Positions 1 to 64,000 of a stretch of DNA of 64,000 nt are shown piece after piece. Made by a program: the position numbers and the translations under genes. The notes below the pieces were generated by a model. It worked only from the letters and a program-made list of their open reading frames with translations. It made no database searches and had not been told where the DNA came from. The DNA is from Terriglobia bacterium (lineage in GTDB: Bacteria > Acidobacteriota > Terriglobia > UBA7540). Position 1 is the stretch's first letter, and every line of letters starts with the position of its first letter. The stretch lies in contig DASTAW010000048.1 in assembly GCA_035712365.1 (NCBI GenBank), positions 186,001-250,000 of the forward strand, read 5' to 3'.

Positions 1-204
1 TCCGTGCAGACCGTCAAGCAATGAAGTGGACTTGAAGTTCCCCCGGCCTAAGCCGCTGTCGCACTGCAGCGCGTAGACCCAGCGAAGGGCGACCGGGTTC
101 CCGACTTCCTGAAATTGGCCGGTTTGCGGCCGCTGCCACTGAGCGTGGATGTAGAGTTGCAGGTCGCGCGGAGCTTTGCTGTCCGCCACTCCTGAGGCTC
201 TCAT
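1..204 (-). CDS. Partial unidentified gene coupled to iolB
   Basis: The leftward reading frame begins with an ATG at 204 that overlaps the iolB stop codon (ATGA at 204-201). It is preceded by a GGAGG five bases upstream, inside the end of iolB, and stays open for 68 codons to the window edge. The start MRASGVADSK and the segment LYIHAQWQRPQTGQF can be read. I do not recognise the product. The pattern L-Y-I-x-x-x-W-x-x-P-x-x-G-x-F faintly recalls the N-terminus of aldehyde dehydrogenases, which would fit the missing malonate-semialdehyde dehydrogenase (IolA/MmsA). The residues after NP do not follow that family, so this is only a guess. The stop/start overlap and the ribosome site argue strongly that a real, translationally coupled operon member continues to the left. 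Confidence 0.6.
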   Translation of the reverse strand, partial: MRASGVADSKAPRDLQLYIHAQWQRPQTGQFQEVGNPVALRWVYALQCDSGLGRGNFKSTSLLDGLHG

Positions 205-1085
205 GTCCGCCTCCACTCTTGTTCCACGCGGTCGTAATGATAGCGTACCAACGGTAGGCGTGGGTCTATGTTCGTCCACGTCGAACAAACCCAGGCATGA
301 TCGGGATCCGCGACGTTGGCAAGCGAACGGGCACTCCCCGCTAGACAATTCAGGTAGTAGACGTTATACCCGTGGCCGGCAACAACAGGATGGAAGCCGT
401 CACGGACTAGCACGACATCGCCGTCAGTCACAGTTAGAGTTACGTCGTTCCGGCCTTCTCCGCGGTAAAGACGCTGATACGCATATCCCGCTTGGCGATC
501 CATGCGGTAGTAATAGATCTCTTCCAAGTCGACTTCAAGGGGAGGATTGTGCACATCGTGCTTGTGCGGTGGGTAGCTCGACCAGTTTCCGCCCGGTGTA
601 TAGACTTCCACCAGCATCAATTTATCTGCGGGAAATTCTGGCGGCATCACATCTACAATTTGACGTGAAGCGTTGCCGCCACCTCGCAAACTCACTCTGA
701 CATCTTTCGGCGAAATCAGCCTTGGTTCAAGCCGGGCATTCGACGGCACGGAACACAAGGCGAACTCACAATCGGTCTCCGCCTCGACCCGCAAGCAGTT
801 GCCGGGAGGCAGGTACAGCGCATAAGGAAGGCCGTCGAAGACATGGGTTCTTTCTCCAATGCACCGCCGTCCCTCACCCCAATCCGTCCAGCATTTTCCC
901 CCCAGGAGGACAAGTGCCGTTTCCTGATCGTCGCTCAGGACCTTCCAACTTGTGTTCGCTGCAAGGCGGTGGACAAAGAAGCTCATATACTCCCATCCTG
1001 CTTCCCCCCGCGTAAGATGTATCAGTTCGCCTGATTGTCCAACCGTGATCTTCTTCGAATGAACGCAATGAGTGCCCAAGCTCAT
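201..1085 (-). CDS. iolB: 5-deoxy-glucuronate isomerase IolB
   Basis: Cytoplasmic cupin-fold enzyme that converts 5-deoxy-D-glucuronate into 5-dehydro-2-deoxy-D-gluconate in myo-inositol degradation. The 294-residue product has the usual IolB length. It carries the family's metal-site region (PPHKHD, then EEIYYYR) and the late stretch around H-P-V-V-A-G-H-G-Y-N-V-Y-Y-L-N, with a C-terminal R-Y-H-Y-D-R. An in-frame TTG at 1103 would give a slightly longer protein. However, a strong GGAGGAG lies within that extension, nine bases before the ATG at 1085, so 1085 is the better start. It is the penultimate readable gene of a leftward iol operon, 146 bp after the LacI-type regulator gene, and its stop overlaps the start of the next gene. 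Confidence 0.93.
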   Translation of the reverse strand: MSLGTHCVHSKKITVGQSGELIHLTRGEAGWEYMSFFVHRLAANTSWKVLSDDQETALVLLGGKCWTDWGEGRRCIGERTHVFDGLPYALYLPPGNCLRVEAETDCEFALCSVPSNARLEPRLISPKDVRVSLRGGGNASRQIVDVMPPEFPADKLMLVEVYTPGGNWSSYPPHKHDVHNPPLEVDLEEIYYYRMDRQAGYAYQRLYRGEGRNDVTLTVTDGDVVLVRDGFHPVVAGHGYNVYYLNCLAGSARSLANVADPDHAWVCSTWTNIDPRLPLVRYHYDRVEQEWRRT

Positions 1086-1231
1086 TTCTGTTTTCTCCTC
1101 CAAATCCTACTTAGACCTGCCTTCTTCTTTCGCTTGCAGCCTGCAAATCGAAAATGGCGATTGCTTATCCACGTCACGCTTTGGAGACTGGGACTCATGT
1201 TCTGCATGACAACGTAACTCCCGATTCGCTT

Positions 1232-2365
1232 TTATGGCGTCCCCTCCCTGGTTAACTGGACTTCGGAGGTATGTTCGGATATCTGCAATGGCTCACCCGA
1301 TGCACTTTCCACCGGCCTTCTCATACGAAGCGTAAAGCCACATGATTCACGCACTATCATTCGAGGAATCAGCTTCCTGATGATCGGTGGACCGGACTTA
1401 TGCTCTATCCGCTTCAACAAAACTTCCGCAGCCTCAGCTCCGACCTCGTATTTCGGCAAGTCTATGGTTGTCAAACGCGGATGGAAGCCATCCATTAAGG
1501 GATAATCATCGAAACTCACCAAAGCGAAGTGCTCAGGGCAGCGCATTCCCATTTCGTTCGCCGCTTTCAAAAAGCCAGCGGTCATAGGGTAATTCGCCAC
1601 ATATACGGCATCCGGCCGGCGGGGGAGCAAGGTGAGGCCAGCCCGATAGCCAGAATCGAAATGGTAGTCTCCTTCGACTACCAGATCTGGGAGCATGGGT
1701 AATCCGCTAGACTTTAATGCCTTCCTAAAGCCCTGCAAGCGTGCCCGGCCGTTACTTACATTGAGAGGACCACCCACAAGAGCGATTTTATGGTTTCCCA
1801 TTCGTGCCAAATGACATACGGCCTCAAATGCCCCTTGAACGTCATCAGTAAGGACTACATCTGTTTTCAAACCGGGACATGTTCTCATCATCAGGACGAA
1901 TGGAACTTCTGTATCTGACAGCATCTGGAGTTGCCGCGTAGTGAAGGGTCCTGGCGCCTTAGTAATCAAGATTCCGTCCACGCGTTTCGAGAGCAGCAAC
2001 TCAAGGTACTGTTCTTCTTTGTCCTGGCGGTTATCGCTGTTACATAGAAGGGTACTGTAACCGCTTTTCTGAGCCGTATCCTCAGCGCCGCGAACGACAA
2101 GCGGGAAGAAAGGATTGGCGATGTCGGGTACGATGATCCCAATCGTATGGCTTTGCCGCTTTGCCAAGCTCCGTGCAACCAAATTAGGACGGTAGTTCAG
2201 TTCGCGGACCGCCGACTCTACACGCCGTCGCAAAGTCGAGCTCACTTGATCACTATTATTGATGACCGCTGAAACTGTGAAAACTGAAACGCGCGCTTTT
2301 CGAGCGACGTCGTAAATGTTCGCCGTCTTCTTGAAACTCCGTCTTCTTCTTTTCTTTGGATGCAT
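1232..2365 (-). CDS. LacI-family transcriptional regulator
   Basis: A 377-residue LacI/GalR-type repressor. After a basic leader rich in K and R, a helix-turn-helix (about residues 15-40, ANIYDVARKARVSVFTVS) and hinge helix (YRPNLVARSLAKRQS) precede a periplasmic-binding-protein-like effector domain opening with TIGIIVPDIANPFFPLVVRG. An AAGGA lies just before the ATG. The gene sits 20 bp after iolC and ahead of iolB in the same direction, so it is probably co-transcribed with the inositol genes. By inference it controls this operon in response to inositol or a pathway intermediate. Many characterised iol operons instead use a DeoR-type (Bacillus IolR) or RpiR-type regulator. No operator could be assigned convincingly by eye. 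Confidence 0.92.
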   Translation of the reverse strand: MHPKKRRRRSFKKTANIYDVARKARVSVFTVSAVINNSDQVSSTLRRRVESAVRELNYRPNLVARSLAKRQSHTIGIIVPDIANPFFPLVVRGAEDTAQKSGYSTLLCNSDNRQDKEEQYLELLLSKRVDGILITKAPGPFTTRQLQMLSDTEVPFVLMMRTCPGLKTDVVLTDDVQGAFEAVCHLARMGNHKIALVGGPLNVSNGRARLQGFRKALKSSGLPMLPDLVVEGDYHFDSGYRAGLTLLPRRPDAVYVANYPMTAGFLKAANEMGMRCPEHFALVSFDDYPLMDGFHPRLTTIDLPKYEVGAEAAEVLLKRIEHKSGPPIIRKLIPRMIVRESCGFTLRMRRPVESASGEPLQISEHTSEVQLTREGTP

Positions 2366-2385
2366 ATTCCTTCAAATCCTTCCGC

Positions 2386-3348
2386 TTATGTGAGCGTGCC
2401 CGAATTCGTCGCCTTGCCCGCGGCAAGGAGACTTGTAACCTCGTCTAGGCGCGGCATGGCATCTGAGCAACTCACTCGACTGACAACAACTGCGGCGGCG
2501 GCATTTCCGTATTGCAGGCACTCTTCCAGTGGGAAACCTCGGTCGAGAGCGTAAAGGAAACCCGCTGCAAACCCATCGCCGGCTCCGATCGTACTGACTA
2601 CATTGACTGGAATAGGATGAGCCGACCACGATCCTTCCTGCGTGAGGGCTGTTACTCCATTCGCTCCGAGTTTGCAGACAACAATCCTCACACCCCTTGA
2701 CATAGCAGCTTTGGCTTGTTGGGGCACTTCAGACTCGCCAGTGAGCAAAAGCAATTCATCCTCATTGCCAAGGACGACATCTATCCATGGAAGAGCTCTA
2801 CGCGCCACCTCACCAGCGCTAGCCGACGAAGGCCACGAACTTGCGCGATAATCAACGTCAAAAACCGTACACAAACCCGCTTCCCGAGCGGCTGATAAGG
2901 CCCTGAAGGTTGATTCGCGGGAAGGGGAAGCGCACAAGCTTGTGCCATTAGTCACAAACATCCTCGCGTGCTGGACGTAAGCCAGTTCAGCTTCATCCAG
3001 AACGACCTGCGAATCGGCAGGTTCGCTCCGGTAGAAAACCTGAGGGAAATGACGGGGCGGTGATACCTCCGTAAGACAGAGAGATGTGTTGTAGTCTTCA
3101 ACAAGTCGGACGTATTGTCTGTCAACCCCTTCCCGCGAAAGGACCTCCAGTAAATAGTCCGCCAAGAGATCTTTGCCGAGGCATCCAATGATTCCCACTC
3201 GTAAGCCGAGACGAGCAAGGCCAATTGCAATGTTGGCGCTGGATCCCCCCAGATGCCTCGAAAAATGTTCCACTTGAGCGAGAGGACGATTGTGCTCTAC
3301 TGCGTACAAATCATAGCCAATCCTTCCCAAAACACACACATCCATCAT
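2386..3348 (-). CDS. iolC: 5-dehydro-2-deoxygluconokinase IolC (PfkB family)
   Basis: Ribokinase/PfkB-fold kinase that phosphorylates 5-dehydro-2-deoxy-D-gluconate, the product of IolB. The 320-residue protein shows the substrate-side GGSSAN motif (34-39), the IolC-like D-x-D-Y-R segment (DVDYRASSW, about 164-172), a G-N-E-D-E turn (194-198) and the C-terminal anion-hole/catalytic motif GAGDGF (255-260, with D258 as the expected base). Two consecutive ATG codons lie at 3348 and 3345 after a GAGG, and the second is better spaced. It follows the aldolase gene by 15 bp and precedes the regulator gene by 20 bp, as expected of a tight operon. Some bacteria fuse IolC to a DUF2090 aldolase-like domain. 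Here the kinase is free-standing. Confidence 0.93.
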   Translation of the reverse strand: MMDVCVLGRIGYDLYAVEHNRPLAQVEHFSRHLGGSSANIAIGLARLGLRVGIIGCLGKDLLADYLLEVLSREGVDRQYVRLVEDYNTSLCLTEVSPPRHFPQVFYRSEPADSQVVLDEAELAYVQHARMFVTNGTSLCASPSRESTFRALSAAREAGLCTVFDVDYRASSWPSSASAGEVARRALPWIDVVLGNEDELLLLTGESEVPQQAKAAMSRGVRIVVCKLGANGVTALTQEGSWSAHPIPVNVVSTIGAGDGFAAGFLYALDRGFPLEECLQYGNAAAAVVVSRVSCSDAMPRLDEVTSLLAAGKATNSGTLT

Positions 3349-3363
3349 GTTCCCTCAACAAAC

Positions 3364-4440
3364 TTATTGGCGCACTCCGCGAACGTGCTTTCTCTGAAGG
3401 ACGGGGGAATTTGAACCGGACTTCCTAAGATTCAAAATCGCTTCTTCTAACTTGACACCGCGGTGGACCATCGAGGTCAAGGCGCGACACATTGGCAATG
3501 GGTCCTCATGTTTTCCAGGAAAAAGCAAGTTGCGACCGATGATCGCGCCGCGGACGCGAGTACTCGAAGCAAAGCCGTCCGAAAAATCCCCAAGCGTGTC
3601 AGATGGCCTCTCGCGTGGAGGTCCGCCAAGTAACAGAATAGGCACCGTCGTCGCCCGACCCACCGAACCAAAGTTCTCACAATATGGGAGCTTCAGCCAC
3701 AGATTGGACGAGGAATCACCAAGCGCCGTGGCAATGCCACACTGTCGAACGAGAGTCGCCGAATCCGTTTTCACGCAATAACCATTCCCGTCCCGAACAA
3801 CTTCGAGTGGCTCCAGGAATGCGGTCAACTGACACCGTCGCAATTCATTCAATTCCCGTGAACAGGCCAGAATGGTCCGGGCCGATGCGGGGTCCAATGG
3901 ATCCAAACGGTAAAGCATTTTGCCGCCGTCACAGCCCAATTCGGCAAGACGCTGTGCCGTAATGGATGTGAAGCTGTCTTCCATTTCAAAGGCGCATCCT
4001 GCCAGGCCGCCTCGATTCATGCTCCCAACGATGACTTTCGAATCGAGGAACGTCTGCCTCCTTCGCTGACGTTCGAGAGAACTTAGGAGCAGGAGCTCGT
4101 CTAGCACGTCACTCGCGGCCACTATTCCGTCGAGGTCTGGATCTGACAAAAGGCGACGTGCCCGCGCCAACAGTTGGTAACGGTCGCCCATTGCTAGATC
4201 ATCATCACGTATCCGTGTAATGCCCCGTGCGGGATGGTCCAGTGCCACCAAAACCAGCTTTCCATCCCTACACAGTTGTGGGCGTTTCTTTCTTCTTCGA
4301 GCCTCCTGTTCGATCAACTCCGGATGATCGATCCTGAGGTCTGTAATCCTTTCGAATAAGTTCGCTGGCAAATATGCCTCTGCATTGAAACCACCAGCCT
4401 TGAAATCAGACCGTTCAGCCTCACTTAAGCCTTTTTTCAT
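3364..4440 (-). CDS. Cgl0159-type (beta/alpha)8 aldolase, inositol operon
   Basis: A 358-residue protein resembling the Cgl0159 family of (beta/alpha)8-barrel proteins found in actinobacterial inositol operons. Visible features are the early strand LVALDHPARG (63-72), IVAASDVLDELL (106-117), the segment CDGGKMLYRLD (about 170-180), LWLKLPYCENFG and the phosphate-loop-like ILLLGGPP. From its position between iolE and iolC I infer that it cleaves 5-dehydro-2-deoxygluconate 6-phosphate into dihydroxyacetone phosphate and malonate semialdehyde, the step done by IolJ elsewhere. Lysines in GGKML and WLKLP are candidates for a Schiff base, but this is not established from sequence alone. It starts 3 bp after the iolE stop, so translation is probably coupled. 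Confidence 0.78.
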   Translation of the reverse strand: MKKGLSEAERSDFKAGGFNAEAYLPANLFERITDLRIDHPELIEQEARRRKKRPQLCRDGKLVLVALDHPARGITRIRDDDLAMGDRYQLLARARRLLSDPDLDGIVAASDVLDELLLLSSLERQRRRQTFLDSKVIVGSMNRGGLAGCAFEMEDSFTSITAQRLAELGCDGGKMLYRLDPLDPASARTILACSRELNELRRCQLTAFLEPLEVVRDGNGYCVKTDSATLVRQCGIATALGDSSSNLWLKLPYCENFGSVGRATTVPILLLGGPPRERPSDTLGDFSDGFASSTRVRGAIIGRNLLFPGKHEDPLPMCRALTSMVHRGVKLEEAILNLRKSGSNSPVLQRKHVRGVRQ

Positions 4441-4443
4441 CCT

Positions 4444-5346
4444 TCAATACCCCAGTTGCGATAGAAAACGCCTTGCGGCACTGGCGTTCGCCGACGGCGT
4501 GTCGGCACCTCGTCCCCCAGCCAGCACATCCTGCTCAACGACAACCCAGCCTTGGAATTGCAGGTCCCGCAAGGCCTCAAGAACTCTTGTAACATCTATA
4601 TTCCCTTCGCCGAGCCGCGCAAACACCCCGTGGCGCACCCCTGCATGGAAATCCAGTTCCTTCGAGCGGGCGGAATTCAGCAGGCTCGTAGAAATATCCT
4701 TGAGGTGTACACAGAGGACCCGTCTCCCGTACCGTTCTAACAAATCAATGGGATTACCTCCTCCATATACACAATGGCCAGTGTCCAAGCATAATCCTAA
4801 TTCGTCGCCAGAAAACATGGTTAGAAGTCGATCAATCTCGTTGGGAGTTTCGACGTGTGTTCCCACATGGTGATGAAAGGCAACTCTCATTCCATGGCTC
4901 ATGCATAGCTGAGTAACTCTCCGGATCGCCTGCGTAGCGATTTGCCATTCCGAATCACTCCAGGAATGACGGGTGGCCTCGGCGGTGCGTCCGGCGGTTG
5001 CGGACCGTTCAGCGCAGACTTCGTCAGAAAGAATCAGCAAGCGACAACTAGCTTGGCGGGTTAGGACGGCTGTTCGCTCGATGTGAGTCAATCCGTCGCG
5101 ATGCGCTTCGATCTTCCCCAGAGGAAAGGCAACAAAGGCGGAACAAAGCTCCAGATTGCGCTGCTGCAGTTCCTGTCGCAGGGCTGACGGGTCCGTAGGT
5201 AAAAAGCCATACGGGCCCAGCTCGGTTGCGGCGTACCCTGCCTCAGCAATTTCGTCAAGCACGCGTGAATACGGATACTCGGGCGGAAAAGCAATCGACT
5301 CAGTAATTCCCCAGCTCACAGGAGCACTCGCGATTCGCAGGGTCAT
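4444..5346 (-). CDS. iolE: 2-keto-myo-inositol dehydratase IolE
   Basis: Sugar-phosphate-isomerase/epimerase-like TIM barrel of 300 residues that dehydrates 2-keto-myo-inositol (scyllo-inosose) to the trihydroxycyclohexane-dione used by IolD. It carries the family's landmarks: APVSWG near the N-terminus (8-13), the HHHVGTH metal segment (158-164), LDTGH (187-191), HLKD (214-217), the loop GVFARLGEG, and a C-terminal WVVVEQD with the metal-binding E271/D273. The start ATG has an AGGAG eight bases upstream. The gene is 35 bp after iolG and 3 bp before the aldolase gene. The IolI epimerase belongs to the same fold, but the HHHVGTH and EQD context fits IolE better. Confidence 0.92.
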   Translation of the reverse strand: MTLRIASAPVSWGITESIAFPPEYPYSRVLDEIAEAGYAATELGPYGFLPTDPSALRQELQQRNLELCSAFVAFPLGKIEAHRDGLTHIERTAVLTRQASCRLLILSDEVCAERSATAGRTAEATRHSWSDSEWQIATQAIRRVTQLCMSHGMRVAFHHHVGTHVETPNEIDRLLTMFSGDELGLCLDTGHCVYGGGNPIDLLERYGRRVLCVHLKDISTSLLNSARSKELDFHAGVRHGVFARLGEGNIDVTRVLEALRDLQFQGWVVVEQDVLAGGRGADTPSANASAARRFLSQLGY

Positions 5347-5380
5347 TCTACAATCTCCTGGCCCGAGACCTTAAGGGGAG

Positions 5381-6421
5381 TCACATACCAGCCACGCTTG
5401 CTGGCCCCGCCTCTGTAGAAACCTCCACCGGGCGCGATTCTCGAAACGATTGTTCCGCCGCCAGAGCGGCGATCAGAGCCTGCCGTCCGTCTTGGCCCGT
5501 GACGCGCACCGGCTTGCCGGCGATAACGTTCCGAACAAAGTCACGCATCTCTTCCAGATAAGCGTCGGCAAAGCGAACCAGCCAATGGTTTACGATGTCC
5601 TGCCTGATGCCATCCCTGGTCAAAACATGAAAGGCGGTCTGGCGCAGGTAGCCCACATGCACAGCGCCCTTTGTCCCCAAAACCTCGGTACGAATGTCAT
5701 AGCCATAAGTCGCCTTGCGAAAAGCCTCTATGTTTCCGATCCCTCCGCGGGAAAAACGCAGATTAACCAATGTCGCATCAACATCGCCGAAGCGTGCGAG
5801 CTCAGGACAAGCCAGCAATCCAGCGTATGAGTGGATTCCAGCCACTTCGTCTTTCATCATCCATCGGGCCAAATCAAAGTCATGGATGGCCACATCGCTG
5901 AAGATGGTCCCGTTTACGCCTCCTTGAAAAAAAGCTGGGGGAGGAGGCTGCTGATCGCGCGCAACTGACTTGAAGATCACGGGATCCCCGATTTCCCCGG
6001 CCTCGATTTGCTGCTGGGCCGCGGCATAGGCCGGATCATACCGGCGCATGAAACCGATTTGGAGCTGGACTCCTGCTTTGGTTACAACAGCCAGAGTTTT
6101 GTCTGCGTCCTCCTTCGAGAGGGCCAGCGGCTTCTCGCAGAAGATATGCTTTCCATGGACTGCCGCCTCCTCAATAGCTTTTCCATGGAATTTCGAAGGC
6201 GCGGCGATGACAACGGCGCGAATTTCTTTGTGTTCGAGAATGCCTTCCAGCTTGTCGTAATATTGTGGGATCTCCAATTCCGCCGCCACCTGCGCGGCAC
6301 GCCTGCCGTCCGCATCGGCCACCGCGATGAGCCTTGCCTCTGGGATCTTTCGCCGGAGGTTTTCCGCATGCCGTTTGCCCAGCGTCCCCACTCCGACAAC
6401 GGCTGTACCTAGTTGCTCCAC
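5381..6421 (-). CDS. iolG: Inositol 2-dehydrogenase IolG (Gfo/Idh/MocA family)
   Basis: NAD-dependent oxidoreductase of 346 residues, expected to oxidise myo-inositol to 2-keto-myo-inositol as the first catabolic step. The Rossmann fingerprint GVGTLGKRHAENL lies at 10-22, the Gfo/Idh/MocA signature EKP at 96-98, and the substrate-site D-x-x-x-H (D176-H180) followed by DLARW matches inositol dehydrogenases. The start is a GTG at 6421 with AGAGGTG upstream. The nearby ATG is in another frame. The gene heads the compact iolG-iolE-aldolase-iolC block and lies 112 bp downstream of the transporter gene, so it may be co-transcribed with it. A role on scyllo- or chiro-inositol cannot be excluded. Confidence 0.9.
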   Translation of the reverse strand: MEQLGTAVVGVGTLGKRHAENLRRKIPEARLIAVADADGRRAAQVAAELEIPQYYDKLEGILEHKEIRAVVIAAPSKFHGKAIEEAAVHGKHIFCEKPLALSKEDADKTLAVVTKAGVQLQIGFMRRYDPAYAAAQQQIEAGEIGDPVIFKSVARDQQPPPPAFFQGGVNGTIFSDVAIHDFDLARWMMKDEVAGIHSYAGLLACPELARFGDVDATLVNLRFSRGGIGNIEAFRKATYGYDIRTEVLGTKGAVHVGYLRQTAFHVLTRDGIRQDIVNHWLVRFADAYLEEMRDFVRNVIAGKPVRVTGQDGRQALIAALAAEQSFRESRPVEVSTEAGPASVAGM

Positions 6422-6510
6422 GACGCATCACCTCTTCAGCCTGAATCGCTTCGTTGCTAACCGCTTAGGACTTGGGAGCCTTACTAAAGATCGGCGGTCC
6501 CATCTGACAG

Positions 6511-6528
6511 TTATCCCTGTTGGGATAA
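6511..6528. other. Short perfect hairpin between transporter gene and iolG
   Basis: TTATCCC, loop TGTT, GGGATAA: a perfect 7-bp inverted repeat located 5 bp past the stop codon of the permease gene on the leftward transcript. There is no U-run on either side, so it is not a standard intrinsic terminator. It could be an mRNA-stabilising or attenuating stem that separates expression of the transporter from iolG, or an operator. The role is not determined. Confidence 0.4.
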
Positions 6529-6532
6529 TCCT

Positions 6533-7828
6533 TTATGAAAACCCGGTACGTTTCCACAGGACCCACCCGCAAATCACCAGGAACAACAGCATGGCCAGGA
6601 CTAGTCCGACCATCCAACCCATTTTCATCCCGATCGGTGGAATTGTGGCAAGAGATCCCAGCCAGACAAAGACCGCCACAGCGGCAACTACAATTAGTCC
6701 GTCCCACCATCGGCGAGCGGGAACCTCACGGGCAACAATGTCTTCCCCTCGCTGGGAAGCCTGCGCGTCTTCAAGACTCAAGCCGTAGCGGAGACACTCA
6801 CGCGCGATGGCTTCTTGGGTGGAAGCCTGTTCAGCCGCAGGGGCCGCGGCCATGCTGATGGCTACCGCCCCAACGATCATGGTCATGGAGCCGGCAAGAA
6901 CCAGCCAGCGTGTCGCGCTACCGCTGCCGCCAAATTCACCGAATACAAGAGCTCCCCAGGCAAGTCCCCAGAGTTGGTTCGTATTCGAAAGGGGAACACC
7001 CCGGCCTATGCCAATATATTTGGCGGCATAATTCTGGAAAAGGTCTCCCACTACCCAACAGAACCCTCCGAGAAATAGCCAGAAAAGCGCTGTCTTCGCC
7101 TCCCTGAGGTCACTCAGTACTCTACTTGCGCCGCCGAGAAACGTCAACGCAAGCGCCGACATCGTAATGAGCTCGCCGACCGTGAAAATGGTTACGAACG
7201 AAATCGGGTTTGTGCCGCTCAAGTAAGCTTTACGATACGGAATGTACATGGTTCCGAACATCAAACCCGCGGCGACCGCGAATGCGATTCCAAGCAGAGC
7301 CCTGTGCGGGGAGGACGAGTTTTCCTGGGAGGAGGCGTAACCAAGAAGGACAGCACCACCCAGAATCGCAATGGCCCCTCCCACGACTTTGACCCAATTC
7401 CCGATCCCCGCACCTCGAAGTTCTCTGAAGAAAAACCAGCCCCAGAATACCCCCACCAGACTGTTAATATTCCACAGAGGAAATGCAATGGAGAGCCCCA
7501 CATCGCGGACCGCAAAAACGGTTAAAGTGTTTCCTACAGCCCAGAGCGATCCAGCCAAGACCGCCCAGATCATCAGATGCGCCCTTTGGCGCAGATCGAC
7601 GAAGACATAAACTGTGCCTTTGAGAATCGTCGGTAGTGTCCATCGAGCGACGAACACGCCGGACACCATCGCCAGCGAAATCAGGAATGGAGAAAACCCA
7701 ACCGCCACCAGCTTAGTAGGCGCCTCCGCGCCGGCTAGCCACGTGGCGGCGGCCAAGCCGCACAGGACGCCTAGCCCATGAAGCGTACCAGTTTTCGCTC
7801 CTAATGATCTACTGGTCTGCACCGGCAT
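6533..7828 (-). CDS. Sugar permease of the GRP/DMT transporter type
   Basis: Inner-membrane permease of 431 residues with about ten hydrophobic helices and an added C-terminal part (a hydrophilic stretch near 330-370, then two more helices). The internal repeats are characteristic of the glucose/ribose porter group in the drug/metabolite transporter superfamily: WAVGNTLTVFAVRDVGLSIA, FPLWNINSLVGVFWGW, and the later NTNQLWGLAWGALVFGE. By position it is a candidate inositol or related polyol importer, which is inference. A TTG at 7831 precedes the ATG at 7828. GGAGGT lies eight bases before the ATG, so 7828 is preferred. It is the first large gene of the leftward iol run and is divergent from iolD. 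Confidence 0.85.
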   Translation of the reverse strand: MPVQTSRSLGAKTGTLHGLGVLCGLAAATWLAGAEAPTKLVAVGFSPFLISLAMVSGVFVARWTLPTILKGTVYVFVDLRQRAHLMIWAVLAGSLWAVGNTLTVFAVRDVGLSIAFPLWNINSLVGVFWGWFFFRELRGAGIGNWVKVVGGAIAILGGAVLLGYASSQENSSSPHRALLGIAFAVAAGLMFGTMYIPYRKAYLSGTNPISFVTIFTVGELITMSALALTFLGGASRVLSDLREAKTALFWLFLGGFCWVVGDLFQNYAAKYIGIGRGVPLSNTNQLWGLAWGALVFGEFGGSGSATRWLVLAGSMTMIVGAVAISMAAAPAAEQASTQEAIARECLRYGLSLEDAQASQRGEDIVAREVPARRWWDGLIVVAAVAVFVWLGSLATIPPIGMKMGWMVGLVLAMLLFLVICGWVLWKRTGFS

Positions 7829-8406
7829 CAAGATTAACCTCCGGTTGACACCATTACCACAAAGCGGAGACAGGTGGGCAACTTCTGTCCAACATCACGC
7901 AGCTACGCCGACGACCTTGAGTTAATGAAGGAGGACTAGTAAGCTGACCCCGATCATCAAGACAGCCACCGCCCAAAACTGGCTGTCTGTGAAGACCGCT
8001 ATTGCCAGCGACACTTCGAAGCGCATTTTTCCGCCTGGATTCCACAACCGAACTTGACTAACCCAAACTCTGCCCATTGGCACCACCACGCACTCCCGGG
8101 CGTGGTGCAACTCTATCATGGCCGACCTTGCTCTTCCCGGCCAGGGCGGCAGATCGCGTCGGCGACAATATATTCCATTGAAGCCGAAAACTGGCTTCGA
8201 CAACTGAAATTACATAAACGGTTAGCCGGAATCTTTACGAAAACACGAGTATGATCATCCGGCACCGATGTAGATGTCAAGCCTTTTTTCATGACAACGT
8301 CTGGCGTTAATTAGCTAAGCGCATCGACAACCGCAGAAACTAATATCGGGCAACGCGGGCTTATGATATAACAAGCCCATCTCCGAAACCAAAGGAGGGG
8401 GTCGCC
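7829..8406. promoter_or_regulatory. Divergent control region between iol operon and iolD
   Basis: A 578-bp region separates the leftward permease/iol run from rightward iolD, so both promoters should lie here. The clearest structure is an 8-bp perfect inverted repeat, CACCACGC (8084-8091) and GCGTGGTG (8100-8107), with an 8-base spacer. It could be a regulator site or a hairpin. The ribosome site of iolD (AAGGAGGGGG) is at the right end. A possible -10 (TATGAT, about 8362) lacks a convincing -35. No textbook LacI operator with a central CG could be assigned. Confidence 0.4.
7922..8026 (-). CDS. Possible 34-residue single-span membrane peptide
   Basis: A short leftward frame begins MRFEVSLAIAVF and ends in a hydrophobic stretch (AVAVLMIGVSLLVLLH) long enough to span the membrane. 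AGGCGG lies about five bases before the ATG. It stands 93 bp upstream of the permease gene in the same direction and could be a small membrane subunit or a leader of that operon. The frame is also open further upstream. No family is recognised, and it could be chance. Confidence 0.25.
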   Translation of the reverse strand: MRFEVSLAIAVFTDSQFWAVAVLMIGVSLLVLLH

Positions 8407-10260
8407 ATGACCTATCGGTTGACAACCGCGCAGGCGCTGATTGCTTTTCTAAAACAACAAAACGTCGAGAGAGACGGAAAACCTCACCCGTTTTTCTCAG
8501 GCTGCTTTGGAATTTTCGGGCATGGCAATGTGACTGGCATTGGCCAAGCTCTTCAGCAGAACCCCGACTTCCCCTATTATCTGGGCCGAAACGAACAAGC
8601 CATGGTCCACACGGCTGCGGCCTTTGCCAAAATGAGCAACCGTTTGCGAACACTGGTCTGTACGACGTCGATAGGCCCCGGCGCCACAAACATGATGACG
8701 GGCGCTGCGGCGGCCACAATCAACCGCCTGCCGGTCCTTTTGCTGCCTGGAGACATTTTCGCGCGGCGCAATGTTGCTCCTGTACTCCAGCAACTGGAGT
8801 CACCGGGCTCGCAGGATTTTTCTGTCAACGACTGCTTTAAGCCTGTTTCACGGTACTGGGATCGCATTCAGCGCCCGGAGCAGATTGTGACCGCATTGCC
8901 CGAAGCGATGCGCGTCCTGACTTCGCCTGCCGAAACGGGCGCCGTCACATTGGCGATGCCTCAGGATGTGCAGCCACAGGCATTCGATTTCCCATCGGAT
9001 CTTTTTGAGAAGCGCATATGGAGAGTGCCTCGTCCGCGAGGCGATCGTGAGGTCATCCGGATGGCCGTAGAACGAATCCGGTCCTCCCGCAGTCCACTGA
9101 TCATTGCAGGGGGTGGTGTCATTTATTCTGACGCGACTGACGTCCTGTCACGGTTTGCCTCTCAGACGGGCATCGCAGTCGTGGAAACCCAGGCCGGAAA
9201 GGGATCTCTCTGTTTCGACCATGATCAGTCATTGGGAGCGGTGGGCGTCACGGGTACTCCCGGCGCCAATATTTTTGCCCGGGAGTCAGACCTGGTGATC
9301 GGCCTTGGTACCCGCTTTAGCGATTTTACCACCGCGTCGAAGACTGCCTTTCAGAATCCTGATGTGAATTTCATTAACATTAATGTCGCAGAGTTTGACG
9401 CGTACAAACATGCGGCGCTTCCGATTGTTGCCGACATTAAAGTGGTGTTGGAAGAGATGTGCCAACCCCTTGGCGATTTCCACGTCAGCACTGATTACTG
9501 CGCCCGCCTCGAACGCCTGAAAGCCGAATGGGACCAGGAGGTCGATCGAATTTACGGTCTGCACGATGGCCCGCCTATTAGCCAGGGAGAGGTCATCGGT
9601 ATCATCAATAATTTCATCCGACCGCGGGACGTTATTGTCAATGCCGCCGGAAGCGCCCCCGGGGACCTCCACAAGCTTTGGCGTTCTCGCAATCCAAAGG
9701 GTTATCACATGGAGTACGGTTACTCGACCATGGGATACGAAATCGCCGGAGGTCTCGGCGTCAAGATGGCCGCTCCGGATCGTGAAGTCTACGTGCTGGT
9801 GGGAGACGGCTCTTATCTCATGATGGCTCAGGAAATCGTCACATCGCTTCAGGAAGGTTACAAACTGAATATCGTAGTGGTTGACAACCACGGCTTCTCA
9901 AGCATCGGCGGACTCAGCCGCGCCTGCGGCAGTGGCGGTTTTGGAACCGAGTACCGCTATCGGCGAAACGGCTGCCTGGACGGTGAGGTGATGTCACTCG
10001 ATTTCGTTGGCAATGCCGCCAGTCTGGGAGCGGTTGCAGTGCGCGCCAGGACACGGGAAGATCTCGCGGCAGCTCTTGCGCAAGCGCGCACCGAATCCCG
10101 CACAACCGTCATTGTGGTGGAAGTTGACCTCAATCAGCGTGTCCCGGGCTATGAGTCCTGGTGGGACGTACCTATTGCGGAAGTATCCGAAATGGAATCC
10201 GTCCGCACAGCCCACAATGCATACACCGCCGCGAAAGGGAAAGAGCGGTACTTCCTTTAA
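8407..10260 (+). CDS. iolD: Trihydroxycyclohexane-dione hydrolase IolD (ThDP enzyme)
   Basis: Thiamine-diphosphate-dependent ring-opening hydrolase of 617 residues that turns 3D-(3,5/4)-trihydroxycyclohexane-1,2-dione into 5-deoxy-D-glucuronate, feeding IolB. The N-terminal pyrimidine-binding domain has the IolD hallmark FSGCFGIFGHGNVTGIGQAL, then the ThDP-activating glutamate in GRNEQAMVH. A central domain runs through IIAGGGVIYSDA. The C-terminal pyrophosphate-binding motif starts GDGSYL near residue 466 and closes with the VDNHGF region about 28 residues later. A strong AAGGAGGGGG precedes the ATG. Unlike the other iol genes it is transcribed rightward, away from the permease/iolG run, and converges on the porin gene. 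Confidence 0.95.
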   Translation: MTYRLTTAQALIAFLKQQNVERDGKPHPFFSGCFGIFGHGNVTGIGQALQQNPDFPYYLGRNEQAMVHTAAAFAKMSNRLRTLVCTTSIGPGATNMMTGAAAATINRLPVLLLPGDIFARRNVAPVLQQLESPGSQDFSVNDCFKPVSRYWDRIQRPEQIVTALPEAMRVLTSPAETGAVTLAMPQDVQPQAFDFPSDLFEKRIWRVPRPRGDREVIRMAVERIRSSRSPLIIAGGGVIYSDATDVLSRFASQTGIAVVETQAGKGSLCFDHDQSLGAVGVTGTPGANIFARESDLVIGLGTRFSDFTTASKTAFQNPDVNFININVAEFDAYKHAALPIVADIKVVLEEMCQPLGDFHVSTDYCARLERLKAEWDQEVDRIYGLHDGPPISQGEVIGIINNFIRPRDVIVNAAGSAPGDLHKLWRSRNPKGYHMEYGYSTMGYEIAGGLGVKMAAPDREVYVLVGDGSYLMMAQEIVTSLQEGYKLNIVVVDNHGFSSIGGLSRACGSGGFGTEYRYRRNGCLDGEVMSLDFVGNAASLGAVAVRARTREDLAAALAQARTESRTTVIVVEVDLNQRVPGYESWWDVPIAEVSEMESVRTAHNAYTAAKGKERYFL

Positions 10261-10383
10261 GAATCGCAGAAGGTGGAGTGCGGAGTGGCATGGAGCAGAA
10301 TGTCTCGAAAAACTAAGCGCGCGCGCATTTTTGAAGAACTCTGTCATCGGTAAGAGTCCGGCGAAGGTCAAAATAAACCGGCA

Positions 10384-11826
10384 TCAAAATCGAAATTGTG
10401 TGGTAACCAGGGCTGAGAGTAGTGCTCCCGACGGTCGAGGCACCGGTATAACTACGGGCTTGGCAAGCACTTCTACGTTAAGGTCGAGCATGATCCTAAC
10501 GAAGCGGGTTAAATACCAGTTGAGACCCGGGGTGAACGTATTCACCTGGTTCCTCTCAGATCCATCCGACATGTGCAGTGTCGAGTAGCGGAATTTCAAT
10601 TCCCATGCCCCCAAGCCCTTCCGGGGGCTGCCGAAGACGGGGGAGTGCGGGACCGGCTGGGCGTCCTCCACCCTATTTTCTCCTGTTATCAGATACGTGG
10701 TGCTGAAGTAGTATCCCTTCGCAGTAATGCCAGGCAGGTTGTCTCCCCTGGAACCCAGTCCGTGCCGGTCTTGCTGGCTTTGAATATATTCGGCGTGAAA
10801 ACCAGCCGGTCCAATCAGCCACGCCCATTCTCCATTCTCGCGGGTAACGGCCCCGTTCACGGCCTGCTGCGTGAAGAACACAAAGCTGCCGCTCGCCGTC
10901 GATCCCAAAAAGCTTTTGCCGTATGTCGTGCGGCCGTCCGCAAATGCAGAGCCGAAGGTCATTCCCCTTAAGTAACGGCTGGAGCTGCTTAGCCACGGAG
11001 TAATGCGAAGCCGGAACACACCATCCGGAGTGACTGAGTCTTTTTCAGCCAGGGGACCTTTGCCACCAAAGATTCCTAGTTGATATTGCACGTCGCGTCC
11101 AAAGAGGAAACCCTGCGCCATGATGCCCGCACCCTGTCCCGGCACCAAATTGTTGACCATTTCTCGTTCGGCAAACTCGAGATATCTGGAGCTTGTCAAC
11201 TCTTCACGAGAAAAGGGTTCCTTGAAACGCCCGATCTTGAACTGAAGAGCCGGCTTGTAATTAATCTGCAGATCCGCATTGTAAAGCGAGATTTTGAGAT
11301 TGCTAGCCTCCACCGAAAAGTCAAAATCGTAATGCTGTCCGAGCGTTCCCTGAATGCCCAGTTCGACACGGCGCATGATAAAGTCATTGCTTGGCGCAGC
11401 CGGTCCCGCGTGTCCGCGATAGGTAAATTGGAAATAGCCATTCGGGTCAACCTCGAACCGCCCTTCTCTGCGAATATAGAGATGGCTCCCATCCCATCCC
11501 GCTTCGAGGCCACGGCCCGATGGCGATTGGACACGGACACTACCCTTGTCGCCGGAAGCAGTCGATTTATGCTTGCCACTCCGGGCGATATCCGGCACGC
11601 ACGGGTGAGGAGCAGCAGCCTGGACGGTCGCATTCTCTTGGGACTTTGATCTTTCTGCTAAAGAGAACGCCGCCTCTTTCCGCGGAATAGCAGGCGACGG
11701 CGCGAGGGCCTCACAGCGGTTGATTTCTCTCCGGAGACGCCAGGGACTCACCGCGAGCGAAGGACGACATAGCAGAAGAAGCGCCATGGCTCCGAAAACC
11801 GCATTTGTTCTCTTACGCTTCTTCAA
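10384..11826 (-). CDS. OprO/OprP-type phosphate-selective porin
   Basis: Outer-membrane beta-barrel of about 480 residues. The C-terminal half reads as repeated amphipathic strands (FQFTYRGHAG, YDFDFSVEASN, LQFKIGRFKEPFS, WELKFRYSTLHMSDG) and ends in aromatic TTQFRF, typical of BamA-inserted barrels. The FKIGRFKEPFSREEL segment is the usual mark of the phosphate-selective porin O/P family. A TTG at 11826 gives a classic basic signal-peptide start (KKRKRTNAVFGAMALLLL). A TTG at 11850 and an ATG further in are alternatives, and no ribosome site decides. Residues 40-110 form a low-complexity linker. It follows a secreted metallophosphoesterase closely and is probably in one transcript, which suggests uptake of phosphate released by that enzyme. 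Many acidobacterial OprO/P-like porins are not proven to be phosphate-specific. Confidence 0.8.
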   Translation of the reverse strand: MKKRKRTNAVFGAMALLLLCRPSLAVSPWRLRREINRCEALAPSPAIPRKEAAFSLAERSKSQENATVQAAAPHPCVPDIARSGKHKSTASGDKGSVRVQSPSGRGLEAGWDGSHLYIRREGRFEVDPNGYFQFTYRGHAGPAAPSNDFIMRRVELGIQGTLGQHYDFDFSVEASNLKISLYNADLQINYKPALQFKIGRFKEPFSREELTSSRYLEFAEREMVNNLVPGQGAGIMAQGFLFGRDVQYQLGIFGGKGPLAEKDSVTPDGVFRLRITPWLSSSSRYLRGMTFGSAFADGRTTYGKSFLGSTASGSFVFFTQQAVNGAVTRENGEWAWLIGPAGFHAEYIQSQQDRHGLGSRGDNLPGITAKGYYFSTTYLITGENRVEDAQPVPHSPVFGSPRKGLGAWELKFRYSTLHMSDGSERNQVNTFTPGLNWYLTRFVRIMLDLNVEVLAKPVVIPVPRPSGALLSALVTTQFRF

Positions 11827-11862
11827 CTGTACCCAACAGTTACTCGGCAATGCCGACCAACG

Positions 11863-13047
11863 TCACTTTTCTGTTGGCGCGGGGCTGCCGCCGCTGCGGT
11901 TCTCTTCAAAGCACCAATGGGTGAGTTCAGGAGTAAATTTGTCCACCACGGCGCGCGGCACGTCCGATTCCTTCAACTGGTAAAACTTGAAGCTGACGGA
12001 GCCAGGGTCGCTGCCGGGCGGATTCACCGTCCCCACAATATACCCATACACGTTGGTCATCGCTTCGCCCGCCCCCGGCAGGATCCTTGACAGGCTGACG
12101 CGCGAGGCGCCTGCCGTACCAATAATCCATCCCGGCAGCACGCCGCCGTGGGTCTTCCAGTATTCGGTGTTGTAAGCGTCCGCAATGTAAGCGTGCAGAT
12201 GTGCAGCGATCACGTATACGTGCTTGTGCGACTGCTGCTCGGCTTGCAGCAGGTCCTTGTACACCTGCGAGCCACTCTCGATTCCCTGGGCAGACTCGTC
12301 CATGCTGTGGGGAGAGACGCCATGCGGCAGAGGCTCGTGCATTCCCAGCACAATCGTATGCACGTTCGGGTCAGTCTCATCGCGCTTCAGCGCGGATTCA
12401 AACCATCGCACCTGTCCTGTGTCGAACTGCTCGTCTCCGGCGTTGTCCATAGTGAAGAAGTCCACGCCTCCGATTTTCCAGTGATAATACGTCCGAAGCC
12501 CGTAGTCAAACGAGTTGTCCTCCAGCCGTTGCTTCTGAATGATGGGCGTATTCAGCCAGTTGGCAAATTCCACCATATAATCCTGCCGGGTTTTGAAATG
12601 CGACTCATGATTGCCGATGGCCAGAAACACCGGCATCTGGCCAAACGGCAGGAGCTGATTCTGAATGAAGTCATTCCAGTGGCTGCTCAGGTACCGGCTC
12701 ACACTGATGCGATGCCCCCGGTAGCCTTCCTCGTTGGTCATGTCCTGATCAACGTCGCTGCCCAGCCGAAAATCTCCCAGATGCCAGTAGAATGCCGCAT
12801 CGTGAGCCTGCGCGCCTGCGGCAATCTCCGGCATCACCACATCCCCGCAATTCCGCGAGTCGCCCGACACCACAAAAGTCCAGGTCTCATCAGGAGCTTT
12901 AACAAGTGTTTGGCTTGCAGTCGATGTTTCACTGGACTTTCCTCCAACGCTTTTCGACCAGCCCGGCGATAGCGGCCACAAGAGGATTAAGCCTAACCCG
13001 AGCATTCCAAGGCTGATTAAAACCTTTTGGTTCTGCCCATGAGACAT
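11863..13047 (-). CDS. Exported calcineurin-like metallophosphoesterase
   Basis: About 394 residues with an N-terminal hydrophobic signal (VLISLGMLGLGLILLW) and the five blocks of the calcineurin-like metallophosphatase fold: GDSRN (about 62-66), HLGDFR (about 89-94), AIGNHES (about 143-149), GMHEP, and AAHLHAY. Together these supply the two-metal site. It should hydrolyse a phosphate ester outside the cytoplasm, but the substrate is unknown. AGGAGGG lies ten bases before the ATG at 13047. A GTG at 13053 is a closer alternative. It precedes the phosphate-porin-like gene by a few bases on the same strand, so a phosphate-scavenging pair is a reasonable inference. Confidence 0.85.
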   Translation of the reverse strand: MSHGQNQKVLISLGMLGLGLILLWPLSPGWSKSVGGKSSETSTASQTLVKAPDETWTFVVSGDSRNCGDVVMPEIAAGAQAHDAAFYWHLGDFRLGSDVDQDMTNEEGYRGHRISVSRYLSSHWNDFIQNQLLPFGQMPVFLAIGNHESHFKTRQDYMVEFANWLNTPIIQKQRLEDNSFDYGLRTYYHWKIGGVDFFTMDNAGDEQFDTGQVRWFESALKRDETDPNVHTIVLGMHEPLPHGVSPHSMDESAQGIESGSQVYKDLLQAEQQSHKHVYVIAAHLHAYIADAYNTEYWKTHGGVLPGWIIGTAGASRVSLSRILPGAGEAMTNVYGYIVGTVNPPGSDPGSVSFKFYQLKESDVPRAVVDKFTPELTHWCFEENRSGGSPAPTEK

Positions 13048-13252
13048 TGACACACTCCCTCCTATGATTGTTCAACTCATCGTTCGCTTAGCATTAATGA
13101 ATCAGGGCAGCCCTGGGGTGGGACGGGGGAACGATAGTTTTGCTTCCGACTGGTCTGTGCCCATTCCGGCGGAGTCGCCTCTGAGCCTTTGCCCCTGAGG
13201 GACGTAGCAAAGGAAAATTTTCCTCCTCTAACCCCCGGATAATCTCGCCCTT

Positions 13253-13284
13253 GCGGCCATCGGCGATTATGAGCCGATGGCCGC
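13253..13284. repeat. 12-bp perfect palindromic stem downstream of receptor gene
   Basis: GCGGCCATCGGC and GCCGATGGCCGC form a perfect 12-bp stem around the 8-base spacer GATTATGA. It begins 27 bases past the stop of the first tandem receptor gene. No U-run follows on either strand, so it is more like a stabilising stem or a REP-like element than an intrinsic terminator. A second short palindrome (AGGAAAATTTTCCT, about 13210-13223) lies beside it. The rest of the 13048-13310 gap holds no gene that I can support. Confidence 0.5.
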
Positions 13285-13310
13285 GAGAGGTCCCTTCGTG
13301 CCCAAGCGGC

Positions 13311-16300
13311 TCAGAACTCCAGCCGTAGCATAAACTGAAGCCGCCGCGACGAGCCGATCCCGGTGGCGCCGTCATTCAACTGGCCGGTAATGGTCCCGAA
13401 GGCGCCGTCCGAGATATTGGCATCCGGATCCCCGTAGATCGGGTGATTGAACAGGTTAAAAGCTTCGGCCCGGAAGTCCAGGGCCAGCCGTTCAGTAATG
13501 GCCGTTTTCTTCTCGAGCGCCGTGTCGATTTCGTAGTACCCCGGGCCGCGTCCAGCGTTATACCCCAAGTTTCCCCGCGTGCCCGGTGCGGGTACCGCAA
13601 AGGCCGCTGGATTGAACCAGTTGTTGATTGTTCGGTTGGCCGGATAAATGGGTACGCCGGGGACCAGTTCCGGCCGCTGATTCCTTGTCACGCCGTCGGG
13701 CACATCTGTCGAACTCCGGTCTACCAGGATATCAATCGGGCGGCCGCTCGTTGCCGACGCAATTCCGCTCAGTTGCCAGCCCCCGAGCAACCTTCCGGCC
13801 ATGCCGCCGGCGTTTAAGAAATGCTTGCCCGGGCCAACCGGAAGCTCGTAAACCGAATTGACGGAAAGGGAATGGCGCACGTCAATCTCCGAGCTGCCAT
13901 AGGAACATCTGATGCAATCATAGTCTTCAACGTGCGGATACTCGCCCGCTCCAAACCCGCCCCAGGCCAAGCCGTGCGACCACATGTACTCCGTCCCCCA
14001 CGTCAATCCACTGGTGATATGACGCTGCACGGATACCTGAAGAGAGTGGAAGTTGCTGTTGCCCTGGTTTCTTTTCTGATTGAACTCGCCAAAGCCGGGG
14101 ATGGGACGAACGCAATTGCCAGTGAGCGCGGAACCATTTTCGCAGCGGTTGAACCGAACGGCGGAGAACAGCCTGTGCCCCTCGCTCCCTTGGTAGGCAA
14201 CCTGGCCGATAAACCCATGCGGCAACATGCGCTGGACAGTGAGGTCCCAGTCTTCGAAGTATCCGTCCCTCCGGTTCGGGTCCCATGCCTTAGGCGAGAA
14301 TAGAGGATTGGTGAGCAGGGCCGGAGAGACTGGGTACGAAAGGCTCGGCACGTCCGCAGCCTTAATAAGAAATCGCTGGGCCGTACTCTCGTGCCCGTCG
14401 CTGAAGTCGTCCATCTGGTTCGGCTCGAAGTACATCCCGAACCCGGCGCGGATGACGGTTTTTCCCGAGACTCCTCCGGGCTGCCACGCCAGGCCCAGCC
14501 GCGGGGCGAAGTCCTTATAGTACGGCGAGTACAGTGGCGTACCCTTCGGGCAGAACCCTCCACATGCAATTGTCACGACGGCCTGGCGGTCATGCACCTC
14601 TTTCAGGACCGTGTAATGCTCCCATCGTAATCCGTAGGTGAGCGTAAGGTTGGGGCGCACTTTGAAGGTATCCTGCGCGTAGGGCATGATGTAGGTGCGC
14701 CGGTGGCCACCGAGGGTCAACTCCCCAAGGAATTCGAAATTATCCACGGCGTTGTTGATAAAGTCCTGCGGGCTGTTGTATGTATATATCCCGTTAGCGA
14801 ATTGAGCCTCGCTCGAATTGTTAAGCCGATGGCGCTCAATGCCGATCCCCATTTTGATGGTGTGCCGGCCCTTGACCATAGTCAAATCGTCGTAGGCGTC
14901 AATCGTGGTGCCAATCTCTTCGTCGAGTGTGGTTTCACTAGGATCATCGAAGCCCCCCACGCTTACTCCGGTGGAGGTCACTACTCCGTTGAAGAGCGCG
15001 GTCGGAGACGTTCCAAAGGTGAAGTGATTCAAGGCAGAGCGGTTGACTCCACCCCGGAGTTCGTTAACGATCGTCGGCGAAAAGACGTGCGTTAACTGCA
15101 CAACATAATTGGAGATGCGTAACAGTGGATTATCTCGGCCGCCCACCGTATCCGCCGGTGAGTTGATGACGGCGTCGTCAATGTTGACGCGGCCGAAAAT
15201 GGAGGTCCTACTGTTGAACGTATGATCCAGACGGCCCATCCCGCTATTCTCTTGCTGGGAGTTCAGGCCGACGAATTTCGCTTGGTCGGTGAAGGCGTCG
15301 ACGGGTGTCTGCCCAACCGGCCAGGAATTGACAAACTGTGTCAGCGCCGGCGAGGTGGCCGCCACCTGGTTTCGAACTGCCGCATTCGGCACAAACCCGA
15401 TAATAGTGGAGTTCAGGATCTGCCGGAGCCCTTCATAATCGGCATAGAAGAAAGTGCGGTCCTTCTGGATAGGCCCGCCCATTTCGCCGCCGAACTGGTT
15501 CAGGTGGAACGGAGGGACGTCCGTATCGAAGGGCGAGCGGGCGTCGAAGACGTTGTTGCGCAGGAAATCGAAGGCTGCGCCGTGATACTGGTTCGTCCCC
15601 GTCTTTGATACGATGCTGACCTGGGCCCCAGCCGAGCCGCCCTGGTCGGCGGTATAGACGGACGAGCTCACGCGGAACTCCGCGATCGATTCCAGCGAAA
15701 TGGACAGGCGCGCGCCAGCCTTCTGGTTCTGCTCCTGGACTCCGGTAGCGTCGATTCCGTCGTAGGTGTAGTTATTGTCGTCTGTTCCTCGCCCGACGAA
15801 CCGCAGGTCCCTCTGGCCTCCGCCGCCGAGGTTCACCGCTCCCTGGGTGAGCGTCATCAGTCCGGCCCAGTCGCGCCCGTTGAGCGGAATCTCTTGGACT
15901 TGCTGTGAGCGGACGACGGTCGAGAGCTGGGCATTGTTTGTTTCGAGCGACACGGCCGTTGCACTTACCTGGACCCTGGTTGTGGCGGCGCCCACCGCCA
16001 GTTGCGCGTTTAACGTTCGGTTCTCGCCGACGGTTAGCTGGATCGACGTTGACCGAAAGGTGTTAAATCCTTTGGCAGAAACCGTGAGATCGTAAGTCCC
16101 TATAGGCAGACTGTTGATGCTGTAAACCCCGGAGCTCCCAGTTGTTACCTGCCTGGTGAAACCGGTGTCGGGGGCGACGACCTCCACGGTTGCACCCGGA
16201 ACGCTCGCCCCACTCGGGTCCGTCACGGTCCCATTAAGGTTGGCCCGGTTGATTTGCGCCTTGCCGCTGGCAGTCCATAGAAAAAACACACACGAACCCA

Positions 16301-16340
16301 AGAGAAAATAGTAGAGAAAATACAATCCTCGCCCTTTCAT
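13311..16340 (-). CDS. Oar-like TonB-dependent outer-membrane receptor, copy 1
   Basis: A 1009-residue outer-membrane protein: signal peptide (about 1-28), a carboxypeptidase-regulatory-like beta-sandwich (about 29-115, with NGTVTDPSGASVPGA and GVYSINSLPIGTYDLTVSA), a TonB plug region (IPLNGRDWAGLMTLTQGAV, TYDGIDATGVQEQ) and a long barrel closing with FMLRLEF. This architecture is abundant in Acidobacteriota and usually assigned to uptake of large organic substrates. The substrate is unknown. AAGGAGGGAG sits five bases before the ATG at 16340. The frame remains open another 106 codons upstream, but that part overlaps the neighbour's end and lacks receptor features. It lies 50 bp after a closely similar gene and is clearly a tandem duplicate, probably co-transcribed with it. 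Confidence 0.9.
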   Translation of the reverse strand: MKGRGLYFLYYFLLGSCVFFLWTASGKAQINRANLNGTVTDPSGASVPGATVEVVAPDTGFTRQVTTGSSGVYSINSLPIGTYDLTVSAKGFNTFRSTSIQLTVGENRTLNAQLAVGAATTRVQVSATAVSLETNNAQLSTVVRSQQVQEIPLNGRDWAGLMTLTQGAVNLGGGGQRDLRFVGRGTDDNNYTYDGIDATGVQEQNQKAGARLSISLESIAEFRVSSSVYTADQGGSAGAQVSIVSKTGTNQYHGAAFDFLRNNVFDARSPFDTDVPPFHLNQFGGEMGGPIQKDRTFFYADYEGLRQILNSTIIGFVPNAAVRNQVAATSPALTQFVNSWPVGQTPVDAFTDQAKFVGLNSQQENSGMGRLDHTFNSRTSIFGRVNIDDAVINSPADTVGGRDNPLLRISNYVVQLTHVFSPTIVNELRGGVNRSALNHFTFGTSPTALFNGVVTSTGVSVGGFDDPSETTLDEEIGTTIDAYDDLTMVKGRHTIKMGIGIERHRLNNSSEAQFANGIYTYNSPQDFINNAVDNFEFLGELTLGGHRRTYIMPYAQDTFKVRPNLTLTYGLRWEHYTVLKEVHDRQAVVTIACGGFCPKGTPLYSPYYKDFAPRLGLAWQPGGVSGKTVIRAGFGMYFEPNQMDDFSDGHESTAQRFLIKAADVPSLSYPVSPALLTNPLFSPKAWDPNRRDGYFEDWDLTVQRMLPHGFIGQVAYQGSEGHRLFSAVRFNRCENGSALTGNCVRPIPGFGEFNQKRNQGNSNFHSLQVSVQRHITSGLTWGTEYMWSHGLAWGGFGAGEYPHVEDYDCIRCSYGSSEIDVRHSLSVNSVYELPVGPGKHFLNAGGMAGRLLGGWQLSGIASATSGRPIDILVDRSSTDVPDGVTRNQRPELVPGVPIYPANRTINNWFNPAAFAVPAPGTRGNLGYNAGRGPGYYEIDTALEKKTAITERLALDFRAEAFNLFNHPIYGDPDANISDGAFGTITGQLNDGATGIGSSRRLQFMLRLEF

Positions 16341-16390
16341 TACTCCCTCCTTAAAAACTTTGACCTTAAACCCGACGAGGCTAAAGCGGC

Positions 16391-19300
16391 TCAGAAATCC
16401 AGGCGCAGCATAAACTGAAGCCGCCGCGACGTGCCGGTGCCAGTAGCGCCGGAATTCAACTGGCTGGTAATGACCCCGAAACTCCCCTTCGAGATATTGG
16501 ATCCTGGAGTGCCGTACTGCGGATGGTTGAACATGTTGAAGGCTTCGAACCGGAAATCCAGGGCCAGCCGCTCCGTAATGGTTGTTTTCTTCTCGAGACC
16601 CGTGTCGATTTCCAAATGCGAAGGCCCACGTCCAACGTAGCGTCCCAGGGTACCCCACGTTCCAACGGCCGGTACCGCAAAGGCGGCGGGGTTGAACCAG
16701 TCGTTGATCGTTTGGTCAGCCGGGTAGAGGGACATTCCGGAAACAAAGTCGGGCCGCTGGTTACTTGAGTTACCGTCAGGCATTACACTCGCCTTCCGGC
16801 TTACTGTGATGTCTATTGGCAGGCCGCTCGTGGCCCCCGCAATTCCACTCAGTTGCCATCCGCCCAGTAGCGTTCCAGCGACGCCGCCGGCATTTATGAA
16901 AGGCTTGCCCGGGCCAACCGGAAGCTCATAAACCGAATTGACCGAAAGGGACTGGCGAACGTCATGGCTCGAATTGCTGTAGTCACATTTGATGCATGCC
17001 ATGTTCTGAATGTGGGGATACTCGCCCGCTCCGAACCCGTTGTCAGACAAGGCGTGCGACCACATATACTCAGTCCCCCACAGCCACCCGCTGGTGAGAC
17101 GGCGCTGCAAGGATGCCTGGAGGGAATGGAAGTTGCTGTTGCCCTGATTAGCTTTCAGGTTGTACTGCCCAAACTGAGGCAATGCACGTTCGCCCGTTAA
17201 TGGATTTATGAGATTGGTCTTGGTAGCGGAAAACAGCCTGTGGCCTTCGTTGCCGACGTAAGCAACTTCGCCCAGGAAGTGAAACGGAAGTGCGCGCTGG
17301 ACAGTGAAATTCCACTGCTCCACATATCCGTCCTTGCGGTTCTGGTCCCATGCCTTCGGGGAGAATGATGGAGAGGGCAGCAGGGATAGGGAAACCGGCC
17401 ACGACAAGCCTGGCACACTCGACGCCGAAACGCTAAATCTTTCGGCCGTACTCTCGTGTCCGTCGCTGAAGTCGTCCATCTGGTTTGGCGAAAAGAAGAT
17501 CCCGTACCCGGCGCGAATCACCGTTTTTCCACTGGCTCCCCCGGGAAGCCACGCCACGCCCAGCCGCGGCATGAAGTTCTTGTAGCTCGGGAAATAGAGC
17601 GGTGTTCCCTTCGGACAGAAGCCTCCGCACGAAGGCTTTACCACGGCAATGCGGTCGAACACCTCATGCAAAACGGTGTAATGCTCCCATCGCAATCCGT
17701 AATAGAGAGTGAGGTTGGAGCGGACCTTAAATGTATCCTGCACGTAGGGCATGATATAGGTGCGCCGGTTGCCGCCGAGAGTCAACTGCCCGAAAAAGGC
17801 ATAGTTGTCAAGAACGTTGTTAATGAAATCCTGGTCGGCCGCGTATGAGAGCGCTCCGTTAGCAATTCCCTCGCTTGAATTGTTGAGCCGATGGCGTTCC
17901 ACGCCTATCCCCGTCTTGATGGTGTGCCGACCCCTGACTAGGGTGAAGTCATCATAGCCGTCAATCGTGGTTCCGACCTCCGTGTCAAGCGTGCTGTTAC
18001 TAGGGCCATCGAAAGAAGGTGAACTCGCGCAGACGTCGCCGGGCTGGCCGTTGGCTGTCGACAGGGGACACGTTCCAAACTGGTAGTGATGCAGAGCGGA
18101 ACGATTGATTCCCCCCCTGAGCTCGTTAATGGCCGTCGGCGAGAAAACGTGTGTTAATTGGACGACATAATTGGAAGGCCGAATTTGCGGATTGTCACGG
18201 CCGCCCAGATTGTCCAGCGGTGAGTTGAGGGTGGCGTCGTCGATGTTGACGCGGCCAAATATGGAAGTTTTATCGTTGAAAGTGTGGTCCAGGCGGAGCA
18301 TCACGCTATCCTCGCGCTGGGTGTTCTTTCCTATCGACGTATATTGGTCGGTCACGGAATCGACAGGCGTCTGGCCGACGGGCCAGGAATTAAGGAATGG
18401 TTTGAGAGCGGGCGAGGTCGCCGCCACCTGGTTTCGAAACGCGGCGTTCGGCACGAATCCAATCAAGGTTGTGCTCAGGTCCTGCCGGAGCCCTTCGTAA
18501 TCCGCGAAGAAGAAGGTGCGGTTATGCCTGATGGGACCGCCCACGCTCCCGCCGAACTGGTTCAAGCGGAACGGCGGGACGTCCACATCGAACGGGGAGC
18601 GCGCGTCAAATACGTTATTGCGCAGGAAGTCGAAAGCCGTGCCGTGATACTGGTTTGTCCCCGTCTTTGACACGACGCTTACCTGGGCGCCGGACGACCC
18701 TCCCTGGTCCGCGGTATAGACCGAGGAGCTCACGCGAAACTCCGCGATCGATTCCAGCGAGATGGCCAGACGCGCGCCCGCCTTCTGGCTCTGCTCCTGG
18801 ACGCCGGTGGCATCGAGTCCATCAAAAGTGTAGTTGTTGTCGTCAATGCCCTGCCCGCCGAACCGCAGGTCCCTCTGGCCGCCGCCGCCGAGGTTGATGG
18901 CTCCTTGGGCGAGCGTCATCAGTCTGGCCCAGTCGCGCCCGTTAATGGGGATCTGCCCCACTTGACTCGGGTGGATGACGGTCGCGATCTCGGCGTTGCT
19001 GGTTGCGAGCGCCTGACTTGAGCTCTTCACTTCGACTGTCGTTGTGGTCGCGCCCACCACAAGCTGCGCGTTGACCGTGCGAGTCTGGCCAACGGAGAGA
19101 TCGATCCCCTTCGTCTGGTATGTCTTGAATCCTGATGCAGAGATCGTGAGATCATACGTTCCTACAGGCAGACTGCTGATGCTGTAGACCCCGCTACTCG
19201 TGCTGGTGGCTTGCCTTGTGAAACCAGTGTCGGGCGCGACGACCACAACCTTCGCGTTGGGAACACTCGCCCCACTAGGGTCCGTAACGGTTCCATTAAG

Positions 19301-19402
19301 GTTTGCCCGGTTGATTTGCGCCATGGCGCTTATAGTTGATAGAGAACACAAGAGAGAAACCAAGAGAACATAGTTGAGAAAATGCAATCCTCGTCGTTCC
19401 AT
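16391..19402 (-). CDS. Oar-like TonB-dependent outer-membrane receptor, copy 2
   Basis: A 1003-residue paralogue of the next gene downstream with the same layout: signal peptide, carboxypeptidase-regulatory-like domain, plug (IPINGRDWARLMTLAQGAI, TFDGLDATGVQEQ) and a barrel ending FMLRLDF. Long blocks are nearly identical between the two, while parts of the barrel (about the middle third) differ, as expected if surface loops bind different ligands. The ATG at 19402 has GGAGGGAG upstream, matching the other copy. A second in-frame ATG at 19498 also has a strong AAGGAG seven bases upstream and would add 32 residues ahead of the signal peptide. I prefer 19402 because it matches the paralogue and keeps the signal peptide at the N-terminus. 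Confidence 0.9.
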   Translation of the reverse strand: MERRGLHFLNYVLLVSLLCSLSTISAMAQINRANLNGTVTDPSGASVPNAKVVVVAPDTGFTRQATSTSSGVYSISSLPVGTYDLTISASGFKTYQTKGIDLSVGQTRTVNAQLVVGATTTTVEVKSSSQALATSNAEIATVIHPSQVGQIPINGRDWARLMTLAQGAINLGGGGQRDLRFGGQGIDDNNYTFDGLDATGVQEQSQKAGARLAISLESIAEFRVSSSVYTADQGGSSGAQVSVVSKTGTNQYHGTAFDFLRNNVFDARSPFDVDVPPFRLNQFGGSVGGPIRHNRTFFFADYEGLRQDLSTTLIGFVPNAAFRNQVAATSPALKPFLNSWPVGQTPVDSVTDQYTSIGKNTQREDSVMLRLDHTFNDKTSIFGRVNIDDATLNSPLDNLGGRDNPQIRPSNYVVQLTHVFSPTAINELRGGINRSALHHYQFGTCPLSTANGQPGDVCASSPSFDGPSNSTLDTEVGTTIDGYDDFTLVRGRHTIKTGIGVERHRLNNSSEGIANGALSYAADQDFINNVLDNYAFFGQLTLGGNRRTYIMPYVQDTFKVRSNLTLYYGLRWEHYTVLHEVFDRIAVVKPSCGGFCPKGTPLYFPSYKNFMPRLGVAWLPGGASGKTVIRAGYGIFFSPNQMDDFSDGHESTAERFSVSASSVPGLSWPVSLSLLPSPSFSPKAWDQNRKDGYVEQWNFTVQRALPFHFLGEVAYVGNEGHRLFSATKTNLINPLTGERALPQFGQYNLKANQGNSNFHSLQASLQRRLTSGWLWGTEYMWSHALSDNGFGAGEYPHIQNMACIKCDYSNSSHDVRQSLSVNSVYELPVGPGKPFINAGGVAGTLLGGWQLSGIAGATSGLPIDITVSRKASVMPDGNSSNQRPDFVSGMSLYPADQTINDWFNPAAFAVPAVGTWGTLGRYVGRGPSHLEIDTGLEKKTTITERLALDFRFEAFNMFNHPQYGTPGSNISKGSFGVITSQLNSGATGTGTSRRLQFMLRLDF

Positions 19403-19621
19403 CGCTCCCTCCTCAAAAATTGTGAGCTTAAACCTGACGCGGTTCCGAAAAGTCTTTGAGGCAGAATCTGACACTATGGTGTTGGTGCGTGTCAACATGC
19501 TGTTTCTCCTTCACGAAAACCGATTGGACCCAAGCCCGGCGAAGGGCGCTATGTCCAATCTCCCGACGCGATCTCAGTCTTTTTCAAGTACCACTCAATG
19601 AGCAGCAGGTTTTATCCCGCT

Positions 19622-20581
19622 TCACTTCCCCACGACCAAAAGCGTAAATTTCCCTCCCACCTCCGTCGACAAGAACAGCCGATTAGTTTTCAAATCAAGC
19701 GCGCTGGTCTTGGCAAACGGGAGCGTCTTGATGGTCTCCACATGACTATAGTGGTCAGGATCATCCTGATGAAACACTGTCAGGGTCCCATCGCCGTTGG
19801 AGTTGAAGATCAAGCGTGTCGTAGGATCGAATGAAGTCGCATCAACGTGGTCGCCGATGGGCAACGTTGTGACCACATGGCCGTTATCAGCATTCACGAC
19901 CGCCATAACATGGCTGCGGCAGCCGATGAAGATCCGCCGGTTTGGCCGGTCCATGGCCATACTCGAGGGCCGTTGGCACGGTGCGAGTGGCCAGTGCGCA
20001 TCCGCCTTTAGCTTTCGGGCGTCGATTTTTACCAGCTCGCTCTTGTCTTCCAGATTGTTGAACACGTAGCCGCGCCCGTCTGCGGCGGCAAACTCCGGCC
20101 CTCCGCCCAAGTCAACTGTTCCCGCCACATTCCCGGTCGCGGCGTCGATGGCCGTGGCGCTGTCGCCATCGCCATTGAAAGCAAAAATGCGGCGCGTCGC
20201 AGGGTCATAGATAATCCCGTCAGGACCCTTGCCAGCCGGAATGTGGCGCAGCACCTTCAGAGTTTTCAGGTCGAACATCGTCACCGTGTTCGCCTCGCCG
20301 TTGGTGCTGAACCCGTGATTCCACTTATCCGCCACGGCAATGCCGTGCGCTCCCTGCGCTGGGATTCTTCCAATCTTGGCGTAGGAATCGGCATTGACCA
20401 CGTCCACCTCGGTCTCGTGCGAAACGTAGAGGTGCCGCGCGCTCTCGTCCAGCGTGAGGTAGTCCCCGCGTCCGTGGCCTCCGAGCGGAATTTCCTTCAG
20501 GATGCGGTAGCCGCCGACCGGTAAGGGCGCCGCAGCCAATGATGCCAGGGCAAGGCTGAAAAGCATCGTCAAGAGTTTCAT
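19622..20581 (-). CDS. Secreted YVTN/YncE-like beta-propeller protein
   Basis: A 319-residue exported protein with a cleavable signal peptide (MKLLTMLFSLALASLAAAP) followed by about six repeats of roughly 40 residues of the type '...LYVSHETEVDVVNADSY...GRIPAQGAHGIAV', '...VTMFDLKTLKVLRHIPAGKGPDGI' and '...IDAATGNVAGTVDLGGGPE'. These are the YVTN/YncE blades of a seven-bladed propeller. AAGGGG stands five bases before the ATG. Members are periplasmic or surface proteins, and some bind DNA or metals; no specific function can be given. It lies on the same strand as the receptor pair and the GMC gene, with about 170-220 bp gaps, so it may have its own promoter. Confidence 0.82.
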   Translation of the reverse strand: MKLLTMLFSLALASLAAAPLPVGGYRILKEIPLGGHGRGDYLTLDESARHLYVSHETEVDVVNADSYAKIGRIPAQGAHGIAVADKWNHGFSTNGEANTVTMFDLKTLKVLRHIPAGKGPDGIIYDPATRRIFAFNGDGDSATAIDAATGNVAGTVDLGGGPEFAAADGRGYVFNNLEDKSELVKIDARKLKADAHWPLAPCQRPSSMAMDRPNRRIFIGCRSHVMAVVNADNGHVVTTLPIGDHVDATSFDPTTRLIFNSNGDGTLTVFHQDDPDHYSHVETIKTLPFAKTSALDLKTNRLFLSTEVGGKFTLLVVGK

Positions 20582-20752
20582 TGAATCCCCTTATCAGGTC
20601 CTTGTGACCGTCTGTGACTGATCAACGAAATTCTATGGGTGAAGCATTACGTCCGCGTAACGGTCCCATGAACCTTGCGTTAAAATTAAACTTCCTCGTT
20701 TTCTTCCCGCATCAAAATCTGAGTTCGGTGATGCTCCTTTTCAGCAGGCAAT

Positions 20753-22360
20753 TCATGACCACTCCCTGCGGCGGTCCCAAATGCCCTCTGCGCAGCGGAG
20801 CGCGAGCGCACCGATTGTGGAAGTGGGATTGACAGCAGCGCCGGTGGTGAAGGAGCTGCCGTCAACAACGAAAAGGTTAGGGACGTCATGCGCCTGGTGC
20901 CATTGATTGACAACGGAACTCTTGGGATCGCTGCCCATGCGCGCAGTACCCATCAGATGGAAAGCCGGAGCGATGACGCCGCTGTCAAGCACTTCAACAA
21001 CTCCAGCCGCTTCAAGCGCCCGCCGCGCCATCGCCCCCCCATGGTGCAGTATCTTGAGGCTATTGGCGCTGTAACTGTAGACGACCCGTGGGGCCGGAAT
21101 GCCGCTTGAGTCCTTGATATTAGGATCGAGTTCAACACGGTTCATTTCCTGTGGCAAATCCTCTCCCATCACAGTGATTCGAATGATGTGAGGGAATCGA
21201 CGGCGCATCACACGGTGATGTTCGGCTCCCCATGGAACAGGACGGCTCGTGAATCCGCCCCAGGCCTGGTGCAAAGGACCGAAGCTCCTCTCCAGGAAGA
21301 ATGTATACCCGCGCAGGAAGCCCCGGCTTGTATCAGTCTCATAGAACTGCTGGCTGAAGGCGGGGATTCCGAAAGGGCCGTCGTAACTGTCGATGCGCTC
21401 TTCAAAGACCCCTTCCAGAAAGCGGAAGGGATGGAGCATGAAGTTCTTCCCCACCAATCCTGAGGAATTGGCGATACCCTGCGGGAAAAGGTTCGATTTT
21501 GAATTCAGCAGCAGCCGCGGCGTGCCAACTCCGTTGCAGGCGACCACCACCACCCGGGCCCGCTGTTCATGGAGCTTTCCAAGGCGATCATAATACAGCG
21601 CTGCCTGCACACGGCCGCGGGTGTCCACCGTAATCTCTCGCACTCTCGCTCGCGTCTTCAGCACGGCGCCTTTGCGAAGCGCTTTGGGCCAGTAGGTGAC
21701 GTCGGTCGAGGCCTTTGAGCCAATCGAGCACCCGAACATACACTTGCCGTGCAGATCGCAGCCTGGGCGGCCGTCGTAGGCGCGGGAGATGATGGCGTTA
21801 TCAGAAACCCACCAGTGCCACCCCAGCTTGTCGAACCCTTTGGTGATGACGTCCCCCAGAATTCCGATAGGCAGGGGCGGCGTCGGCCGGGGTGCGCGCG
21901 GAGGGTTCGCAGGGTCTCCCGCCAAACCTGCCACCCCCATCTCCCGGTCATTCATGTCGTAATAACGTTCGAGGTCCTGGTAGGTGATGGGCCAATCCTC
22001 TGCCACACCGTCAAGGGTCTTAACGCGGAAGTCGGAAGGATGAAAGCGCGGGAAGTGACCGGTATAATGGATGGTGCTACCCCCCACCGCATTAAACATC
22101 AGAATATCGGGAGGATTTCCGCCCGTCGCCACAATAGGGTAGTCCTCCGGCCGGCGGCGAACATTGGGGCTGAAATTGAACGCGCCGCGATGCAGTTGGA
22201 TTTCGTAATCGGGACGTGTGGAGGGGTACTGATCGGGTTTCGTCCAGTCGCCCTGTTCGAGACAAACGACCTTTGCGCCCAAGTCCGCAAGGTGCTTGGT
22301 TACAGCCCCGCCCGCCGCACCCGAGCCGATCACCAGCACATCCGCGAGCTCATCCGCCAT
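20753..22360 (-). CDS. GMC-family flavoprotein dehydrogenase (gluconate-dehydrogenase-like)
   Basis: FAD-dependent glucose-methanol-choline oxidoreductase of 535 residues. The N-terminal dinucleotide fold reads VLVIGSGAAGGAVTKHLADL (about 8-27) and continues to CLEQGDW. A mid-region C-x-x-x-G-K-C-M-F-G-C cluster (about residues 200-212) is a cysteine-rich insertion. The active-site histidine lies in HLMGTARMG (about 467-475) and the C-terminal N-P-T-S-T-I carries the paired residue. It has no signal peptide. The gene just upstream encodes a gluconate-2-dehydrogenase subunit-3-like protein with a Tat signal, so this subunit is probably exported folded as a passenger and oxidises a sugar or alcohol in the periplasm. 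The usual cytochrome c subunit is not adjacent. AGGAGA precedes the ATG. Confidence 0.9.
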   Translation of the reverse strand: MADELADVLVIGSGAAGGAVTKHLADLGAKVVCLEQGDWTKPDQYPSTRPDYEIQLHRGAFNFSPNVRRRPEDYPIVATGGNPPDILMFNAVGGSTIHYTGHFPRFHPSDFRVKTLDGVAEDWPITYQDLERYYDMNDREMGVAGLAGDPANPPRAPRPTPPLPIGILGDVITKGFDKLGWHWWVSDNAIISRAYDGRPGCDLHGKCMFGCSIGSKASTDVTYWPKALRKGAVLKTRARVREITVDTRGRVQAALYYDRLGKLHEQRARVVVVACNGVGTPRLLLNSKSNLFPQGIANSSGLVGKNFMLHPFRFLEGVFEERIDSYDGPFGIPAFSQQFYETDTSRGFLRGYTFFLERSFGPLHQAWGGFTSRPVPWGAEHHRVMRRRFPHIIRITVMGEDLPQEMNRVELDPNIKDSSGIPAPRVVYSYSANSLKILHHGGAMARRALEAAGVVEVLDSGVIAPAFHLMGTARMGSDPKSSVVNQWHQAHDVPNLFVVDGSSFTTGAAVNPTSTIGALALRCAEGIWDRRREWS

Positions 22361-22393
22361 ATCCGTCTCCTGACCCAGCCCGTCTTACCTTGA

Positions 22394-22984
22394 TCAAGAA
22401 ACCTCCCGATAAAGTTTGCCCATCTTGCGCACGCGGTCGAGCGAAGATGGGTCAAACGGCTTCATCCTGGGCCCGGCCGAGTTGGTTGGATGGAACGAGT
22501 AGCCGAGCTGCGTCCAGACTTTCGGCTGGGTATAGTAGGCTTCGTATATGTAGTCGCGCAGCTTCGCGAAATTCTGTCTCGGCCGCAGTGCTTCGAATTT
22601 CTTCAGCGCCTCGACGCGCTCCGGATGAATCAGCGAAGTAAATTCCTTGCCCAGGCCTTTGCGGCTTAGCTCCGAAAGCATGCCGAGGCTATGCAGCAGG
22701 TCTTTCTTGATCTTCGGGTTTTCGTGCGCGATGCGGGTGAGATACTCCACGCCTCCCACCTCGCTTGCCGCTGGCATGCCGTCGCCGGCGGGAATGATCT
22801 CGTCCATCGCGGCGCGCAGCAAGTTGCGCTGTTGCACATCAAAAGTGTCGGAGCTTTGTTGCCCCGCATAGCCAGCGCGACCCTCTGCCGGAATGATAAT
22901 GCCTGCCGTTACGGCTCCGCTCGCCGCGATCGAGCCTTTAAGCGTGCTTTCAAGAAACTTACGGCGCGTCCAATTGCGTTTCAT
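22394..22984 (-). CDS. Gluconate 2-dehydrogenase subunit 3-like protein, Tat signal
   Basis: A 196-residue partner of the GMC flavoprotein. The N-terminus MKRNWTRRKFLESTLKG is a twin-arginine (RRKFL) export signal followed by a hydrophobic stretch. The remainder contains the small-subunit pattern LLRAAMDEIIPAGDGMPAASE-GVEYL, then a helical region ending near the C-terminus. In characterised gluconate dehydrogenases this subunit carries the Tat signal for the heterodimer. It lies 33 bp upstream of the flavoprotein gene in the same direction. No clear ribosome site is seen before the ATG. Confidence 0.88.
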   Translation of the reverse strand: MKRNWTRRKFLESTLKGSIAASGAVTAGIIIPAEGRAGYAGQQSSDTFDVQQRNLLRAAMDEIIPAGDGMPAASEVGGVEYLTRIAHENPKIKKDLLHSLGMLSELSRKGLGKEFTSLIHPERVEALKKFEALRPRQNFAKLRDYIYEAYYTQPKVWTQLGYSFHPTNSAGPRMKPFDPSSLDRVRKMGKLYREVS

Positions 22985-23589
22985 GATCTACTAATAACTG
23001 ACTTTGGTTCGGGGGACGATTCTCGGAGTCGATCTAATCGCTTAGGATAACGCATCAATTACACTCCTCGGCCCGTTCACCGATTATCAGAATGGAAAGC
23101 TATTATGGGTTACGCTCTGTGTCGTGCCGCCCCGATCCGATTTAGCTTGTATCATTCTTCATCGTGAGTGTCAAGTACTTCTTGCATGAATCTGATAGGC
23201 AACTCTTGCTTTATTTTTGATCGACATCGACGCTATGACCTTTTTGCATACGATCTCGCGTTGGCCCTTGCCCAAACGTCATGTTTTATTTGGACGCAGG
23301 AAAATCAAACCGGTTATATGCCTCGTTATGATAACGACTACTGGGTGAAATTCACATTTGCGGCTCAAACGCAGTCGGAAAGTTTTGGCCGAACTCGGCC
23401 GCGCCCGCATCCGATGGGTTCGCGGCAGGGATTTTTATCCGTCTGATATGGATCTGACACAATATACCGAGCGCCAGCCGTCATTCTGAACGAAATCACC
23501 TCAGCAGCAGGGGCAGCTTAGGGGCGGTTCGCGGGACCGAAGGTCCCGACGGATGCGGGTGAGTTGCTGCCGCGAGGTGGAAACGGGCC
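22985..23589. other. Intergenic region with a candidate transcript-end hairpin
   Basis: No convincing gene is seen in these 605 bp. The only feature is an inverted repeat, CGGGACC (23532-23538), spacer GAA, GGTCCCG (23542-23548). It lies about 40 bases past the histidine-kinase stop on the leftward transcript and could mark its end, though no U-run follows. The promoter of the Tat/GMC pair should lie near 22990-23160 but is not obvious. Confidence 0.4.
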
Positions 23590-24996
23590 TTACCTTTGAA
23601 GAGGGAGGTTTACGGTGAAGATTGAACCGCTGCAGGGCATGCTGTGGCAGTCTATCCAGCCTCCCATAGCGCTCGTAATTGCGAGTGCAATAGCCAGACC
23701 AAGCCCACCGCTCGGCGCCGCCTCAACCTTAAAGTCAGGCGAGCTGGAGGACGCAGCTCTATAGAAACGCTTGAAGATATGGGCTAGGTGTTCCGAAGCA
23801 ATTCCAACGCCGTGGTCCCGGAATCGTGCCTGCAGTGTTCCGTTGCTCTGTTCCAACTCGACCTGTATGGTCGCTGACGGTGGCGAAAACTTGATGGCAT
23901 TCTCGAGAAAAACCACAAAAAGTTGCCTTAAGAAGGTTTCATCGCCCGCGTAAGGGAAATCCTGACTCAAGTTGCGGTTGATGGTGATGTGTTTCAGCCC
24001 TGCCATTGGGCTTAGCAGCGCACATGCCCCTTCCAGTATCTCGTTGAGATAAACCGGTTCGTTCGCAAGCCGGAGTTGTCCGGCATCAGCCATAGCGAGC
24101 GTGAAGAGGCCTTCCACGATTTTGCTCAGGTGTTTCAGTTCGGCATCGATCGCGCGTAACGATTCCTGGTACTGCCGTTGTGTCCTCGGTTCAAAAAGCA
24201 AAAGCTCCGATTCACCTCGCAACACTGAGAGAGGTGTCCGGAGCTCATGCGCGGCATCAGAAACAAACTGCCTCGACTGCCCAACGGCGGACGCAACGCG
24301 TTCGAAGAGTTGATTAAACGTTTCCGCCAACCGGCTTAATTCGTCGCGAGGGGCCTTGACAGGTAATGGCTGCCACAGGTTTGGCTGATAAAGCCCAGAC
24401 GCGCGCTCGGCCATAAGTTCGGCGTGCCGAGTAAATGTGGCGATCGGCGCCAGGCTCTTCCCAACATACCACGCCGAAACACTGGCAGTCAGCACCAGGC
24501 TCAAAGGCAAAATCAGGAAGATTATGCCGCGAAAACTCGCAAGGATATGATCGGCCTCGCGGGTTGAAACCGCAACCGTCAGCACAAAGTAGTTCTTGTT
24601 AAATTGAAAGGGAATTGCAGCAACACGTAGACTGCCGTCAGGGGTGTTGTCGATTCTCAGGAAACTCGGCTGATTGCCCCTGAATACCGTCGGGGTCAGA
24701 GGTATCGTTCCCATCTGAAGGTTGTGGGAGCGCTGCAAGACATGACCTGAAGAGTCTGAGAGCTCGAAATATTCGCCGGAAATATCTAATTGGTCTACAT
24801 CCCTTTCGGTAAGAGAGTCCGTCAGGAGATCAGCGATAACGGGGCGGGCTGCTTCCTGCAGTTGCTGGTCTAACTGGCTATACACTTCACGTGACAAAAG
24901 CACATAGAGTCCCGAAGAGCACGCTACCAGCAGAATGCCGACAACCGCGCAAAACATTAGCATCATGCGGCCACGTAAAGACGAGGCGAACATCAT
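23590..24996 (-). CDS. Sensor histidine kinase, OmpR-system partner
   Basis: Inner-membrane sensor kinase of 468 residues. Two membrane helices (about 9-31 and 160-182) flank a periplasmic domain of about 125 residues, then come a HAMP linker, the phosphoacceptor box DAAHELRTPLSVL with H250, the N box FLENAIKF, and the G boxes RDHGVGIA and GGLGLAIA. The layout matches CusS/heavy-metal-type and related kinases, but the input signal is unknown. Its start ATG overlaps the stop of the response-regulator gene (ATGA, 24996-24993), so the two proteins are translationally coupled. Confidence 0.93.
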   Translation of the reverse strand: MMFASSLRGRMMLMFCAVVGILLVACSSGLYVLLSREVYSQLDQQLQEAARPVIADLLTDSLTERDVDQLDISGEYFELSDSSGHVLQRSHNLQMGTIPLTPTVFRGNQPSFLRIDNTPDGSLRVAAIPFQFNKNYFVLTVAVSTREADHILASFRGIIFLILPLSLVLTASVSAWYVGKSLAPIATFTRHAELMAERASGLYQPNLWQPLPVKAPRDELSRLAETFNQLFERVASAVGQSRQFVSDAAHELRTPLSVLRGESELLLFEPRTQRQYQESLRAIDAELKHLSKIVEGLFTLAMADAGQLRLANEPVYLNEILEGACALLSPMAGLKHITINRNLSQDFPYAGDETFLRQLFVVFLENAIKFSPPSATIQVELEQSNGTLQARFRDHGVGIASEHLAHIFKRFYRAASSSSPDFKVEAAPSGGLGLAIALAITSAMGGWIDCHSMPCSGSIFTVNLPLQR

Positions 24997-25667
24997 TCCT
25001 CAACTCGCATGCAGTATCCAAGTCCATGAATGGTATGGATTAGCCTATTAGCGTGGCCTTGGTCGATTTTCTGCCGAAGCCGGTTAATATAGACCTCCAC
25101 AAGATTTGTTTCGCTGTCAAAGTGACAATCCCACACGTGCTCAATAATTTCGCTACGAGTTACGGCATCTGGCGCGCGGAGCATCAAGAATTCCAGCAAG
25201 GCAAACTCCCGAGAAGTCAAAGGAATTGCCAGTTCGCCCCGTTTTGCCCGACGGCGATGCCGGTCCAGCTCAAGGCCAGCATACTGCAGCGTTGCCGCAG
25301 ACTTACCGAATCCCCGCCGGATGAGCGCCTGGACCCGGGCTTCCAGTTCGGCCAGCGCAAAAGGTTTGGTCAGATAGTCGTCAGCGCCAGCGTTCAGGCC
25401 CTGAACTCGCTCTTCTACAAGAACTCGTGCTGTTAGCATAAGGATTGGAGTTTCAATGCCTTCCTCTCGCATTTTGCGGCATACCGAAATCCCATTCATC
25501 CCCGGCAATCTGACGTCCAGAAGAATGGCGTCATAAGGCGCCCCCGTAGCCATTTCCAAACCCTTCTCGCCCGATTCAGCAATATCCACCGCATAAGACT
25601 TTTCACGCAGCGCGCGGGCAACAAAACTTGCCACCTTCCGTTCGTCTTCAATCAGCAAAATGCGCAT
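24993..25667 (-). CDS. OmpR/PhoB-family response regulator
   Basis: DNA-binding response regulator of about 224 residues. The receiver has the acidic pair E7-D8, phosphoacceptor D51 (ILLDVRLPG), T79 (LTAR) and K101 (LTKPFA). The C-terminal winged helix includes LTSREFALLEFL and VEVYINRLRQKID, typical of OmpR/PhoB. A GTG-type upstream extension is open, but MRILLIEDE at 25667 is the natural N-terminus. No ribosome site precedes it. Instead a consensus-like TATAAT ends 16 bases upstream, so the transcript probably has a very short leader. It is followed with a 4-bp overlap by its kinase gene. Confidence 0.93.
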   Translation of the reverse strand: MRILLIEDERKVASFVARALREKSYAVDIAESGEKGLEMATGAPYDAILLDVRLPGMNGISVCRKMREEGIETPILMLTARVLVEERVQGLNAGADDYLTKPFALAELEARVQALIRRGFGKSAATLQYAGLELDRHRRRAKRGELAIPLTSREFALLEFLMLRAPDAVTRSEIIEHVWDCHFDSETNLVEVYINRLRQKIDQGHANRLIHTIHGLGYCMRVEE

Positions 25668-25683
25668 AGGGGGAACGGCGCCT

Positions 25684-25713
25684 ATTATACGCCGAGGCCG
25701 CCTACGGTGAGAA
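25684..25713 (-). promoter_or_regulatory. Promoter of the OmpR-type two-component operon
   Basis: On the minus strand TTCTCA (25713-25708) and a perfect TATAAT (25689-25684) are separated by 18 bases. The -10 ends only 16 bases before the ATG at 25667. A start site 6-8 bases downstream leaves a leader of under about ten bases, consistent with the absence of a Shine-Dalgarno sequence. Confidence 0.5.
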
Positions 25714-25841
25714 GACAACGTATCGCCACGTGTTAAACGTAACCGATGAGAGGCCGTCGAGACATTTAAGAGAGTAACCAGCCGTGCCGTTTAAGGTATA
25801 ACCCCATTCCCGCGAATCAGGAGGGAGTCGAGAACGCATTG

Positions 25842-26012
25842 GTGAACTATTCCCAGGAACAGGAGCGCCGGGACTACTTGAATCAGGCCGTGAAGCAAAG
25901 TCAATTGTCAGAGCATCTTGCTGACGAGTAGTCCCGCGCCGGGCCCATCGATTTCTGGTCGGTTTTGGAAGTGCAACGCGACTTCTGCACCAATGAAGAT
26001 CAGATGGTGTAA
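25842..26012 (+). pseudogene. Possible short interrupted reading frame
   Basis: From a GTG at 25842 a protein-like frame (VNYSQEQERRDYLNQAVKQ, then SQLSEHLADE) stops at TAG (25929-25931) and continues in the same frame for 26 residues (SRAGPIDFWSVLEVQRDF onward) to TAA at 26010-26012. AGGAGGGAG lies upstream. It may be a decayed gene next to the island boundary, or chance. No family is recognised. The remaining sequence of 25714-26157 shows nothing else I can support. Confidence 0.2.
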
Positions 26013-26133
26013 AGCTAAACTGGCGTCACCACGTACCTCGTCGCGCTCTATCGAGCGTGAGGCGGAGGCTGGAGAGCAGGCAGACTTATCTCCAGCACCC
26101 AGACAGGGCAGGGCCCTGAAGCGAAAGACAAGA

Positions 26134-26215
26134 TAACTTATTGATCATAAACCGTTATGGTGGAGGCGGGGGGAGTCGAGATTCTGAGCCCACTGATTAG
26201 GCGTAACTTATTGAT
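26134..26215 (+). repeat. 12-bp direct repeats flanking the displaced att copy
   Basis: TAACTTATTGAT occurs at 26134-26145 and again at 26204-26215, exactly 70 bp apart and on either side of the tmRNA-end copy at 26158-26179. Direct repeats flanking a core site are common in integrase attachment regions (arm sites). That role is inferred. Confidence 0.4.
26158..26179 (-). repeat. Displaced copy of the tmRNA 3' end (distal att site)
   Basis: Read on the minus strand this is TCGACTCCCCCC followed by GCCTCCACCA: the T-loop remainder, the acceptor strand, and an encoded CCA of a tmRNA. The 19 bp 26161-26179 are identical to 32376-32394 inside the intact tmRNA gene. Only the 3' end is present, since the upstream T-arm strand is missing. 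This is what integration at a tmRNA gene leaves at the far end of an island. Confidence 0.75.
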
Positions 26216-26380
26216 TCCACGTAACGCACGGAGCGGTGAAAACAGCGAATTCGCCGAAGTGAGGTCCACCGCAGGTACACGGAGGGATCCGATTATGGAA
26301 CCGTAACCCCACGACTTTATCCTCGGACTAACGCGACCGTCTCGTCGCAAGATTTCTCGGAATCCATAACGTTTGTGAAT

Positions 26381-29300
26381 TTAATTCGGAAGCGACACGC
26401 GATCTTCCAAGAGAACAAGTTCGCGCGAATTCAGTAGTTCCTTGAGTGTATTTACGAGCAACCTCTGAATATGATTCCCAGTTCGCTCGAAACCGAAAAT
26501 CCGTGCCACATACAAAAGCAACTTGTCACGTTCGATACTCAAGCTATCGCTTGTGAGTTTTTTTAACGCCACAGTGATTTCTTCGGTTGGAATTTTCTCG
26601 ATTGAGCGTCGTGACCGGCCATCCTCTGGGTTTGGGTGTCTGACTGCTACCTGAAAGGTTTCCGCTGCGGGCCAGAGGAACTCGCCTTGAATTCGTAGTA
26701 GTTTCTCTCGGCTAAGAGATCTCCATGCGGATTTGACCGCATTCATCATTCGCTCGCCGACACGTTCTAATTCCCACGCTTGCGCCAAGCGTGTGGCTGC
26801 CAAGTCTTTGTGGATCGGGCCTTCTATGTCAACGATTTGAGACATCATACGCTTCAAGAGTGGCTGAGCATCAGGATCATGGAATTGCAAGCGCGTCTGT
26901 GGTGCCCGGACCATGCACACTCTGTACGTTTGTACCCAGGTTGGAAGCACGAACTTCTCTTCAGCTTCAGAGATCTCTCTTTCAATGACAATCGGCTCGT
27001 TACCCAGATTCGGCCCGTTCGAAACATGCATCAGCGAAAATCGTCGCGTTCCCTTTAGCTCTTCAAGGGCAGTTTCGATTGCTTGTCTGAGCCGGCCAAC
27101 TTCGAGGTCATTGCGGGTTACCCAATCTGGAGACCAAATTCGATGGATTCTCCAGCCAAGTCTCTCAAGAATCTGCTGACGAATGCGGTCCCGATCTCTT
27201 GCGGTTGCGGATGAATGGTATGAAGCGCCATCGCATTCAACACCCAGTATGAATCTGCCTGGATTTGACGGGTCAACTACCCCAAGGTCAACTCGAAATG
27301 AACTACATCCCACCTGGGGAACAACGGTAAAGCCAAAGCTGCGAATCTTTGTTGCCACTGATTGTTCGAATGGGGACTCGAACTCGCCTTCCTCGATTCG
27401 CATGGCAAGGGCATCTGGACCTCGCTCTGCGAAATCCAAATAGCGGTGGAGTACTCGGACGCCTTCCCTGTTAACTTCACTAAGGTCAAAATCAGAGGCG
27501 CGAATCGAGCTAACAACAATCACCTTCTTTCGAGCGCGAGTAACTGCGACGTTCAATCGCCGCTCACCTCCATTGCCGTTCAAGGGGCCGAAGTTCATCG
27601 TGATGCGACCAAACCTGTCTTTACCATATCCGACGCTAAAGATGAGAACATCCCGCTCATCCCCCTGCACGCTCTCCAGGTTTTTCACAAAAAACTTCTC
27701 GAACCTGTCGGCGGCGAAGTATCGCTCAAGCTCCGGCTTTTGTCGTCGGAACTGCTCAAGGTGATTCTCGATTGTATCGGCCTGGGAAACGTTGAACGTC
27801 ACTACACCGAGCGATTGGTCTGGATATCGCAAGAGATGCTCTTCCACCAAGCCGACAACTTTCTCTGCCTCCCGTACGTTATCTCTTTTCCCACCACGGT
27901 CATACACACCGTCAGGAACAAAAACGAATTTAACGCCGAAAGCCTCATCCTCTTGCAACCACGACGGGAAGGTTATCAGGCTAAAGTCATAAAAAATGGA
28001 GTTCGAAAACGCAATCAAAGATTCATGCTCGCTTCGGTAGTGCCATTTTAATTGGCGCTGTGGCATTACCGCCGCGCAAGCGTCGAGGACGCTGTCGAAT
28101 ACATCAAAAGCCTCCATTGCATTAGGATCGTCCGATTCGTCGGACAGATCATCCGACATCCCTTGTTCAAAGAATGTTGTTGGCGGCAGTTGCCTGTTGT
28201 CCCCGCACACCACCAACTGCTTCCCCCGATAAACGGAACAAATCGCATCCTCTGATCTCAGTTGGGAAGCTTCATCAAAAATCACGAGATCGAATTTCAT
28301 TTTTTCGGGGTCAAGAAACTGGCTGACCGAAATTGGGCTCATCAGCAAGCAAGGCTTCAATTGCGTCAATAAATTCGGGATAAGGACGAACAGTTTTCGG
28401 AGCGGAAGGTGGCGTCTCTGTTTGTTTGCCTCCTTCAACAGTACACCAAGTTCTCCTCCTGGGATTACCACACTCGATGCTGGTCGCAGGCGATTGATTT
28501 CCCTTATGACGCTATGGACGCCTTGCTCCCAATGCTTTCTGTCTAGCTCGCGAAATTCCGCAATGAGTCTTTCGTGGTTCTCACCACGGAATGCCCCGAG
28601 GCAGGGATCATCGGCGAATTGGAAATTCAACCACGCCTGAAGCAATGACCTTCTCAGGACACTCGGAAGATCACTTGCGCGAAGAGACAGGTGTTTTGTC
28701 GTCAGGTTCTCAAAGAATTCTTCGAGCCCGAAAGCCTGGAAGCCATGCTCTAGTTCACAAAAGTCAACCCAATCCCTGAGTGTTTCAATCTGCTGAGACA
28801 TCTCGCGCAGACGTGACAGCATGGCAACAAAGTCAGCCTCTAAAAGCGGAGTTCCCTCCGCCGCAGGATAGCCGCTTACAAAGCTTCGTCCCAATGTTTG
28901 GAGACCGATTCGAACTCGGTTTAGGTCACCATCCAATGCCTCATGCGTGGGAGCGTTTTCTTTTCCCGCGATCAATATGCCCAGAAGACTCTGGGGGATT
29001 TCTCTGTTCCCCATGTGAGCCCGGAATTCCGTAGCCCATTGAACTGCCGTGAGAACCTCGTCCCATGCCGTCTCTATTCCTACGAACCGATGGCCAAAAT
29101 GCTCCTTCAGGCGTTGAGACTCCGCAGCGGTCTCTACTTCGATCGTTCGCAACTCACTCAGGTGCTCAAGGTCACTCATAATTCGTTGACACGTGATGCC
29201 GTCGGAAGACCGTGCACAAGGTAAGATTGTGTCCATCAGGTCGCAGAATTGTCTCAATGCGTCTCCAACTTCTTCGGACCACATTTTCAATTCCTCTAGT

Positions 29301-32011
29301 GGTCTTTCCGCTATCGGCATTTCGGGACCATCCGAGAAATTCGGGGAGAGATATGGTTTGGCTTGGGGGAGTTTCTTTTCCCAGTCAGCTATGCTTTCCT
29401 TCAGACGCGGCCCTGTAGTGCGCAATTCAATCGTAGCGAGGCCTCGGGCGGACGCTTGATGGATAAATTGACTGGGAAGTGGCTGCAAAGCTGCCAACCT
29501 GACCAATTCCTGTGAATTACCCAAGGCTCGCGACACACGATCAAAGTCCGTTTCGAAACCCCTGAAGTAACCGCCAAGCAACTCCTTGTACTGGGAGAAT
29601 TCTTTAATGAGTCGCTCCTCTCGGTCCTTTAGGGCCTGTACCCTGCGGAGGTCGGTAAGGATTGACGATGGAAGCTTTCCGTCTTTATGGAGGCGTCTGA
29701 TTTGTCGTTTGGACCTGAAGTAGGAGGGACGGAAAATTCGGAGAATGGAGGAATAAGGCCCTGAAAACTTTTCGATTAAACTCTTGACCGGCAGTTCGAG
29801 AATCTCCGGCTCATATTCGGCAAGCAGGGCTTTTCTCTCATTGTTCCTGCTGTCGAAGCCCTCTCGAATGGAGGGCAACGATTGTGCCACATCTCTCTGC
29901 CTAGTCAATTCCAGCCATTTGTCATCGGGCCTATCCTCGGACTCACATAACTCCGCGATGCTCACGAGTTGGCGAAGACGTGGGAGATTCAGGTCGCTGT
30001 TCAGCCCCAAGGACTGCTGAAGGATATTGCCGTCCCTGATCCAGCTCAATGCACGTATTGAAAGCTGCTGTGCCCATTCAAGCAGCAACCCTCGATTCAT
30101 GACAAAGCTTGTATCGTCCAACAGAGACCGGCCCACAATCGTGGTCAATTTCTGCAGCGCGCGATTGAGGCGATCACAGAGATTAGCAGGGAGCGACATC
30201 AAGGCCGCAGTGTACATAGAATCCAGAGCATCTCGATGCTCATTGTGGATTTTCTTGAGCCCCAGATATCGCTCCGTTTCTTTCGTGATTTCAGGTAGGC
30301 TCGAACTGAGGACCCACTGCTGTTCGATACCTGGGCAATTGGAGAGCATCCGGGAAGTCTTCAACAGCCACTCGACGGCGGGGAGTGTTAGCGGTTCTTC
30401 TAAACCGAGCAAATTCGCGAGACGGGCTGAACTTTGCCGTAGCGCGGAGACAGACGCCATGCATCCGGCGATTTCCCCTTGTAGCTCAGTTTTGATTGCC
30501 AGGGAGAAGGCCATAACCGTACAGCCAAACCACAGGAAATTCCGACCGGCCACTGCTACTTGCCAAAGAGGCTCCAACCGCTTGGCCAGCTGTTCCGCAC
30601 CATCGAAGCTCTCTGGGGTAAGGAGGGATGCGTCGAATACGCCAGTCGGAACATAGGCAACGTCGTTTAGTTGAGCGACCGATCCCAGGACATCGAAGGC
30701 ACTACATCCGAACGGCCGGCGAACCAAGTGAAGCGAATGAACGTAGTCATTCAGTTTCTTGCGTCTCTCAACGAGCTGCTTTGCCTCAAAATCCGTTAGG
30801 CCTTTCTTCGGCTGAAGCTGCTCTGAGTGCGTCTTATAGAGCTCCTGAATTACTTCGCGCTTGTTGGCCTTGTGACTGTGGAGTTGGAGGCAATAATGGT
30901 CAAGTCCGGCCTTTTGAAGTCGGTCGGAGACAACTTCAAGCGCCGCCATCTTTTCACTTACAAACAGAACGCTTTTCCCTCTGGCAATGAATTCTGAAAC
31001 CAAATTCGTAATCGTCTGACTTTTCCCGGTTCCCGGCGGGCCCTGGATGACCAGGTTGTTCCCTGCTTTGACTGCCTCGATGCAAACCAATTGACTACTA
31101 TCTGCGTCCGCGACAAGAAAGCTCGTGTCCGGTGAAATCTTCTTATCTAGTTCGCGTGGGTCTGGCGGCTCACTCGCGGGAGACTCCTTTCCTTCTTCGC
31201 ATAAGCATCGGACAATCGAATGCGCTTCGAGCGCACTACCGTGACTTTTCAGATCGTGATAAATGACCAGCTTGTGGAAGGAAAACAGTCCCAACCAACA
31301 ATCGTCGCTGACTGTCCACTCGTATTTCGCTATTTGACTTCGGAAGACATTAAGGAATTTTTCAAGTGGAGCTACCTCCCAATCATCAGGAACGGGCGGC
31401 AGTTCGATCTTGAAATCATCACTGAGCTTTACAGCGAGTGCAGGATTGACAACGATTTCCTCATCAGCTGGCCACAGTTCGAAGGGGTCATTCACCGAGT
31501 CTCGCCTGAGCTCCACCGGTACCAAGAGTATCGGTGACTTTATAATTTCGCTTTGCTCGATTTCCTTCCACTCCAGCGTGCCGAATGTGATGAACAGAAT
31601 TCGAACTCCGCGCTCCTCAAAATCCGTTCGAGACCGGCGATAAAGGTTCCGCAAGATGGCGCGGAGCCTTGCGCCATCCTTAACATCTGTCACAAGCTCA
31701 TCGTTTCGGCGATCCAGAGAGGCCCCACCCCCCGGTGATCCAGGCTGGTCGCCGCCTGCCGGTTTGAGCAACAGAGGTTGTAAATCGTGTGAATTGGCAG
31801 CTACGGTAAGCGTCTCATTCTCGTCTGGCGGCATAAAGAATTGCCAGTGCTTCTCTTCATTCGCAAGGCGGTTAAAAATGTCAGCGATCGTGGGGTCGAT
31901 GATCTTCAGGGTTGATGCACGCGTCCGCGCGAAATACAGGGATCGGTTCCGGCGAGAAAGATCAACTATCTTTCGCTTCCACTCCTCAACGCGCTGGGCA
32001 ACCCGACTCAT
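26381..32011 (-). CDS. DUF4011-helicase-Vsr-like nuclease-DUF3320 protein (Hhe-type defence)
   Basis: A giant cytoplasmic protein of about 1876 residues. Order of parts: DUF4011 N-terminus (RVEEWKRKIVDLSRRNRSLYF), superfamily-1 helicase with Walker A GPPGTGKS (about 324-331) and Walker B/DEAS (IFDEASQL, about 1243), late helicase motifs QGDERDV and LNVAVTRARKK, a Vsr/MTES_1575-like endonuclease domain starting FEQSVATKIRSFGF (about 1547) with D in FRVDLGVV and the ECDG motif (about 1591), and a DUF3320 C-terminus (IEGPIHKDLAATRLAQAWE, about 1725 on). This architecture was reported as a single-gene antiphage system (Hhe, Gao et al. 2020). Defence function here is inferred. The ATG at 32011 begins at the conserved domain. 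A TTG-started extension to 32182 is open but unlikely. Confidence 0.88.
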   Translation of the reverse strand: MSRVAQRVEEWKRKIVDLSRRNRSLYFARTRASTLKIIDPTIADIFNRLANEEKHWQFFMPPDENETLTVAANSHDLQPLLLKPAGGDQPGSPGGGASLDRRNDELVTDVKDGARLRAILRNLYRRSRTDFEERGVRILFITFGTLEWKEIEQSEIIKSPILLVPVELRRDSVNDPFELWPADEEIVVNPALAVKLSDDFKIELPPVPDDWEVAPLEKFLNVFRSQIAKYEWTVSDDCWLGLFSFHKLVIYHDLKSHGSALEAHSIVRCLCEEGKESPASEPPDPRELDKKISPDTSFLVADADSSQLVCIEAVKAGNNLVIQGPPGTGKSQTITNLVSEFIARGKSVLFVSEKMAALEVVSDRLQKAGLDHYCLQLHSHKANKREVIQELYKTHSEQLQPKKGLTDFEAKQLVERRKKLNDYVHSLHLVRRPFGCSAFDVLGSVAQLNDVAYVPTGVFDASLLTPESFDGAEQLAKRLEPLWQVAVAGRNFLWFGCTVMAFSLAIKTELQGEIAGCMASVSALRQSSARLANLLGLEEPLTLPAVEWLLKTSRMLSNCPGIEQQWVLSSSLPEITKETERYLGLKKIHNEHRDALDSMYTAALMSLPANLCDRLNRALQKLTTIVGRSLLDDTSFVMNRGLLLEWAQQLSIRALSWIRDGNILQQSLGLNSDLNLPRLRQLVSIAELCESEDRPDDKWLELTRQRDVAQSLPSIREGFDSRNNERKALLAEYEPEILELPVKSLIEKFSGPYSSILRIFRPSYFRSKRQIRRLHKDGKLPSSILTDLRRVQALKDREERLIKEFSQYKELLGGYFRGFETDFDRVSRALGNSQELVRLAALQPLPSQFIHQASARGLATIELRTTGPRLKESIADWEKKLPQAKPYLSPNFSDGPEMPIAERPLEELKMWSEEVGDALRQFCDLMDTILPCARSSDGITCQRIMSDLEHLSELRTIEVETAAESQRLKEHFGHRFVGIETAWDEVLTAVQWATEFRAHMGNREIPQSLLGILIAGKENAPTHEALDGDLNRVRIGLQTLGRSFVSGYPAAEGTPLLEADFVAMLSRLREMSQQIETLRDWVDFCELEHGFQAFGLEEFFENLTTKHLSLRASDLPSVLRRSLLQAWLNFQFADDPCLGAFRGENHERLIAEFRELDRKHWEQGVHSVIREINRLRPASSVVIPGGELGVLLKEANKQRRHLPLRKLFVLIPNLLTQLKPCLLMSPISVSQFLDPEKMKFDLVIFDEASQLRSEDAICSVYRGKQLVVCGDNRQLPPTTFFEQGMSDDLSDESDDPNAMEAFDVFDSVLDACAAVMPQRQLKWHYRSEHESLIAFSNSIFYDFSLITFPSWLQEDEAFGVKFVFVPDGVYDRGGKRDNVREAEKVVGLVEEHLLRYPDQSLGVVTFNVSQADTIENHLEQFRRQKPELERYFAADRFEKFFVKNLESVQGDERDVLIFSVGYGKDRFGRITMNFGPLNGNGGERRLNVAVTRARKKVIVVSSIRASDFDLSEVNREGVRVLHRYLDFAERGPDALAMRIEEGEFESPFEQSVATKIRSFGFTVVPQVGCSSFRVDLGVVDPSNPGRFILGVECDGASYHSSATARDRDRIRQQILERLGWRIHRIWSPDWVTRNDLEVGRLRQAIETALEELKGTRRFSLMHVSNGPNLGNEPIVIEREISEAEEKFVLPTWVQTYRVCMVRAPQTRLQFHDPDAQPLLKRMMSQIVDIEGPIHKDLAATRLAQAWELERVGERMMNAVKSAWRSLSREKLLRIQGEFLWPAAETFQVAVRHPNPEDGRSRRSIEKIPTEEITVALKKLTSDSLSIERDKLLLYVARIFGFERTGNHIQRLLVNTLKELLNSRELVLLEDRVSLPN

Positions 32012-32194
32012 CTGAATTGAACCTGTGGCGCTAAAACCGAAATGTGCAATCCTTCCGCTGCTATCGCCAGCGACGGGGAAGCGCCAGATTTCCAAGAGAA
32101 AAGTCTCGGCAGCACTGTGCTGACCGTCGGGGGTAAAAGATATCGCTTTCTCCGGTGCATGTCTAGACGATGTAAACAACAAACAAGTAAGCGT

Positions 32195-32290
32195 TCAGAG
32201 TTCGGTCACTGAAAGGCCAGAAATTTTGCGGAAGTCGCGGAGGTTCAATGTGGCAACTGAATAGCCGATGTGCGGCGCATTTGGGGCGTG
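32195..32290 (-). pseudogene. Truncated VapC/PIN-domain toxin remnant
   Basis: On the minus strand, the frame ending at the TGA at 32195 reads GYSVATLNLRDFRKISGL then SVTEL. This matches the C-terminal strand and helix of VapC-type PIN toxins (the 'ATxNxRDFxxIxGL' pattern with the last catalytic-region aspartate). The preceding residues do not continue as a PIN domain, and no start or antitoxin gene is visible, so only the last 25-30 codons survive. The fragment lies between the helicase gene and the tmRNA, inside the proposed island. Confidence 0.6.
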
Positions 32291-32375
32291 ACTTTGGCGG
32301 GAGGGTATGACACGTATATGGCACGCGGAGCAAGCATCCATGTACAATAGCTTTGGAATCACCAAGTTACATAGA

Positions 32376-32394
32376 TGGAGGCGGGGGGAGTCGA
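32376..32394 (-). repeat. Proximal att site within the tmRNA 3' end
   Basis: These 19 bp of the tmRNA T-loop and acceptor strand are repeated exactly at 26161-26179. They form the tmRNA-side boundary of the proposed island. Confidence 0.7.
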
Positions 32395-32740
32395 ACCCCC
32401 GTCCGAAAAGCCTTGCGGTCGAAAGCCTACACGCTTATCGCGTTCGCTTGATGCATTCGCCAGCGGCCCTCAGGAACGGGCAAGAACGAACCGCCGGCTA
32501 GCCTGATCCGGTCACCCGGATCTTACCCGGAACCCTCAGGCGGCAAGTTCCAGGCCAGCCCGCTGGATGACGCCTCATTCCGCCCCGCGGGCACTGGCGG
32601 AGGAGACGCGCTAGCCTTGATTAGGCAGCGTAAGCAAACTGCGTGTTGGCAGTTATGTTGTTCCACGCCGATTACGGGTGGTGTGGACCCCCGGCGTGCC
32701 TTTCGAGCGCGAGAGCTTCCGTCGAATCCGGAACGCCCCC
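32376..32740 (-). ncRNA. ssrA: tmRNA
   Basis: Transfer-messenger RNA of about 365 nt that rescues stalled ribosomes. The 5' end GGGGGCGTTCCGGATTCGAC is the standard tmRNA start. The 3' end TTCGACTCCCCCCGCCTCCA gives the T-arm and a seven-pair acceptor stem with the 5' GGGGGCG (one G-U). The tag frame at 32650-32621 encodes ANTQFAYAA and stops with TAA, preceded by ATAACT as in other tmRNAs. The 3' CCA is not encoded (TCTATG follows the discriminator A) and must be added. Pseudoknot stems are expected around 32400-32620. A consensus-like promoter ends 8 bases upstream. Confidence 0.95.
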
Positions 32741-32748
32741 TCAATCTA

Positions 32749-32777
32749 AGTATGCCGTTGGCGGAGCGGCGCGTCAA
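32749..32777 (-). promoter_or_regulatory. Promoter of the tmRNA gene
   Basis: On the minus strand TTGACG (32777-32772), a 17-base spacer and CATACT (32754-32749) are followed by 8 bases and then the mature tmRNA 5' end at 32740. Spacing and sequence fit a housekeeping sigma-70 promoter that starts at or next to the tmRNA 5' end. Confidence 0.75.
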
Positions 32778-32860
32778 CACGCCGTACATCTGCAGGTGGG
32801 CCGAAAAAACTGTTGGAAGCAAAACTTTCGCTATTTTGCCGCCTCATCGGGAGATGGTTG

Positions 32861-32888
32861 TTGACACGCCCTGTTTTGGCGGTAGGAT
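32861..32888 (+). promoter_or_regulatory. Consensus-like promoter upstream of the SLT region
   Basis: TTGACA (32861-32866), a 16-base spacer and TAGGAT (32883-32888) on the plus strand predict a transcript starting near 32895, divergent from the tmRNA. Downstream lie short open frames and then, 570 bp on, the lytic transglycosylase gene. Confidence 0.5.
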
Positions 32889-32923
32889 AAGAGAGACCGT
32901 GGCGTGAGGGAGGTCAAAGGTTT

Positions 32924-33208
32924 TTGCAGTTGGAGTTCACAAAGTCAAACCGCACACATGGTGCAATCCAGCAGGTCCACAGGCAGCTTAGCAACCTCCT
33001 AAGACGGCAGGCTGAAGAGATTCAGCGGCTCGTCCAAAGCCTAAGACCCCTCCAGAATGAACAGTGCCAACTGGAAGCTCCAGCTTCCCGGGTGCTCGAG
33101 CCTTTGGTGCGGCTATCGAAACCGCCCTGGGAAGCCGGTACCCTGAAAACCCCACTGAACAACCAGCGGGAGACGACACACAGGTGGCGTCTCGGCAAGC
33201 CATTCTGA
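32924..33208 (+). CDS. Hypothetical short protein, 94 residues
   Basis: A TTG-started frame ten bases after GAGGGAGG and just downstream of a consensus-like promoter. The first half is helical and charged (QQVHRQLSNLLRRQAEEIQ, then RLVQSLRPLQNEQ); the second half is proline/threonine-rich with no recognisable family. A different frame over the next 180 bp also looks protein-like (33223-33399), so the two may be parts of one frameshifted gene. It could equally be a non-coding leader of the following transglycosylase gene. Confidence 0.3.
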   Translation: MQLEFTKSNRTHGAIQQVHRQLSNLLRRQAEEIQRLVQSLRPLQNEQCQLEAPASRVLEPLVRLSKPPWEAGTLKTPLNNQRETTHRWRLGKPF

Positions 33209-33222
33209 GCCGCGAAGTGCCT

Positions 33223-33399
33223 ATGCTGGGTATGTGTGAGTTGGTTTATGGAATCGAACTGCACAATAGGAACATGGTTATAGAGGAGCGCAGGATTGAG
33301 AATCTGTATCAGCGGCTCGAAACAGCGATTGATCGCAGCCGGAAAACCTACGAGAAGCGCCTTGCTCATGCGGCGGCACAGCTTCGACTTCCTTCGTGA
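33223..33399 (+). CDS. Hypothetical short helical protein, 58 residues
   Basis: Open frame with a charged, coiled-coil-like sequence (MVIEERRIENLYQRLETA, then DRSRKTYEKRLAHAAAQL). No ribosome site is seen. The frame is open upstream to 33064 and overlaps the preceding short frame. It lies 70 bp before the transglycosylase gene in the same direction. A short CGCTGG/CCAGCG stem is found in that gap (33414-33436). It could be a remnant or the 3' part of a frameshifted gene. Confidence 0.25.
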   Translation: MLGMCELVYGIELHNRNMVIEERRIENLYQRLETAIDRSRKTYEKRLAHAAAQLRLPS

Positions 33400-33468
33400 A
33401 GAGCTGGTAATGACGCTGGCTGAAGATGATCCAGCGCTTCTTGGTACCGGCTGTCCGAGACCTTCAGC

Positions 33469-35703
33469 GTGAAAATTCTCCTGGTTTTGCTCGCAAGCGT
33501 TTTCTACTTGCCGTTGGCTTCTGCGGCGCGAACGCCGGCCGCAACCTGGGGGAAGCCTCCGTCCGCATTAGTCCGCCTGGCGTCAAGAGCTGATTCTTCG
33601 AGCACCTGGCCTGAACTGAGACGGCTTGCGGAGTCTCTCAAGGCGACGAAAGATCGCGCTTTGACTTATTTTGTGCTTGGATACCACGAGTATAAATCCA
33701 GTAAATTCGACGTTGCCGCGGCGGACCTGGCAAAGGCATCTTCAACGCCTTCCCCGCTGGCCGACCTTGCGGATTACTATTGCGCATCAGCCGCTTACAA
33801 CGGCGGCCATCCTGAAGCCGTTCCCGGCATCCTGGACGATTTCAACAAACGCCATCCGTTTAGCATAGAACATTACGACGCCATCGAGTTGCTGGCCTGG
33901 GCGTATCTCCAGACCGGCAACCCTCAGAGGGCATTGCAGTTGTTGCAAGCGGAGCCTCAGGTCCGCCAGCGGCCTGCGTTGGCGCTGGTCCTGGGCCGGG
34001 CATACACCGATAGCGGGCAGGTTCGCCAGGCGGCGCAAACCTTCCAGGACATCTTTTACGCTTTTCCCACCACGCCGCAAGCCAGCGCGGCTGGCGATGC
34101 TCTTAACAAGCTGAAAAACCAGCTCGGCGTCAACTATCCGCAGGTTTCGGATGAGATCGCCACAGCGCGAGTGGAGAAACTGTTCTCAGCCTCACAATAT
34201 TCCGAAGCTCTCCGGGAATACGAGCAGTTGCTGAAGGACCGGCGGAACAGCACCTGGGCCTGGGGATGGAACCTGGGCCGAGCCAAGTGCCTGATCCGCC
34301 TTGGGCGTGGCGCCGACGCCGCCGAAACGCTGGTGAACAGCGTTGCGCCGACGCCCGAGCTGGATGCTGAGCGGCTGGCAACCCTCGTTGATGCTTATGC
34401 CCGGGTTGAGGATGACACCGCGGTTGCCAACACCCTCAACAAGCTTCGAGCTGATCACTTCAGCTCGCGGTGGCACGCGGTGGCCCTTTTGAGGGCGGCC
34501 AATTATTTTATGTACAAAGGCGTGTTGGACATCGCTCCACTGTACTACCGCACACTTCTGGACGCGTTTCCTCATACTCCGCAGGCCTCCGAGGCAAGCT
34601 GGCGCTTCGCATGGATCACCTATCTTACCGGCCAACCGGACGAGGCCAGCAAAGCCCTGTTGCAGCACATTCGAAATTATCCTGACTCTTCTCACGTCGC
34701 TGCGGCGCTCTACTTTCTGGGGCGGCTGCAAGAAGACGGGCAGCCAGCGGAAGCCCGCGCCGTTTACGAATTCCTAATCAAGCGTTATCGGCACAATTAC
34801 TACTCCCTGGAAGCATCGAATCGGCTTTCCTTGCTGAAGAAGAGCGCCGTTCACCAAACGACGTTTGGAAACAATCCGCTGTTTTCTCTTCCAGAGCTTG
34901 CCCGCAACATTCCGGCTGCTGACCCGCCCCGCTTTGGAGCTTGCCCGCCATCCACTGACGGCGCAAACCTGCTTCCCTTCAACATGCTCAGCGCGCTGCA
35001 TCTTGATGATCTCGCCAGGCAGGACATCCAGGCACGGCTTAGTCTTCATCCCGATTCTCCTGCTCTGGTCATCGCGCTTAGCAGGTTTGAAGCAGAGCAG
35101 GGGCAGACCGACCGCGCTTTACACACAACGAAAAGGATCACCCCGGATTACTATTCACAGCAATTTTCAGGCTTGCCGCGCGAGGTCTGGCGCCTGCTGT
35201 TCCCAACGGCCCACATCGGTGTCATCAGGCGGTACGCCGCAATCAATCACCTGGACCCCTACCTGGTGATGGGGCTTATCAGGCAGGAGTCAGGATTCAA
35301 CGTCCGCGCCACTTCCATTGCGGATGCCCGCGGATTGATGCAGATTGAAGCGTCCACGGTCACGAATTCAAGGCGGTATCTGAAGTCTGTGGGCCGAAGG
35401 CTTTACGAGCCAACCTATAACGTGCGCTTTGGGTGTGCATTTTTAAGGCGGCTCCTCCAGCGCTATGACGGCAACGAGGCAGCGGCCCTTGCGGCCTACA
35501 ACGCCGGACCAACCGTTGTGGACCAATGGCTAAGCCAGCGCAAGTATCGCGATCAGCAGGAATTCGTGGAATCTATTCCTTATCCGGAAACGCGGATCTA
35601 TCTTAAAGCTGTCTTTGCCGACAGCGGCGTCTATCGGCAACTGCTTAAACCCGCTACTGAGTTTGCCGAGTGCTCCAGCCATTCCAGGTTAGCGCAAAAG
35701 TGA
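33469..35703 (+). CDS. TPR-containing soluble lytic murein transglycosylase
   Basis: Exported peptidoglycan-cleaving enzyme of 744 residues. A signal peptide (KILLVLLASVFYLPLASA) precedes a long superhelical region of TPR-like repeats (for example LTYFVLGYHEYKSSKFDVAA, LLAWAYLQTGNPQRALQLL, ALVLGRAYTDSGQVRQAAQ). The C-terminal SLT lysozyme-like domain has the catalytic glutamate E607 in LIRQESGFN, then ARGLMQI and AAYNAGP. This fits the Slt70 type, which releases 1,6-anhydromuropeptides in the periplasm. The start is GTG at 33469, supported by the signal peptide rather than by a clear ribosome site. Confidence 0.92.
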   Translation: MKILLVLLASVFYLPLASAARTPAATWGKPPSALVRLASRADSSSTWPELRRLAESLKATKDRALTYFVLGYHEYKSSKFDVAAADLAKASSTPSPLADLADYYCASAAYNGGHPEAVPGILDDFNKRHPFSIEHYDAIELLAWAYLQTGNPQRALQLLQAEPQVRQRPALALVLGRAYTDSGQVRQAAQTFQDIFYAFPTTPQASAAGDALNKLKNQLGVNYPQVSDEIATARVEKLFSASQYSEALREYEQLLKDRRNSTWAWGWNLGRAKCLIRLGRGADAAETLVNSVAPTPELDAERLATLVDAYARVEDDTAVANTLNKLRADHFSSRWHAVALLRAANYFMYKGVLDIAPLYYRTLLDAFPHTPQASEASWRFAWITYLTGQPDEASKALLQHIRNYPDSSHVAAALYFLGRLQEDGQPAEARAVYEFLIKRYRHNYYSLEASNRLSLLKKSAVHQTTFGNNPLFSLPELARNIPAADPPRFGACPPSTDGANLLPFNMLSALHLDDLARQDIQARLSLHPDSPALVIALSRFEAEQGQTDRALHTTKRITPDYYSQQFSGLPREVWRLLFPTAHIGVIRRYAAINHLDPYLVMGLIRQESGFNVRATSIADARGLMQIEASTVTNSRRYLKSVGRRLYEPTYNVRFGCAFLRRLLQRYDGNEAAALAAYNAGPTVVDQWLSQRKYRDQQEFVESIPYPETRIYLKAVFADSGVYRQLLKPATEFAECSSHSRLAQK

Positions 35704-36129
35704 TTGACGGCCGCTTTGGCTGGAATATCCAATCAAAATACGCGCCGTTGCTGTCCGATGCCGGGCGTATCCGGATTGCCTTAAGGCAGGGACAGGTCAA
35801 TGGGATAATCACAGACCGCGCCCAGTTGACGAAGTCGGGCGCCAGTCATCATTCATCTATATTTGGCTTTCCGCCCGCTCTTCGCACTACACAGACCCTT
35901 CAGTAAGTACGAGAAGTCCAGGGAAGCCAACGTTGGACCTCTGAGCTGATGCTTGGCGTGGAGAGATCTGGGGAAAAACCGATAAGATTGGGATTAAAGG
36001 TGGGGAATTTGTGTGGGCAGAGGTCGTGCGGCCTCTGCCCATTCTTGCCTGTGAAAGAATCCCGGCCGTAGCACGTCGCTGGAGACGTGCGCATCTTATC
36101 CCCAGCGGCATGTTTACGGCAGGCAATTG
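35704..36129. terminator. Convergent intergenic region with two strong hairpins
   Basis: This gap lies between the converging transglycosylase and receptor genes. GGGCAGAGG (36015-36023) pairs with CCTCTGCCC (36032-36040), and the stem can extend by a G-U and a C-G pair to a 4-base loop. A second stem, GCACGTC/GACGTGC, spans 36071-36090. Neither has a U-run, so they may act as bidirectional transcript ends or 3' stabilisers. A frame of about 78 codons overlapping the transglycosylase end was judged chance. Confidence 0.45.
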
Positions 36130-39100
36130 TTAGAAGTCCACTTCAGCCCCTATCTGGAAGATCCGTTCCCCAAAGGCTGATGTGATCTGTCCAAGACTAC
36201 CGCCGCAGACGCCGGCGGTTGTGATGTCACAGCTCGTGCCTGGATTGCTCCAATGAGGCGTGTTCGTGAAGTTGAGCATCTCTCCCCGAACCTTCAACTT
36301 GAACCGCTCTGTAACCTTAAAGGTCCGGAACAGACTGGCATCCAATTGCATCAGTCCAGGTCCACGCAGCCAAGAAAGCCCACGACTGGCGGAACTTCCT
36401 ATTCGGACTTGCTGGCCCGTCGCGAATTCCACCGGCGTGAAGGCTGACGTGTTGAACCACTGCTCGCCAGGCCCGGTTCCCTTGACCATGTTGAGCCCGC
36501 CAGCAAAGTCAGGAGCCTGGTCTGTGGCAGGAGTGTTCAGGTTGTTCGTGCCCTGGCTCACATAAAGGGGTGAGCCGGAGATACCGGTCACGATGCCATT
36601 CACCTGCCAACCGCCGAGGATTGCACTGGCAGCCCCGGTGCTGGCGAACTTCTGGCCGGCGCCAAAGGGCAGAGTGTAAATGAACGCCATCTTCAGCACA
36701 TGCGTGTGGTCAAAGCTGAGCGTGTGCTGGTTGAGGGACTGGCATCCATTGGGCATCAGGGAGTTCGCCGTGCAGTTAAAAGCCAGGCCGTTCTCCCAAC
36801 CTTCGTCATCGATAAACCCGATCACTTTCGAGTAGGTATAAGACCCCTGAAGGAACAGGCCATTGGTGACGTGGCGGTTTAACGAAACCTGCAATGAATT
36901 GTAGTGAGAATCGAGATAGCCGTCAAACAGGTAAGTCCCGCTCGATTGGGGACGCCCGAAGGCGGCAAATAGCGGGGAACCACCGTTTCCGGCGCCCAGC
37001 GGAGCAGCATCGGCATCGCGCCCATTGAATTCGTGGGCAAGATGGTTGCCAACATAGCCAACGTTCAAGAGGATGTCGCCCGGCAGCTTCCGTTCCACCG
37101 TGAAGTTCCAGAACTGCACGTATCCACGATTGAACTCGCCCGGCGCAAGCGTGCCGATGGTGACGTTTGTTGGAGGTGTCAGAATACCGGACTCGAATCC
37201 TGTCGGTGATTCAATGAGCGGAACACCGTTGAACAATCCGCCGGCCGTAGCTGGTGAACCAGCGATGTTGTTAGGCGTGTTGGTCGAAGCATTGAACGTC
37301 GCATACGGGAGGTACTGAGTAACAGTGCTGCTGACGTTGGGCAGGACGACCTGGTTATCCGCGCCAATGGTATAGGGCCAGAAGCCACGCAACGGTCGTT
37401 CAAGAGGCAGAGTGTCATACGTTATTCCGTAGGCAGCCCGAAATACCGTCTTGTCGTTGAACTGATAGGCAAGGCCCAGGCGTGGCGCAAACAGCTTCTT
37501 GCTGCTGGTCACCCCAACCGGCGTATTGCCCAGGTGCGTGTCGTTTTTGCCCAGCCCACCGAGGTAAAGCTGGTTGGTGGCGGTGTCATAGACTTCGAAC
37601 TTGCTGACACCGTCGCGAGTAATCAGCGGGAAATATTCCCAGCGAACGCCGGCATCCACCGTAAGTTTGGGTGTTAAGCGGAAGGTATCTCCGATGTAGA
37701 GAGCTTCCTGCCAATCCTTGTTGGTGGCCTTAATGAATTGCTGGCCGTTCTGAACTTCACTCGAAAGGCCAAGGTTGAAGGCGGCAATGCTGTTCCACGG
37801 ACCAGGGTTAAAATTGATCTGGTTTAACCCGGCGCCGTAGAGTGTCGCCGTGCTGCCATCGCCATTCAGGTCTAGAAAGGTATTGAAATCGGAGGTGATG
37901 ACGTTGCCACGCGGGCAGCAGACGATTTCCGGCTGCCAGTGGTTCATGTGGTTATGGGCAGCGTCAAATCCAAAAACGATCGTGTGCTTGCCCTTGATCC
38001 ACGTGGCGTTTTCGTCGAGCGTCAACTGCCAGTCGTTCCGCTGCACGGGTTCCCACGATTGGTTGGTGCCCAGGGTGGTCCAGTTGTCGTTAAATTGGAC
38101 TCCCGGCATTCCGGTGTATCTCACGTCGTTCGAGGGCGTGTTGCTGTTGACCAGACCAAGAACAGATTGGCCCAACGGCTTGCCGAAGTCCTCTGTCTGG
38201 TTTTTCTCGCCCATGCGGGTAAATCCGAGATGGCCAGTTAACACCAGATTAGATTTAGCCGTCCAGTTGTGGCCAATCGTAACAGTCTGAGCGGTGTCGT
38301 CGGTAATACCCGTGCCGCCGCCCTGTCCGGCGACGCCGTAGTCGCTGCCGTCATTGAGAAGCGCCTTCTGGAGGGTGTACTTGCCCCAGAGGGTCTGACG
38401 GTCACTGATGTTATAGTCCACCTTGCCTGTATAGATGTTGCGGTTCCAATCCGAATTCCGCAGACGCGTGTCGTTGACCGACGTGGTCTCTGTAAAGGGC
38501 CCACCTATCGCTGTGTTGGGAGTAAAGGGCGCCATCAGTTGCCAGAAATTGGTGGCTCCCGCATACATGCGGCTGGCAGGAATAACGTTCAAGGCGCCGC
38601 CAGACGAAAATACCTGACGGCCCTGGCCAGTCGCCGGGTTTCCGGTTGTCGGGTCAAAAACCATTCCTTGCTGCAACTGAACTGTTGCGCCTTCTGTGGT
38701 CTGCACCATCACCGGGGCAGTTGAGGTACAGTTGCCGCTGGCATCCTTGGCTGTGCATGAAAAGAGGTCGCCGCCGAGGTACTTGGAGAAGTCTCCGTTC
38801 CTCATATCCACAGGAGGAATCAGGTTCTGGTCAGCCGGGTTCTGGCGCTGGAAAAAGCCGTCCCAGTTGCCGAAGAAGAACACTTTGTTCTTCACAATCG
38901 GCCCGCCAACAGCAACGCCGTCGTTGTTCTGGATGTTTTTCGGTTTTTTCCCGTTGTCAGTGTGGACGAGAGCGTTCTGCGCGTCCAGCGCCTGGTCTGT
39001 GTGATAGCCATAAAGCTGGCCATGAAACGCGTTGGTCCCGGATTTAGTGATCACGTCGGTGGCAGCGCCGGCAGTGAGACCTTTCTGAACGTTAAAGTTC

Positions 39101-39816
39101 GAGGTCTGCACGTTCACTTCCTCGACCGTAGATGCAGGAGGTATGATCACCATGTGGTCAGGGAGCCAGAGGAACACGTCTGTCGCTCCATCTACACGCG
39201 AGGTGTTGATGTGCTGCGGCAAACCATTCGTATTAATGGCAAGCGAACGGTCCGGCGTGTCAGCCAGCGAATTGGGATAGTTACCGCTGATGGCCGACAA
39301 AGAAACCACGCCCGGCGCCAGCAACTCAACACTCTGAAAGTTGTGATAGATGTTCAACGGCAGGTTCTGCACCGCGTAATTACTGATCGTTGTGTGAACG
39401 TTGGCCTGCTGGGTTTGTAGGGTTGCGGCAGCGCCGGAAACCGTCACCGTCTGGGTAACAGCTCCGACTGTAAGCTGCACATTTTGCTGGTTAACCGAAC
39501 CCACCGTGATGTTGATCCCGGTCTGCTTAACAGGCTGAAAACCGCTACCGGTGATGGTAAGGGTGTAGGTCCCTGCGGGAAGGTCAGTAACGCGGTAATC
39601 GCCATTCGAGCCTGAAGTGGCATTACGGGACAGACCTGTGTTGTCATTGACGATCGTGACTGCCGCTCCTGGAACGACTGCTCCAGTCTGGTCGGTTACG
39701 GTTCCGGCGACGGAACCATATAGAACCTGTGCATTCAGTCGCTGAACAGAGACAAGCCCGAGGGCGACAATTGCGACAAGACACGCAACAGATGAACGGA
39801 CACAGCGAGATAGCAT
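36130..39816 (-). CDS. Oar-like TonB-dependent outer-membrane receptor, third copy
   Basis: A 1228-residue outer-membrane protein with a signal peptide (MLSRCVRSSVACLVAIVALG), a carboxypeptidase-regulatory-like domain (GSVAGTVTDQTGAVVPGAAV, then GDYRVTDLPAGTYTLTITG), a plug region (VQNLPLNIYHNFQSVELLAPG) and a long barrel ending IFQIGAEVDF. It is longer than, and only distantly similar to, the tandem pair at 13311-19402, so it belongs to a different receptor subgroup. GGAGGT lies eleven bases before the ATG, and a consensus-like promoter is 160 bp upstream. It is divergent from the aminotransferase gene. The substrate is unknown. Confidence 0.9.
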   Translation of the reverse strand: MLSRCVRSSVACLVAIVALGLVSVQRLNAQVLYGSVAGTVTDQTGAVVPGAAVTIVNDNTGLSRNATSGSNGDYRVTDLPAGTYTLTITGSGFQPVKQTGINITVGSVNQQNVQLTVGAVTQTVTVSGAAATLQTQQANVHTTISNYAVQNLPLNIYHNFQSVELLAPGVVSLSAISGNYPNSLADTPDRSLAINTNGLPQHINTSRVDGATDVFLWLPDHMVIIPPASTVEEVNVQTSNFNVQKGLTAGAATDVITKSGTNAFHGQLYGYHTDQALDAQNALVHTDNGKKPKNIQNNDGVAVGGPIVKNKVFFFGNWDGFFQRQNPADQNLIPPVDMRNGDFSKYLGGDLFSCTAKDASGNCTSTAPVMVQTTEGATVQLQQGMVFDPTTGNPATGQGRQVFSSGGALNVIPASRMYAGATNFWQLMAPFTPNTAIGGPFTETTSVNDTRLRNSDWNRNIYTGKVDYNISDRQTLWGKYTLQKALLNDGSDYGVAGQGGGTGITDDTAQTVTIGHNWTAKSNLVLTGHLGFTRMGEKNQTEDFGKPLGQSVLGLVNSNTPSNDVRYTGMPGVQFNDNWTTLGTNQSWEPVQRNDWQLTLDENATWIKGKHTIVFGFDAAHNHMNHWQPEIVCCPRGNVITSDFNTFLDLNGDGSTATLYGAGLNQINFNPGPWNSIAAFNLGLSSEVQNGQQFIKATNKDWQEALYIGDTFRLTPKLTVDAGVRWEYFPLITRDGVSKFEVYDTATNQLYLGGLGKNDTHLGNTPVGVTSSKKLFAPRLGLAYQFNDKTVFRAAYGITYDTLPLERPLRGFWPYTIGADNQVVLPNVSSTVTQYLPYATFNASTNTPNNIAGSPATAGGLFNGVPLIESPTGFESGILTPPTNVTIGTLAPGEFNRGYVQFWNFTVERKLPGDILLNVGYVGNHLAHEFNGRDADAAPLGAGNGGSPLFAAFGRPQSSGTYLFDGYLDSHYNSLQVSLNRHVTNGLFLQGSYTYSKVIGFIDDEGWENGLAFNCTANSLMPNGCQSLNQHTLSFDHTHVLKMAFIYTLPFGAGQKFASTGAASAILGGWQVNGIVTGISGSPLYVSQGTNNLNTPATDQAPDFAGGLNMVKGTGPGEQWFNTSAFTPVEFATGQQVRIGSSASRGLSWLRGPGLMQLDASLFRTFKVTERFKLKVRGEMLNFTNTPHWSNPGTSCDITTAGVCGGSLGQITSAFGERIFQIGAEVDF

Positions 39817-39977
39817 ACTCTGAAGAAACCTCCATCCAAATCTGGAAATTGGAACTTAGAACTCAAAACTAGACGCAACGGAGGGCCACGGGAGGAGTCG
39901 AGATGGGCTAACCGCAGATATAAGGATCGAACAGTAGCTTCAAGGGTAGATCAATTACCACTATTCGCCGAAACTGA

Positions 39978-40007
39978 AATATACCACTTCTTACGAGTCG
40001 CTGTCAA
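39978..40007 (-). promoter_or_regulatory. Promoter of the third TonB-receptor gene
   Basis: On the minus strand a perfect TTGACA (40007-40002) and TATATT (39983-39978) are separated by 18 bases, giving a start near 39971 and a leader of about 155 bases. The -35 hexamer occupies the same DNA as the -35 of the rightward promoter. Confidence 0.6.
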
Positions 40008-40030
40008 CGCTTTGTTTGCACTCCTATAAT
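40001..40030 (+). promoter_or_regulatory. Promoter of the aminotransferase gene
   Basis: CTGTCA (40001-40006), an 18-base spacer and a perfect TATAAT (40025-40030) on the plus strand, giving a start near 40037 and a leader of about 75 bases. It is back-to-back with the leftward receptor promoter, sharing five bases of the -35 elements. Confidence 0.55.
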
Positions 40031-40111
40031 GGATTACGTTTACTTGTATGTTTAGCAATCCAGCCTGAAAATCGCGGGGATGAATGCCCGCTTATTTGAA
40101 AAGGATGCCCT

Positions 40112-41281
40112 GTGGTAGAACACCCATTAGTTTCACGCAAGGCGCAACAGTTCACCGAGTCCGTCATTCGGGAAATGACTCGGCTCGCCCAGCGCCACGG
40201 CGCGGTGAATCTTGCGCAGGGTTTCCCCGATTTTCCGGCCCCGGCCGAAGTCAAAGAAGCCGCAGTTCGGGCCGTCCAAGGCGATATCAACCAATACGCC
40301 ATTACCTGGGGAGCGCGCGAGTTTCGCCGGGCCATTGCCGAGCGCTTTGAGAAGGATTCCGGGCTTGCCGTGGACCCCGAGCAGGAAATCACGGTCTGTT
40401 GTGGTTCCACGGAAGCGATGATGGCTTCGCTGCTGGCGGTGGTGAACCCGGGTGAGGAGGTCGTTGTCTTCGAGCCTTTCTATGAAAACTACGGCCCGGA
40501 CGCTATCATTAGCGGCGCGGTGCCCCGCTTTGTGCCGCTGCACCCTCCGGACTGGACGTTTGACCCGAAGACGCTCGCGTCAGCGTTTAATGAGCGCACA
40601 CGCGCGCTTATCCTTAACACACCTAACAACCCCACCGGCAAGGTCTTTTCCCGAAATGAGCTTGAAAACATCGCAGAAATCGTAAGGGCCTCAAACGCCT
40701 GTGTCATGACCGACGAAATCTATCAGCATCTTGTCTATGATGGCTATCAACACATTTCGTTGGCAACACTTCCGGGTATGCGCGAGAGGACCATCACCAT
40801 CAACTCCCTGTCAAAAACCTACAGTGTCACAGGGTGGCGCGTGGGCTATGCCATCGCACCACCTCACCTTACCCAGGCCATTCGCAAGATGCACGATTTT
40901 CTCACGGTTGGGGCCGCCGCGCCCTTGCAGCAGGCCGGAATCACGGCACTGCGCCTCGGCGATGACTACTACTGCAGACTGCGAGATGATTATCTCGGGC
41001 GTCGTGACCGTCTGCTCGAGGCTCTGGCGGATGCCGGATTTAAATGCTTCAAGCCATTCGGCGCATACTACATCATGACCGACATCAGCGGGTTCGGGTT
41101 CTCCAATGACCTCGAGTTCACACGATATTTGATTGAGAAGGTCGGCGTCGCCGCCGTTCCGGGCAGCAGCTTTTACAATGATCGCGTGATCGGCAGCCAG
41201 CAGCTACGTTTCACCTTCTGCAAAAAGGAAGCCACACTCGACGAAGCCGCGCGCCGGCTGAAGAAATTGAACAGCCGATAG
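40112..41281 (+). CDS. PLP-dependent class I/II aminotransferase
   Basis: Cytoplasmic fold-type-I aminotransferase of 389 residues. N-terminal VNLAQGFPDFPAP is typical of the methionine/kynurenine aminotransferase (YbdL/CCBL-like) subgroup. Other landmarks are CCGSTEAM, the NTPNNPTGKVF loop, the MTDEIYQHLVYDG aspartate/tyrosine pair, the PLP lysine in INSLSKTYSVTGWRVGY and the C-terminal arginine in LRFTFCK. It probably transaminates methionine, glutamine or aromatic amino acids against a 2-oxo acid, but substrate cannot be fixed. The start is GTG with AAGGA six bases upstream. It stands alone between divergent and convergent neighbours. Confidence 0.92.
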   Translation: MVEHPLVSRKAQQFTESVIREMTRLAQRHGAVNLAQGFPDFPAPAEVKEAAVRAVQGDINQYAITWGAREFRRAIAERFEKDSGLAVDPEQEITVCCGSTEAMMASLLAVVNPGEEVVVFEPFYENYGPDAIISGAVPRFVPLHPPDWTFDPKTLASAFNERTRALILNTPNNPTGKVFSRNELENIAEIVRASNACVMTDEIYQHLVYDGYQHISLATLPGMRERTITINSLSKTYSVTGWRVGYAIAPPHLTQAIRKMHDFLTVGAAAPLQQAGITALRLGDDYYCRLRDDYLGRRDRLLEALADAGFKCFKPFGAYYIMTDISGFGFSNDLEFTRYLIEKVGVAAVPGSSFYNDRVIGSQQLRFTFCKKEATLDEAARRLKKLNSR

Positions 41282-41320
41282 TGGCAAGCGGCTGAGGGGC
41301 GCGGCTCTAAAGCAGGAACA

Positions 41321-41341
41321 GCGACCGCCATCAGTGGTCGC
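41321..41341. terminator. Small hairpin between convergent genes
   Basis: GCGACC (41321-41326) and GGTCGC (41336-41341) form a 6-bp stem with a 9-base loop, in the 63-bp gap between the converging aminotransferase and GH2 genes. There is no U-run, so it is only a weak terminator candidate. Confidence 0.3.
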
Positions 41342-41344
41342 AGA

Positions 41345-44188
41345 TCACTTGGCCGCAGCACCGGCCTTCAGGCTTGTCTTCGCGTCTTCCTGCCGAGTGA
41401 TCTCAAATTTCGGGGAAAAGCCAGACGCGGCGTAACTCACAAGTTCGTCCATCAGAAACGTAGCGTAGGGGTCGGTACTGTAAGGCGTATTAAGGGAGAA
41501 AGTGCAGATCAGGAGCTTGCCTTTGTCGTAGCGCGCCTGAACCAAGGTTCCCACGTTCGAATGGATCCATCCATAGAATTCCCCCGCCAGCACGTCCTGG
41601 AATTCTCCGGGCGGAATTCCCGTGACAACAGCTTCCGGAGTGGCTGCTCCTGTCTCAAAACCGCTCAGGGTATCAAAATAGATCTTGCGGAACGGGGGCG
41701 CAGACTTGCGTACCCAGGCAAAATTGGAGATCCAGTTCCCGTCGAACGAGTCTTCCGAGCGCGGCACGACCTTCACTTTTGGCGTGATGGTTTCCGGAGC
41801 ACTGGCAAGGAGAATGACTGTGCTGCCGGATTCAAGCGCCTTTTTCACATAATCGTCGAATACTGGCGTAATGATCACAGGGTGGGCTTGCAGGCTGTCC
41901 GTCTCAAAGTAGTCGCGCCGCTGCATTTCGCCAGCAAGGCGGCGCAGCTTGCCCTCGGGGTCGTGAAAATTTACCGGGGGCGGTAGCGTAGGCGTCGCAG
42001 GCGGATAGAAGTATAGGTCAACTGATTCTCTCGCAATTACTTCATCTCCTGCAGCAATCTGGACGTCCAGGACATTCTGAGAGGGTACAGGGGATGCTGG
42101 GACAGTAAAGGCGATGGTCCCCACTTTTCCCGATGAGCCAATCGCGACCGCCGGAGCCGGGAAGCTGCCGTGTAGCGCCGTTCCTTCCACGTTCCAGGCG
42201 ACCTTCGCCGCCTCGAGATCGCTACTGCCGTAATGGGACAAGTGGACCTCGACTTCAGCTTTGTCCCCTGCAAAATAATTGTGCTTCATAGGGCGGACCA
42301 GCAGTGCATCATCCTGCTGAATGGCCCCGAGATCGGCTGCAAAGCTCTTGGGATTTCGCCAAATGTCCATCAGGCCGTTCGATTCCCACATCACATCGGT
42401 CAGTTCTGTTATCACATAACCCTGGATGGAGGGCTGGCTCCGAAGACTCGCGATCTCGTATTTCAGCGACTTGAACTCATGCTCTTGCGTTGCCGCCAGC
42501 AGGGCGTGAAGATCGGGGAATATCGTGTTGTACTGGTAATCCTCAAACCGCTTCTCCAGTCCTTCTGGAAGGGTTATCCTCCGTCCGTGATAATCCCGGG
42601 AAAACCACCAGGGCTTTTCCTGCGGAACAAATGGCAGGCCCCAGTTTCCGAATTCCGACAGCATCAGGGGTTCATTGCCCTTGGGTTCCGCGTCTCCGTA
42701 CTGGCTGAAAAGCCATTTCGGGCGGGTCGCCAGATCACCGACGAATCTGTCGAAGTCGGCGGCGTGGTCGGGAATCGAGTCGTACTCGTGAAAGTCCGCC
42801 AGATCAGTCGAGACGTGGAAGTTTTGGCAGCAGGCGCTGTTGTCCTCCACCAGCCATCCCGGGACGATCTGCTTCGCCTTGTGATAAACCTCTTTAAGCC
42901 ATGCGCGGTCCGCAGCCTGGTCAAGCTTCAGGCCCCAGCTCTCATTGGCGATACTGACGATGACGATCGACGGATGGTTCCAGTCGCGCTGGACCATGCC
43001 CTCCAGGGTCTCGATCGCGCGGGCCTCGGAATCAGCGGTCAGATCGTCCCAGTTCGGAATCTCGTACCAGATCAGCATGCCCGTCTCGTCGGCCGCCGCC
43101 AGATAGCGGGGATCCGGCACTTTGATGTGGCAGCGCAGTAGATTCAGTCCCATCGCTTTGGCTTTCCGCATCTCGTCCTTCAAGTAGTCCAGCGAGGGAG
43201 GCACGTAAATAGTGTCGGGATAAAAGGCCTGGTCCAGCGCGCCACGCAGGTAAATCACCTTGCCGTTCAGGTAAAACTTCCCGTCACGGGTTTCGAAGGT
43301 TCGAAACCCGAAACGATACGATTGCTGCTCGCCGGAACTGGCGTGAATGGCCAGCGTATAGAGGGCGGGATGGGACAGACTCCACAGGTCCGGGTTTGAC
43401 AGTTTACCCGAAAACATGCAGACGCCCTGGTCCGTGACCACGTTCTCGGAGCCTGTCCAAACGACTTTTCCGTCCGGACCCAGAATTTCCGCGCTTATGG
43501 CCGGCATCTGGGATGGGTTGGCCGATGCATTCACGAGATGGACGCTGAATGTGAAGTTACCGCCTGCTCCAGCCGAAATATGCACAACTCCCACATGGAC
43601 GCGCGGTCGGATGTCAAGTTCGACGCTCTGCCACAGCCCGCTCGTCTGGATGTACCAATTTTGTTTGCCGTGAGGAATTTCCGCATACTTGATCCCTTCC
43701 ACCTCGTTGGGTTTCGCTCCCGGGTCCACAACGCGAACAGCAATCTGATTTTCGCCTGCATGGAGAAACGAAGTCACGTCAAACTCAAAAGGCAGGTAGC
43801 CGCCGTCATGGGAGCCCACCTGCTGATTATTGACATAGACCAGAGCGCGATAATCAACCGCGCCGAATTTCAGGATTGCAGCTTGCGCGGGCTCGAGTGT
43901 ATCAACCTGGATGGAGCGCCAATACCAGCCCACGCCGGCATAATCGCGCAAGTCGTCAAACTCCGACTGCCACGATCCCGGGACCTGTATGGCTCTCGCG
44001 TCCTTGGCCGAAGCAAGGTCCTGGACCTTGAGAGACCCGGATGGGTCTGCGATAAAGCTCCATTTGCCGTCCAGAGAAATGGTGGGCGTTGGCCCGCTCG
44101 CGGCGTTTTCAGGTTCGGAGGCGGCAGTCAAAGCTGTCGAAATCAGCACCAGCAGGAACAACGCCGTCCAGGCTTTCACTCGAAGCAA
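41345..44188 (-). CDS. Secreted glycoside hydrolase family 2 enzyme
   Basis: Exported 947-residue glycosidase of the beta-galactosidase/glucuronidase clan. A signal peptide (KAWTALFLLVLISTALTAAS) is followed by the sugar-binding jelly roll (VPGSWQSEFDDLRDYAGVGW), an immunoglobulin-like domain, and the TIM barrel with GLNLLRCHIKVPDP, IWYEIPNWDD, the expected acid/base E416 in IANESWG and the likely nucleophile E512 in LSEFGNWG. A C-terminal region of about 300 residues contains a further beta domain and a Rossmann-like part. The substrate (galactoside, glucuronide or mannoside) is not determined. The TTG at 44188 is seven bases after GGAGG and keeps the full signal peptide. Confidence 0.88.
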   Translation of the reverse strand: MLRVKAWTALFLLVLISTALTAASEPENAASGPTPTISLDGKWSFIADPSGSLKVQDLASAKDARAIQVPGSWQSEFDDLRDYAGVGWYWRSIQVDTLEPAQAAILKFGAVDYRALVYVNNQQVGSHDGGYLPFEFDVTSFLHAGENQIAVRVVDPGAKPNEVEGIKYAEIPHGKQNWYIQTSGLWQSVELDIRPRVHVGVVHISAGAGGNFTFSVHLVNASANPSQMPAISAEILGPDGKVVWTGSENVVTDQGVCMFSGKLSNPDLWSLSHPALYTLAIHASSGEQQSYRFGFRTFETRDGKFYLNGKVIYLRGALDQAFYPDTIYVPPSLDYLKDEMRKAKAMGLNLLRCHIKVPDPRYLAAADETGMLIWYEIPNWDDLTADSEARAIETLEGMVQRDWNHPSIVIVSIANESWGLKLDQAADRAWLKEVYHKAKQIVPGWLVEDNSACCQNFHVSTDLADFHEYDSIPDHAADFDRFVGDLATRPKWLFSQYGDAEPKGNEPLMLSEFGNWGLPFVPQEKPWWFSRDYHGRRITLPEGLEKRFEDYQYNTIFPDLHALLAATQEHEFKSLKYEIASLRSQPSIQGYVITELTDVMWESNGLMDIWRNPKSFAADLGAIQQDDALLVRPMKHNYFAGDKAEVEVHLSHYGSSDLEAAKVAWNVEGTALHGSFPAPAVAIGSSGKVGTIAFTVPASPVPSQNVLDVQIAAGDEVIARESVDLYFYPPATPTLPPPVNFHDPEGKLRRLAGEMQRRDYFETDSLQAHPVIITPVFDDYVKKALESGSTVILLASAPETITPKVKVVPRSEDSFDGNWISNFAWVRKSAPPFRKIYFDTLSGFETGAATPEAVVTGIPPGEFQDVLAGEFYGWIHSNVGTLVQARYDKGKLLICTFSLNTPYSTDPYATFLMDELVSYAASGFSPKFEITRQEDAKTSLKAGAAAK

Positions 44189-44410
44189 ATTCCCCCTCCC
44201 CTTAAGGCACCCACCTGGCCCCCGACCTGAATCTGCGCGGATGCCCGAGGTCCCCGTCCCTTCCTTCTACCCAAAGAGTTTATGCGTTCCCATAGAAGTA
44301 ACGCAATGCGCAGATTGCAGATGGTGGTTTTTCACTTTGCATATTCGCCGGGTCCTCCAGAAAGAACCGGCGCTGGATTGACGCGCGTTACCTGTAAAAT
44401 AGGCGGTCAA

Positions 44411-46015
44411 ATGGCTCTGGATATCAAAACGCCGTTTCGCAGGATGTTTGGTCCCGAACAACCCGGCCGACCGGGGCATCTGTGGCCGCGCTGGCTGTTC
44501 CTTCGCACGCTCGGCCTGATCTTTTTTTCGGCCTTCTATTCTCTGGCTTTCCAGATCGACGGCCTGATAGGACCGAATGGCATCCTGCCCGCCGGGGACT
44601 ATCTCACGATTCTCAAGAATCACGCGGGAGTCCTGCGGTATTGGTTTGCGCCCACGCTCCTCTGGCTGGGAAGTGGCTCATTCGCGCTGCACCTCCTGGT
44701 GTGGGCCGGGCTTTTGGCCTCCGTCGCTCTGTTTTTCAACCTATGGCCCCGCGGGACCGTCGCGGTTGCCTTGCTGGCGTATCTGTCCTTCATAGCCGCC
44801 GCTCGCAATTTTGCGGATTATCAGTCAGACGGCATGCTGCTGGCCGCCGGCTTCATATCTCTCTTCTTGGCGCCGGCGGGGTTTCGTCCCGGTTTGGGGC
44901 ATTCCTGCCCGCCATCGCCCGCCAGTCTGTTTCTACTACAGTGGGAATGGTTTCGAATTTACTTCGAGTCAGGTGTGGCGAAGCTGGCCAGCCACGACCC
45001 CCAGTGGCAACACCTGACGGCCATGGACCATTACTACCAGAATAGTCCATTGCCCACGTGGATCGGCTGGTACGCCCAGCAAATCCCGCATCCTTTTCAG
45101 GTTGCTCTTTCGCTTTTTACGCTGATAGCCGAATTCGGCATCTGTTGGATGTTCATCTTTTCCCGGCGCAGCCGTCTGATCTGCTTTCTAATCCTGACGC
45201 CTTTTCAGATTGGAATTATCCTGACGTCAAACTATGCGTTTTTGAATTACCTTGTCCTCTCTCTCGGATTTCTGCTGCTTGATGACAGGAATTTCGAAGA
45301 TTGGTTCAGCCGGCTGAAGGCTTCCAGGCTGGGCAGGATTGGCAGGCCCCGGTTTCTCACCTGGAAAACTCCGCCGGCAGATGCGCAGCCGCCGGCCGCA
45401 TCCACAGCCGGGATGGTGATCTCAGGCGTTTTTCTCACCTGGATTTTTTACGCCACGACGGTGCTGCTGCTCCTGATGTTCCTTCCGTCGCTCCCGCTAC
45501 CCCTGGAGCCCGCTGAGGTCCTTCAGCCTTTCCGCATCGCCAATCAGTACGGCCTGTTTGCCGTTATGACCAGGGCGCGGTATGAAATCGAGTTCCAGGG
45601 CTCGCGTGACGGCAAGAACTGGATTGCTTATCCCTTTCGCTACAAACCTCAGGACCCGAAAGAAGCGCCCGGAATTTACGCCCCTTACCAGCCACGCTTC
45701 GACTGGAACCTGTGGTTCGCCTCACTTGGCGACTTTGAGCATAATCCCTGGATCATGCAGACGGAGGAGTTGCTGCTTACCAACGATCCAAGCGTACTTT
45801 CCCTTTTCCGCTCCAATCCCTTTCCCGGCCAGCCGCCTCTGGAGGTTCGGGCCGTTGCCTGGCAATACTGGTTTACCGACCTCAGCACGAAACGCGCAAC
45901 AGGGCTCTGGTGGCGCCGCACCTTACTGGGCCTTTACGCGCCAGTCGTGGGACGTTCACCGGGTGGGGGAGTTTTCGTAATCGAGTGGCCGGGACCGCTG
46001 CCGCCACAAAAATGA
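44411..46015 (+). CDS. Lipase maturation factor (LMF1)-like membrane protein
   Basis: Polytopic inner-membrane protein of about 534 residues with roughly eight hydrophobic helices and a hydrophilic C-terminal domain. The family's landmarks are present: NFADYQSDGMLLAAGF, WEWFRIYFESGVAKLASHDPQW, LTAMDHYYQNSPLPTWIGWY and, near the C-terminus, PWIMQTEELLL and RAVAWQYWFTD. In animals LMF1 helps lipases fold in the ER. The bacterial role is unknown. I chose the ATG at 44411 (MALDIKTPFRR) because homology-like sequence starts there. The frame is open to 44282. A TAAAAT lies eleven bases upstream. It is divergent from the GH2 gene. Confidence 0.88.
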   Translation: MALDIKTPFRRMFGPEQPGRPGHLWPRWLFLRTLGLIFFSAFYSLAFQIDGLIGPNGILPAGDYLTILKNHAGVLRYWFAPTLLWLGSGSFALHLLVWAGLLASVALFFNLWPRGTVAVALLAYLSFIAAARNFADYQSDGMLLAAGFISLFLAPAGFRPGLGHSCPPSPASLFLLQWEWFRIYFESGVAKLASHDPQWQHLTAMDHYYQNSPLPTWIGWYAQQIPHPFQVALSLFTLIAEFGICWMFIFSRRSRLICFLILTPFQIGIILTSNYAFLNYLVLSLGFLLLDDRNFEDWFSRLKASRLGRIGRPRFLTWKTPPADAQPPAASTAGMVISGVFLTWIFYATTVLLLLMFLPSLPLPLEPAEVLQPFRIANQYGLFAVMTRARYEIEFQGSRDGKNWIAYPFRYKPQDPKEAPGIYAPYQPRFDWNLWFASLGDFEHNPWIMQTEELLLTNDPSVLSLFRSNPFPGQPPLEVRAVAWQYWFTDLSTKRATGLWWRRTLLGLYAPVVGRSPGGGVFVIEWPGPLPPQK

Positions 46016-46108
46016 CGTCAGTCCTGTGCAGCTTATAGCATCGCCCTGAGGAATAGGCCAGATAATCTGCAACCGCTCTGTGGGCCGGACGGGGTCCGTA
46101 TCCCCGTT

Positions 46109-47053
46109 TTAGTTGAAGCTCAGCATCTTCGAGCAGCAGGGTTTCCGCACAGGTTTGAATTCCATGAACTCTATGCGCGTGAGATCTGGGTCGTAGAGGT
46201 TGAGCTGCCATTTTCCATCGCGGCCGATTTCCGGTTCTTCGGCCTTATAACCGCGAGCTTTAATGGTTTCAAAAGCCTGCTGTATGTCCTTGACGCCCAA
46301 AGAGAGATGATTCATAACGCCCAGCAGCCGAGGTGACGGATTTTGGACATTCAGCATGAACTCCAGCCAATCGCTGCCGTTAGGCACAACCATGTCCACC
46401 CAGTCCGTGCGGGCGTCCGTCATGCCCCCTGTCCACATCACGCGATAACCCAGGATGCCACGGTAAAAATGGTCGGCAGCGGTTCGATTGTCCACCGTCT
46501 CGCCCGCGTGAATTATCTGGCGGGAGGTGCGCCTGGAAGAAAGGAACTTTCCGAAGTTGCGGCTCTCAATCGATCCCGGGAGGTATTGAATATACTCAAC
46601 CACATGACCGGCGGGATCTTTCAAGGAGAAGCTCAAGTCACCCTCCGGGTCTTTCCGTAGCTCTCCCGGAACCGCCACGCCTCGGCTGGCCAGATAACCG
46701 CGCAAACCTCTGGCATCCGTCGTGCGATAGGCGATGTGAATCAGGCGGTCCTCGGTTGGAGATGAAAGGGTGGAAGAGACCAGGACGTACTGGTCGTCGC
46801 TCACCTTGAAATAGGTGTAGGCCATCTTGCCTGCGGCCGTTTCGTTGCCGGGCAATTGGTCAAAACCCAAAATCTGTCCGAAGAAATTGCGGGCCTCGGC
46901 GGCGTCCTTCACTCTGAGTGCGACATGGGCGATGCCAAGGATTTGAGGACGGTCCGGCGCCGCGTCCAATTTTGATCTTCCCTTCAAAACCCCCGGCGTC
47001 ACAGAGAGTAGGACCACAGCAATGATTCCGGAAAAAGCAACCAGAAGTTTCAT
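46109..47053 (-). CDS. Exported two-domain VOC (glyoxalase/dioxygenase fold) protein
   Basis: A 314-residue protein with an N-terminal hydrophobic signal (KLLVAFSGIIAVVLLSV) and two vicinal-oxygen-chelate modules: the first from IAHVALRVKDAAEARNFF to DPAGHVVEYIQY, the second from IIHAGETVDNRTAADHFY to DPDLTRIEFMEF. Histidines and glutamates sit in the usual metal positions (H43 and E154 region; H and E in the second half). The reaction is unknown; secreted VOC proteins are uncommon. There is no ribosome site, but a good promoter ends 8 bases before the ATG, so translation is probably leaderless. Confidence 0.82.
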   Translation of the reverse strand: MKLLVAFSGIIAVVLLSVTPGVLKGRSKLDAAPDRPQILGIAHVALRVKDAAEARNFFGQILGFDQLPGNETAAGKMAYTYFKVSDDQYVLVSSTLSSPTEDRLIHIAYRTTDARGLRGYLASRGVAVPGELRKDPEGDLSFSLKDPAGHVVEYIQYLPGSIESRNFGKFLSSRRTSRQIIHAGETVDNRTAADHFYRGILGYRVMWTGGMTDARTDWVDMVVPNGSDWLEFMLNVQNPSPRLLGVMNHLSLGVKDIQQAFETIKARGYKAEEPEIGRDGKWQLNLYDPDLTRIEFMEFKPVRKPCCSKMLSFN

Positions 47054-47061
47054 GTTGGAGG

Positions 47062-47090
47062 ATTATGTCGTCATCGCCAGGCACGGTCAA
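47062..47090 (-). promoter_or_regulatory. Promoter of the VOC gene, probably leaderless
   Basis: On the minus strand TTGACC (47090-47085), a 17-base spacer and CATAAT (47067-47062). Only eight bases separate the -10 from the ATG at 47053, so transcription should start at or within two or three bases of the start codon. Confidence 0.6.
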
Positions 47091-47174
47091 GTCCTTCTGA
47101 AAAACTTCTGGACGAACCCCTCCGGCCGCTGCCATGCTGATTTTTGGATCCAAAGTTCAGACTCAGGAGTTGCC

Positions 47175-47939
47175 ATGCGATTCTTTGCCCTTTTGATTAC
47201 TTTCGGGCTGCTTACCTCCTGCACACTGGCGGCCCAAACGCCCGGCCAGGAGCCGGCAAAGCCCGCGGCCAAAGCTGCGTCGCCTGAGCAGATTGAAACG
47301 GAAAGGATCAAAGTCCCTGAAAGCTTGCAGGCGCCACCGCGCTCCATGGCGAGTCAACCGGGATACATGGAACCGGCGCAGACGCACCAGTTGCTCTCAA
47401 AATTGTGGCAGGCAGAGGCACGCGTCAAAGACCTGACGACCCAGATTCGCCCCGATCAACTGAAGATGCCAGCCGTCGAGATTGCGAATTTCAACAACAC
47501 CCTGAACGCGCTGCGCGGCAGTCTTGCTTCCCTGGACCAGAGCCGCCAGATGTTTGACAGCCGGCCGGACAGTGAATATTTGGGATTTGAAACGTATGCC
47601 GGCATCAGCGAAGTCCTGCCGCAGCTTGAAAGGCTTTCCAGGACTGCCTCACGCTACAACAATCCGAGCCTGGAGGGTGAATTTAATCAGTCATGGAACG
47701 ATCTGTTGACCATGCGCCAGTCGCTCAAACCTTATCTTTCATTTCTGCTGCGCAACCACGACCAGATATTTCTAACCATGGAAACCAATCTGGCCGGATG
47801 TCAGAACGAATTGGGCTACAAGAATTACAAAACCGACAGCTCTCCCACAAACCTGAGAAATGTCCTGCCCGATTTCAAAGGAAGGCGCGTCCGCAAAAAG
47901 CCCGGAAACAGCGAACCCGCTTCACAGGGCAAACCCTGA
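47175..47939 (+). CDS. Putative lipoprotein of unknown function
   Basis: A 254-residue protein. The N-terminus MRFFALLITFGLLTSC is a lipoprotein signal with lipobox L-T-S-C, so it is probably anchored in a membrane facing the periplasm. After a proline/alanine-rich linker it is mostly helical and charged (LLSKLWQAEARVKDLTTQI, LNALRGSLASLDQSRQMF), ending in a basic tail. I do not recognise a family. AGGAGT lies four bases before the ATG at 47175. It is divergent from the VOC gene and followed 20 bp later by the phosphoesterase gene, with which it probably forms an operon. Confidence 0.7.
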   Translation: MRFFALLITFGLLTSCTLAAQTPGQEPAKPAAKAASPEQIETERIKVPESLQAPPRSMASQPGYMEPAQTHQLLSKLWQAEARVKDLTTQIRPDQLKMPAVEIANFNNTLNALRGSLASLDQSRQMFDSRPDSEYLGFETYAGISEVLPQLERLSRTASRYNNPSLEGEFNQSWNDLLTMRQSLKPYLSFLLRNHDQIFLTMETNLAGCQNELGYKNYKTDSSPTNLRNVLPDFKGRRVRKKPGNSEPASQGKP

Positions 47940-47959
47940 AGTTCCTGGAGGCTGGATTG

Positions 47960-48484
47960 TTGACGTCCGAAAGTCCTGCCGCAAAGGGCTACGCTCTCTG
48001 GTTGGTGCCCGGCCAGCCGGCATTCAGCATCCTGGCCAGCGCGATTTCACGCCTCAGCCGCGAACACTCGACGCCACGGTTTGGGCCTCATATTACCCTG
48101 CTTGGCCGAATTGTACTCCCAGAAGCGAAGGCCCTGGCAAAATCGGCTTCACTGGCAAGTATCCTCGAACCATTCCGCTTTGAACTGGGCGAAATCGGCT
48201 TCCTCGATGAAAACTTTCGCTGCCTGTTTGTAACCGTAGTCGCAGGCCACGCAATCTCCAGGACCTACCGCGCAGCCTGCCGGACCTTCACCCGCCAAAA
48301 CGCGCCTTATATGCCGCACATGAGTCTCGTGTATGGAAAGCTTCCGCCAGAAACTAAGCAGAAGATGGCAACAGATCTTAGTTGGCTGTCGGGCCGGGCC
48401 TTTCGGGTCCACCAGCTCATGCTCTGGCGGGTGGATGGGCCCGTGCGCCAGTGGAAGCCCGTAAAAACCTTTGATTTAAGATGA
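47960..48484 (+). CDS. 2H (HxT/HxS) phosphoesterase-family protein
   Basis: A 174-residue protein of the 2H phosphoesterase superfamily (cyclic phosphodiesterase / 2'-5' RNA ligase fold). It has the two diagnostic motifs: GPHITLLG (H-x-T) in the first half and MPHMSLVYG (H-x-S) in the second, plus the opening GYALWLVP typical of plant cyclic phosphodiesterase-like members. It would hydrolyse cyclic or 2',3'-phosphate nucleotides, with the substrate unknown. Two adjacent TTG codons (47957, 47960) follow GGAGG. The second is spaced eight bases from it and is preferred. Longer upstream starts would run inside the lipoprotein gene. Confidence 0.85.
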   Translation: MTSESPAAKGYALWLVPGQPAFSILASAISRLSREHSTPRFGPHITLLGRIVLPEAKALAKSASLASILEPFRFELGEIGFLDENFRCLFVTVVAGHAISRTYRAACRTFTRQNAPYMPHMSLVYGKLPPETKQKMATDLSWLSGRAFRVHQLMLWRVDGPVRQWKPVKTFDLR

Positions 48485-48597
48485 TACTCTGGGGAGAGAA
48501 CCTCTCGCGCGGAACAGTGCGATCTTTCCTTGGCGCTTCGCCAGAAAACCGGTAACGGTGTATAAATAATTTCTGGACGCGTCTCTCCCCGGAATTC

Positions 48598-49599
48598 CTA
48601 TGGATTCACCGTAATGTTCAGCGGGCTGCTCAGGGTGAAATCCAACTTCGTTTCAGGCGGGATCTTGACCGTCTGACCTTTCGTCGCCATCTGCACTCCC
48701 GTTCCTGCTCCCGCGCCGACGCCGGCGCCGATGGCAGCGCCTTTCCCACCGCCGGCAATGGCGCCAATAATTCCCCCCACAGCAGCGCCAATGCCAACTC
48801 TTTTGGCGGTTTGCTTGCCGCGAGAGGACGCCTCCTGCTGATAGACCCCGGCACTCACTGGATAGCTCTTGCCATTTACTGTGAGGCTGACCAGTTGTAG
48901 CTGAACTTCCGACTGCCCTTTGATGTGGCCGGCACTGCGGGCGGCAGCAAGTTGCAAACGCGCCTTGGCATAGCGGGGGATAACGACCTGCCCGTTCTCT
49001 TCAATTTGCGAGTCGACGGTTGCTGCAAACTCGTCTCCCGTTTTGTTGGTTGAGGAATCGACCGGATCCACGGTCCGCACGGTGATAACGGTCCCCGCCG
49101 GAATGGTAACTTCCACCGGTTGCGGCGGTGGCGGAGCGGCATCCGCAGCCTGCGCAGCAGCCGGAGGTTCCTGCTCAACGGGCGCCGGGGTCTGATCCTG
49201 CGGTTCGCGTGAAGGCGCACGCTCTGATGTTGCCCGAGTGCGGCGCCGTGTGGCCCTGGGTTCCGGTTGAGCAGGTGGTTCCGCAGCGGCTTGCGCAGGA
49301 GCACTGACCGCTAATTCGTCGATCACCTGTTTGACACCGTCGGCACTGTGAGCGAGCTGTTCGACCGCTGATTTTTCCTGATCGCTGCCCACGGTACCCG
49401 ACAAAACCACGACTCCCTGCTGTGAAACCACGTGGACGTCGCGCGTCTTCAGAACAGGGTCCTGATAAAGCTTGGCCTGAACGGAGGCTGCGATGGCCTC
49501 GTCGTTCGGAGCACTCGAATTCTTGAACAGGCTGCAGCCACCGAAAGTCACCACAAGGGCTACCATCAAGGCTGCCATGCGGTTTTTAGGATGGATCAT
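48598..49599 (-). CDS. BON-domain lipoprotein with glycine-zipper region
   Basis: About 333 residues. A lipoprotein signal (MAALMVALVVTFGGCS, lipobox G-G-C) is followed by a BON domain (about 35-98: AIAASVQAKLYQDPVLKTRD, then VVVLSGTVGSDQEKSAV), a long proline/alanine/glutamate-rich linker (100-160), a beta-rich domain (IPAGTVITVRTVDPVDSSTN) and a glycine-zipper segment (GIGAAVGGIIGAIAGGGKG) before the C-terminal strand. BON modules bind membranes, and such proteins are usually envelope-stress or outer-membrane-integrity factors. The ATG at 49599 follows GGAGGAGAGG; a GTG at 49605 is an alternative. Divergent from the glycosyltransferase gene. Confidence 0.85.
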   Translation of the reverse strand: MIHPKNRMAALMVALVVTFGGCSLFKNSSAPNDEAIAASVQAKLYQDPVLKTRDVHVVSQQGVVVLSGTVGSDQEKSAVEQLAHSADGVKQVIDELAVSAPAQAAAEPPAQPEPRATRRRTRATSERAPSREPQDQTPAPVEQEPPAAAQAADAAPPPPQPVEVTIPAGTVITVRTVDPVDSSTNKTGDEFAATVDSQIEENGQVVIPRYAKARLQLAAARSAGHIKGQSEVQLQLVSLTVNGKSYPVSAGVYQQEASSRGKQTAKRVGIGAAVGGIIGAIAGGGKGAAIGAGVGAGAGTGVQMATKGQTVKIPPETKLDFTLSSPLNITVNP

Positions 49600-49774
49600 A
49601 CGCACCTCTCCTCCGCGAAAACGACTCGCGGCTGATTTCCAGTCTCAGCGCAAAGCTGAAACGGGTGATTTCGTTTAACCACACCCGCCTCGCAGTTTAA
49701 CCCTTCTGGAAAACCAAAGTCCAATGGTATTGCGGGTTTGCGCCGTGGTAGCTTCTTCGGAAGGTCCCCCGGCG

Positions 49775-49783
49775 TGCTAGAAT
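49775..49783 (+). promoter_or_regulatory. Extended -10 element before the glycan gene run
   Basis: TGCTAGAAT matches an extended -10 (TG-N-TAGAAT) and would start a transcript near 49790, about 90 bases before the GT2 gene. No good -35 is visible, which extended -10 promoters can tolerate. Confidence 0.35.
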
Positions 49784-49880
49784 TTCTCGTGTAAGGCAGG
49801 CAAATGGAACTCAAGAGGATTCAGCCTGTTGGCTTTCTCTGCTCAACCTGGTGTATTCCGTCCGCCTGACGAAGCTTGAG

Positions 49881-50648
49881 ATGCAGAGTCTTTCAATTGT
49901 TATCCCGGTTTACAACGAGGAGGGCAACATCGGTCCACTCGTGGCCCGCATTTCGGAGGCCATGTCTGGCTGGGAAGGCGCCGTTGAAATCCTGTTCGTC
50001 GACGACGGCAGCAGCGACCATACTCTGGAACTGCTGAAGGAATCCCAGGCTAAAGACTCCCGGATTCGCATTGCCCATTTCCACAAGAATATGGGCCAGA
50101 CCGCCGCGATGGCTGCCGGTTTCCGGCTGGCGCGCGGCGAGGTCATCGCAACCATCGATGCCGACCTGCAAAACGATCCCATGGAAATCCAGCGCCTGGC
50201 AGGGATGCTGAACAACTGGGACCTGGTGTGTGGCGTCCGCGCACAGCGTAAAGACACGCTTTGGAAGCGCATTTCGTCGCGCATCGGGAACGGCTTCCGT
50301 AATTGGGCAACGGGCGACAACATCGCTGACACCGGCTGCACTCTCAAGGCCTACCGGCGCGAATGCCTGGACGGCCTGGAGCTTTATAAGGGGATGCACC
50401 GCTTCCTCCCCACACTGATCCGGATGCGTGGATACCGCGTGACGCAGGTGCCAGTGTCGCATCATCCGCGGCTGGCGGGAAAAACCAAGTACGGGACCTG
50501 GGGGCGGCTGGTGAAAGGGCTTGAAGACGTTTGGGCGGTGCGCTGGATGAAAAAAAACCACATCGGTTTCGAATCCAACCTCCAACTGATCGAACGGCAA
50601 CCCGTTGAATGCGGTAAAGTCCACATGGATGGCGCAGTGGAAAAGTGA
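49881..50648 (+). CDS. Family 2 glycosyltransferase (ArnC/DPM-like)
   Basis: Membrane-associated GT-A glycosyltransferase of about 255 residues. It begins SLSIVIPVYNEEGNIGPLV, then has the nucleotide-sugar site VDDGSSDHT, the D-x-D-type IDADLQNDP, and the acceptor-side region ending KTKYGTWGRL. The pattern matches polyprenyl-phosphate sugar transferases (dolichyl-phosphate mannose synthase, ArnC). It lacks the C-terminal membrane pair that some members have. It probably makes a lipid-linked sugar used by the GT39-type transferase 56 bp downstream. The ATG at 49881 begins the domain; a GTG at 49851 is an alternative. Confidence 0.88.
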   Translation: MQSLSIVIPVYNEEGNIGPLVARISEAMSGWEGAVEILFVDDGSSDHTLELLKESQAKDSRIRIAHFHKNMGQTAAMAAGFRLARGEVIATIDADLQNDPMEIQRLAGMLNNWDLVCGVRAQRKDTLWKRISSRIGNGFRNWATGDNIADTGCTLKAYRRECLDGLELYKGMHRFLPTLIRMRGYRVTQVPVSHHPRLAGKTKYGTWGRLVKGLEDVWAVRWMKKNHIGFESNLQLIERQPVECGKVHMDGAVEK

Positions 50649-50704
50649 CGCGTGAGACGCTCTTGCGGAGTCGGGCTTTAGGCTGACGGAGAGGTGCGAA
50701 ACCT

Positions 50705-52558
50705 GTGAGTGGTCAAAGCAGTTCAAATCTAGTTGAAGCTTCGCCTGCGAATACAACCCGCGGTGGACTTCCCGCCATTCACGTACTCGTGCTTCTGGTG
50801 GTGGCTGGCTGCATGTTTTTTGCCGGCATTGGGCGTCTTGCCCTGATTGAGCCCGATGAAGGAAGGAACGCGGAAGTCGCCCGTGAAATGCTTGCGGGAG
50901 GGGACTGGATTACTCCCCACTTTAACAACTTTTCCTATCTGGACAAACCTCCTGTCTTTTTCTGGGCCGTGGCCTCATCGTTTAAGCTAGCGGGATTGTC
51001 CGAAGCGAGCGCGCGCTTTCCCTCGGCACTGGCAGCTCTCCTGACGGTATTTCTTGGGTGGTTGCTGGCCCGCCGGATGTTTGAAAAATCCACGGCTCTT
51101 TACGCCGGAATTGTCCTATCGACTTCGCCACTGGTGGTTGTGTTTGCCCGCGACGTCATCTTCGACATGACTCTGACCCTATTCGTCACATCAGCGATGG
51201 TCTGCTATTGGTTCCGGGAAAGCGGCCCTGAACACCAAAAGTTGCTCGATGTTCTGTTTTTCTCGGCCATGGGCCTGGCAACCCTCACGAAAGGTCCCGT
51301 AGGATTTCTGCTGCCGTTGCTATCCATCGCAGCCTACCAGGCCCTCCGCGGGAAACTCGCCCGCCTGAAGGACTTGAACTGGCTGCTGGGCGTGGCGGTG
51401 TTCTTCGCGATAACGCTCCCCTGGTTTATCGCAGTTTCGATCCGGCACCCGGACTTTCCGCGATACGCCTTTTGGCAGGAGAGCCTGCAAAGGTTTGCCA
51501 CGGGACATTCTCACCGCGCCGGTCCCATCTATTATTACCTGATCATCTATCTTGCTGGCTTCCTGCCCTGGAGCTTTTTCCTGCTCTACGCCGCCATCCA
51601 TCGAGTCAGGCGATGGAGGGAGCTCCGGCAGGAACACGCCGCTCCAATGCTGTTCCTACTGAGTTGGGCAGGTGTAATCTTCGTCTTCTTCACGATCTCG
51701 CGGTCCAAGCTTCCTGGTTACTTTCTACCTGCTATGGTCCCGCTCAGCGTGCTGATGGCAAAAGTGTGGACGGCTTGCGGACCTGAGCGGGAGGACCGGA
51801 CAGCCGATTGGCTGACTGGCGGTTTTGCCACACTGATCGGCTTGGGGATCATCGTTGCGGCGGTCCCTCACTTTCAACACCAGCTTTTCCCTCGCGGGCG
51901 ACTCGAGGGAAAAATGCCGCATGATGTCCTCATTTTGCTGGGGCCCGCAATGCTTTATACAGGAATCATCCTCGCTGCCTTGGGGGTCATCGGACGAAAT
52001 CTCTGTGCGCGAGCCAGGCAGAAGACCCCCACCGCAATCATGTTCGCCTTGCTGGCGTGCTGTTTCCCGCTGATGCTGGTGCGGTGGTTTCGCCCGCTTG
52101 AGATTTTTGCTTCCGCAAAGTCGAGTCGCGCCCTTGCAGACACCATTCTCGACAGCCCCCAGAGAAGCTTTCCCATCTACGGCTATTATTACTTCCGGAC
52201 GGGGCTCCCCTTTTATCTTCGAAGGCCGGTGGGCCTGATTTCCTCCACAGCGGATGAATTGACCAGCAATTACATCGTGACGCAGTGGCCGCGAATTAAG
52301 CAGGAAGCCCAAAACGGACAATTGCCCCCGCTTCTTGCTCCTCCGGAGATGGACGGTATGCCCCTGGTGATGGATCTGAACCAATGGCTGGCGAAACGGC
52401 CTTCAACACCTGAACTCGTGCTGGTAAGAAACAACCAGGTGAAGGGCCTCGCCAACGCCGTTCAGGCGATGGATCCCATGTGGACTGGGTGGCAATATTC
52501 CGTCTGGGAAATACCAGCCAGCTCACGCTCCACCAGTGGTCAGCAAAAGGGAAACTGA
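50705..52558 (+). CDS. ArnT-like family 39 glycosyltransferase
   Basis: Polytopic membrane glycosyltransferase of 617 residues with about twelve hydrophobic helices. The first periplasmic loop has the ArnT/PMT signature: DEGRNAEVAREMLAGGDW followed by NNFSYLDKPPVFFW, with the acidic pair E-P-D-E just after the first helix. These enzymes move a sugar from a polyprenyl-phosphate carrier to lipid A, protein or glycan in the periplasm. The neighbouring GT2 gene would supply the donor. The start is GTG, ten bases after GAGAGG. It is probably in one transcript with GT2 and the asparagine-synthase gene. Confidence 0.88.
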   Translation: MSGQSSSNLVEASPANTTRGGLPAIHVLVLLVVAGCMFFAGIGRLALIEPDEGRNAEVAREMLAGGDWITPHFNNFSYLDKPPVFFWAVASSFKLAGLSEASARFPSALAALLTVFLGWLLARRMFEKSTALYAGIVLSTSPLVVVFARDVIFDMTLTLFVTSAMVCYWFRESGPEHQKLLDVLFFSAMGLATLTKGPVGFLLPLLSIAAYQALRGKLARLKDLNWLLGVAVFFAITLPWFIAVSIRHPDFPRYAFWQESLQRFATGHSHRAGPIYYYLIIYLAGFLPWSFFLLYAAIHRVRRWRELRQEHAAPMLFLLSWAGVIFVFFTISRSKLPGYFLPAMVPLSVLMAKVWTACGPEREDRTADWLTGGFATLIGLGIIVAAVPHFQHQLFPRGRLEGKMPHDVLILLGPAMLYTGIILAALGVIGRNLCARARQKTPTAIMFALLACCFPLMLVRWFRPLEIFASAKSSRALADTILDSPQRSFPIYGYYYFRTGLPFYLRRPVGLISSTADELTSNYIVTQWPRIKQEAQNGQLPPLLAPPEMDGMPLVMDLNQWLAKRPSTPELVLVRNNQVKGLANAVQAMDPMWTGWQYSVWEIPASSRSTSGQQKGN

Positions 52559-52609
52559 ACGCCAAAACGAATTCCACTCCGAAGGGGCGGACCGACAAGC
52601 TAAGACTTT

Positions 52610-54526
52610 ATGTGTGGCATTTGCGGTATTCACAATATGTTTCTGCGGCCGCTCGACAACCCCGAACTGGTTGATCGAATGTCGGCCCGGCTCAGGCATC
52701 GGGGACCGGACAGCCAGGGCAAATTCCAACTCCCTCACCTCGCGTTAGCCATTCGGCGATTAAGCATTATCGACCTCAAGACTGGCGACCAGCCGCTATC
52801 CAACGAGACCGGCGACATCAACCTGGTTTTCAACGGAGAGATCTACAATTACCGCGAGCTTCGCAAGGACCTTCTTGAACGCGGTCACATTTTCAAGACT
52901 CAGTCCGACGGCGAGGTGATCGCCCATCTTTACGAGGAAGCGGGACCAAAATTCGTACGTGAACTGAACGGCATGTTCGCCATCGCACTCTGGGACGATC
53001 GCGAAAAGCGGCTGGTTCTGGCGCGCGACCGGGCGGGGGAGAAACCGCTTTACTATTGGGAATCTGACGACACGTTGTTGTTTGGGTCGGAGATAAAAGC
53101 GCTTTTAGAACATCCACACGTTAGCAGGGAAATTGATCGCGAAGCTCTTTCGCAGTATTTTTTTTATGGTTACTTCCCATCTCCCCGATCGGTTTATTCC
53201 GACATCAAAAAACTTCCTGCCGCGCACCTGATGGTGGTTGAAAACCAGCAAATGCACATTGAGTGCTACTGGAAACTTCAGGCCTATCTGCGGAAGCCGG
53301 AGGCGGCAAGTCTTAGCCGCACTCAGGAAGAAGAAGCCTGTGAAGAGCTACGCGAAAAGTTGAGCGAGGCCGCTGTCTCGCGCCTGGTCAGCGATGTTCC
53401 CATTGGAGTATTTCTCAGTGGCGGCATCGATTCCTCCATCGTGGTTGCCGCAATGAGTGAACTTTCGCCCGGGAATGTCAACAGCTTCTCTGTGTCGTTT
53501 CCAGAACGCTCGTTTGACGAGGGAGAATACGCCGAGTTCGTGGCCAGGCATTTCAACACCAGGCATCACGTCCTCACGGCCGACGACAAAGCCATGCGCG
53601 GCGCACTGTTGACCCTGGTGGACCATCTCGACGAGCCGATGGCCGATCCCGCCATCCTTCCAACCTATCTGCTCTCATGTTTCGCGCGCCAACACATCAA
53701 GGTTGCATTAAGCGGAGAAGGCAGTGACGAACTGTTTGGCGGATACCCCACTTACCTCGGGGCTCGGGCGGCGAAATATTACCTGATGCTTCCCGATTTC
53801 CTTCGCCGGCAGGTTTTTGATCGGGTTCGGGAACTCTTGCCGGTCTCTTCAGACGCCGTGCCCAAAGGTCTGTTCCTCCGCCGCTTTTTGACACATGTCG
53901 AAAAAGATCCGGCGGTGCGCCATCATTCGTGGTTCGGCATGTTTTCCGCGGACGAACTGGAGCAGCTTTACAGCCCGGCGTGGGCGGGCCCACACTCCCC
54001 GATCGGCGTTATTTTCAGTCCGCTGTCGCGGGTCCTGGAAGGCGCCCGCTTTGATGAAGTGCTGGGGGAAATGCTCTATCTGGATTTCCGGATGTATCTT
54101 GAAGACAACCTGTTGGTCAAGGTGGACCGCGCCAGCATGGCCTGTTCGCTGGAAATGAGGACCCCTTTCCTCGACCATCGCCTCATCGAGTTTGCGGCGG
54201 GCCTGCCGACCGACCTGAAGGTGCGCGGCTTCCAGACCAAATATATTCTGAAGAAAGCCGTAGAAAAGTGGTTGCCGCCCAGGATCGTTTACAGGCAGAA
54301 GCGCGGCTTCACCGTACCCGTGGCAGGCTGGCTTCGCAATGAACTACAGCCGCTTGTGGCTGAAACGCTGGAAGAAGGAAAGCTGAAGCGCCAGGGGCTG
54401 TTCAACAGCGCGTATGTCCAACAGTTGATTCGCGAGCATTCAACCGCCCAGGTTGACCACCGGAAAGCCCTATGGACGCTGCTTTGTTTCCAGCTCTGGT
54501 ACGATCGGTGGAACATGGGAGACTAG
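52610..54526 (+). CDS. asnB: Glutamine-hydrolysing asparagine synthase-like protein
   Basis: A 638-residue two-domain amidotransferase. The N-terminal class-II glutaminase starts MCGICGI with the catalytic Cys2 and continues with RLSIIDL and FNGEIYNYRELR. The C-terminal synthetase has the pyrophosphate loop FLSGGIDSSIV (about 266-276) and LSGEGSDELFGGYP. Such proteins make asparagine, or in surface-polysaccharide clusters amidate other carboxylates. Its place among glycosyltransferases suggests the latter, by inference. The next gene (transglutaminase-like) starts 5 bp after its stop. The ATG lacks a strong ribosome site. Confidence 0.9.
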   Translation: MCGICGIHNMFLRPLDNPELVDRMSARLRHRGPDSQGKFQLPHLALAIRRLSIIDLKTGDQPLSNETGDINLVFNGEIYNYRELRKDLLERGHIFKTQSDGEVIAHLYEEAGPKFVRELNGMFAIALWDDREKRLVLARDRAGEKPLYYWESDDTLLFGSEIKALLEHPHVSREIDREALSQYFFYGYFPSPRSVYSDIKKLPAAHLMVVENQQMHIECYWKLQAYLRKPEAASLSRTQEEEACEELREKLSEAAVSRLVSDVPIGVFLSGGIDSSIVVAAMSELSPGNVNSFSVSFPERSFDEGEYAEFVARHFNTRHHVLTADDKAMRGALLTLVDHLDEPMADPAILPTYLLSCFARQHIKVALSGEGSDELFGGYPTYLGARAAKYYLMLPDFLRRQVFDRVRELLPVSSDAVPKGLFLRRFLTHVEKDPAVRHHSWFGMFSADELEQLYSPAWAGPHSPIGVIFSPLSRVLEGARFDEVLGEMLYLDFRMYLEDNLLVKVDRASMACSLEMRTPFLDHRLIEFAAGLPTDLKVRGFQTKYILKKAVEKWLPPRIVYRQKRGFTVPVAGWLRNELQPLVAETLEEGKLKRQGLFNSAYVQQLIREHSTAQVDHRKALWTLLCFQLWYDRWNMGD

Positions 54527-54531
54527 AACGC

Positions 54532-55206
54532 TTGCGCCCCCGCAAATTCAACCCGAACTCGCCTTACGACCTGCCTCCGCGCGAGGCTTTCACTCCCCAT
54601 GAGTGGGAGATCATCCAAACCTGCCGGACACCACGCCAGGTGCAGAAATTTATCCGTACGTTCACCTATAATCGTGAAAGGAACGGTGAGACGCTGCGGA
54701 GTTTTCGTGTCACGCTCAGGCATGCAACATCTCATTGCCTCGAGGCGGCTTTCGTAGCAGCAGCTATCCTGGAACAGCACGGCTATCCGCCGCTGCTCCT
54801 GGACCTGGAATCCAAAGACAAGCTGGACCATGTGGTATTTGCTTTCCGCCATCGCGGCAGATGGGGATCTGTCGGACAGTCCCGCGACTACAGCCTTCAG
54901 GGGCGCAAACCTCTCTACCGCACCCTCCGCCACCTGGTGATGAGTTATGTTGACCCCTTTGTCACCGAACAGGCAAGAATCATCGGTTATGCCCTCGCTG
55001 ATCTCCGAGAGCTGGTCGCCACGGACTGGCGATTTTCCCTGAAAAATGTGTGGAGCGTCGAAGAGGCGTTAATTGCCCTTCCTCACACCAGGCTGAAAAC
55101 CTCCAATCGTCGGTACGTGAAAGTCCTGCGGCGTTATCGAGCTTTCAAGGAAAGATTTCCCCAACGCCAGATTACGTTCTATTCAGACCGCCATAAGTGG
55201 ATGTAA
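54532..55206 (+). CDS. Transglutaminase-like (papain-fold) protein
   Basis: A protein of about 224 residues with a cysteine-histidine pattern of the transglutaminase/papain fold: SHCLEAAFVAAAILEQHGYP (candidate nucleophile Cys with following helix), then LDHVVFAFRHRGRWG (His), then GQSRDYSLQGRKPLY (Asp). No named family was recognised. It could be a peptidase, an amidase or an inactive relative. The TTG at 54532 follows GGGAGA at a good distance and lies 5 bp after the asnB stop. In-frame starts inside asnB (ATG 54472) are possible. It is tightly linked to asnB and probably translated with it. Confidence 0.65.
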   Translation: MRPRKFNPNSPYDLPPREAFTPHEWEIIQTCRTPRQVQKFIRTFTYNRERNGETLRSFRVTLRHATSHCLEAAFVAAAILEQHGYPPLLLDLESKDKLDHVVFAFRHRGRWGSVGQSRDYSLQGRKPLYRTLRHLVMSYVDPFVTEQARIIGYALADLRELVATDWRFSLKNVWSVEEALIALPHTRLKTSNRRYVKVLRRYRAFKERFPQRQITFYSDRHKWM

Positions 55207-55369
55207 CGGCACAATTCAATATTGACGAAGCCTTGCTGCCGGGCATGGTGGTCACTCCACAAAACGTCATGCGTCGTTGACGGAGTACATTTACAAGAGG
55301 TAATCGAGGGTCGGAGGGCCGGACCTGCTCACCAGGTTCAATCCGGCGGGTTAATATTGCTTCCTACGG

Positions 55370-55915
55370 TTATCGGGGGCGCTCAAGCGAGGTCACTATA
55401 AGATCAGCCTTGTTAGCCTGAATGGATGCCCGCTGCAGGTCTGTCTCCTGAAGCGCCTTCTGGGAATTCTGGAGGAACCCGCGCGCATCGTCGAGCATTT
55501 TCCGCTGGGACGGTGACAACGATTCGCGGCTGAGAGCAGCGATCCTCTTCTCAATTCCCTGCTGCGACTGGACTATCTGATTCTGCAAAGCTATCGCCTG
55601 GCCAGAATTGACGGCAGAGTGCAGCGCGGGAATCTCGACACCCGGGGGCTCTTCCGGTGGCGATTTCGTCTCAGCACGTCTGGGAGGTGAAGGCTTGCTG
55701 GGTGCAGTTTCTGGAGGAGGCTGCAGAGGGGCCGGCTGCTTGGCTTCAAGAGGCGCCGGCGGGGCGGGAGCCTGCACAATAATGCTCTGGTCTGACTGCG
55801 AGGGCGTCGCCGCCGGCGGAGGCGAGGGGACGTAGACAACCTGAGGCCCCGTCTGCCTCTTGAGGCAGCCGCCAAAAATCAAGGCTATACCGACTACTGC
55901 AACTTTCCAGCTCAA
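55370..55915 (-). CDS. Putative proline-rich lipoprotein
   Basis: A 181-residue protein. The N-terminus reads VAVVGIALIFGGCLKRQ with lipobox G-G-C, so it should be lipid-anchored. Residues 25-95 are proline/alanine-rich and disordered. The C-terminal part is a helical coiled-coil-like segment (ALQNQIVQSQQGIEKRIAAL, SPSQRKMLDDARGFLQNSQ). No family is recognised. The first possible start is a TTG at 55915 with only a weak upstream purine run. It converges on the transglutaminase-like gene. Confidence 0.65.
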   Translation of the reverse strand: MSWKVAVVGIALIFGGCLKRQTGPQVVYVPSPPPAATPSQSDQSIIVQAPAPPAPLEAKQPAPLQPPPETAPSKPSPPRRAETKSPPEEPPGVEIPALHSAVNSGQAIALQNQIVQSQQGIEKRIAALSRESLSPSQRKMLDDARGFLQNSQKALQETDLQRASIQANKADLIVTSLERPR

Positions 55916-56081
55916 GGTACCCTAATTCTATCACTTCAGCAGGACCGTGGGCTCTTCTGCCTGCCTCAATCCGCGCTGAACTGCGCAAGCACCAGGGACA
56001 CAATGGATACACTTCTCTACGTGAGTTAATAGCTCCCTATAGCTCGTGCCGTAAGTTGATCAGACGCAGACGTCCTTATTT

Positions 56082-56453
56082 TCAGGCAGTGATGTGGCTC
56101 GCAATGCTTTTCTCGGTCGTCTTGGCCTGCTGCGCGTAAAGATGCTCCCACTCCTTTCGCATCTTCAGCACAAAGGTTTTAGCATCCTCGAACGATTTGA
56201 AAAGGCGTTTCCCCTTGATCACATTGCAGGGCTGGCAGCACGTCACGAGGTTCTCCATTTTTCGTGCCCCGCCATGGGAGTGCGGGTGAACGTGATCAAC
56301 GGTGAGGACCATCCAGTTCGTGAACTGGTGCAAGCCGTCCAGTCCGCAATACTGGCACTGAAATTGATCGCGAGTAAACACCTTCATGGCGTCTTCTCGC
56401 GACAGGTGTGGCACGGGGCCGGCAAAAAACTTCTGGAGCTTCTTCAAGGCCAT
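56082..56453 (-). CDS. HNH endonuclease-domain protein
   Basis: A 123-residue protein with a complete HNH/McrA-like motif: the zinc-knuckle cysteines CQYCG, then LTVDHVHPHSHGGARKMEN (D-H and the central H/N), then CCQPCNVIKGKR. A short N-terminal part (FAGPVPHLSREDAMKVFTRD) precedes it, as in many small acidobacterial and cyanobacterial HNH proteins. The DNA target and role are unknown. The ATG at 56453 lies directly after AGAGGAGGAGCC. A longer TTG-started frame to 56513 exists but is less likely. Confidence 0.85.
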   Translation of the reverse strand: MALKKLQKFFAGPVPHLSREDAMKVFTRDQFQCQYCGLDGLHQFTNWMVLTVDHVHPHSHGGARKMENLVTCCQPCNVIKGKRLFKSFEDAKTFVLKMRKEWEHLYAQQAKTTEKSIASHITA

Positions 56454-56653
56454 GGCTCCTCCTCTCGAACCCGGTTTTCGTAAGCGCACGACATCTTGTT
56501 TCGTGCGCTCCAAGGCAAATAGAGGTTAACTTCTCCCGCTAGCCTCCAACCATTCTGAGCCTATTTTACTCCCGATATTCTTTTGGAGGTAGCAACACCC
56601 TGCTGATTAATTCAACCGGGTGGGTGACGACAGATGAAGGCACTGGACAGGGA

Positions 56654-58492
56654 CTAAGCAGGCAAGACAATTCGAAACGTTGTCCCTTGTTCCGGTTCGC
56701 TTGAAAAGTCGATGGAACCGTTATGCAATTGAATAATCCGGTAGGCCATCGCCAGACCCACACCTGAGCCGCCCGGTTTGGTTGTAAAAAATAGCGAGAA
56801 GATCTTGGGCTGCACATCGGGGGGAATGCCCACGCCCTGGTCTTCGATTTCAAGTTCCACCCGGCGGTCCGCTTTCCTTGACCTGATTTTCAGCGTTCCT
56901 CCGGATGGCATTGCCTGGCAGCCGTTCAGCACCAGGTTCAGAAGGGCCTGCTTAAACAGATCGCGATCGACCTTCAACCTGGGGACGGGACCATCCTTCT
57001 CGATCTTCAGCCGCACATGGTTCTGCCGCGCCTGGGGCTCAGCGAGAGTGAAGACTTCCTGGAGCATCTGCTCCAGATCGGTATCGGTCAGCCGCAACTC
57101 CACAGGCCGCGTAAAATCGAGGAACGTCTTCACCACACGGTCGAGCCGCCAGATCTCTGAGGAAAGCGTGTCAAGCTGGGGCTTAACGGCAGTACTGTTT
57201 TCGGCAAGTTTCGCCTTCAGAATTTCCAACTGCAGGACCATTGCGTTCAGCGGGTTCTTCACCTCATGCGCAACTCCGGAGGTAATGCGGCCGAGCGCCG
57301 CAAGCCTCGATGCCACGGCGATCTGGTCCTCCAGTTGGGCGCGTGTGCCGGCGTCCCGCACCGTTACCAGTGCGCCGACAGATTCCCCTCCCGTCTCAGC
57401 AAACTGCACGCTGGCCAAGATGCGGGGGCCTTCATTGTCATCGCCATCACCTTCATTCGGTGACTCCCAGGTAACAGGCACCCGCGCCACAAACGCCTCG
57501 CGGAGCACGCGATCCATGGGATGATCGCTCCAGAAAATTTCCGCCGCCGTTCGGTGCAGCAACAGTTTGGGGTCTTCGCCCAGGAACCGCTCCACGGCAG
57601 GCGTGGCAAGCACCAACTGGTCCTGCCTGTCAAAAAGCATCAGGCCGTCCGCGAGGTTGGAAAAAAGCTGGTCAAGATTTTCCTTAAGCTGAGTAAATGC
57701 TGTTTTCTCCCCTCGAATCTGCTCGCCCAGCAGATTCAGCTTGGAGGAAAGGATGCCCCATTCATCCTTACGGTCCACCATCAGCGGTTCGGGATTTTCT
57801 CCTCGCGCCATCCGCTCAACGCTGCGGGAGATGGTTTTGAGGGGACGCAGTACCCCATAAGAGAGCAGGCTGGCGGACAGAGTCGCCAGGATGAGCGCCA
57901 CAATGGCAAGCAGCAACGCCCGGTGCAATTCAGGCGTCAGTTCGCTGGCGACAAACAGCGTTGAGACGCCTACGCGAACATCCAGCGGACGGTCGCCCAG
58001 CATGCTGGAGTGGACAACCTCATAGATTTGCTGTGGTCCGTAGATGACATGGAGCTGCTGCAGTATGCCCGAGTTCAGGAGTTGGTCAAACGATGGCGCC
58101 GGAGTGAACTGCTTTCCCACTTGAGCAGGGTCGTTATGGGCAAGAATAATCCCCTTTTGATCTGTTATCGCTACGTAATAGATGGTCGGTGAGTTGCCCA
58201 CCGCGGATTCAATGGTGGAACTGAGGTTGGGGTCTTCTGCCAGCCGGGTCCCGACGAACTGGAGCACCGCCGGAGTATCTGAGGGATCGACCCCGGCCGG
58301 GAGATAACTCTGGGACAGCACGGTCTGGGTCTGATGGTAAACTTCATCGGCCACAAACGACCCTCTTCTCCCCACAGCGACGAGGGCCTCATGAGTGATG
58401 ATAAAAAGGTAAAGGGCCGAGATGGCCAGCACCACGACCAGCACCAGCAGCCCGATCAGTGCCGTCAGCTTAGCTTTGAGGCTCAGCCTCAT
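56654..58492 (-). CDS. NtrB-type sensor histidine kinase with HAMP and PAS
   Basis: Membrane sensor kinase of 612 residues. Two hydrophobic helices (about 12-34 and 193-215) flank a periplasmic domain of about 155 residues containing a Cache-like stretch (IYYVAITDQKGIILAHNDP). A HAMP linker (LRPLKTISRSVERMARGE), a PAS domain (NLADGLMLFDRQDQLVLAT), the phosphoacceptor box GVAHEVKNPLNAM with H409, and the ATPase N and G boxes (NLVLNGCQAM, DQGVGIP, GGSGVGLAMA) follow. It overlaps the downstream NtrC-type regulator gene by 23 bases (58470-58492), being downstream of it on the minus strand, so the two form a coupled pair. Confidence 0.92.
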   Translation of the reverse strand: MRLSLKAKLTALIGLLVLVVVLAISALYLFIITHEALVAVGRRGSFVADEVYHQTQTVLSQSYLPAGVDPSDTPAVLQFVGTRLAEDPNLSSTIESAVGNSPTIYYVAITDQKGIILAHNDPAQVGKQFTPAPSFDQLLNSGILQQLHVIYGPQQIYEVVHSSMLGDRPLDVRVGVSTLFVASELTPELHRALLLAIVALILATLSASLLSYGVLRPLKTISRSVERMARGENPEPLMVDRKDEWGILSSKLNLLGEQIRGEKTAFTQLKENLDQLFSNLADGLMLFDRQDQLVLATPAVERFLGEDPKLLLHRTAAEIFWSDHPMDRVLREAFVARVPVTWESPNEGDGDDNEGPRILASVQFAETGGESVGALVTVRDAGTRAQLEDQIAVASRLAALGRITSGVAHEVKNPLNAMVLQLEILKAKLAENSTAVKPQLDTLSSEIWRLDRVVKTFLDFTRPVELRLTDTDLEQMLQEVFTLAEPQARQNHVRLKIEKDGPVPRLKVDRDLFKQALLNLVLNGCQAMPSGGTLKIRSRKADRRVELEIEDQGVGIPPDVQPKIFSLFFTTKPGGSGVGLAMAYRIIQLHNGSIDFSSEPEQGTTFRIVLPA

Positions 58493-59840
58493 ATTCCTTC
58501 AACTTGTTGTGAAGAGTCTTCAAACTGATGCCCAACATTTCAGCAGCACGGGTTTTGTTGTTACTGGTAAAGGTCAGCGTTTCGAAGATCAGCCGGCGCT
58601 CCGCCTCCCCAACTGTCATCCCTGGGCGAAGATGAAGATCGTCCCCCATTGCAGCCGTTGAAGCCTTTCCAAAATCAGCAGGGAGATCAGTGGTGAGCAG
58701 GATGTCTCCCTGGCTTAGAACGACCATGCGTTCCAGCGTGTTACGGAGTTCACGAATGTTGCCGGGCCACGAATGGTGGCGGAATGCTTCCAGTAAGTTG
58801 CCATCCACGGCTTTCACCGAAGTATGGTGCTTGCGATTCAGGTCTTCGATGAGCGCCTGGGTCAGAGGTTCCAGATCGCCCAGATGCTCGCGAAGCGGAG
58901 GCATGGTAATCTGGACCACGTTGAGGCGAAAGTAAAGGTCGTTTCTAAGTTCTCCCTTCGAAACGGCCTCTTCGGGGACCTTGTTGGTTGCGGCAAGCAC
59001 CCGAACATCAACAGAGGTCTCGCTTTTGCTGCCCAGACGCCGGAGCTTGGAGTCTTCGAGGACACGCAAAAGCTTGGCCTGTGTCTGCGCCGGCATCTCG
59101 CCAATTTCGTCCAGCAGAAGCGTGCCGCCGTCGGCAAGTTCAAAACAACCCATCCGCCTCTCCACAGCTCCCGTAAAAGCACCCTTCTCGTGGCCGAAGA
59201 TTTCGCTCTCCATGAGGCTTTCGGGAATCGCGGCACAGTTAACGGCCACAAACGGCTTGCCTTTCCGCGGGCTCAGCTCATGGAGGGTGCGAGCTGCCAA
59301 TTCCTTCCCGGTCCCGCTTTCACCCGTTATCAAAACACTGGCCCGCGAGGGCGCCACGGCGGCGATAATCGACATGACCTCCTGCATCTTCTTCGACCGC
59401 CCCACCAACTGCCCCAAAATGCCCGCTTCACGCAGCCGCCGATGCGCGATTTCGAGCTGCAACTCGCTTTCGCGGCGCGCCAGGCAATTGCGGAGTTCAA
59501 CCTGCAGGCGCTTCGGATCAACGGGTTTTTCAAGGAAGTTAAAGGCCCCTAGCTTGGTGGCCTCCACGGCTTCCTCGATAGTGCCCTGGGCCGTCAACAT
59601 AATGAAAGATACTTCAGGACGCGATTCGCGCATCTGGCGCAGGAGATCCATGCCGCTCATTCCGGGCATGCGAAGGTCCGAAATAATAACGCTGGGATTA
59701 AACGCTCCCGCCTGGTCAAGGGCTTGCTGACCATCGGCAGCGATTTCAGCCTCGTAGCCCCACACCCTTAACAGCTCCGCCAGACCTTCTCTCTCGCTGG
59801 CGTCATCGTCAACCACGAGGATCTTGTCATGTCGCGGCAC
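58470..59840 (-). CDS. NtrC-family sigma-54-dependent response regulator
   Basis: A 456-residue activator with a complete receiver (acidic D11-D13, phosphoacceptor D55 in IISDLRMPG, T in MLTAQG, K in LEKPVD), an AAA+ domain with Walker A GESGTGKE, the sigma-54-contacting GAFTGA loop, Walker B LLLDEIGE and the arginine-finger region, and a C-terminal Fis-type helix-turn-helix (TRAAEMLGISLKTLHNKLKE). It acts with the kinase encoded next. The start is GTG with AAGGAG six bases upstream. The target genes probably include part of the surrounding envelope cluster, though no -24/-12 site was found by eye. Confidence 0.93.
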   Translation of the reverse strand: MPRHDKILVVDDDASEREGLAELLRVWGYEAEIAADGQQALDQAGAFNPSVIISDLRMPGMSGMDLLRQMRESRPEVSFIMLTAQGTIEEAVEATKLGAFNFLEKPVDPKRLQVELRNCLARRESELQLEIAHRRLREAGILGQLVGRSKKMQEVMSIIAAVAPSRASVLITGESGTGKELAARTLHELSPRKGKPFVAVNCAAIPESLMESEIFGHEKGAFTGAVERRMGCFELADGGTLLLDEIGEMPAQTQAKLLRVLEDSKLRRLGSKSETSVDVRVLAATNKVPEEAVSKGELRNDLYFRLNVVQITMPPLREHLGDLEPLTQALIEDLNRKHHTSVKAVDGNLLEAFRHHSWPGNIRELRNTLERMVVLSQGDILLTTDLPADFGKASTAAMGDDLHLRPGMTVGEAERRLIFETLTFTSNNKTRAAEMLGISLKTLHNKLKEYEAEPQS

Positions 59841-60019
59841 GTGGATCTCCTTGTGCTCAATATAGTATAGATTAGGAAACCGAACAAATTGCTACCAAAC
59901 CGGCCAAACGGCACTTCCATCCTGCGACCAAGAGCGCCGTTTTCGAACGTAAACTCTCTTCGTGCGGAATTCCTGTTTGGGGAATGTTGATGCGGTCAAG
60001 TTCCAATTCGGGATTTCTT

Positions 60020-60049
60020 TTGACTTTCCTCAAATCTCCTTCATATACT
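60020..60049 (+). promoter_or_regulatory. Sigma-70 promoter of the second NtrC-like gene
   Basis: TTGACT (60020-60025), an 18-base spacer and TATACT (60044-60049) predict a start near 60056. This places the GTG at 60054 inside the promoter and supports the ATG at 60096 as the start of the coding region. Confidence 0.6.
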
Positions 60050-60095
60050 GTGCGTGCTTTCCAGCTCAAAGGCTCACGGACAGCTAACACCCGCT

Positions 60096-61454
60096 ATGGA
60101 AATCCATCTCCTGATCGCTTCACAGGACAAGTCGCTTATAGACACGTGCTTCAGCGTCTCGAAACTGATGGGGCTTGAAGCCACCGTGGCTGGAGCGCCT
60201 TTTGAAGCTCTCAACACCGTCAAGGCCGGTGGAATTGACATCATTCTGGCCGACGCTCGGATGCCGGGCCTCGTTGTAGCTGAACTGATCAAAGTCGCCC
60301 GTGGGGCATCGCCCGGACCAGAGGTTATCGTCCTTGCAACGGACGGCGATGCCGCCCTTGCCCGCCACGCCGTAGATCAAGGCGCTCAGGAATGCCTGAT
60401 CGGTCCGTTCGCAGGAAACGATCTCGAACGCCTGCTGAGCCGGTTGATCCAGCAAAGAGAGATGGCCGCTGAAAACCGCTTGCTTCGCGAGCAGCTCCAG
60501 ACACGACAAGGGCTGGGAGCTTTGATTGGCGCGTCCGCCAGGATGCAGAGGGTCTATGAGATGATCCTCAAAGTGGCTGCCAAACGGCACCCCGTGCTGG
60601 TGCTTGGAGAAAGCGGGACTGGCAAGGAACTTGTGGCGCGGGCGATCCATTTTTATGGCCCCTGGCGTGAGCTTCCATTCGTTCCCGTGGATTGCGGCGC
60701 ACTATCTTCAACACTGGTCGAAAGCGAACTGTTCGGACACGTACGTGGCGCATTCACAGGGGCCAGCCAGAACCGTGCGGGGCTGCTGGTGGCGGGCGGA
60801 AGAGGTACCATCTTTCTGGATGAAATTGCGGAACTTCCGGTGGAACTGCAATCGAAACTGCTGAGGGCCATACAGGAACGCGAGGTGAGGCCTGTTGGCA
60901 GCAACCAGCGCGTGCCGATCGAGGCCCGCATCATCGCGGGAACCAATCAGCACCTGGAAGGCGCTATCACCCGCGGCACTTTCCGCAAGGACCTGTTCTT
61001 CCGGCTCAATATTGTTTCCATTAAGTTGCCGCCGCTGAGGGACCGCAAGGGGGATATTCCGCTGCTGGTGCACCATTTTATCGACCGTTACGCTGGAAGT
61101 TCGGGCGACATCCGCGACATCTCTTGCGACGCGATGAGCAGGCTGATGAATTATGACTGGCCTGGCAATATCCGTGAACTGGAGAATTGCATTCAGCGCG
61201 CGGCGGCACTCGGATCATCCCCTGAAATTCAGGTGAGAGACCTGCCTTCGACTCTTCTGTGCGCGATGCGTAACGAAAGCGGTAAGCAGCGGTTTTCCAC
61301 ACTGCGGGAGCTGGAAAAGGATGCGATTCGGAGGGCCCTGGAAATCACGGGCGGTGACCGCCTTCGCGCCGCCAAACTGCTCGGAATCGGCAAGACCACG
61401 GTGTACCGGAAAATCAAGGAGTACAACCTGGAAGGTACAGTGGGTCCCCAATAG
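60096..61454 (+). CDS. NtrC-like sigma-54 activator with degenerate receiver
   Basis: A 452-residue activator of sigma-54 promoters. The AAA+ domain is intact (GESGTGKE, ESELFGHVRGAFTGAS, IFLDEIAE, FRKDLFFRLNIV), and the C-terminal Fis-type helix-turn-helix reads LRAAKLLGIGKTTVYRKIKE. The receiver domain is unusual. D53 is present in ILADARMPG, but the N-terminal acidic pair is reduced (IASQDKS) and the conserved lysine of the K-P motif is replaced (CLIGPFAG). It may therefore act independently of phosphorylation. It is divergent from the NtrC/NtrB-type pair, with no kinase of its own. It is followed by GT4 and GMD genes on the same strand. Confidence 0.88.
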   Translation: MEIHLLIASQDKSLIDTCFSVSKLMGLEATVAGAPFEALNTVKAGGIDIILADARMPGLVVAELIKVARGASPGPEVIVLATDGDAALARHAVDQGAQECLIGPFAGNDLERLLSRLIQQREMAAENRLLREQLQTRQGLGALIGASARMQRVYEMILKVAAKRHPVLVLGESGTGKELVARAIHFYGPWRELPFVPVDCGALSSTLVESELFGHVRGAFTGASQNRAGLLVAGGRGTIFLDEIAELPVELQSKLLRAIQEREVRPVGSNQRVPIEARIIAGTNQHLEGAITRGTFRKDLFFRLNIVSIKLPPLRDRKGDIPLLVHHFIDRYAGSSGDIRDISCDAMSRLMNYDWPGNIRELENCIQRAAALGSSPEIQVRDLPSTLLCAMRNESGKQRFSTLRELEKDAIRRALEITGGDRLRAAKLLGIGKTTVYRKIKEYNLEGTVGPQ

Positions 61455-61530
61455 GGTTGAGGGCCCTCTTGCCACCAGCCGCGGGAAGAATCATTCGACA
61501 ATTCAGGCCGCAAAATCGAAAATCCATCTG

Positions 61531-62640
61531 ATGGCAACAATTGCTCTTGATGCGACTTATACAGTGGGCGAGCAGCCTTCCGGCGTGGCTGTCTACTGCA
61601 GAAGGTTGATTGAATCGCTTGCCGAAATTGAATGCGAGCATCATTACCTGCTCTGCTACCGGCTTTCGAGGTTTAAGTCGCGACGAGAATTCCTCCACCC
61701 GGGTTCCTGCCCAGGCTCGCAGGGGCCGCGTTTTTCGGTTCGCTACTATCAAAACCCCTGGACATTCTGGTTGCCCTGGCGGACGGATCTGTTCCACAGC
61801 CTGGTGCAGCGGCCGCCCGCGTTCCGGTTCAAGAATGAGATTGTTACCGTCATTGACCTGTTTCCTCTTACCGGCAAGGACTACTCGACTTCGGATTTCC
61901 AACAGAAATTCTCAGCCTTGCTGCTGGAAGCAGTGGAGCGGGCCGTCCGCATCATTACGCCCTCACAATACACAATGGACCAATTGCTGAGGCACGCGGG
62001 GGTGCCACGAGAGAAGCTCCGGTTGATTCCTTTTGGAGTTGATGCGCCCGCCGAATCCCTCAGCCAGGAGCGCCGTCTAGCGGAACGCGAGCAGCTTGTG
62101 GGAAAAGGCAATGAGATGGTTCTTACCGTAGGCGTGATCCAAACAAGAAAGAACACTTTGAATGCTCTTAAGGCGCTCCGCTACCTGCCAGAGCGATACC
62201 GCCTTGTGATCGCGGGCGGGAACGGCCATGGCAGTGAAGCAATCCATGCTTTTATACGGACCGAAGGCCTCAGCTCACGTGTGGTGTTGATGGGTTACGT
62301 CCCAGCGGAGCAACTCGCCGTGCTGTACGACGTCGCAAGTGCGTTCCTCTTCCCGTCGTTCGAAGAAGGCTTCGGCCTTCCGGTACTTGAAGCCATGGCC
62401 CACGGACTTCCGGTGGTGGCTTCAAAAACATCATCATTGCCGGAAGTCGGAGGTGACGCGGCCCTTTACATCGACCCGCACGACCCCAATGACATCGCCG
62501 AGAAAGTCGCCAGCGCCGTCGAGGATGAGGGCCAACGGAGGCTGATGATTGAGCGTGGCAGAGCTCGCGCGCGTGTATTCACCTGGCGCCGTACCGCGGA
62601 AGCCAATCTACAAGCCTATAATGAGGTTTTGGCGCTGTAA
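61531..62640 (+). CDS. Family 4 glycosyltransferase
   Basis: GT-B glycosyltransferase of 369 residues. The N-terminal acceptor domain begins MATIALDATYTVGEQPSG and VAVYCRRLIESL. The C-terminal donor domain has the linker VLTVGVIQTRKNTLNALKAL, the sugar-nucleotide motif FPSFEEGFGLPVLEAMAHG (E-x7-E), and PVVASKTSSLPEVGGDAALY. It probably adds mannose or a related sugar from a GDP/UDP donor to a cell-surface glycan. The ATG at 61531 begins the domain; the frame is open upstream into the activator gene but lacks features. It precedes the GDP-mannose dehydratase gene by about 100 bp. Confidence 0.9.
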   Translation: MATIALDATYTVGEQPSGVAVYCRRLIESLAEIECEHHYLLCYRLSRFKSRREFLHPGSCPGSQGPRFSVRYYQNPWTFWLPWRTDLFHSLVQRPPAFRFKNEIVTVIDLFPLTGKDYSTSDFQQKFSALLLEAVERAVRIITPSQYTMDQLLRHAGVPREKLRLIPFGVDAPAESLSQERRLAEREQLVGKGNEMVLTVGVIQTRKNTLNALKALRYLPERYRLVIAGGNGHGSEAIHAFIRTEGLSSRVVLMGYVPAEQLAVLYDVASAFLFPSFEEGFGLPVLEAMAHGLPVVASKTSSLPEVGGDAALYIDPHDPNDIAEKVASAVEDEGQRRLMIERGRARARVFTWRRTAEANLQAYNEVLAL

Positions 62641-62738
62641 CCCTGGCCATTTGTCAGCCGTACTGCGGTGGATCAGAATATTTTCGGCTGGCAACAGAAT
62701 GGCGGCAAAGCGGAGCACATTGCAAGGATTTCTGAAAA

Positions 62739-63737
62739 ATGAAGAAGGCACTGATCACGGGAATATCGGGGCAGGACGGTAGTTACCTTGCCGAATACCT
62801 GCTTGGCCTGGATTATGAAGTCTGGGGCCTCATTCGCCGTGAGCCGGCAACTTTGCGATGGCTTCAGCCCGTGGTTCACCGCATCGAGTTTGTCTACGGA
62901 GACATGCGTGATGCGGAATCCCTTGCCGTCGCCTTCCAAAAGGCCTGGCCCGATGAACTCTACAACCTGGCCGGCCAGGTGTTTGTCCCTACAAGTTGGG
63001 AATGTCCAGCCGAAACAATGGACATCAATGCAGGAGGCTTGGCGCGCCTGCTCCAGGTGGTCGAACGCCAGAAGCCCGACACGCGCGTGTATCAGGCTTC
63101 AACCTCGGAGATGTTTGGAAACGCTGACGGTTCGCGCAGCGAGCAGACGCCATTACAACCGTTGTCTCCCTACGGAATTTCCAAGATGGCGGCCCACCGT
63201 ATGGCAGAAGTATACCGGAACCGCGGCCTTTACGTTGCTTCGGGCATTCTATTCAACCACGAGTCTCCGCGTCGCGGCCCGGAAATGGTAACTCGAAAGA
63301 TCACCCGCGCGGCCGCGCGTTGGGCGATGGGTGATAGGACGAAACTTAGGTTGGGGAATCTGCATTCCAGGCGCGACTGGGGCTTTGCGGGCGACTATGT
63401 GAAGGCCATGCACGCCATGTTGCAGAACGGGTCCGCTAAAGACTATGTGGTTGGAACAGGAATTTCGCACAGCGTGGAGGAATTCCTCCGGCAGGTACTC
63501 GTGGAACTCCACCGGATGACCGGCGGCTCCGTCCTTCCTTCTATCGAGGACTGGGTAGAAATTGACTCACATCTGTTGCGAACGGGAGAAATCCATGACC
63601 TGCGGGCCGACGCCACTCTAGCCTGTAAGGAGCTCGGCTGGAAGCCTACTGTCGACTTTCCCCGACTGGTCAGAATGATGCTGGAAGCCGACCTCTCTTC
63701 CGCCAGCGAAGCCATCGGGTCACCCAGCGAGGCATAA
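62739..63737 (+). CDS. gmd: GDP-mannose 4,6-dehydratase
   Basis: Extended short-chain dehydrogenase/reductase of 332 residues that makes GDP-4-keto-6-deoxymannose, the precursor of GDP-fucose, GDP-rhamnose or related sugars. The NAD(P) motif is GISGQDGSYLAEYL (about 8-21). The catalytic serine/threonine lies in ASTSEMFGN, the Y-x-x-x-K pair in SPYGISKMAAH, and the GMD-specific NHESPRRGPEMVTRKI and NLHSRRDWGFAGDYV follow. It is somewhat shorter than the roughly 370-residue enterobacterial enzyme. AAGGAT is the upstream ribosome site. The next biosynthetic enzyme (reductase or epimerase) is not in the window. Confidence 0.92.
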   Translation: MKKALITGISGQDGSYLAEYLLGLDYEVWGLIRREPATLRWLQPVVHRIEFVYGDMRDAESLAVAFQKAWPDELYNLAGQVFVPTSWECPAETMDINAGGLARLLQVVERQKPDTRVYQASTSEMFGNADGSRSEQTPLQPLSPYGISKMAAHRMAEVYRNRGLYVASGILFNHESPRRGPEMVTRKITRAAARWAMGDRTKLRLGNLHSRRDWGFAGDYVKAMHAMLQNGSAKDYVVGTGISHSVEEFLRQVLVELHRMTGGSVLPSIEDWVEIDSHLLRTGEIHDLRADATLACKELGWKPTVDFPRLVRMMLEADLSSASEAIGSPSEA

Positions 63738-63842
63738 CCGAATCAGACAACCAATGTCCAGTAAGTTGTTTAGCTGCTGTCGCTTACAGACATAAACCAG
63801 GTGCCATGGCTATATAGTTGGTGACTTCATCGCCCTTTCCCA

Positions 63843-63859
63843 GGGACAAGCAGTGTCCC
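63843..63859. terminator. Hairpin between convergent genes
   Basis: GGGACA (63843-63848), spacer AGCAG, TGTCCC (63854-63859): a 6-bp stem in the gap between gmd and the leftward peptidase gene. There is no U-run, so it is a weak candidate for a shared transcript end. Confidence 0.35.
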
Positions 63860-63872
63860 AAATTTGCACACA

Positions 63873-64000
63873 TTAACGAGATCCGGTCAGCGAAACGAAC
63901 TGGAGGGGCTTGCCTTCCGCCCATGGTTTGTAGTTCAAGGCAAACTGGATCCGCCGATCGAGCGGCGGGTGACTGTAAAGCCAGAACACGATGAACGGAT
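63873..64000 (-). CDS. C-terminus of an M48 (Ste24-like) metallopeptidase, partial
   Basis: A leftward frame enters from the right edge and ends at TAA (63873-63875). The 41 readable residues include FIVFWLYSHPPLDRRIQFAL, matching the C-terminal 'Y-S-x-H-P-P-x-x-x-R-I' block of membrane M48 zinc peptidases (Ste24/HtpX type), then a tail ending FVSLTGSR. The catalytic HExxH would lie beyond the window. It is oriented toward gmd. Confidence 0.75.
   Translation of the reverse strand, partial: PFIVFWLYSHPPLDRRIQFALNYKPWAEGKPLQFVSLTGSR

Follow-up and report, generated by a model that had tools for sequence, protein, structure and literature searches.

A predicted cysteine protease of the vasohibin-like CPR-C4 family encoded behind asnB in a glycosyltransferase gene row of one acidobacterial family

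Results

A row of four genes on the forward strand

The window analysed here is a stretch of 64,000 nucleotides from a Terriglobia bacterium, in which four genes follow each other on the same strand with gaps of 56, 51 and 5 bases:

49851..50648, forward strand: GT2 glycosyltransferase of the polyprenyl-phosphate sugar transferase type, first gene in the row (Pfam PF00535, 1.4e-31)
50705..52558, forward strand: ArnT/PMT-type GT-C membrane glycosyltransferase (Pfam PF13231, 1.2e-20; PF02366, 1.9e-17)
52610..54526, forward strand: AsnB-type glutamine-dependent amidotransferase / asparagine synthase, 638 aa (PF00733, 1.7e-101; PF13537, 6.8e-47)
54517..54521, forward strand: GGGAG, possible ribosome-binding site for the TTG of the protease gene (from reading the sequence)
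54532..55206, forward strand: vasohibin-like (CPR-C4 family) cysteine protease, 224 aa, TTG start (phmmer, profile searches, AlphaFold2, VIA and residue counts)

A sequence-only reading of this DNA had described an asnB gene followed after 5 bp by a second frame, with an intact glutaminase half in the AsnB protein and glycosyltransferases as neighbours, and each of these points was borne out: both genes are present at the positions described, the AsnB N-terminus reads MCGICG and so contains the class-II glutaminase Cys, and the two upstream genes encode the GT2 and ArnT/PMT-type GT-C enzymes. AsnB exceeds the cut-off of the model for glutamine-hydrolysing asparagine synthase (TIGR01536; 495.8 bits, cut-off 267.1). 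The GT2 protein remains under the cut-off of the ArnC model NF007986 (151 bits, cut-off 529), as does the GT-C protein for the ArnT model NF009784 (233 bits, cut-off 567). An identity of AsnB as an XrtA/PEP-CTERM amidotransferase was also considered; AsnB scores 600.7 bits against TIGR03108 (cut-off 816.9), and a search of the window's genome (98.89% complete) for the exosortase PF09721, positive in 1 of 14 controls, gave 0 matches at E ≤ 0.001, so that this link was rejected.

The TTG of the protease gene lies 10 nt after the end of the GGGAG motif; an alternative start is offered by an in-frame ATG at 54472, which would make the gene overlap asnB. In two congeneric genomes the gap between asnB and the protease gene measures 5 and 6 nt (first-start ORFs), and the 224 codons shared with one congener (L040) differ by 19, 15 and 75 substitutions at codon positions 1, 2 and 3, a dominance of the third position that marks the second frame as a real gene under selection. 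Promoter-like sites (3, against a shuffle mean of 2.2, sd 1.2) and terminator-like sites (9, against 6.5, sd 3.1) did not exceed the shuffled sequences, and the limits of the transcript therefore lack sequence support. Downstream of the row, between 55370 and 59840 on the opposite strand, lie genes that by eye resemble those for a lipoprotein, an HNH protein, a histidine kinase and an NtrC-type regulator.

The 224-residue protein is related to CPR-C4 and the vasohibins

The sequence-only reading had assigned no recognisable family to the second protein, a view that did not survive profile searches and structure prediction. Among solved structures, phmmer matched it to CPR-C4 (7ob6) at 1.2e-22 and to the human vasohibins at 0.003 and weaker, values that became 8.3e-53 for CPR-C4 and 5.8e-6 for VASH1 with a 40-row profile. 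The sole Pfam match at E ≤ 1 was Vasohibin (PF14822; 3.8e-5), to which the protein scores 23.5 bits, 0.5 bit short of the gathering score of 24; 58 of the 78 members of its clade (see below) match this model at E ≤ 0.01. The AlphaFold2 model built from 78 rows (mean pLDDT 91.8, pTM 0.88) retrieved CPR-C4 chains as Foldseek ranks 1–5 and vasohibin chains as ranks 6–28. When the predicted model was compared by VIA, it matched CPR-C4 (7ob6_B) with Z 23.8 over 195 residues (2.6 Å, 27% identity) and VASH1 with Z 12.6 over 150 residues (3.3 Å, about 17% identity), with LapG third among the fold families (Z 9.3). Sequence and predicted fold thus place the 224-residue protein in a known family, that of CPR-C4 and related vasohibin-like cysteine proteases. 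The superfamily also includes enzymes that are not proteases. No signal peptide is apparent by eye in the 224-residue protein, which would act in the cytosol.

The predicted active site is of the vasohibin type

The key residues of the protein are Cys69, His100, Ser117, Arg118, Leu122 and the C-terminal Trp223-Met224. Cys69, His100 and Ser117 are invariant in two alignments (40/40 and 78/78 rows); within the clade of the window protein Tyr46, Arg118 and Leu122 are likewise present in 78/78 rows each, and Leu122 is found in 39 of the 40 rows of alignment A1. Our alignments pair Y46, C69, H100, S117, R118 and L122 with Y134, C169, H204, S221, R222 and L226 of VASH1, and the clade-only profile aligned Cys69 with the cysteine of the KCLEA stretch of the vasohibins. 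The vasohibin Ser-Arg pair (S221-R222) is thus represented by S117-R118 in 78/78 rows, whereas the position of VASH1 K168, immediately before the catalytic Cys, is taken by His (75/78) or Gln (3/78), and the vasohibin Lys is absent. Mutating the equivalent Cys, His, Ser, Lys or Arg in VASH2 is reported to abolish or strongly lower detyrosination (PMC6642083), and in VASH1 K168, H204, S221 and R222 are described as important (PMC6937246). For CPR-C4, which is reported to have a positively charged pocket and to cleave casein, the catalytic residues given are C61, H93 and the carbonyl of L115 (PMC9108980).

As predicted from these alignments, the active site is of the vasohibin type, Cys69-His100-Ser117 with the Leu122 carbonyl, and not Cys-His-Asp. 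The Cys-His-Asp triad of the sequence-only reading is hence upheld for Cys69 and His100, neither of which is lost in any aligned homologue, and is abandoned for its Asp, since Ser117 and Leu122 take the third place. Two aspartates were considered as the third member and rejected: D91 and D99 align with D83 and D92 of the zinc site of CPR-C4, which is described as a homodimer (numbering of PMC9108980), and D91 is replaced by Ser in 31 of the 78 members, the third vasohibin position being that of Ser117.

A Ser-Arg clade with a tryptophan tail

A tree of 93 rows splits into two clades with support of 100/100 (midpoint root). Position 118 in alignment A1 is Arg in all 30 rows of the window's clade, as opposed to Asn (9 rows) or Asp (1 row) in the 10 class-level rows. 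Trp223 is present in 78/78 clade rows, and the protein ends exactly one residue after it in 54/78 and at most two residues after it in 72/78. The computed pI of the window protein is 10.4, and the clade median is 10.3 compared to 9.4 in the other clade. A profile of the window's clade (78 rows) matched all listed vasohibin chains at E values of 8.5e-5 to 0.0033, whereas that of the other clade (10 rows) matched CPR-C4 at 2.1e-61 and VASH1 from 0.47 upwards; as the two profiles differ in depth (78 versus 10 rows), the closer approach of the window's clade to the vasohibins by profile E value is only suggestive.

The protease was found in 33 of the 40 genomes of the window's order, including 18/18 of those of good quality, and in 62 of 297 sampled genomes of the phylum, with a single match in each, 3 of which have an internal stop. 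A scan of named genomes yielded 543 confirmed relatives, the best 80 of which include Acidobacteria, NC10/Methylomirabilota, Armatimonadetes, Chloroflexi, Dormiibacterota, Euryarchaeota, Obscuribacterales, Nitrospirae, Gemmatimonadetes and Bacillota; these are mostly metagenome bins, and individual phylum labels may be wrong. Among the matches listed, the window's clade itself spans bins labelled Acidobacteria, Methylomirabilota, Armatimonadetes, Chloroflexi, soil Euryarchaeota, Obscuribacterales and others. The NC10 proteases nest among those of the window's family in the tree, with modest support for the fork (83/95), and among the best 80 of the 543 relatives their loci have no adjacent AsnB. 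Horizontal transfer of the protease gene alone would fit both the tree position and the missing AsnB.

Linkage to AsnB is strong within the family of the window

Of the 40 genomes of the order, 33 carry an AsnB orthologue (E ≤ 1e-160). Linkage was scored in 32 of the 33 protease genomes, G028 being left out because its contig ends at the protease gene. In 27 of the 32, the immediate upstream neighbour on the protease strand is AsnB, with aligned ends at most 0.81 kb apart; one of these, G017, is counted through a partial AsnB in two frames at a contig edge and is not among the 33 orthologue genomes. In two others AsnB is farther off (2.1 kb in G005, 3.2 kb in G027), and in three, all from the window's family, it lies elsewhere (G007, G023 and G030). 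G030 has an intact GT2-ArnT-AsnB row with 6 kb visible downstream and no protease there, its protease gene being far away. Two further genomes have AsnB with no protease found: (i) G037 (sister family, 75% complete), with GT2-ArnT-AsnB on a contig that stops 173 bp past AsnB; (ii) G033 (77% complete), where the contig stops about 100 bp past AsnB. Being incomplete and cut off so close to AsnB, these two carry no weight for or against the linkage.

Retention of neighbours was counted among 29 family loci, for each gene in those with sufficient flank (E ≤ 1e-6, a threshold that fast-evolving neighbours may escape). AsnB was kept in 20/24, ArnT in 17/20 and GT2 in 15/18, compared to 8/15 for the flanking BON gene, 12/20 for the lipoprotein-like gene, 5/16 for the HNH gene and 5/11 for the kinase gene, and the row thus outlasts its surroundings within the family.

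Outside the family the picture is different. After 26 loci had been set aside as family among the best 80 of the 543 relatives, AsnB (tblastn, E ≤ 1e-6) was near the protease in 0 of the remaining 54 loci, 44 of which extend 3 kb or more upstream, and it was near the protease in 0 of 13 class-level loci, including three of another family (f9) at 56–58% protease identity. Within 6 kb of the protease in 66 outside loci, no recurring neighbour was common to different phyla, in a clustering at 32% identity over 60% of the length that fast-evolving neighbours could escape and that treats the Armatimonadota, ANGP1 and Sysuimicrobiota labels as one group. Six neighbour clusters span two groups, all inside Acidobacteriota, and two of the six lie on opposite strands of the same L076 stretch. 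The AsnB link is therefore strong but local to the window's family and does not amount to an obligate pair: the linkage is conserved among close relatives and was not seen in these loci beyond them. Neither of the conditions that would have refuted the sequence-only reading, absence of conserved linkage or loss of the Cys/His, arose within the window's own family.

Discussion

Vasohibin-like proteins in Acidobacteria are not new: relatives with Cys-His-Ser/Thr, which may belong to the window's clade, were reported by Sanchez-Pulido and Ponting (2016; PMC4866520), with no gene neighbourhood in the available text. Cornish et al. (2022; PMC9108980) solved and assayed CPR-C4 (PDB 7OB6, 7OB7, 7PJO), a bacterial protein akin to ours in fold, in the Cys-His-Leu positions and in size, and according to the available text its gene neighbours were uninformative, as are those of the window protein outside one family. 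CPR-C4 differs in having Thr-Asn in place of Ser117-Arg118, and the Trp-Met/Leu-type end belongs to the window's clade, unlike CPR-C4. Human VASH1 and VASH2 share the fold core and counterparts of the six conserved residues with the window protein, from which they differ by an identity of only about 17% and by the replacement of K168 with His. LapG (4FGP, 4FGQ), at 11% identity, is more distant, being described as periplasmic with a canonical Cys-His-Asp triad (PMC6642083, PMC4866520). Two points seem to go beyond this earlier work, the Ser-Arg/Trp-tail clade and the row of four genes shared within a single acidobacterial family; for neither was a prior report found in the openly licensed literature.

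The reading that we favour, with a probability of roughly 60%, is that of a cytosolic vasohibin-like cysteine peptidase that has joined a glycan-type operon as a passenger or a regulator. In such an enzyme His100 would activate Cys69 and would itself be held in place by Ser117 and the main-chain carbonyl of Leu122; Arg118 and the very basic character of the protein (pI 10.4) would make it prefer, in a substrate protein, an acidic stretch or a free C-terminus, and the substrate would then be trimmed. The protease gene is probably translated off the same message as those for GT2, the ArnT-type transferase and AsnB, three enzymes that might together build a lipid-linked sugar, amidate it and transfer it, and the peptidase would be a lineage-specific addition to this GT2-ArnT-AsnB operon. 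A role on a surface glycan or glycopeptide, which the sequence-only reading had proposed for the pair, is conceivable; among the loci outside the family, no gene context supports a link of the protease to glycan genes.

That the protein is instead a peptidase acting on its own, its gene following asnB only through inherited order that has no bearing on function, is a serious possibility to which we assign somewhat less than even odds. The absence of a neighbour cluster common to different phyla (66 outside loci, 6 kb) and the patchy spread of the gene (62/297 phylum genomes) are in its favour, whereas the persistence of the four-gene order beyond that of its flanks, down to 53–60% protease identity within the family, speaks against it. 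A dedicated pair, in which trimming by the protease would mature or inactivate AsnB or a different product of the operon, strikes us as quite unlikely: that the two genes are same-strand neighbours in 27 of the 32 genomes, with aligned ends no farther apart than 0.81 kb, speaks for it, but the C-termini of AsnB, ArnT and GT2 vary among orthologues and show no common trimmable tail, the catalytic Cys of AsnB directly follows the start Met and makes a propeptide unneeded, and G007, G023 and G030 keep AsnB with no linked protease.

In the lasso-peptide pair McjB/McjC, a transglutaminase-like protein stands beside an AsnB-like protein. A similar arrangement here, with AsnB closing a macrolactam and the small protein serving as a B2 leader peptidase, is hardly credible. 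The small protein and the B2 peptidase do share a broad fold class; PF13471 (Transglut_core3) is weakly matched by 5 of the 78 clade members (best 8.4e-4) and the lasso B2 model NF033537 by 2 of the 78 at E ≤ 0.01, and three relatives reach 14–16 bits against the latter (cut-off 33) over 30–39 residues that contain the catalytic Cys or flank it. Such weak matches explain why the pair recalls McjB/McjC. As the sequence-only reading had concluded, this is not a lasso cluster, for both proteins lie under the NCBIfam lasso cut-offs: AsnB scores 255.7 bits against the cyclase model NF033535, which requires 525, and the window protein has no match to NF033537 at E ≤ 1. The two upstream glycosyltransferase genes also argue against such a cluster, and the AsnB–protease pair was not seen in the 54 loci outside the family among the best 80 of the 543 relatives. 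The search for a small precursor peptide, which that reading had proposed, gave no clear candidate: the 5-bp junction leaves no room for one, and no small frame (at least 20 codons) after the protease gene stands out by eye.

Vasohibins are tubulin carboxypeptidases that trim tubulin tails in animals, and we know of no tubulin-tail substrate in the window's bacterium. It is conceivable, though in our estimation unlikely, that the window's clade represents true vasohibin-type carboxypeptidases of prokaryotes that cut C-terminal residues off a specific acidic-tailed protein. Were this the case, tail trimming akin to tubulin detyrosination would occur in bacteria and archaea, and the conserved Trp-Met/Leu end would perhaps act as the protein's own mimic of the substrate or as a tail for docking. 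With the vasohibin Ser-Arg pair, which relatives of the CPR-C4 type lack, the clade may model the origin of tail trimming better than CPR-C4 does. For prokaryotic relatives of the vasohibins, the available text of the CPR-C4 and vasohibin literature names no physiological substrate, and the stable four-gene row of one family is a place to seek one. If the row is inherited order only, the gain is an ordinary one of annotation.

Searches of mobile and defence-related sequences gave 43 pattern hits and 0 relatives at E ≤ 1e-3 in viral contigs, and no match in plasmids, and neither AsnB nor the protease matched PADLOC at E ≤ 0.01; no openly licensed literature joining vasohibin with phage defence was found. 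The NCBIfam model antiphage_ProA was matched at E ≤ 0.01 by 40 of the 78 clade members (best 4.7e-5) and at E ≤ 1 by 2 of 10 proteins of the other clade (best 0.0013). Membership in that family was rejected, as the scores of 10–18 bits, over about 50 residues around the cysteine in 7 of the 9 members viewed in detail, lie far under the cut-off of 1500, and we read them as a shared superfamily signature. The clade proteins may have a role in defence.

Protease clade and adjoining genes

The C-terminus of the vasohibin-like protease (54532-55206) is almost invariant across its clade, Trp223 being kept in all 78 aligned rows and the protein ending no more than two residues from it in 72 of these. 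At three protease-gene loci from genomes of the window's order, additional open frames, candidate genes, separate AsnB from the protease gene: one of 519 codons at L051 (G005), one of 141 codons at L048 (G004) and two, of 122 and 106 codons, at L064 (G020).

Three genes downstream were named by eye inspection of the sequence:

55370-55915, minus: Pro-rich lipoprotein-like gene
58470-59840, minus: NtrC-type regulator
60054-61454, plus: NtrC-type regulator

The lipoprotein-like gene was present at 12 of the 20 loci from the window's bacterial family that have enough flanking sequence. The two regulators form a divergent pair adjoined by a putative histidine kinase, and their mutual cross-match (34% identity) was seen at protease-gene locus L080.

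A large helicase-nuclease gene

26381-32182, minus: helicase-nuclease protein of 1933 aa (DUF4011, split AAA helicase, MTES_1575 nuclease, DUF3320)

Judged from its sequence, this predicted protein is a large helicase-nuclease of the anti-phage type, slightly below the cut-off of the NCBIfam anti-phage family ProA (1390 bits vs 1500); its score against the NCBIfam Hhe model was 907, vs a cut-off of 2000.
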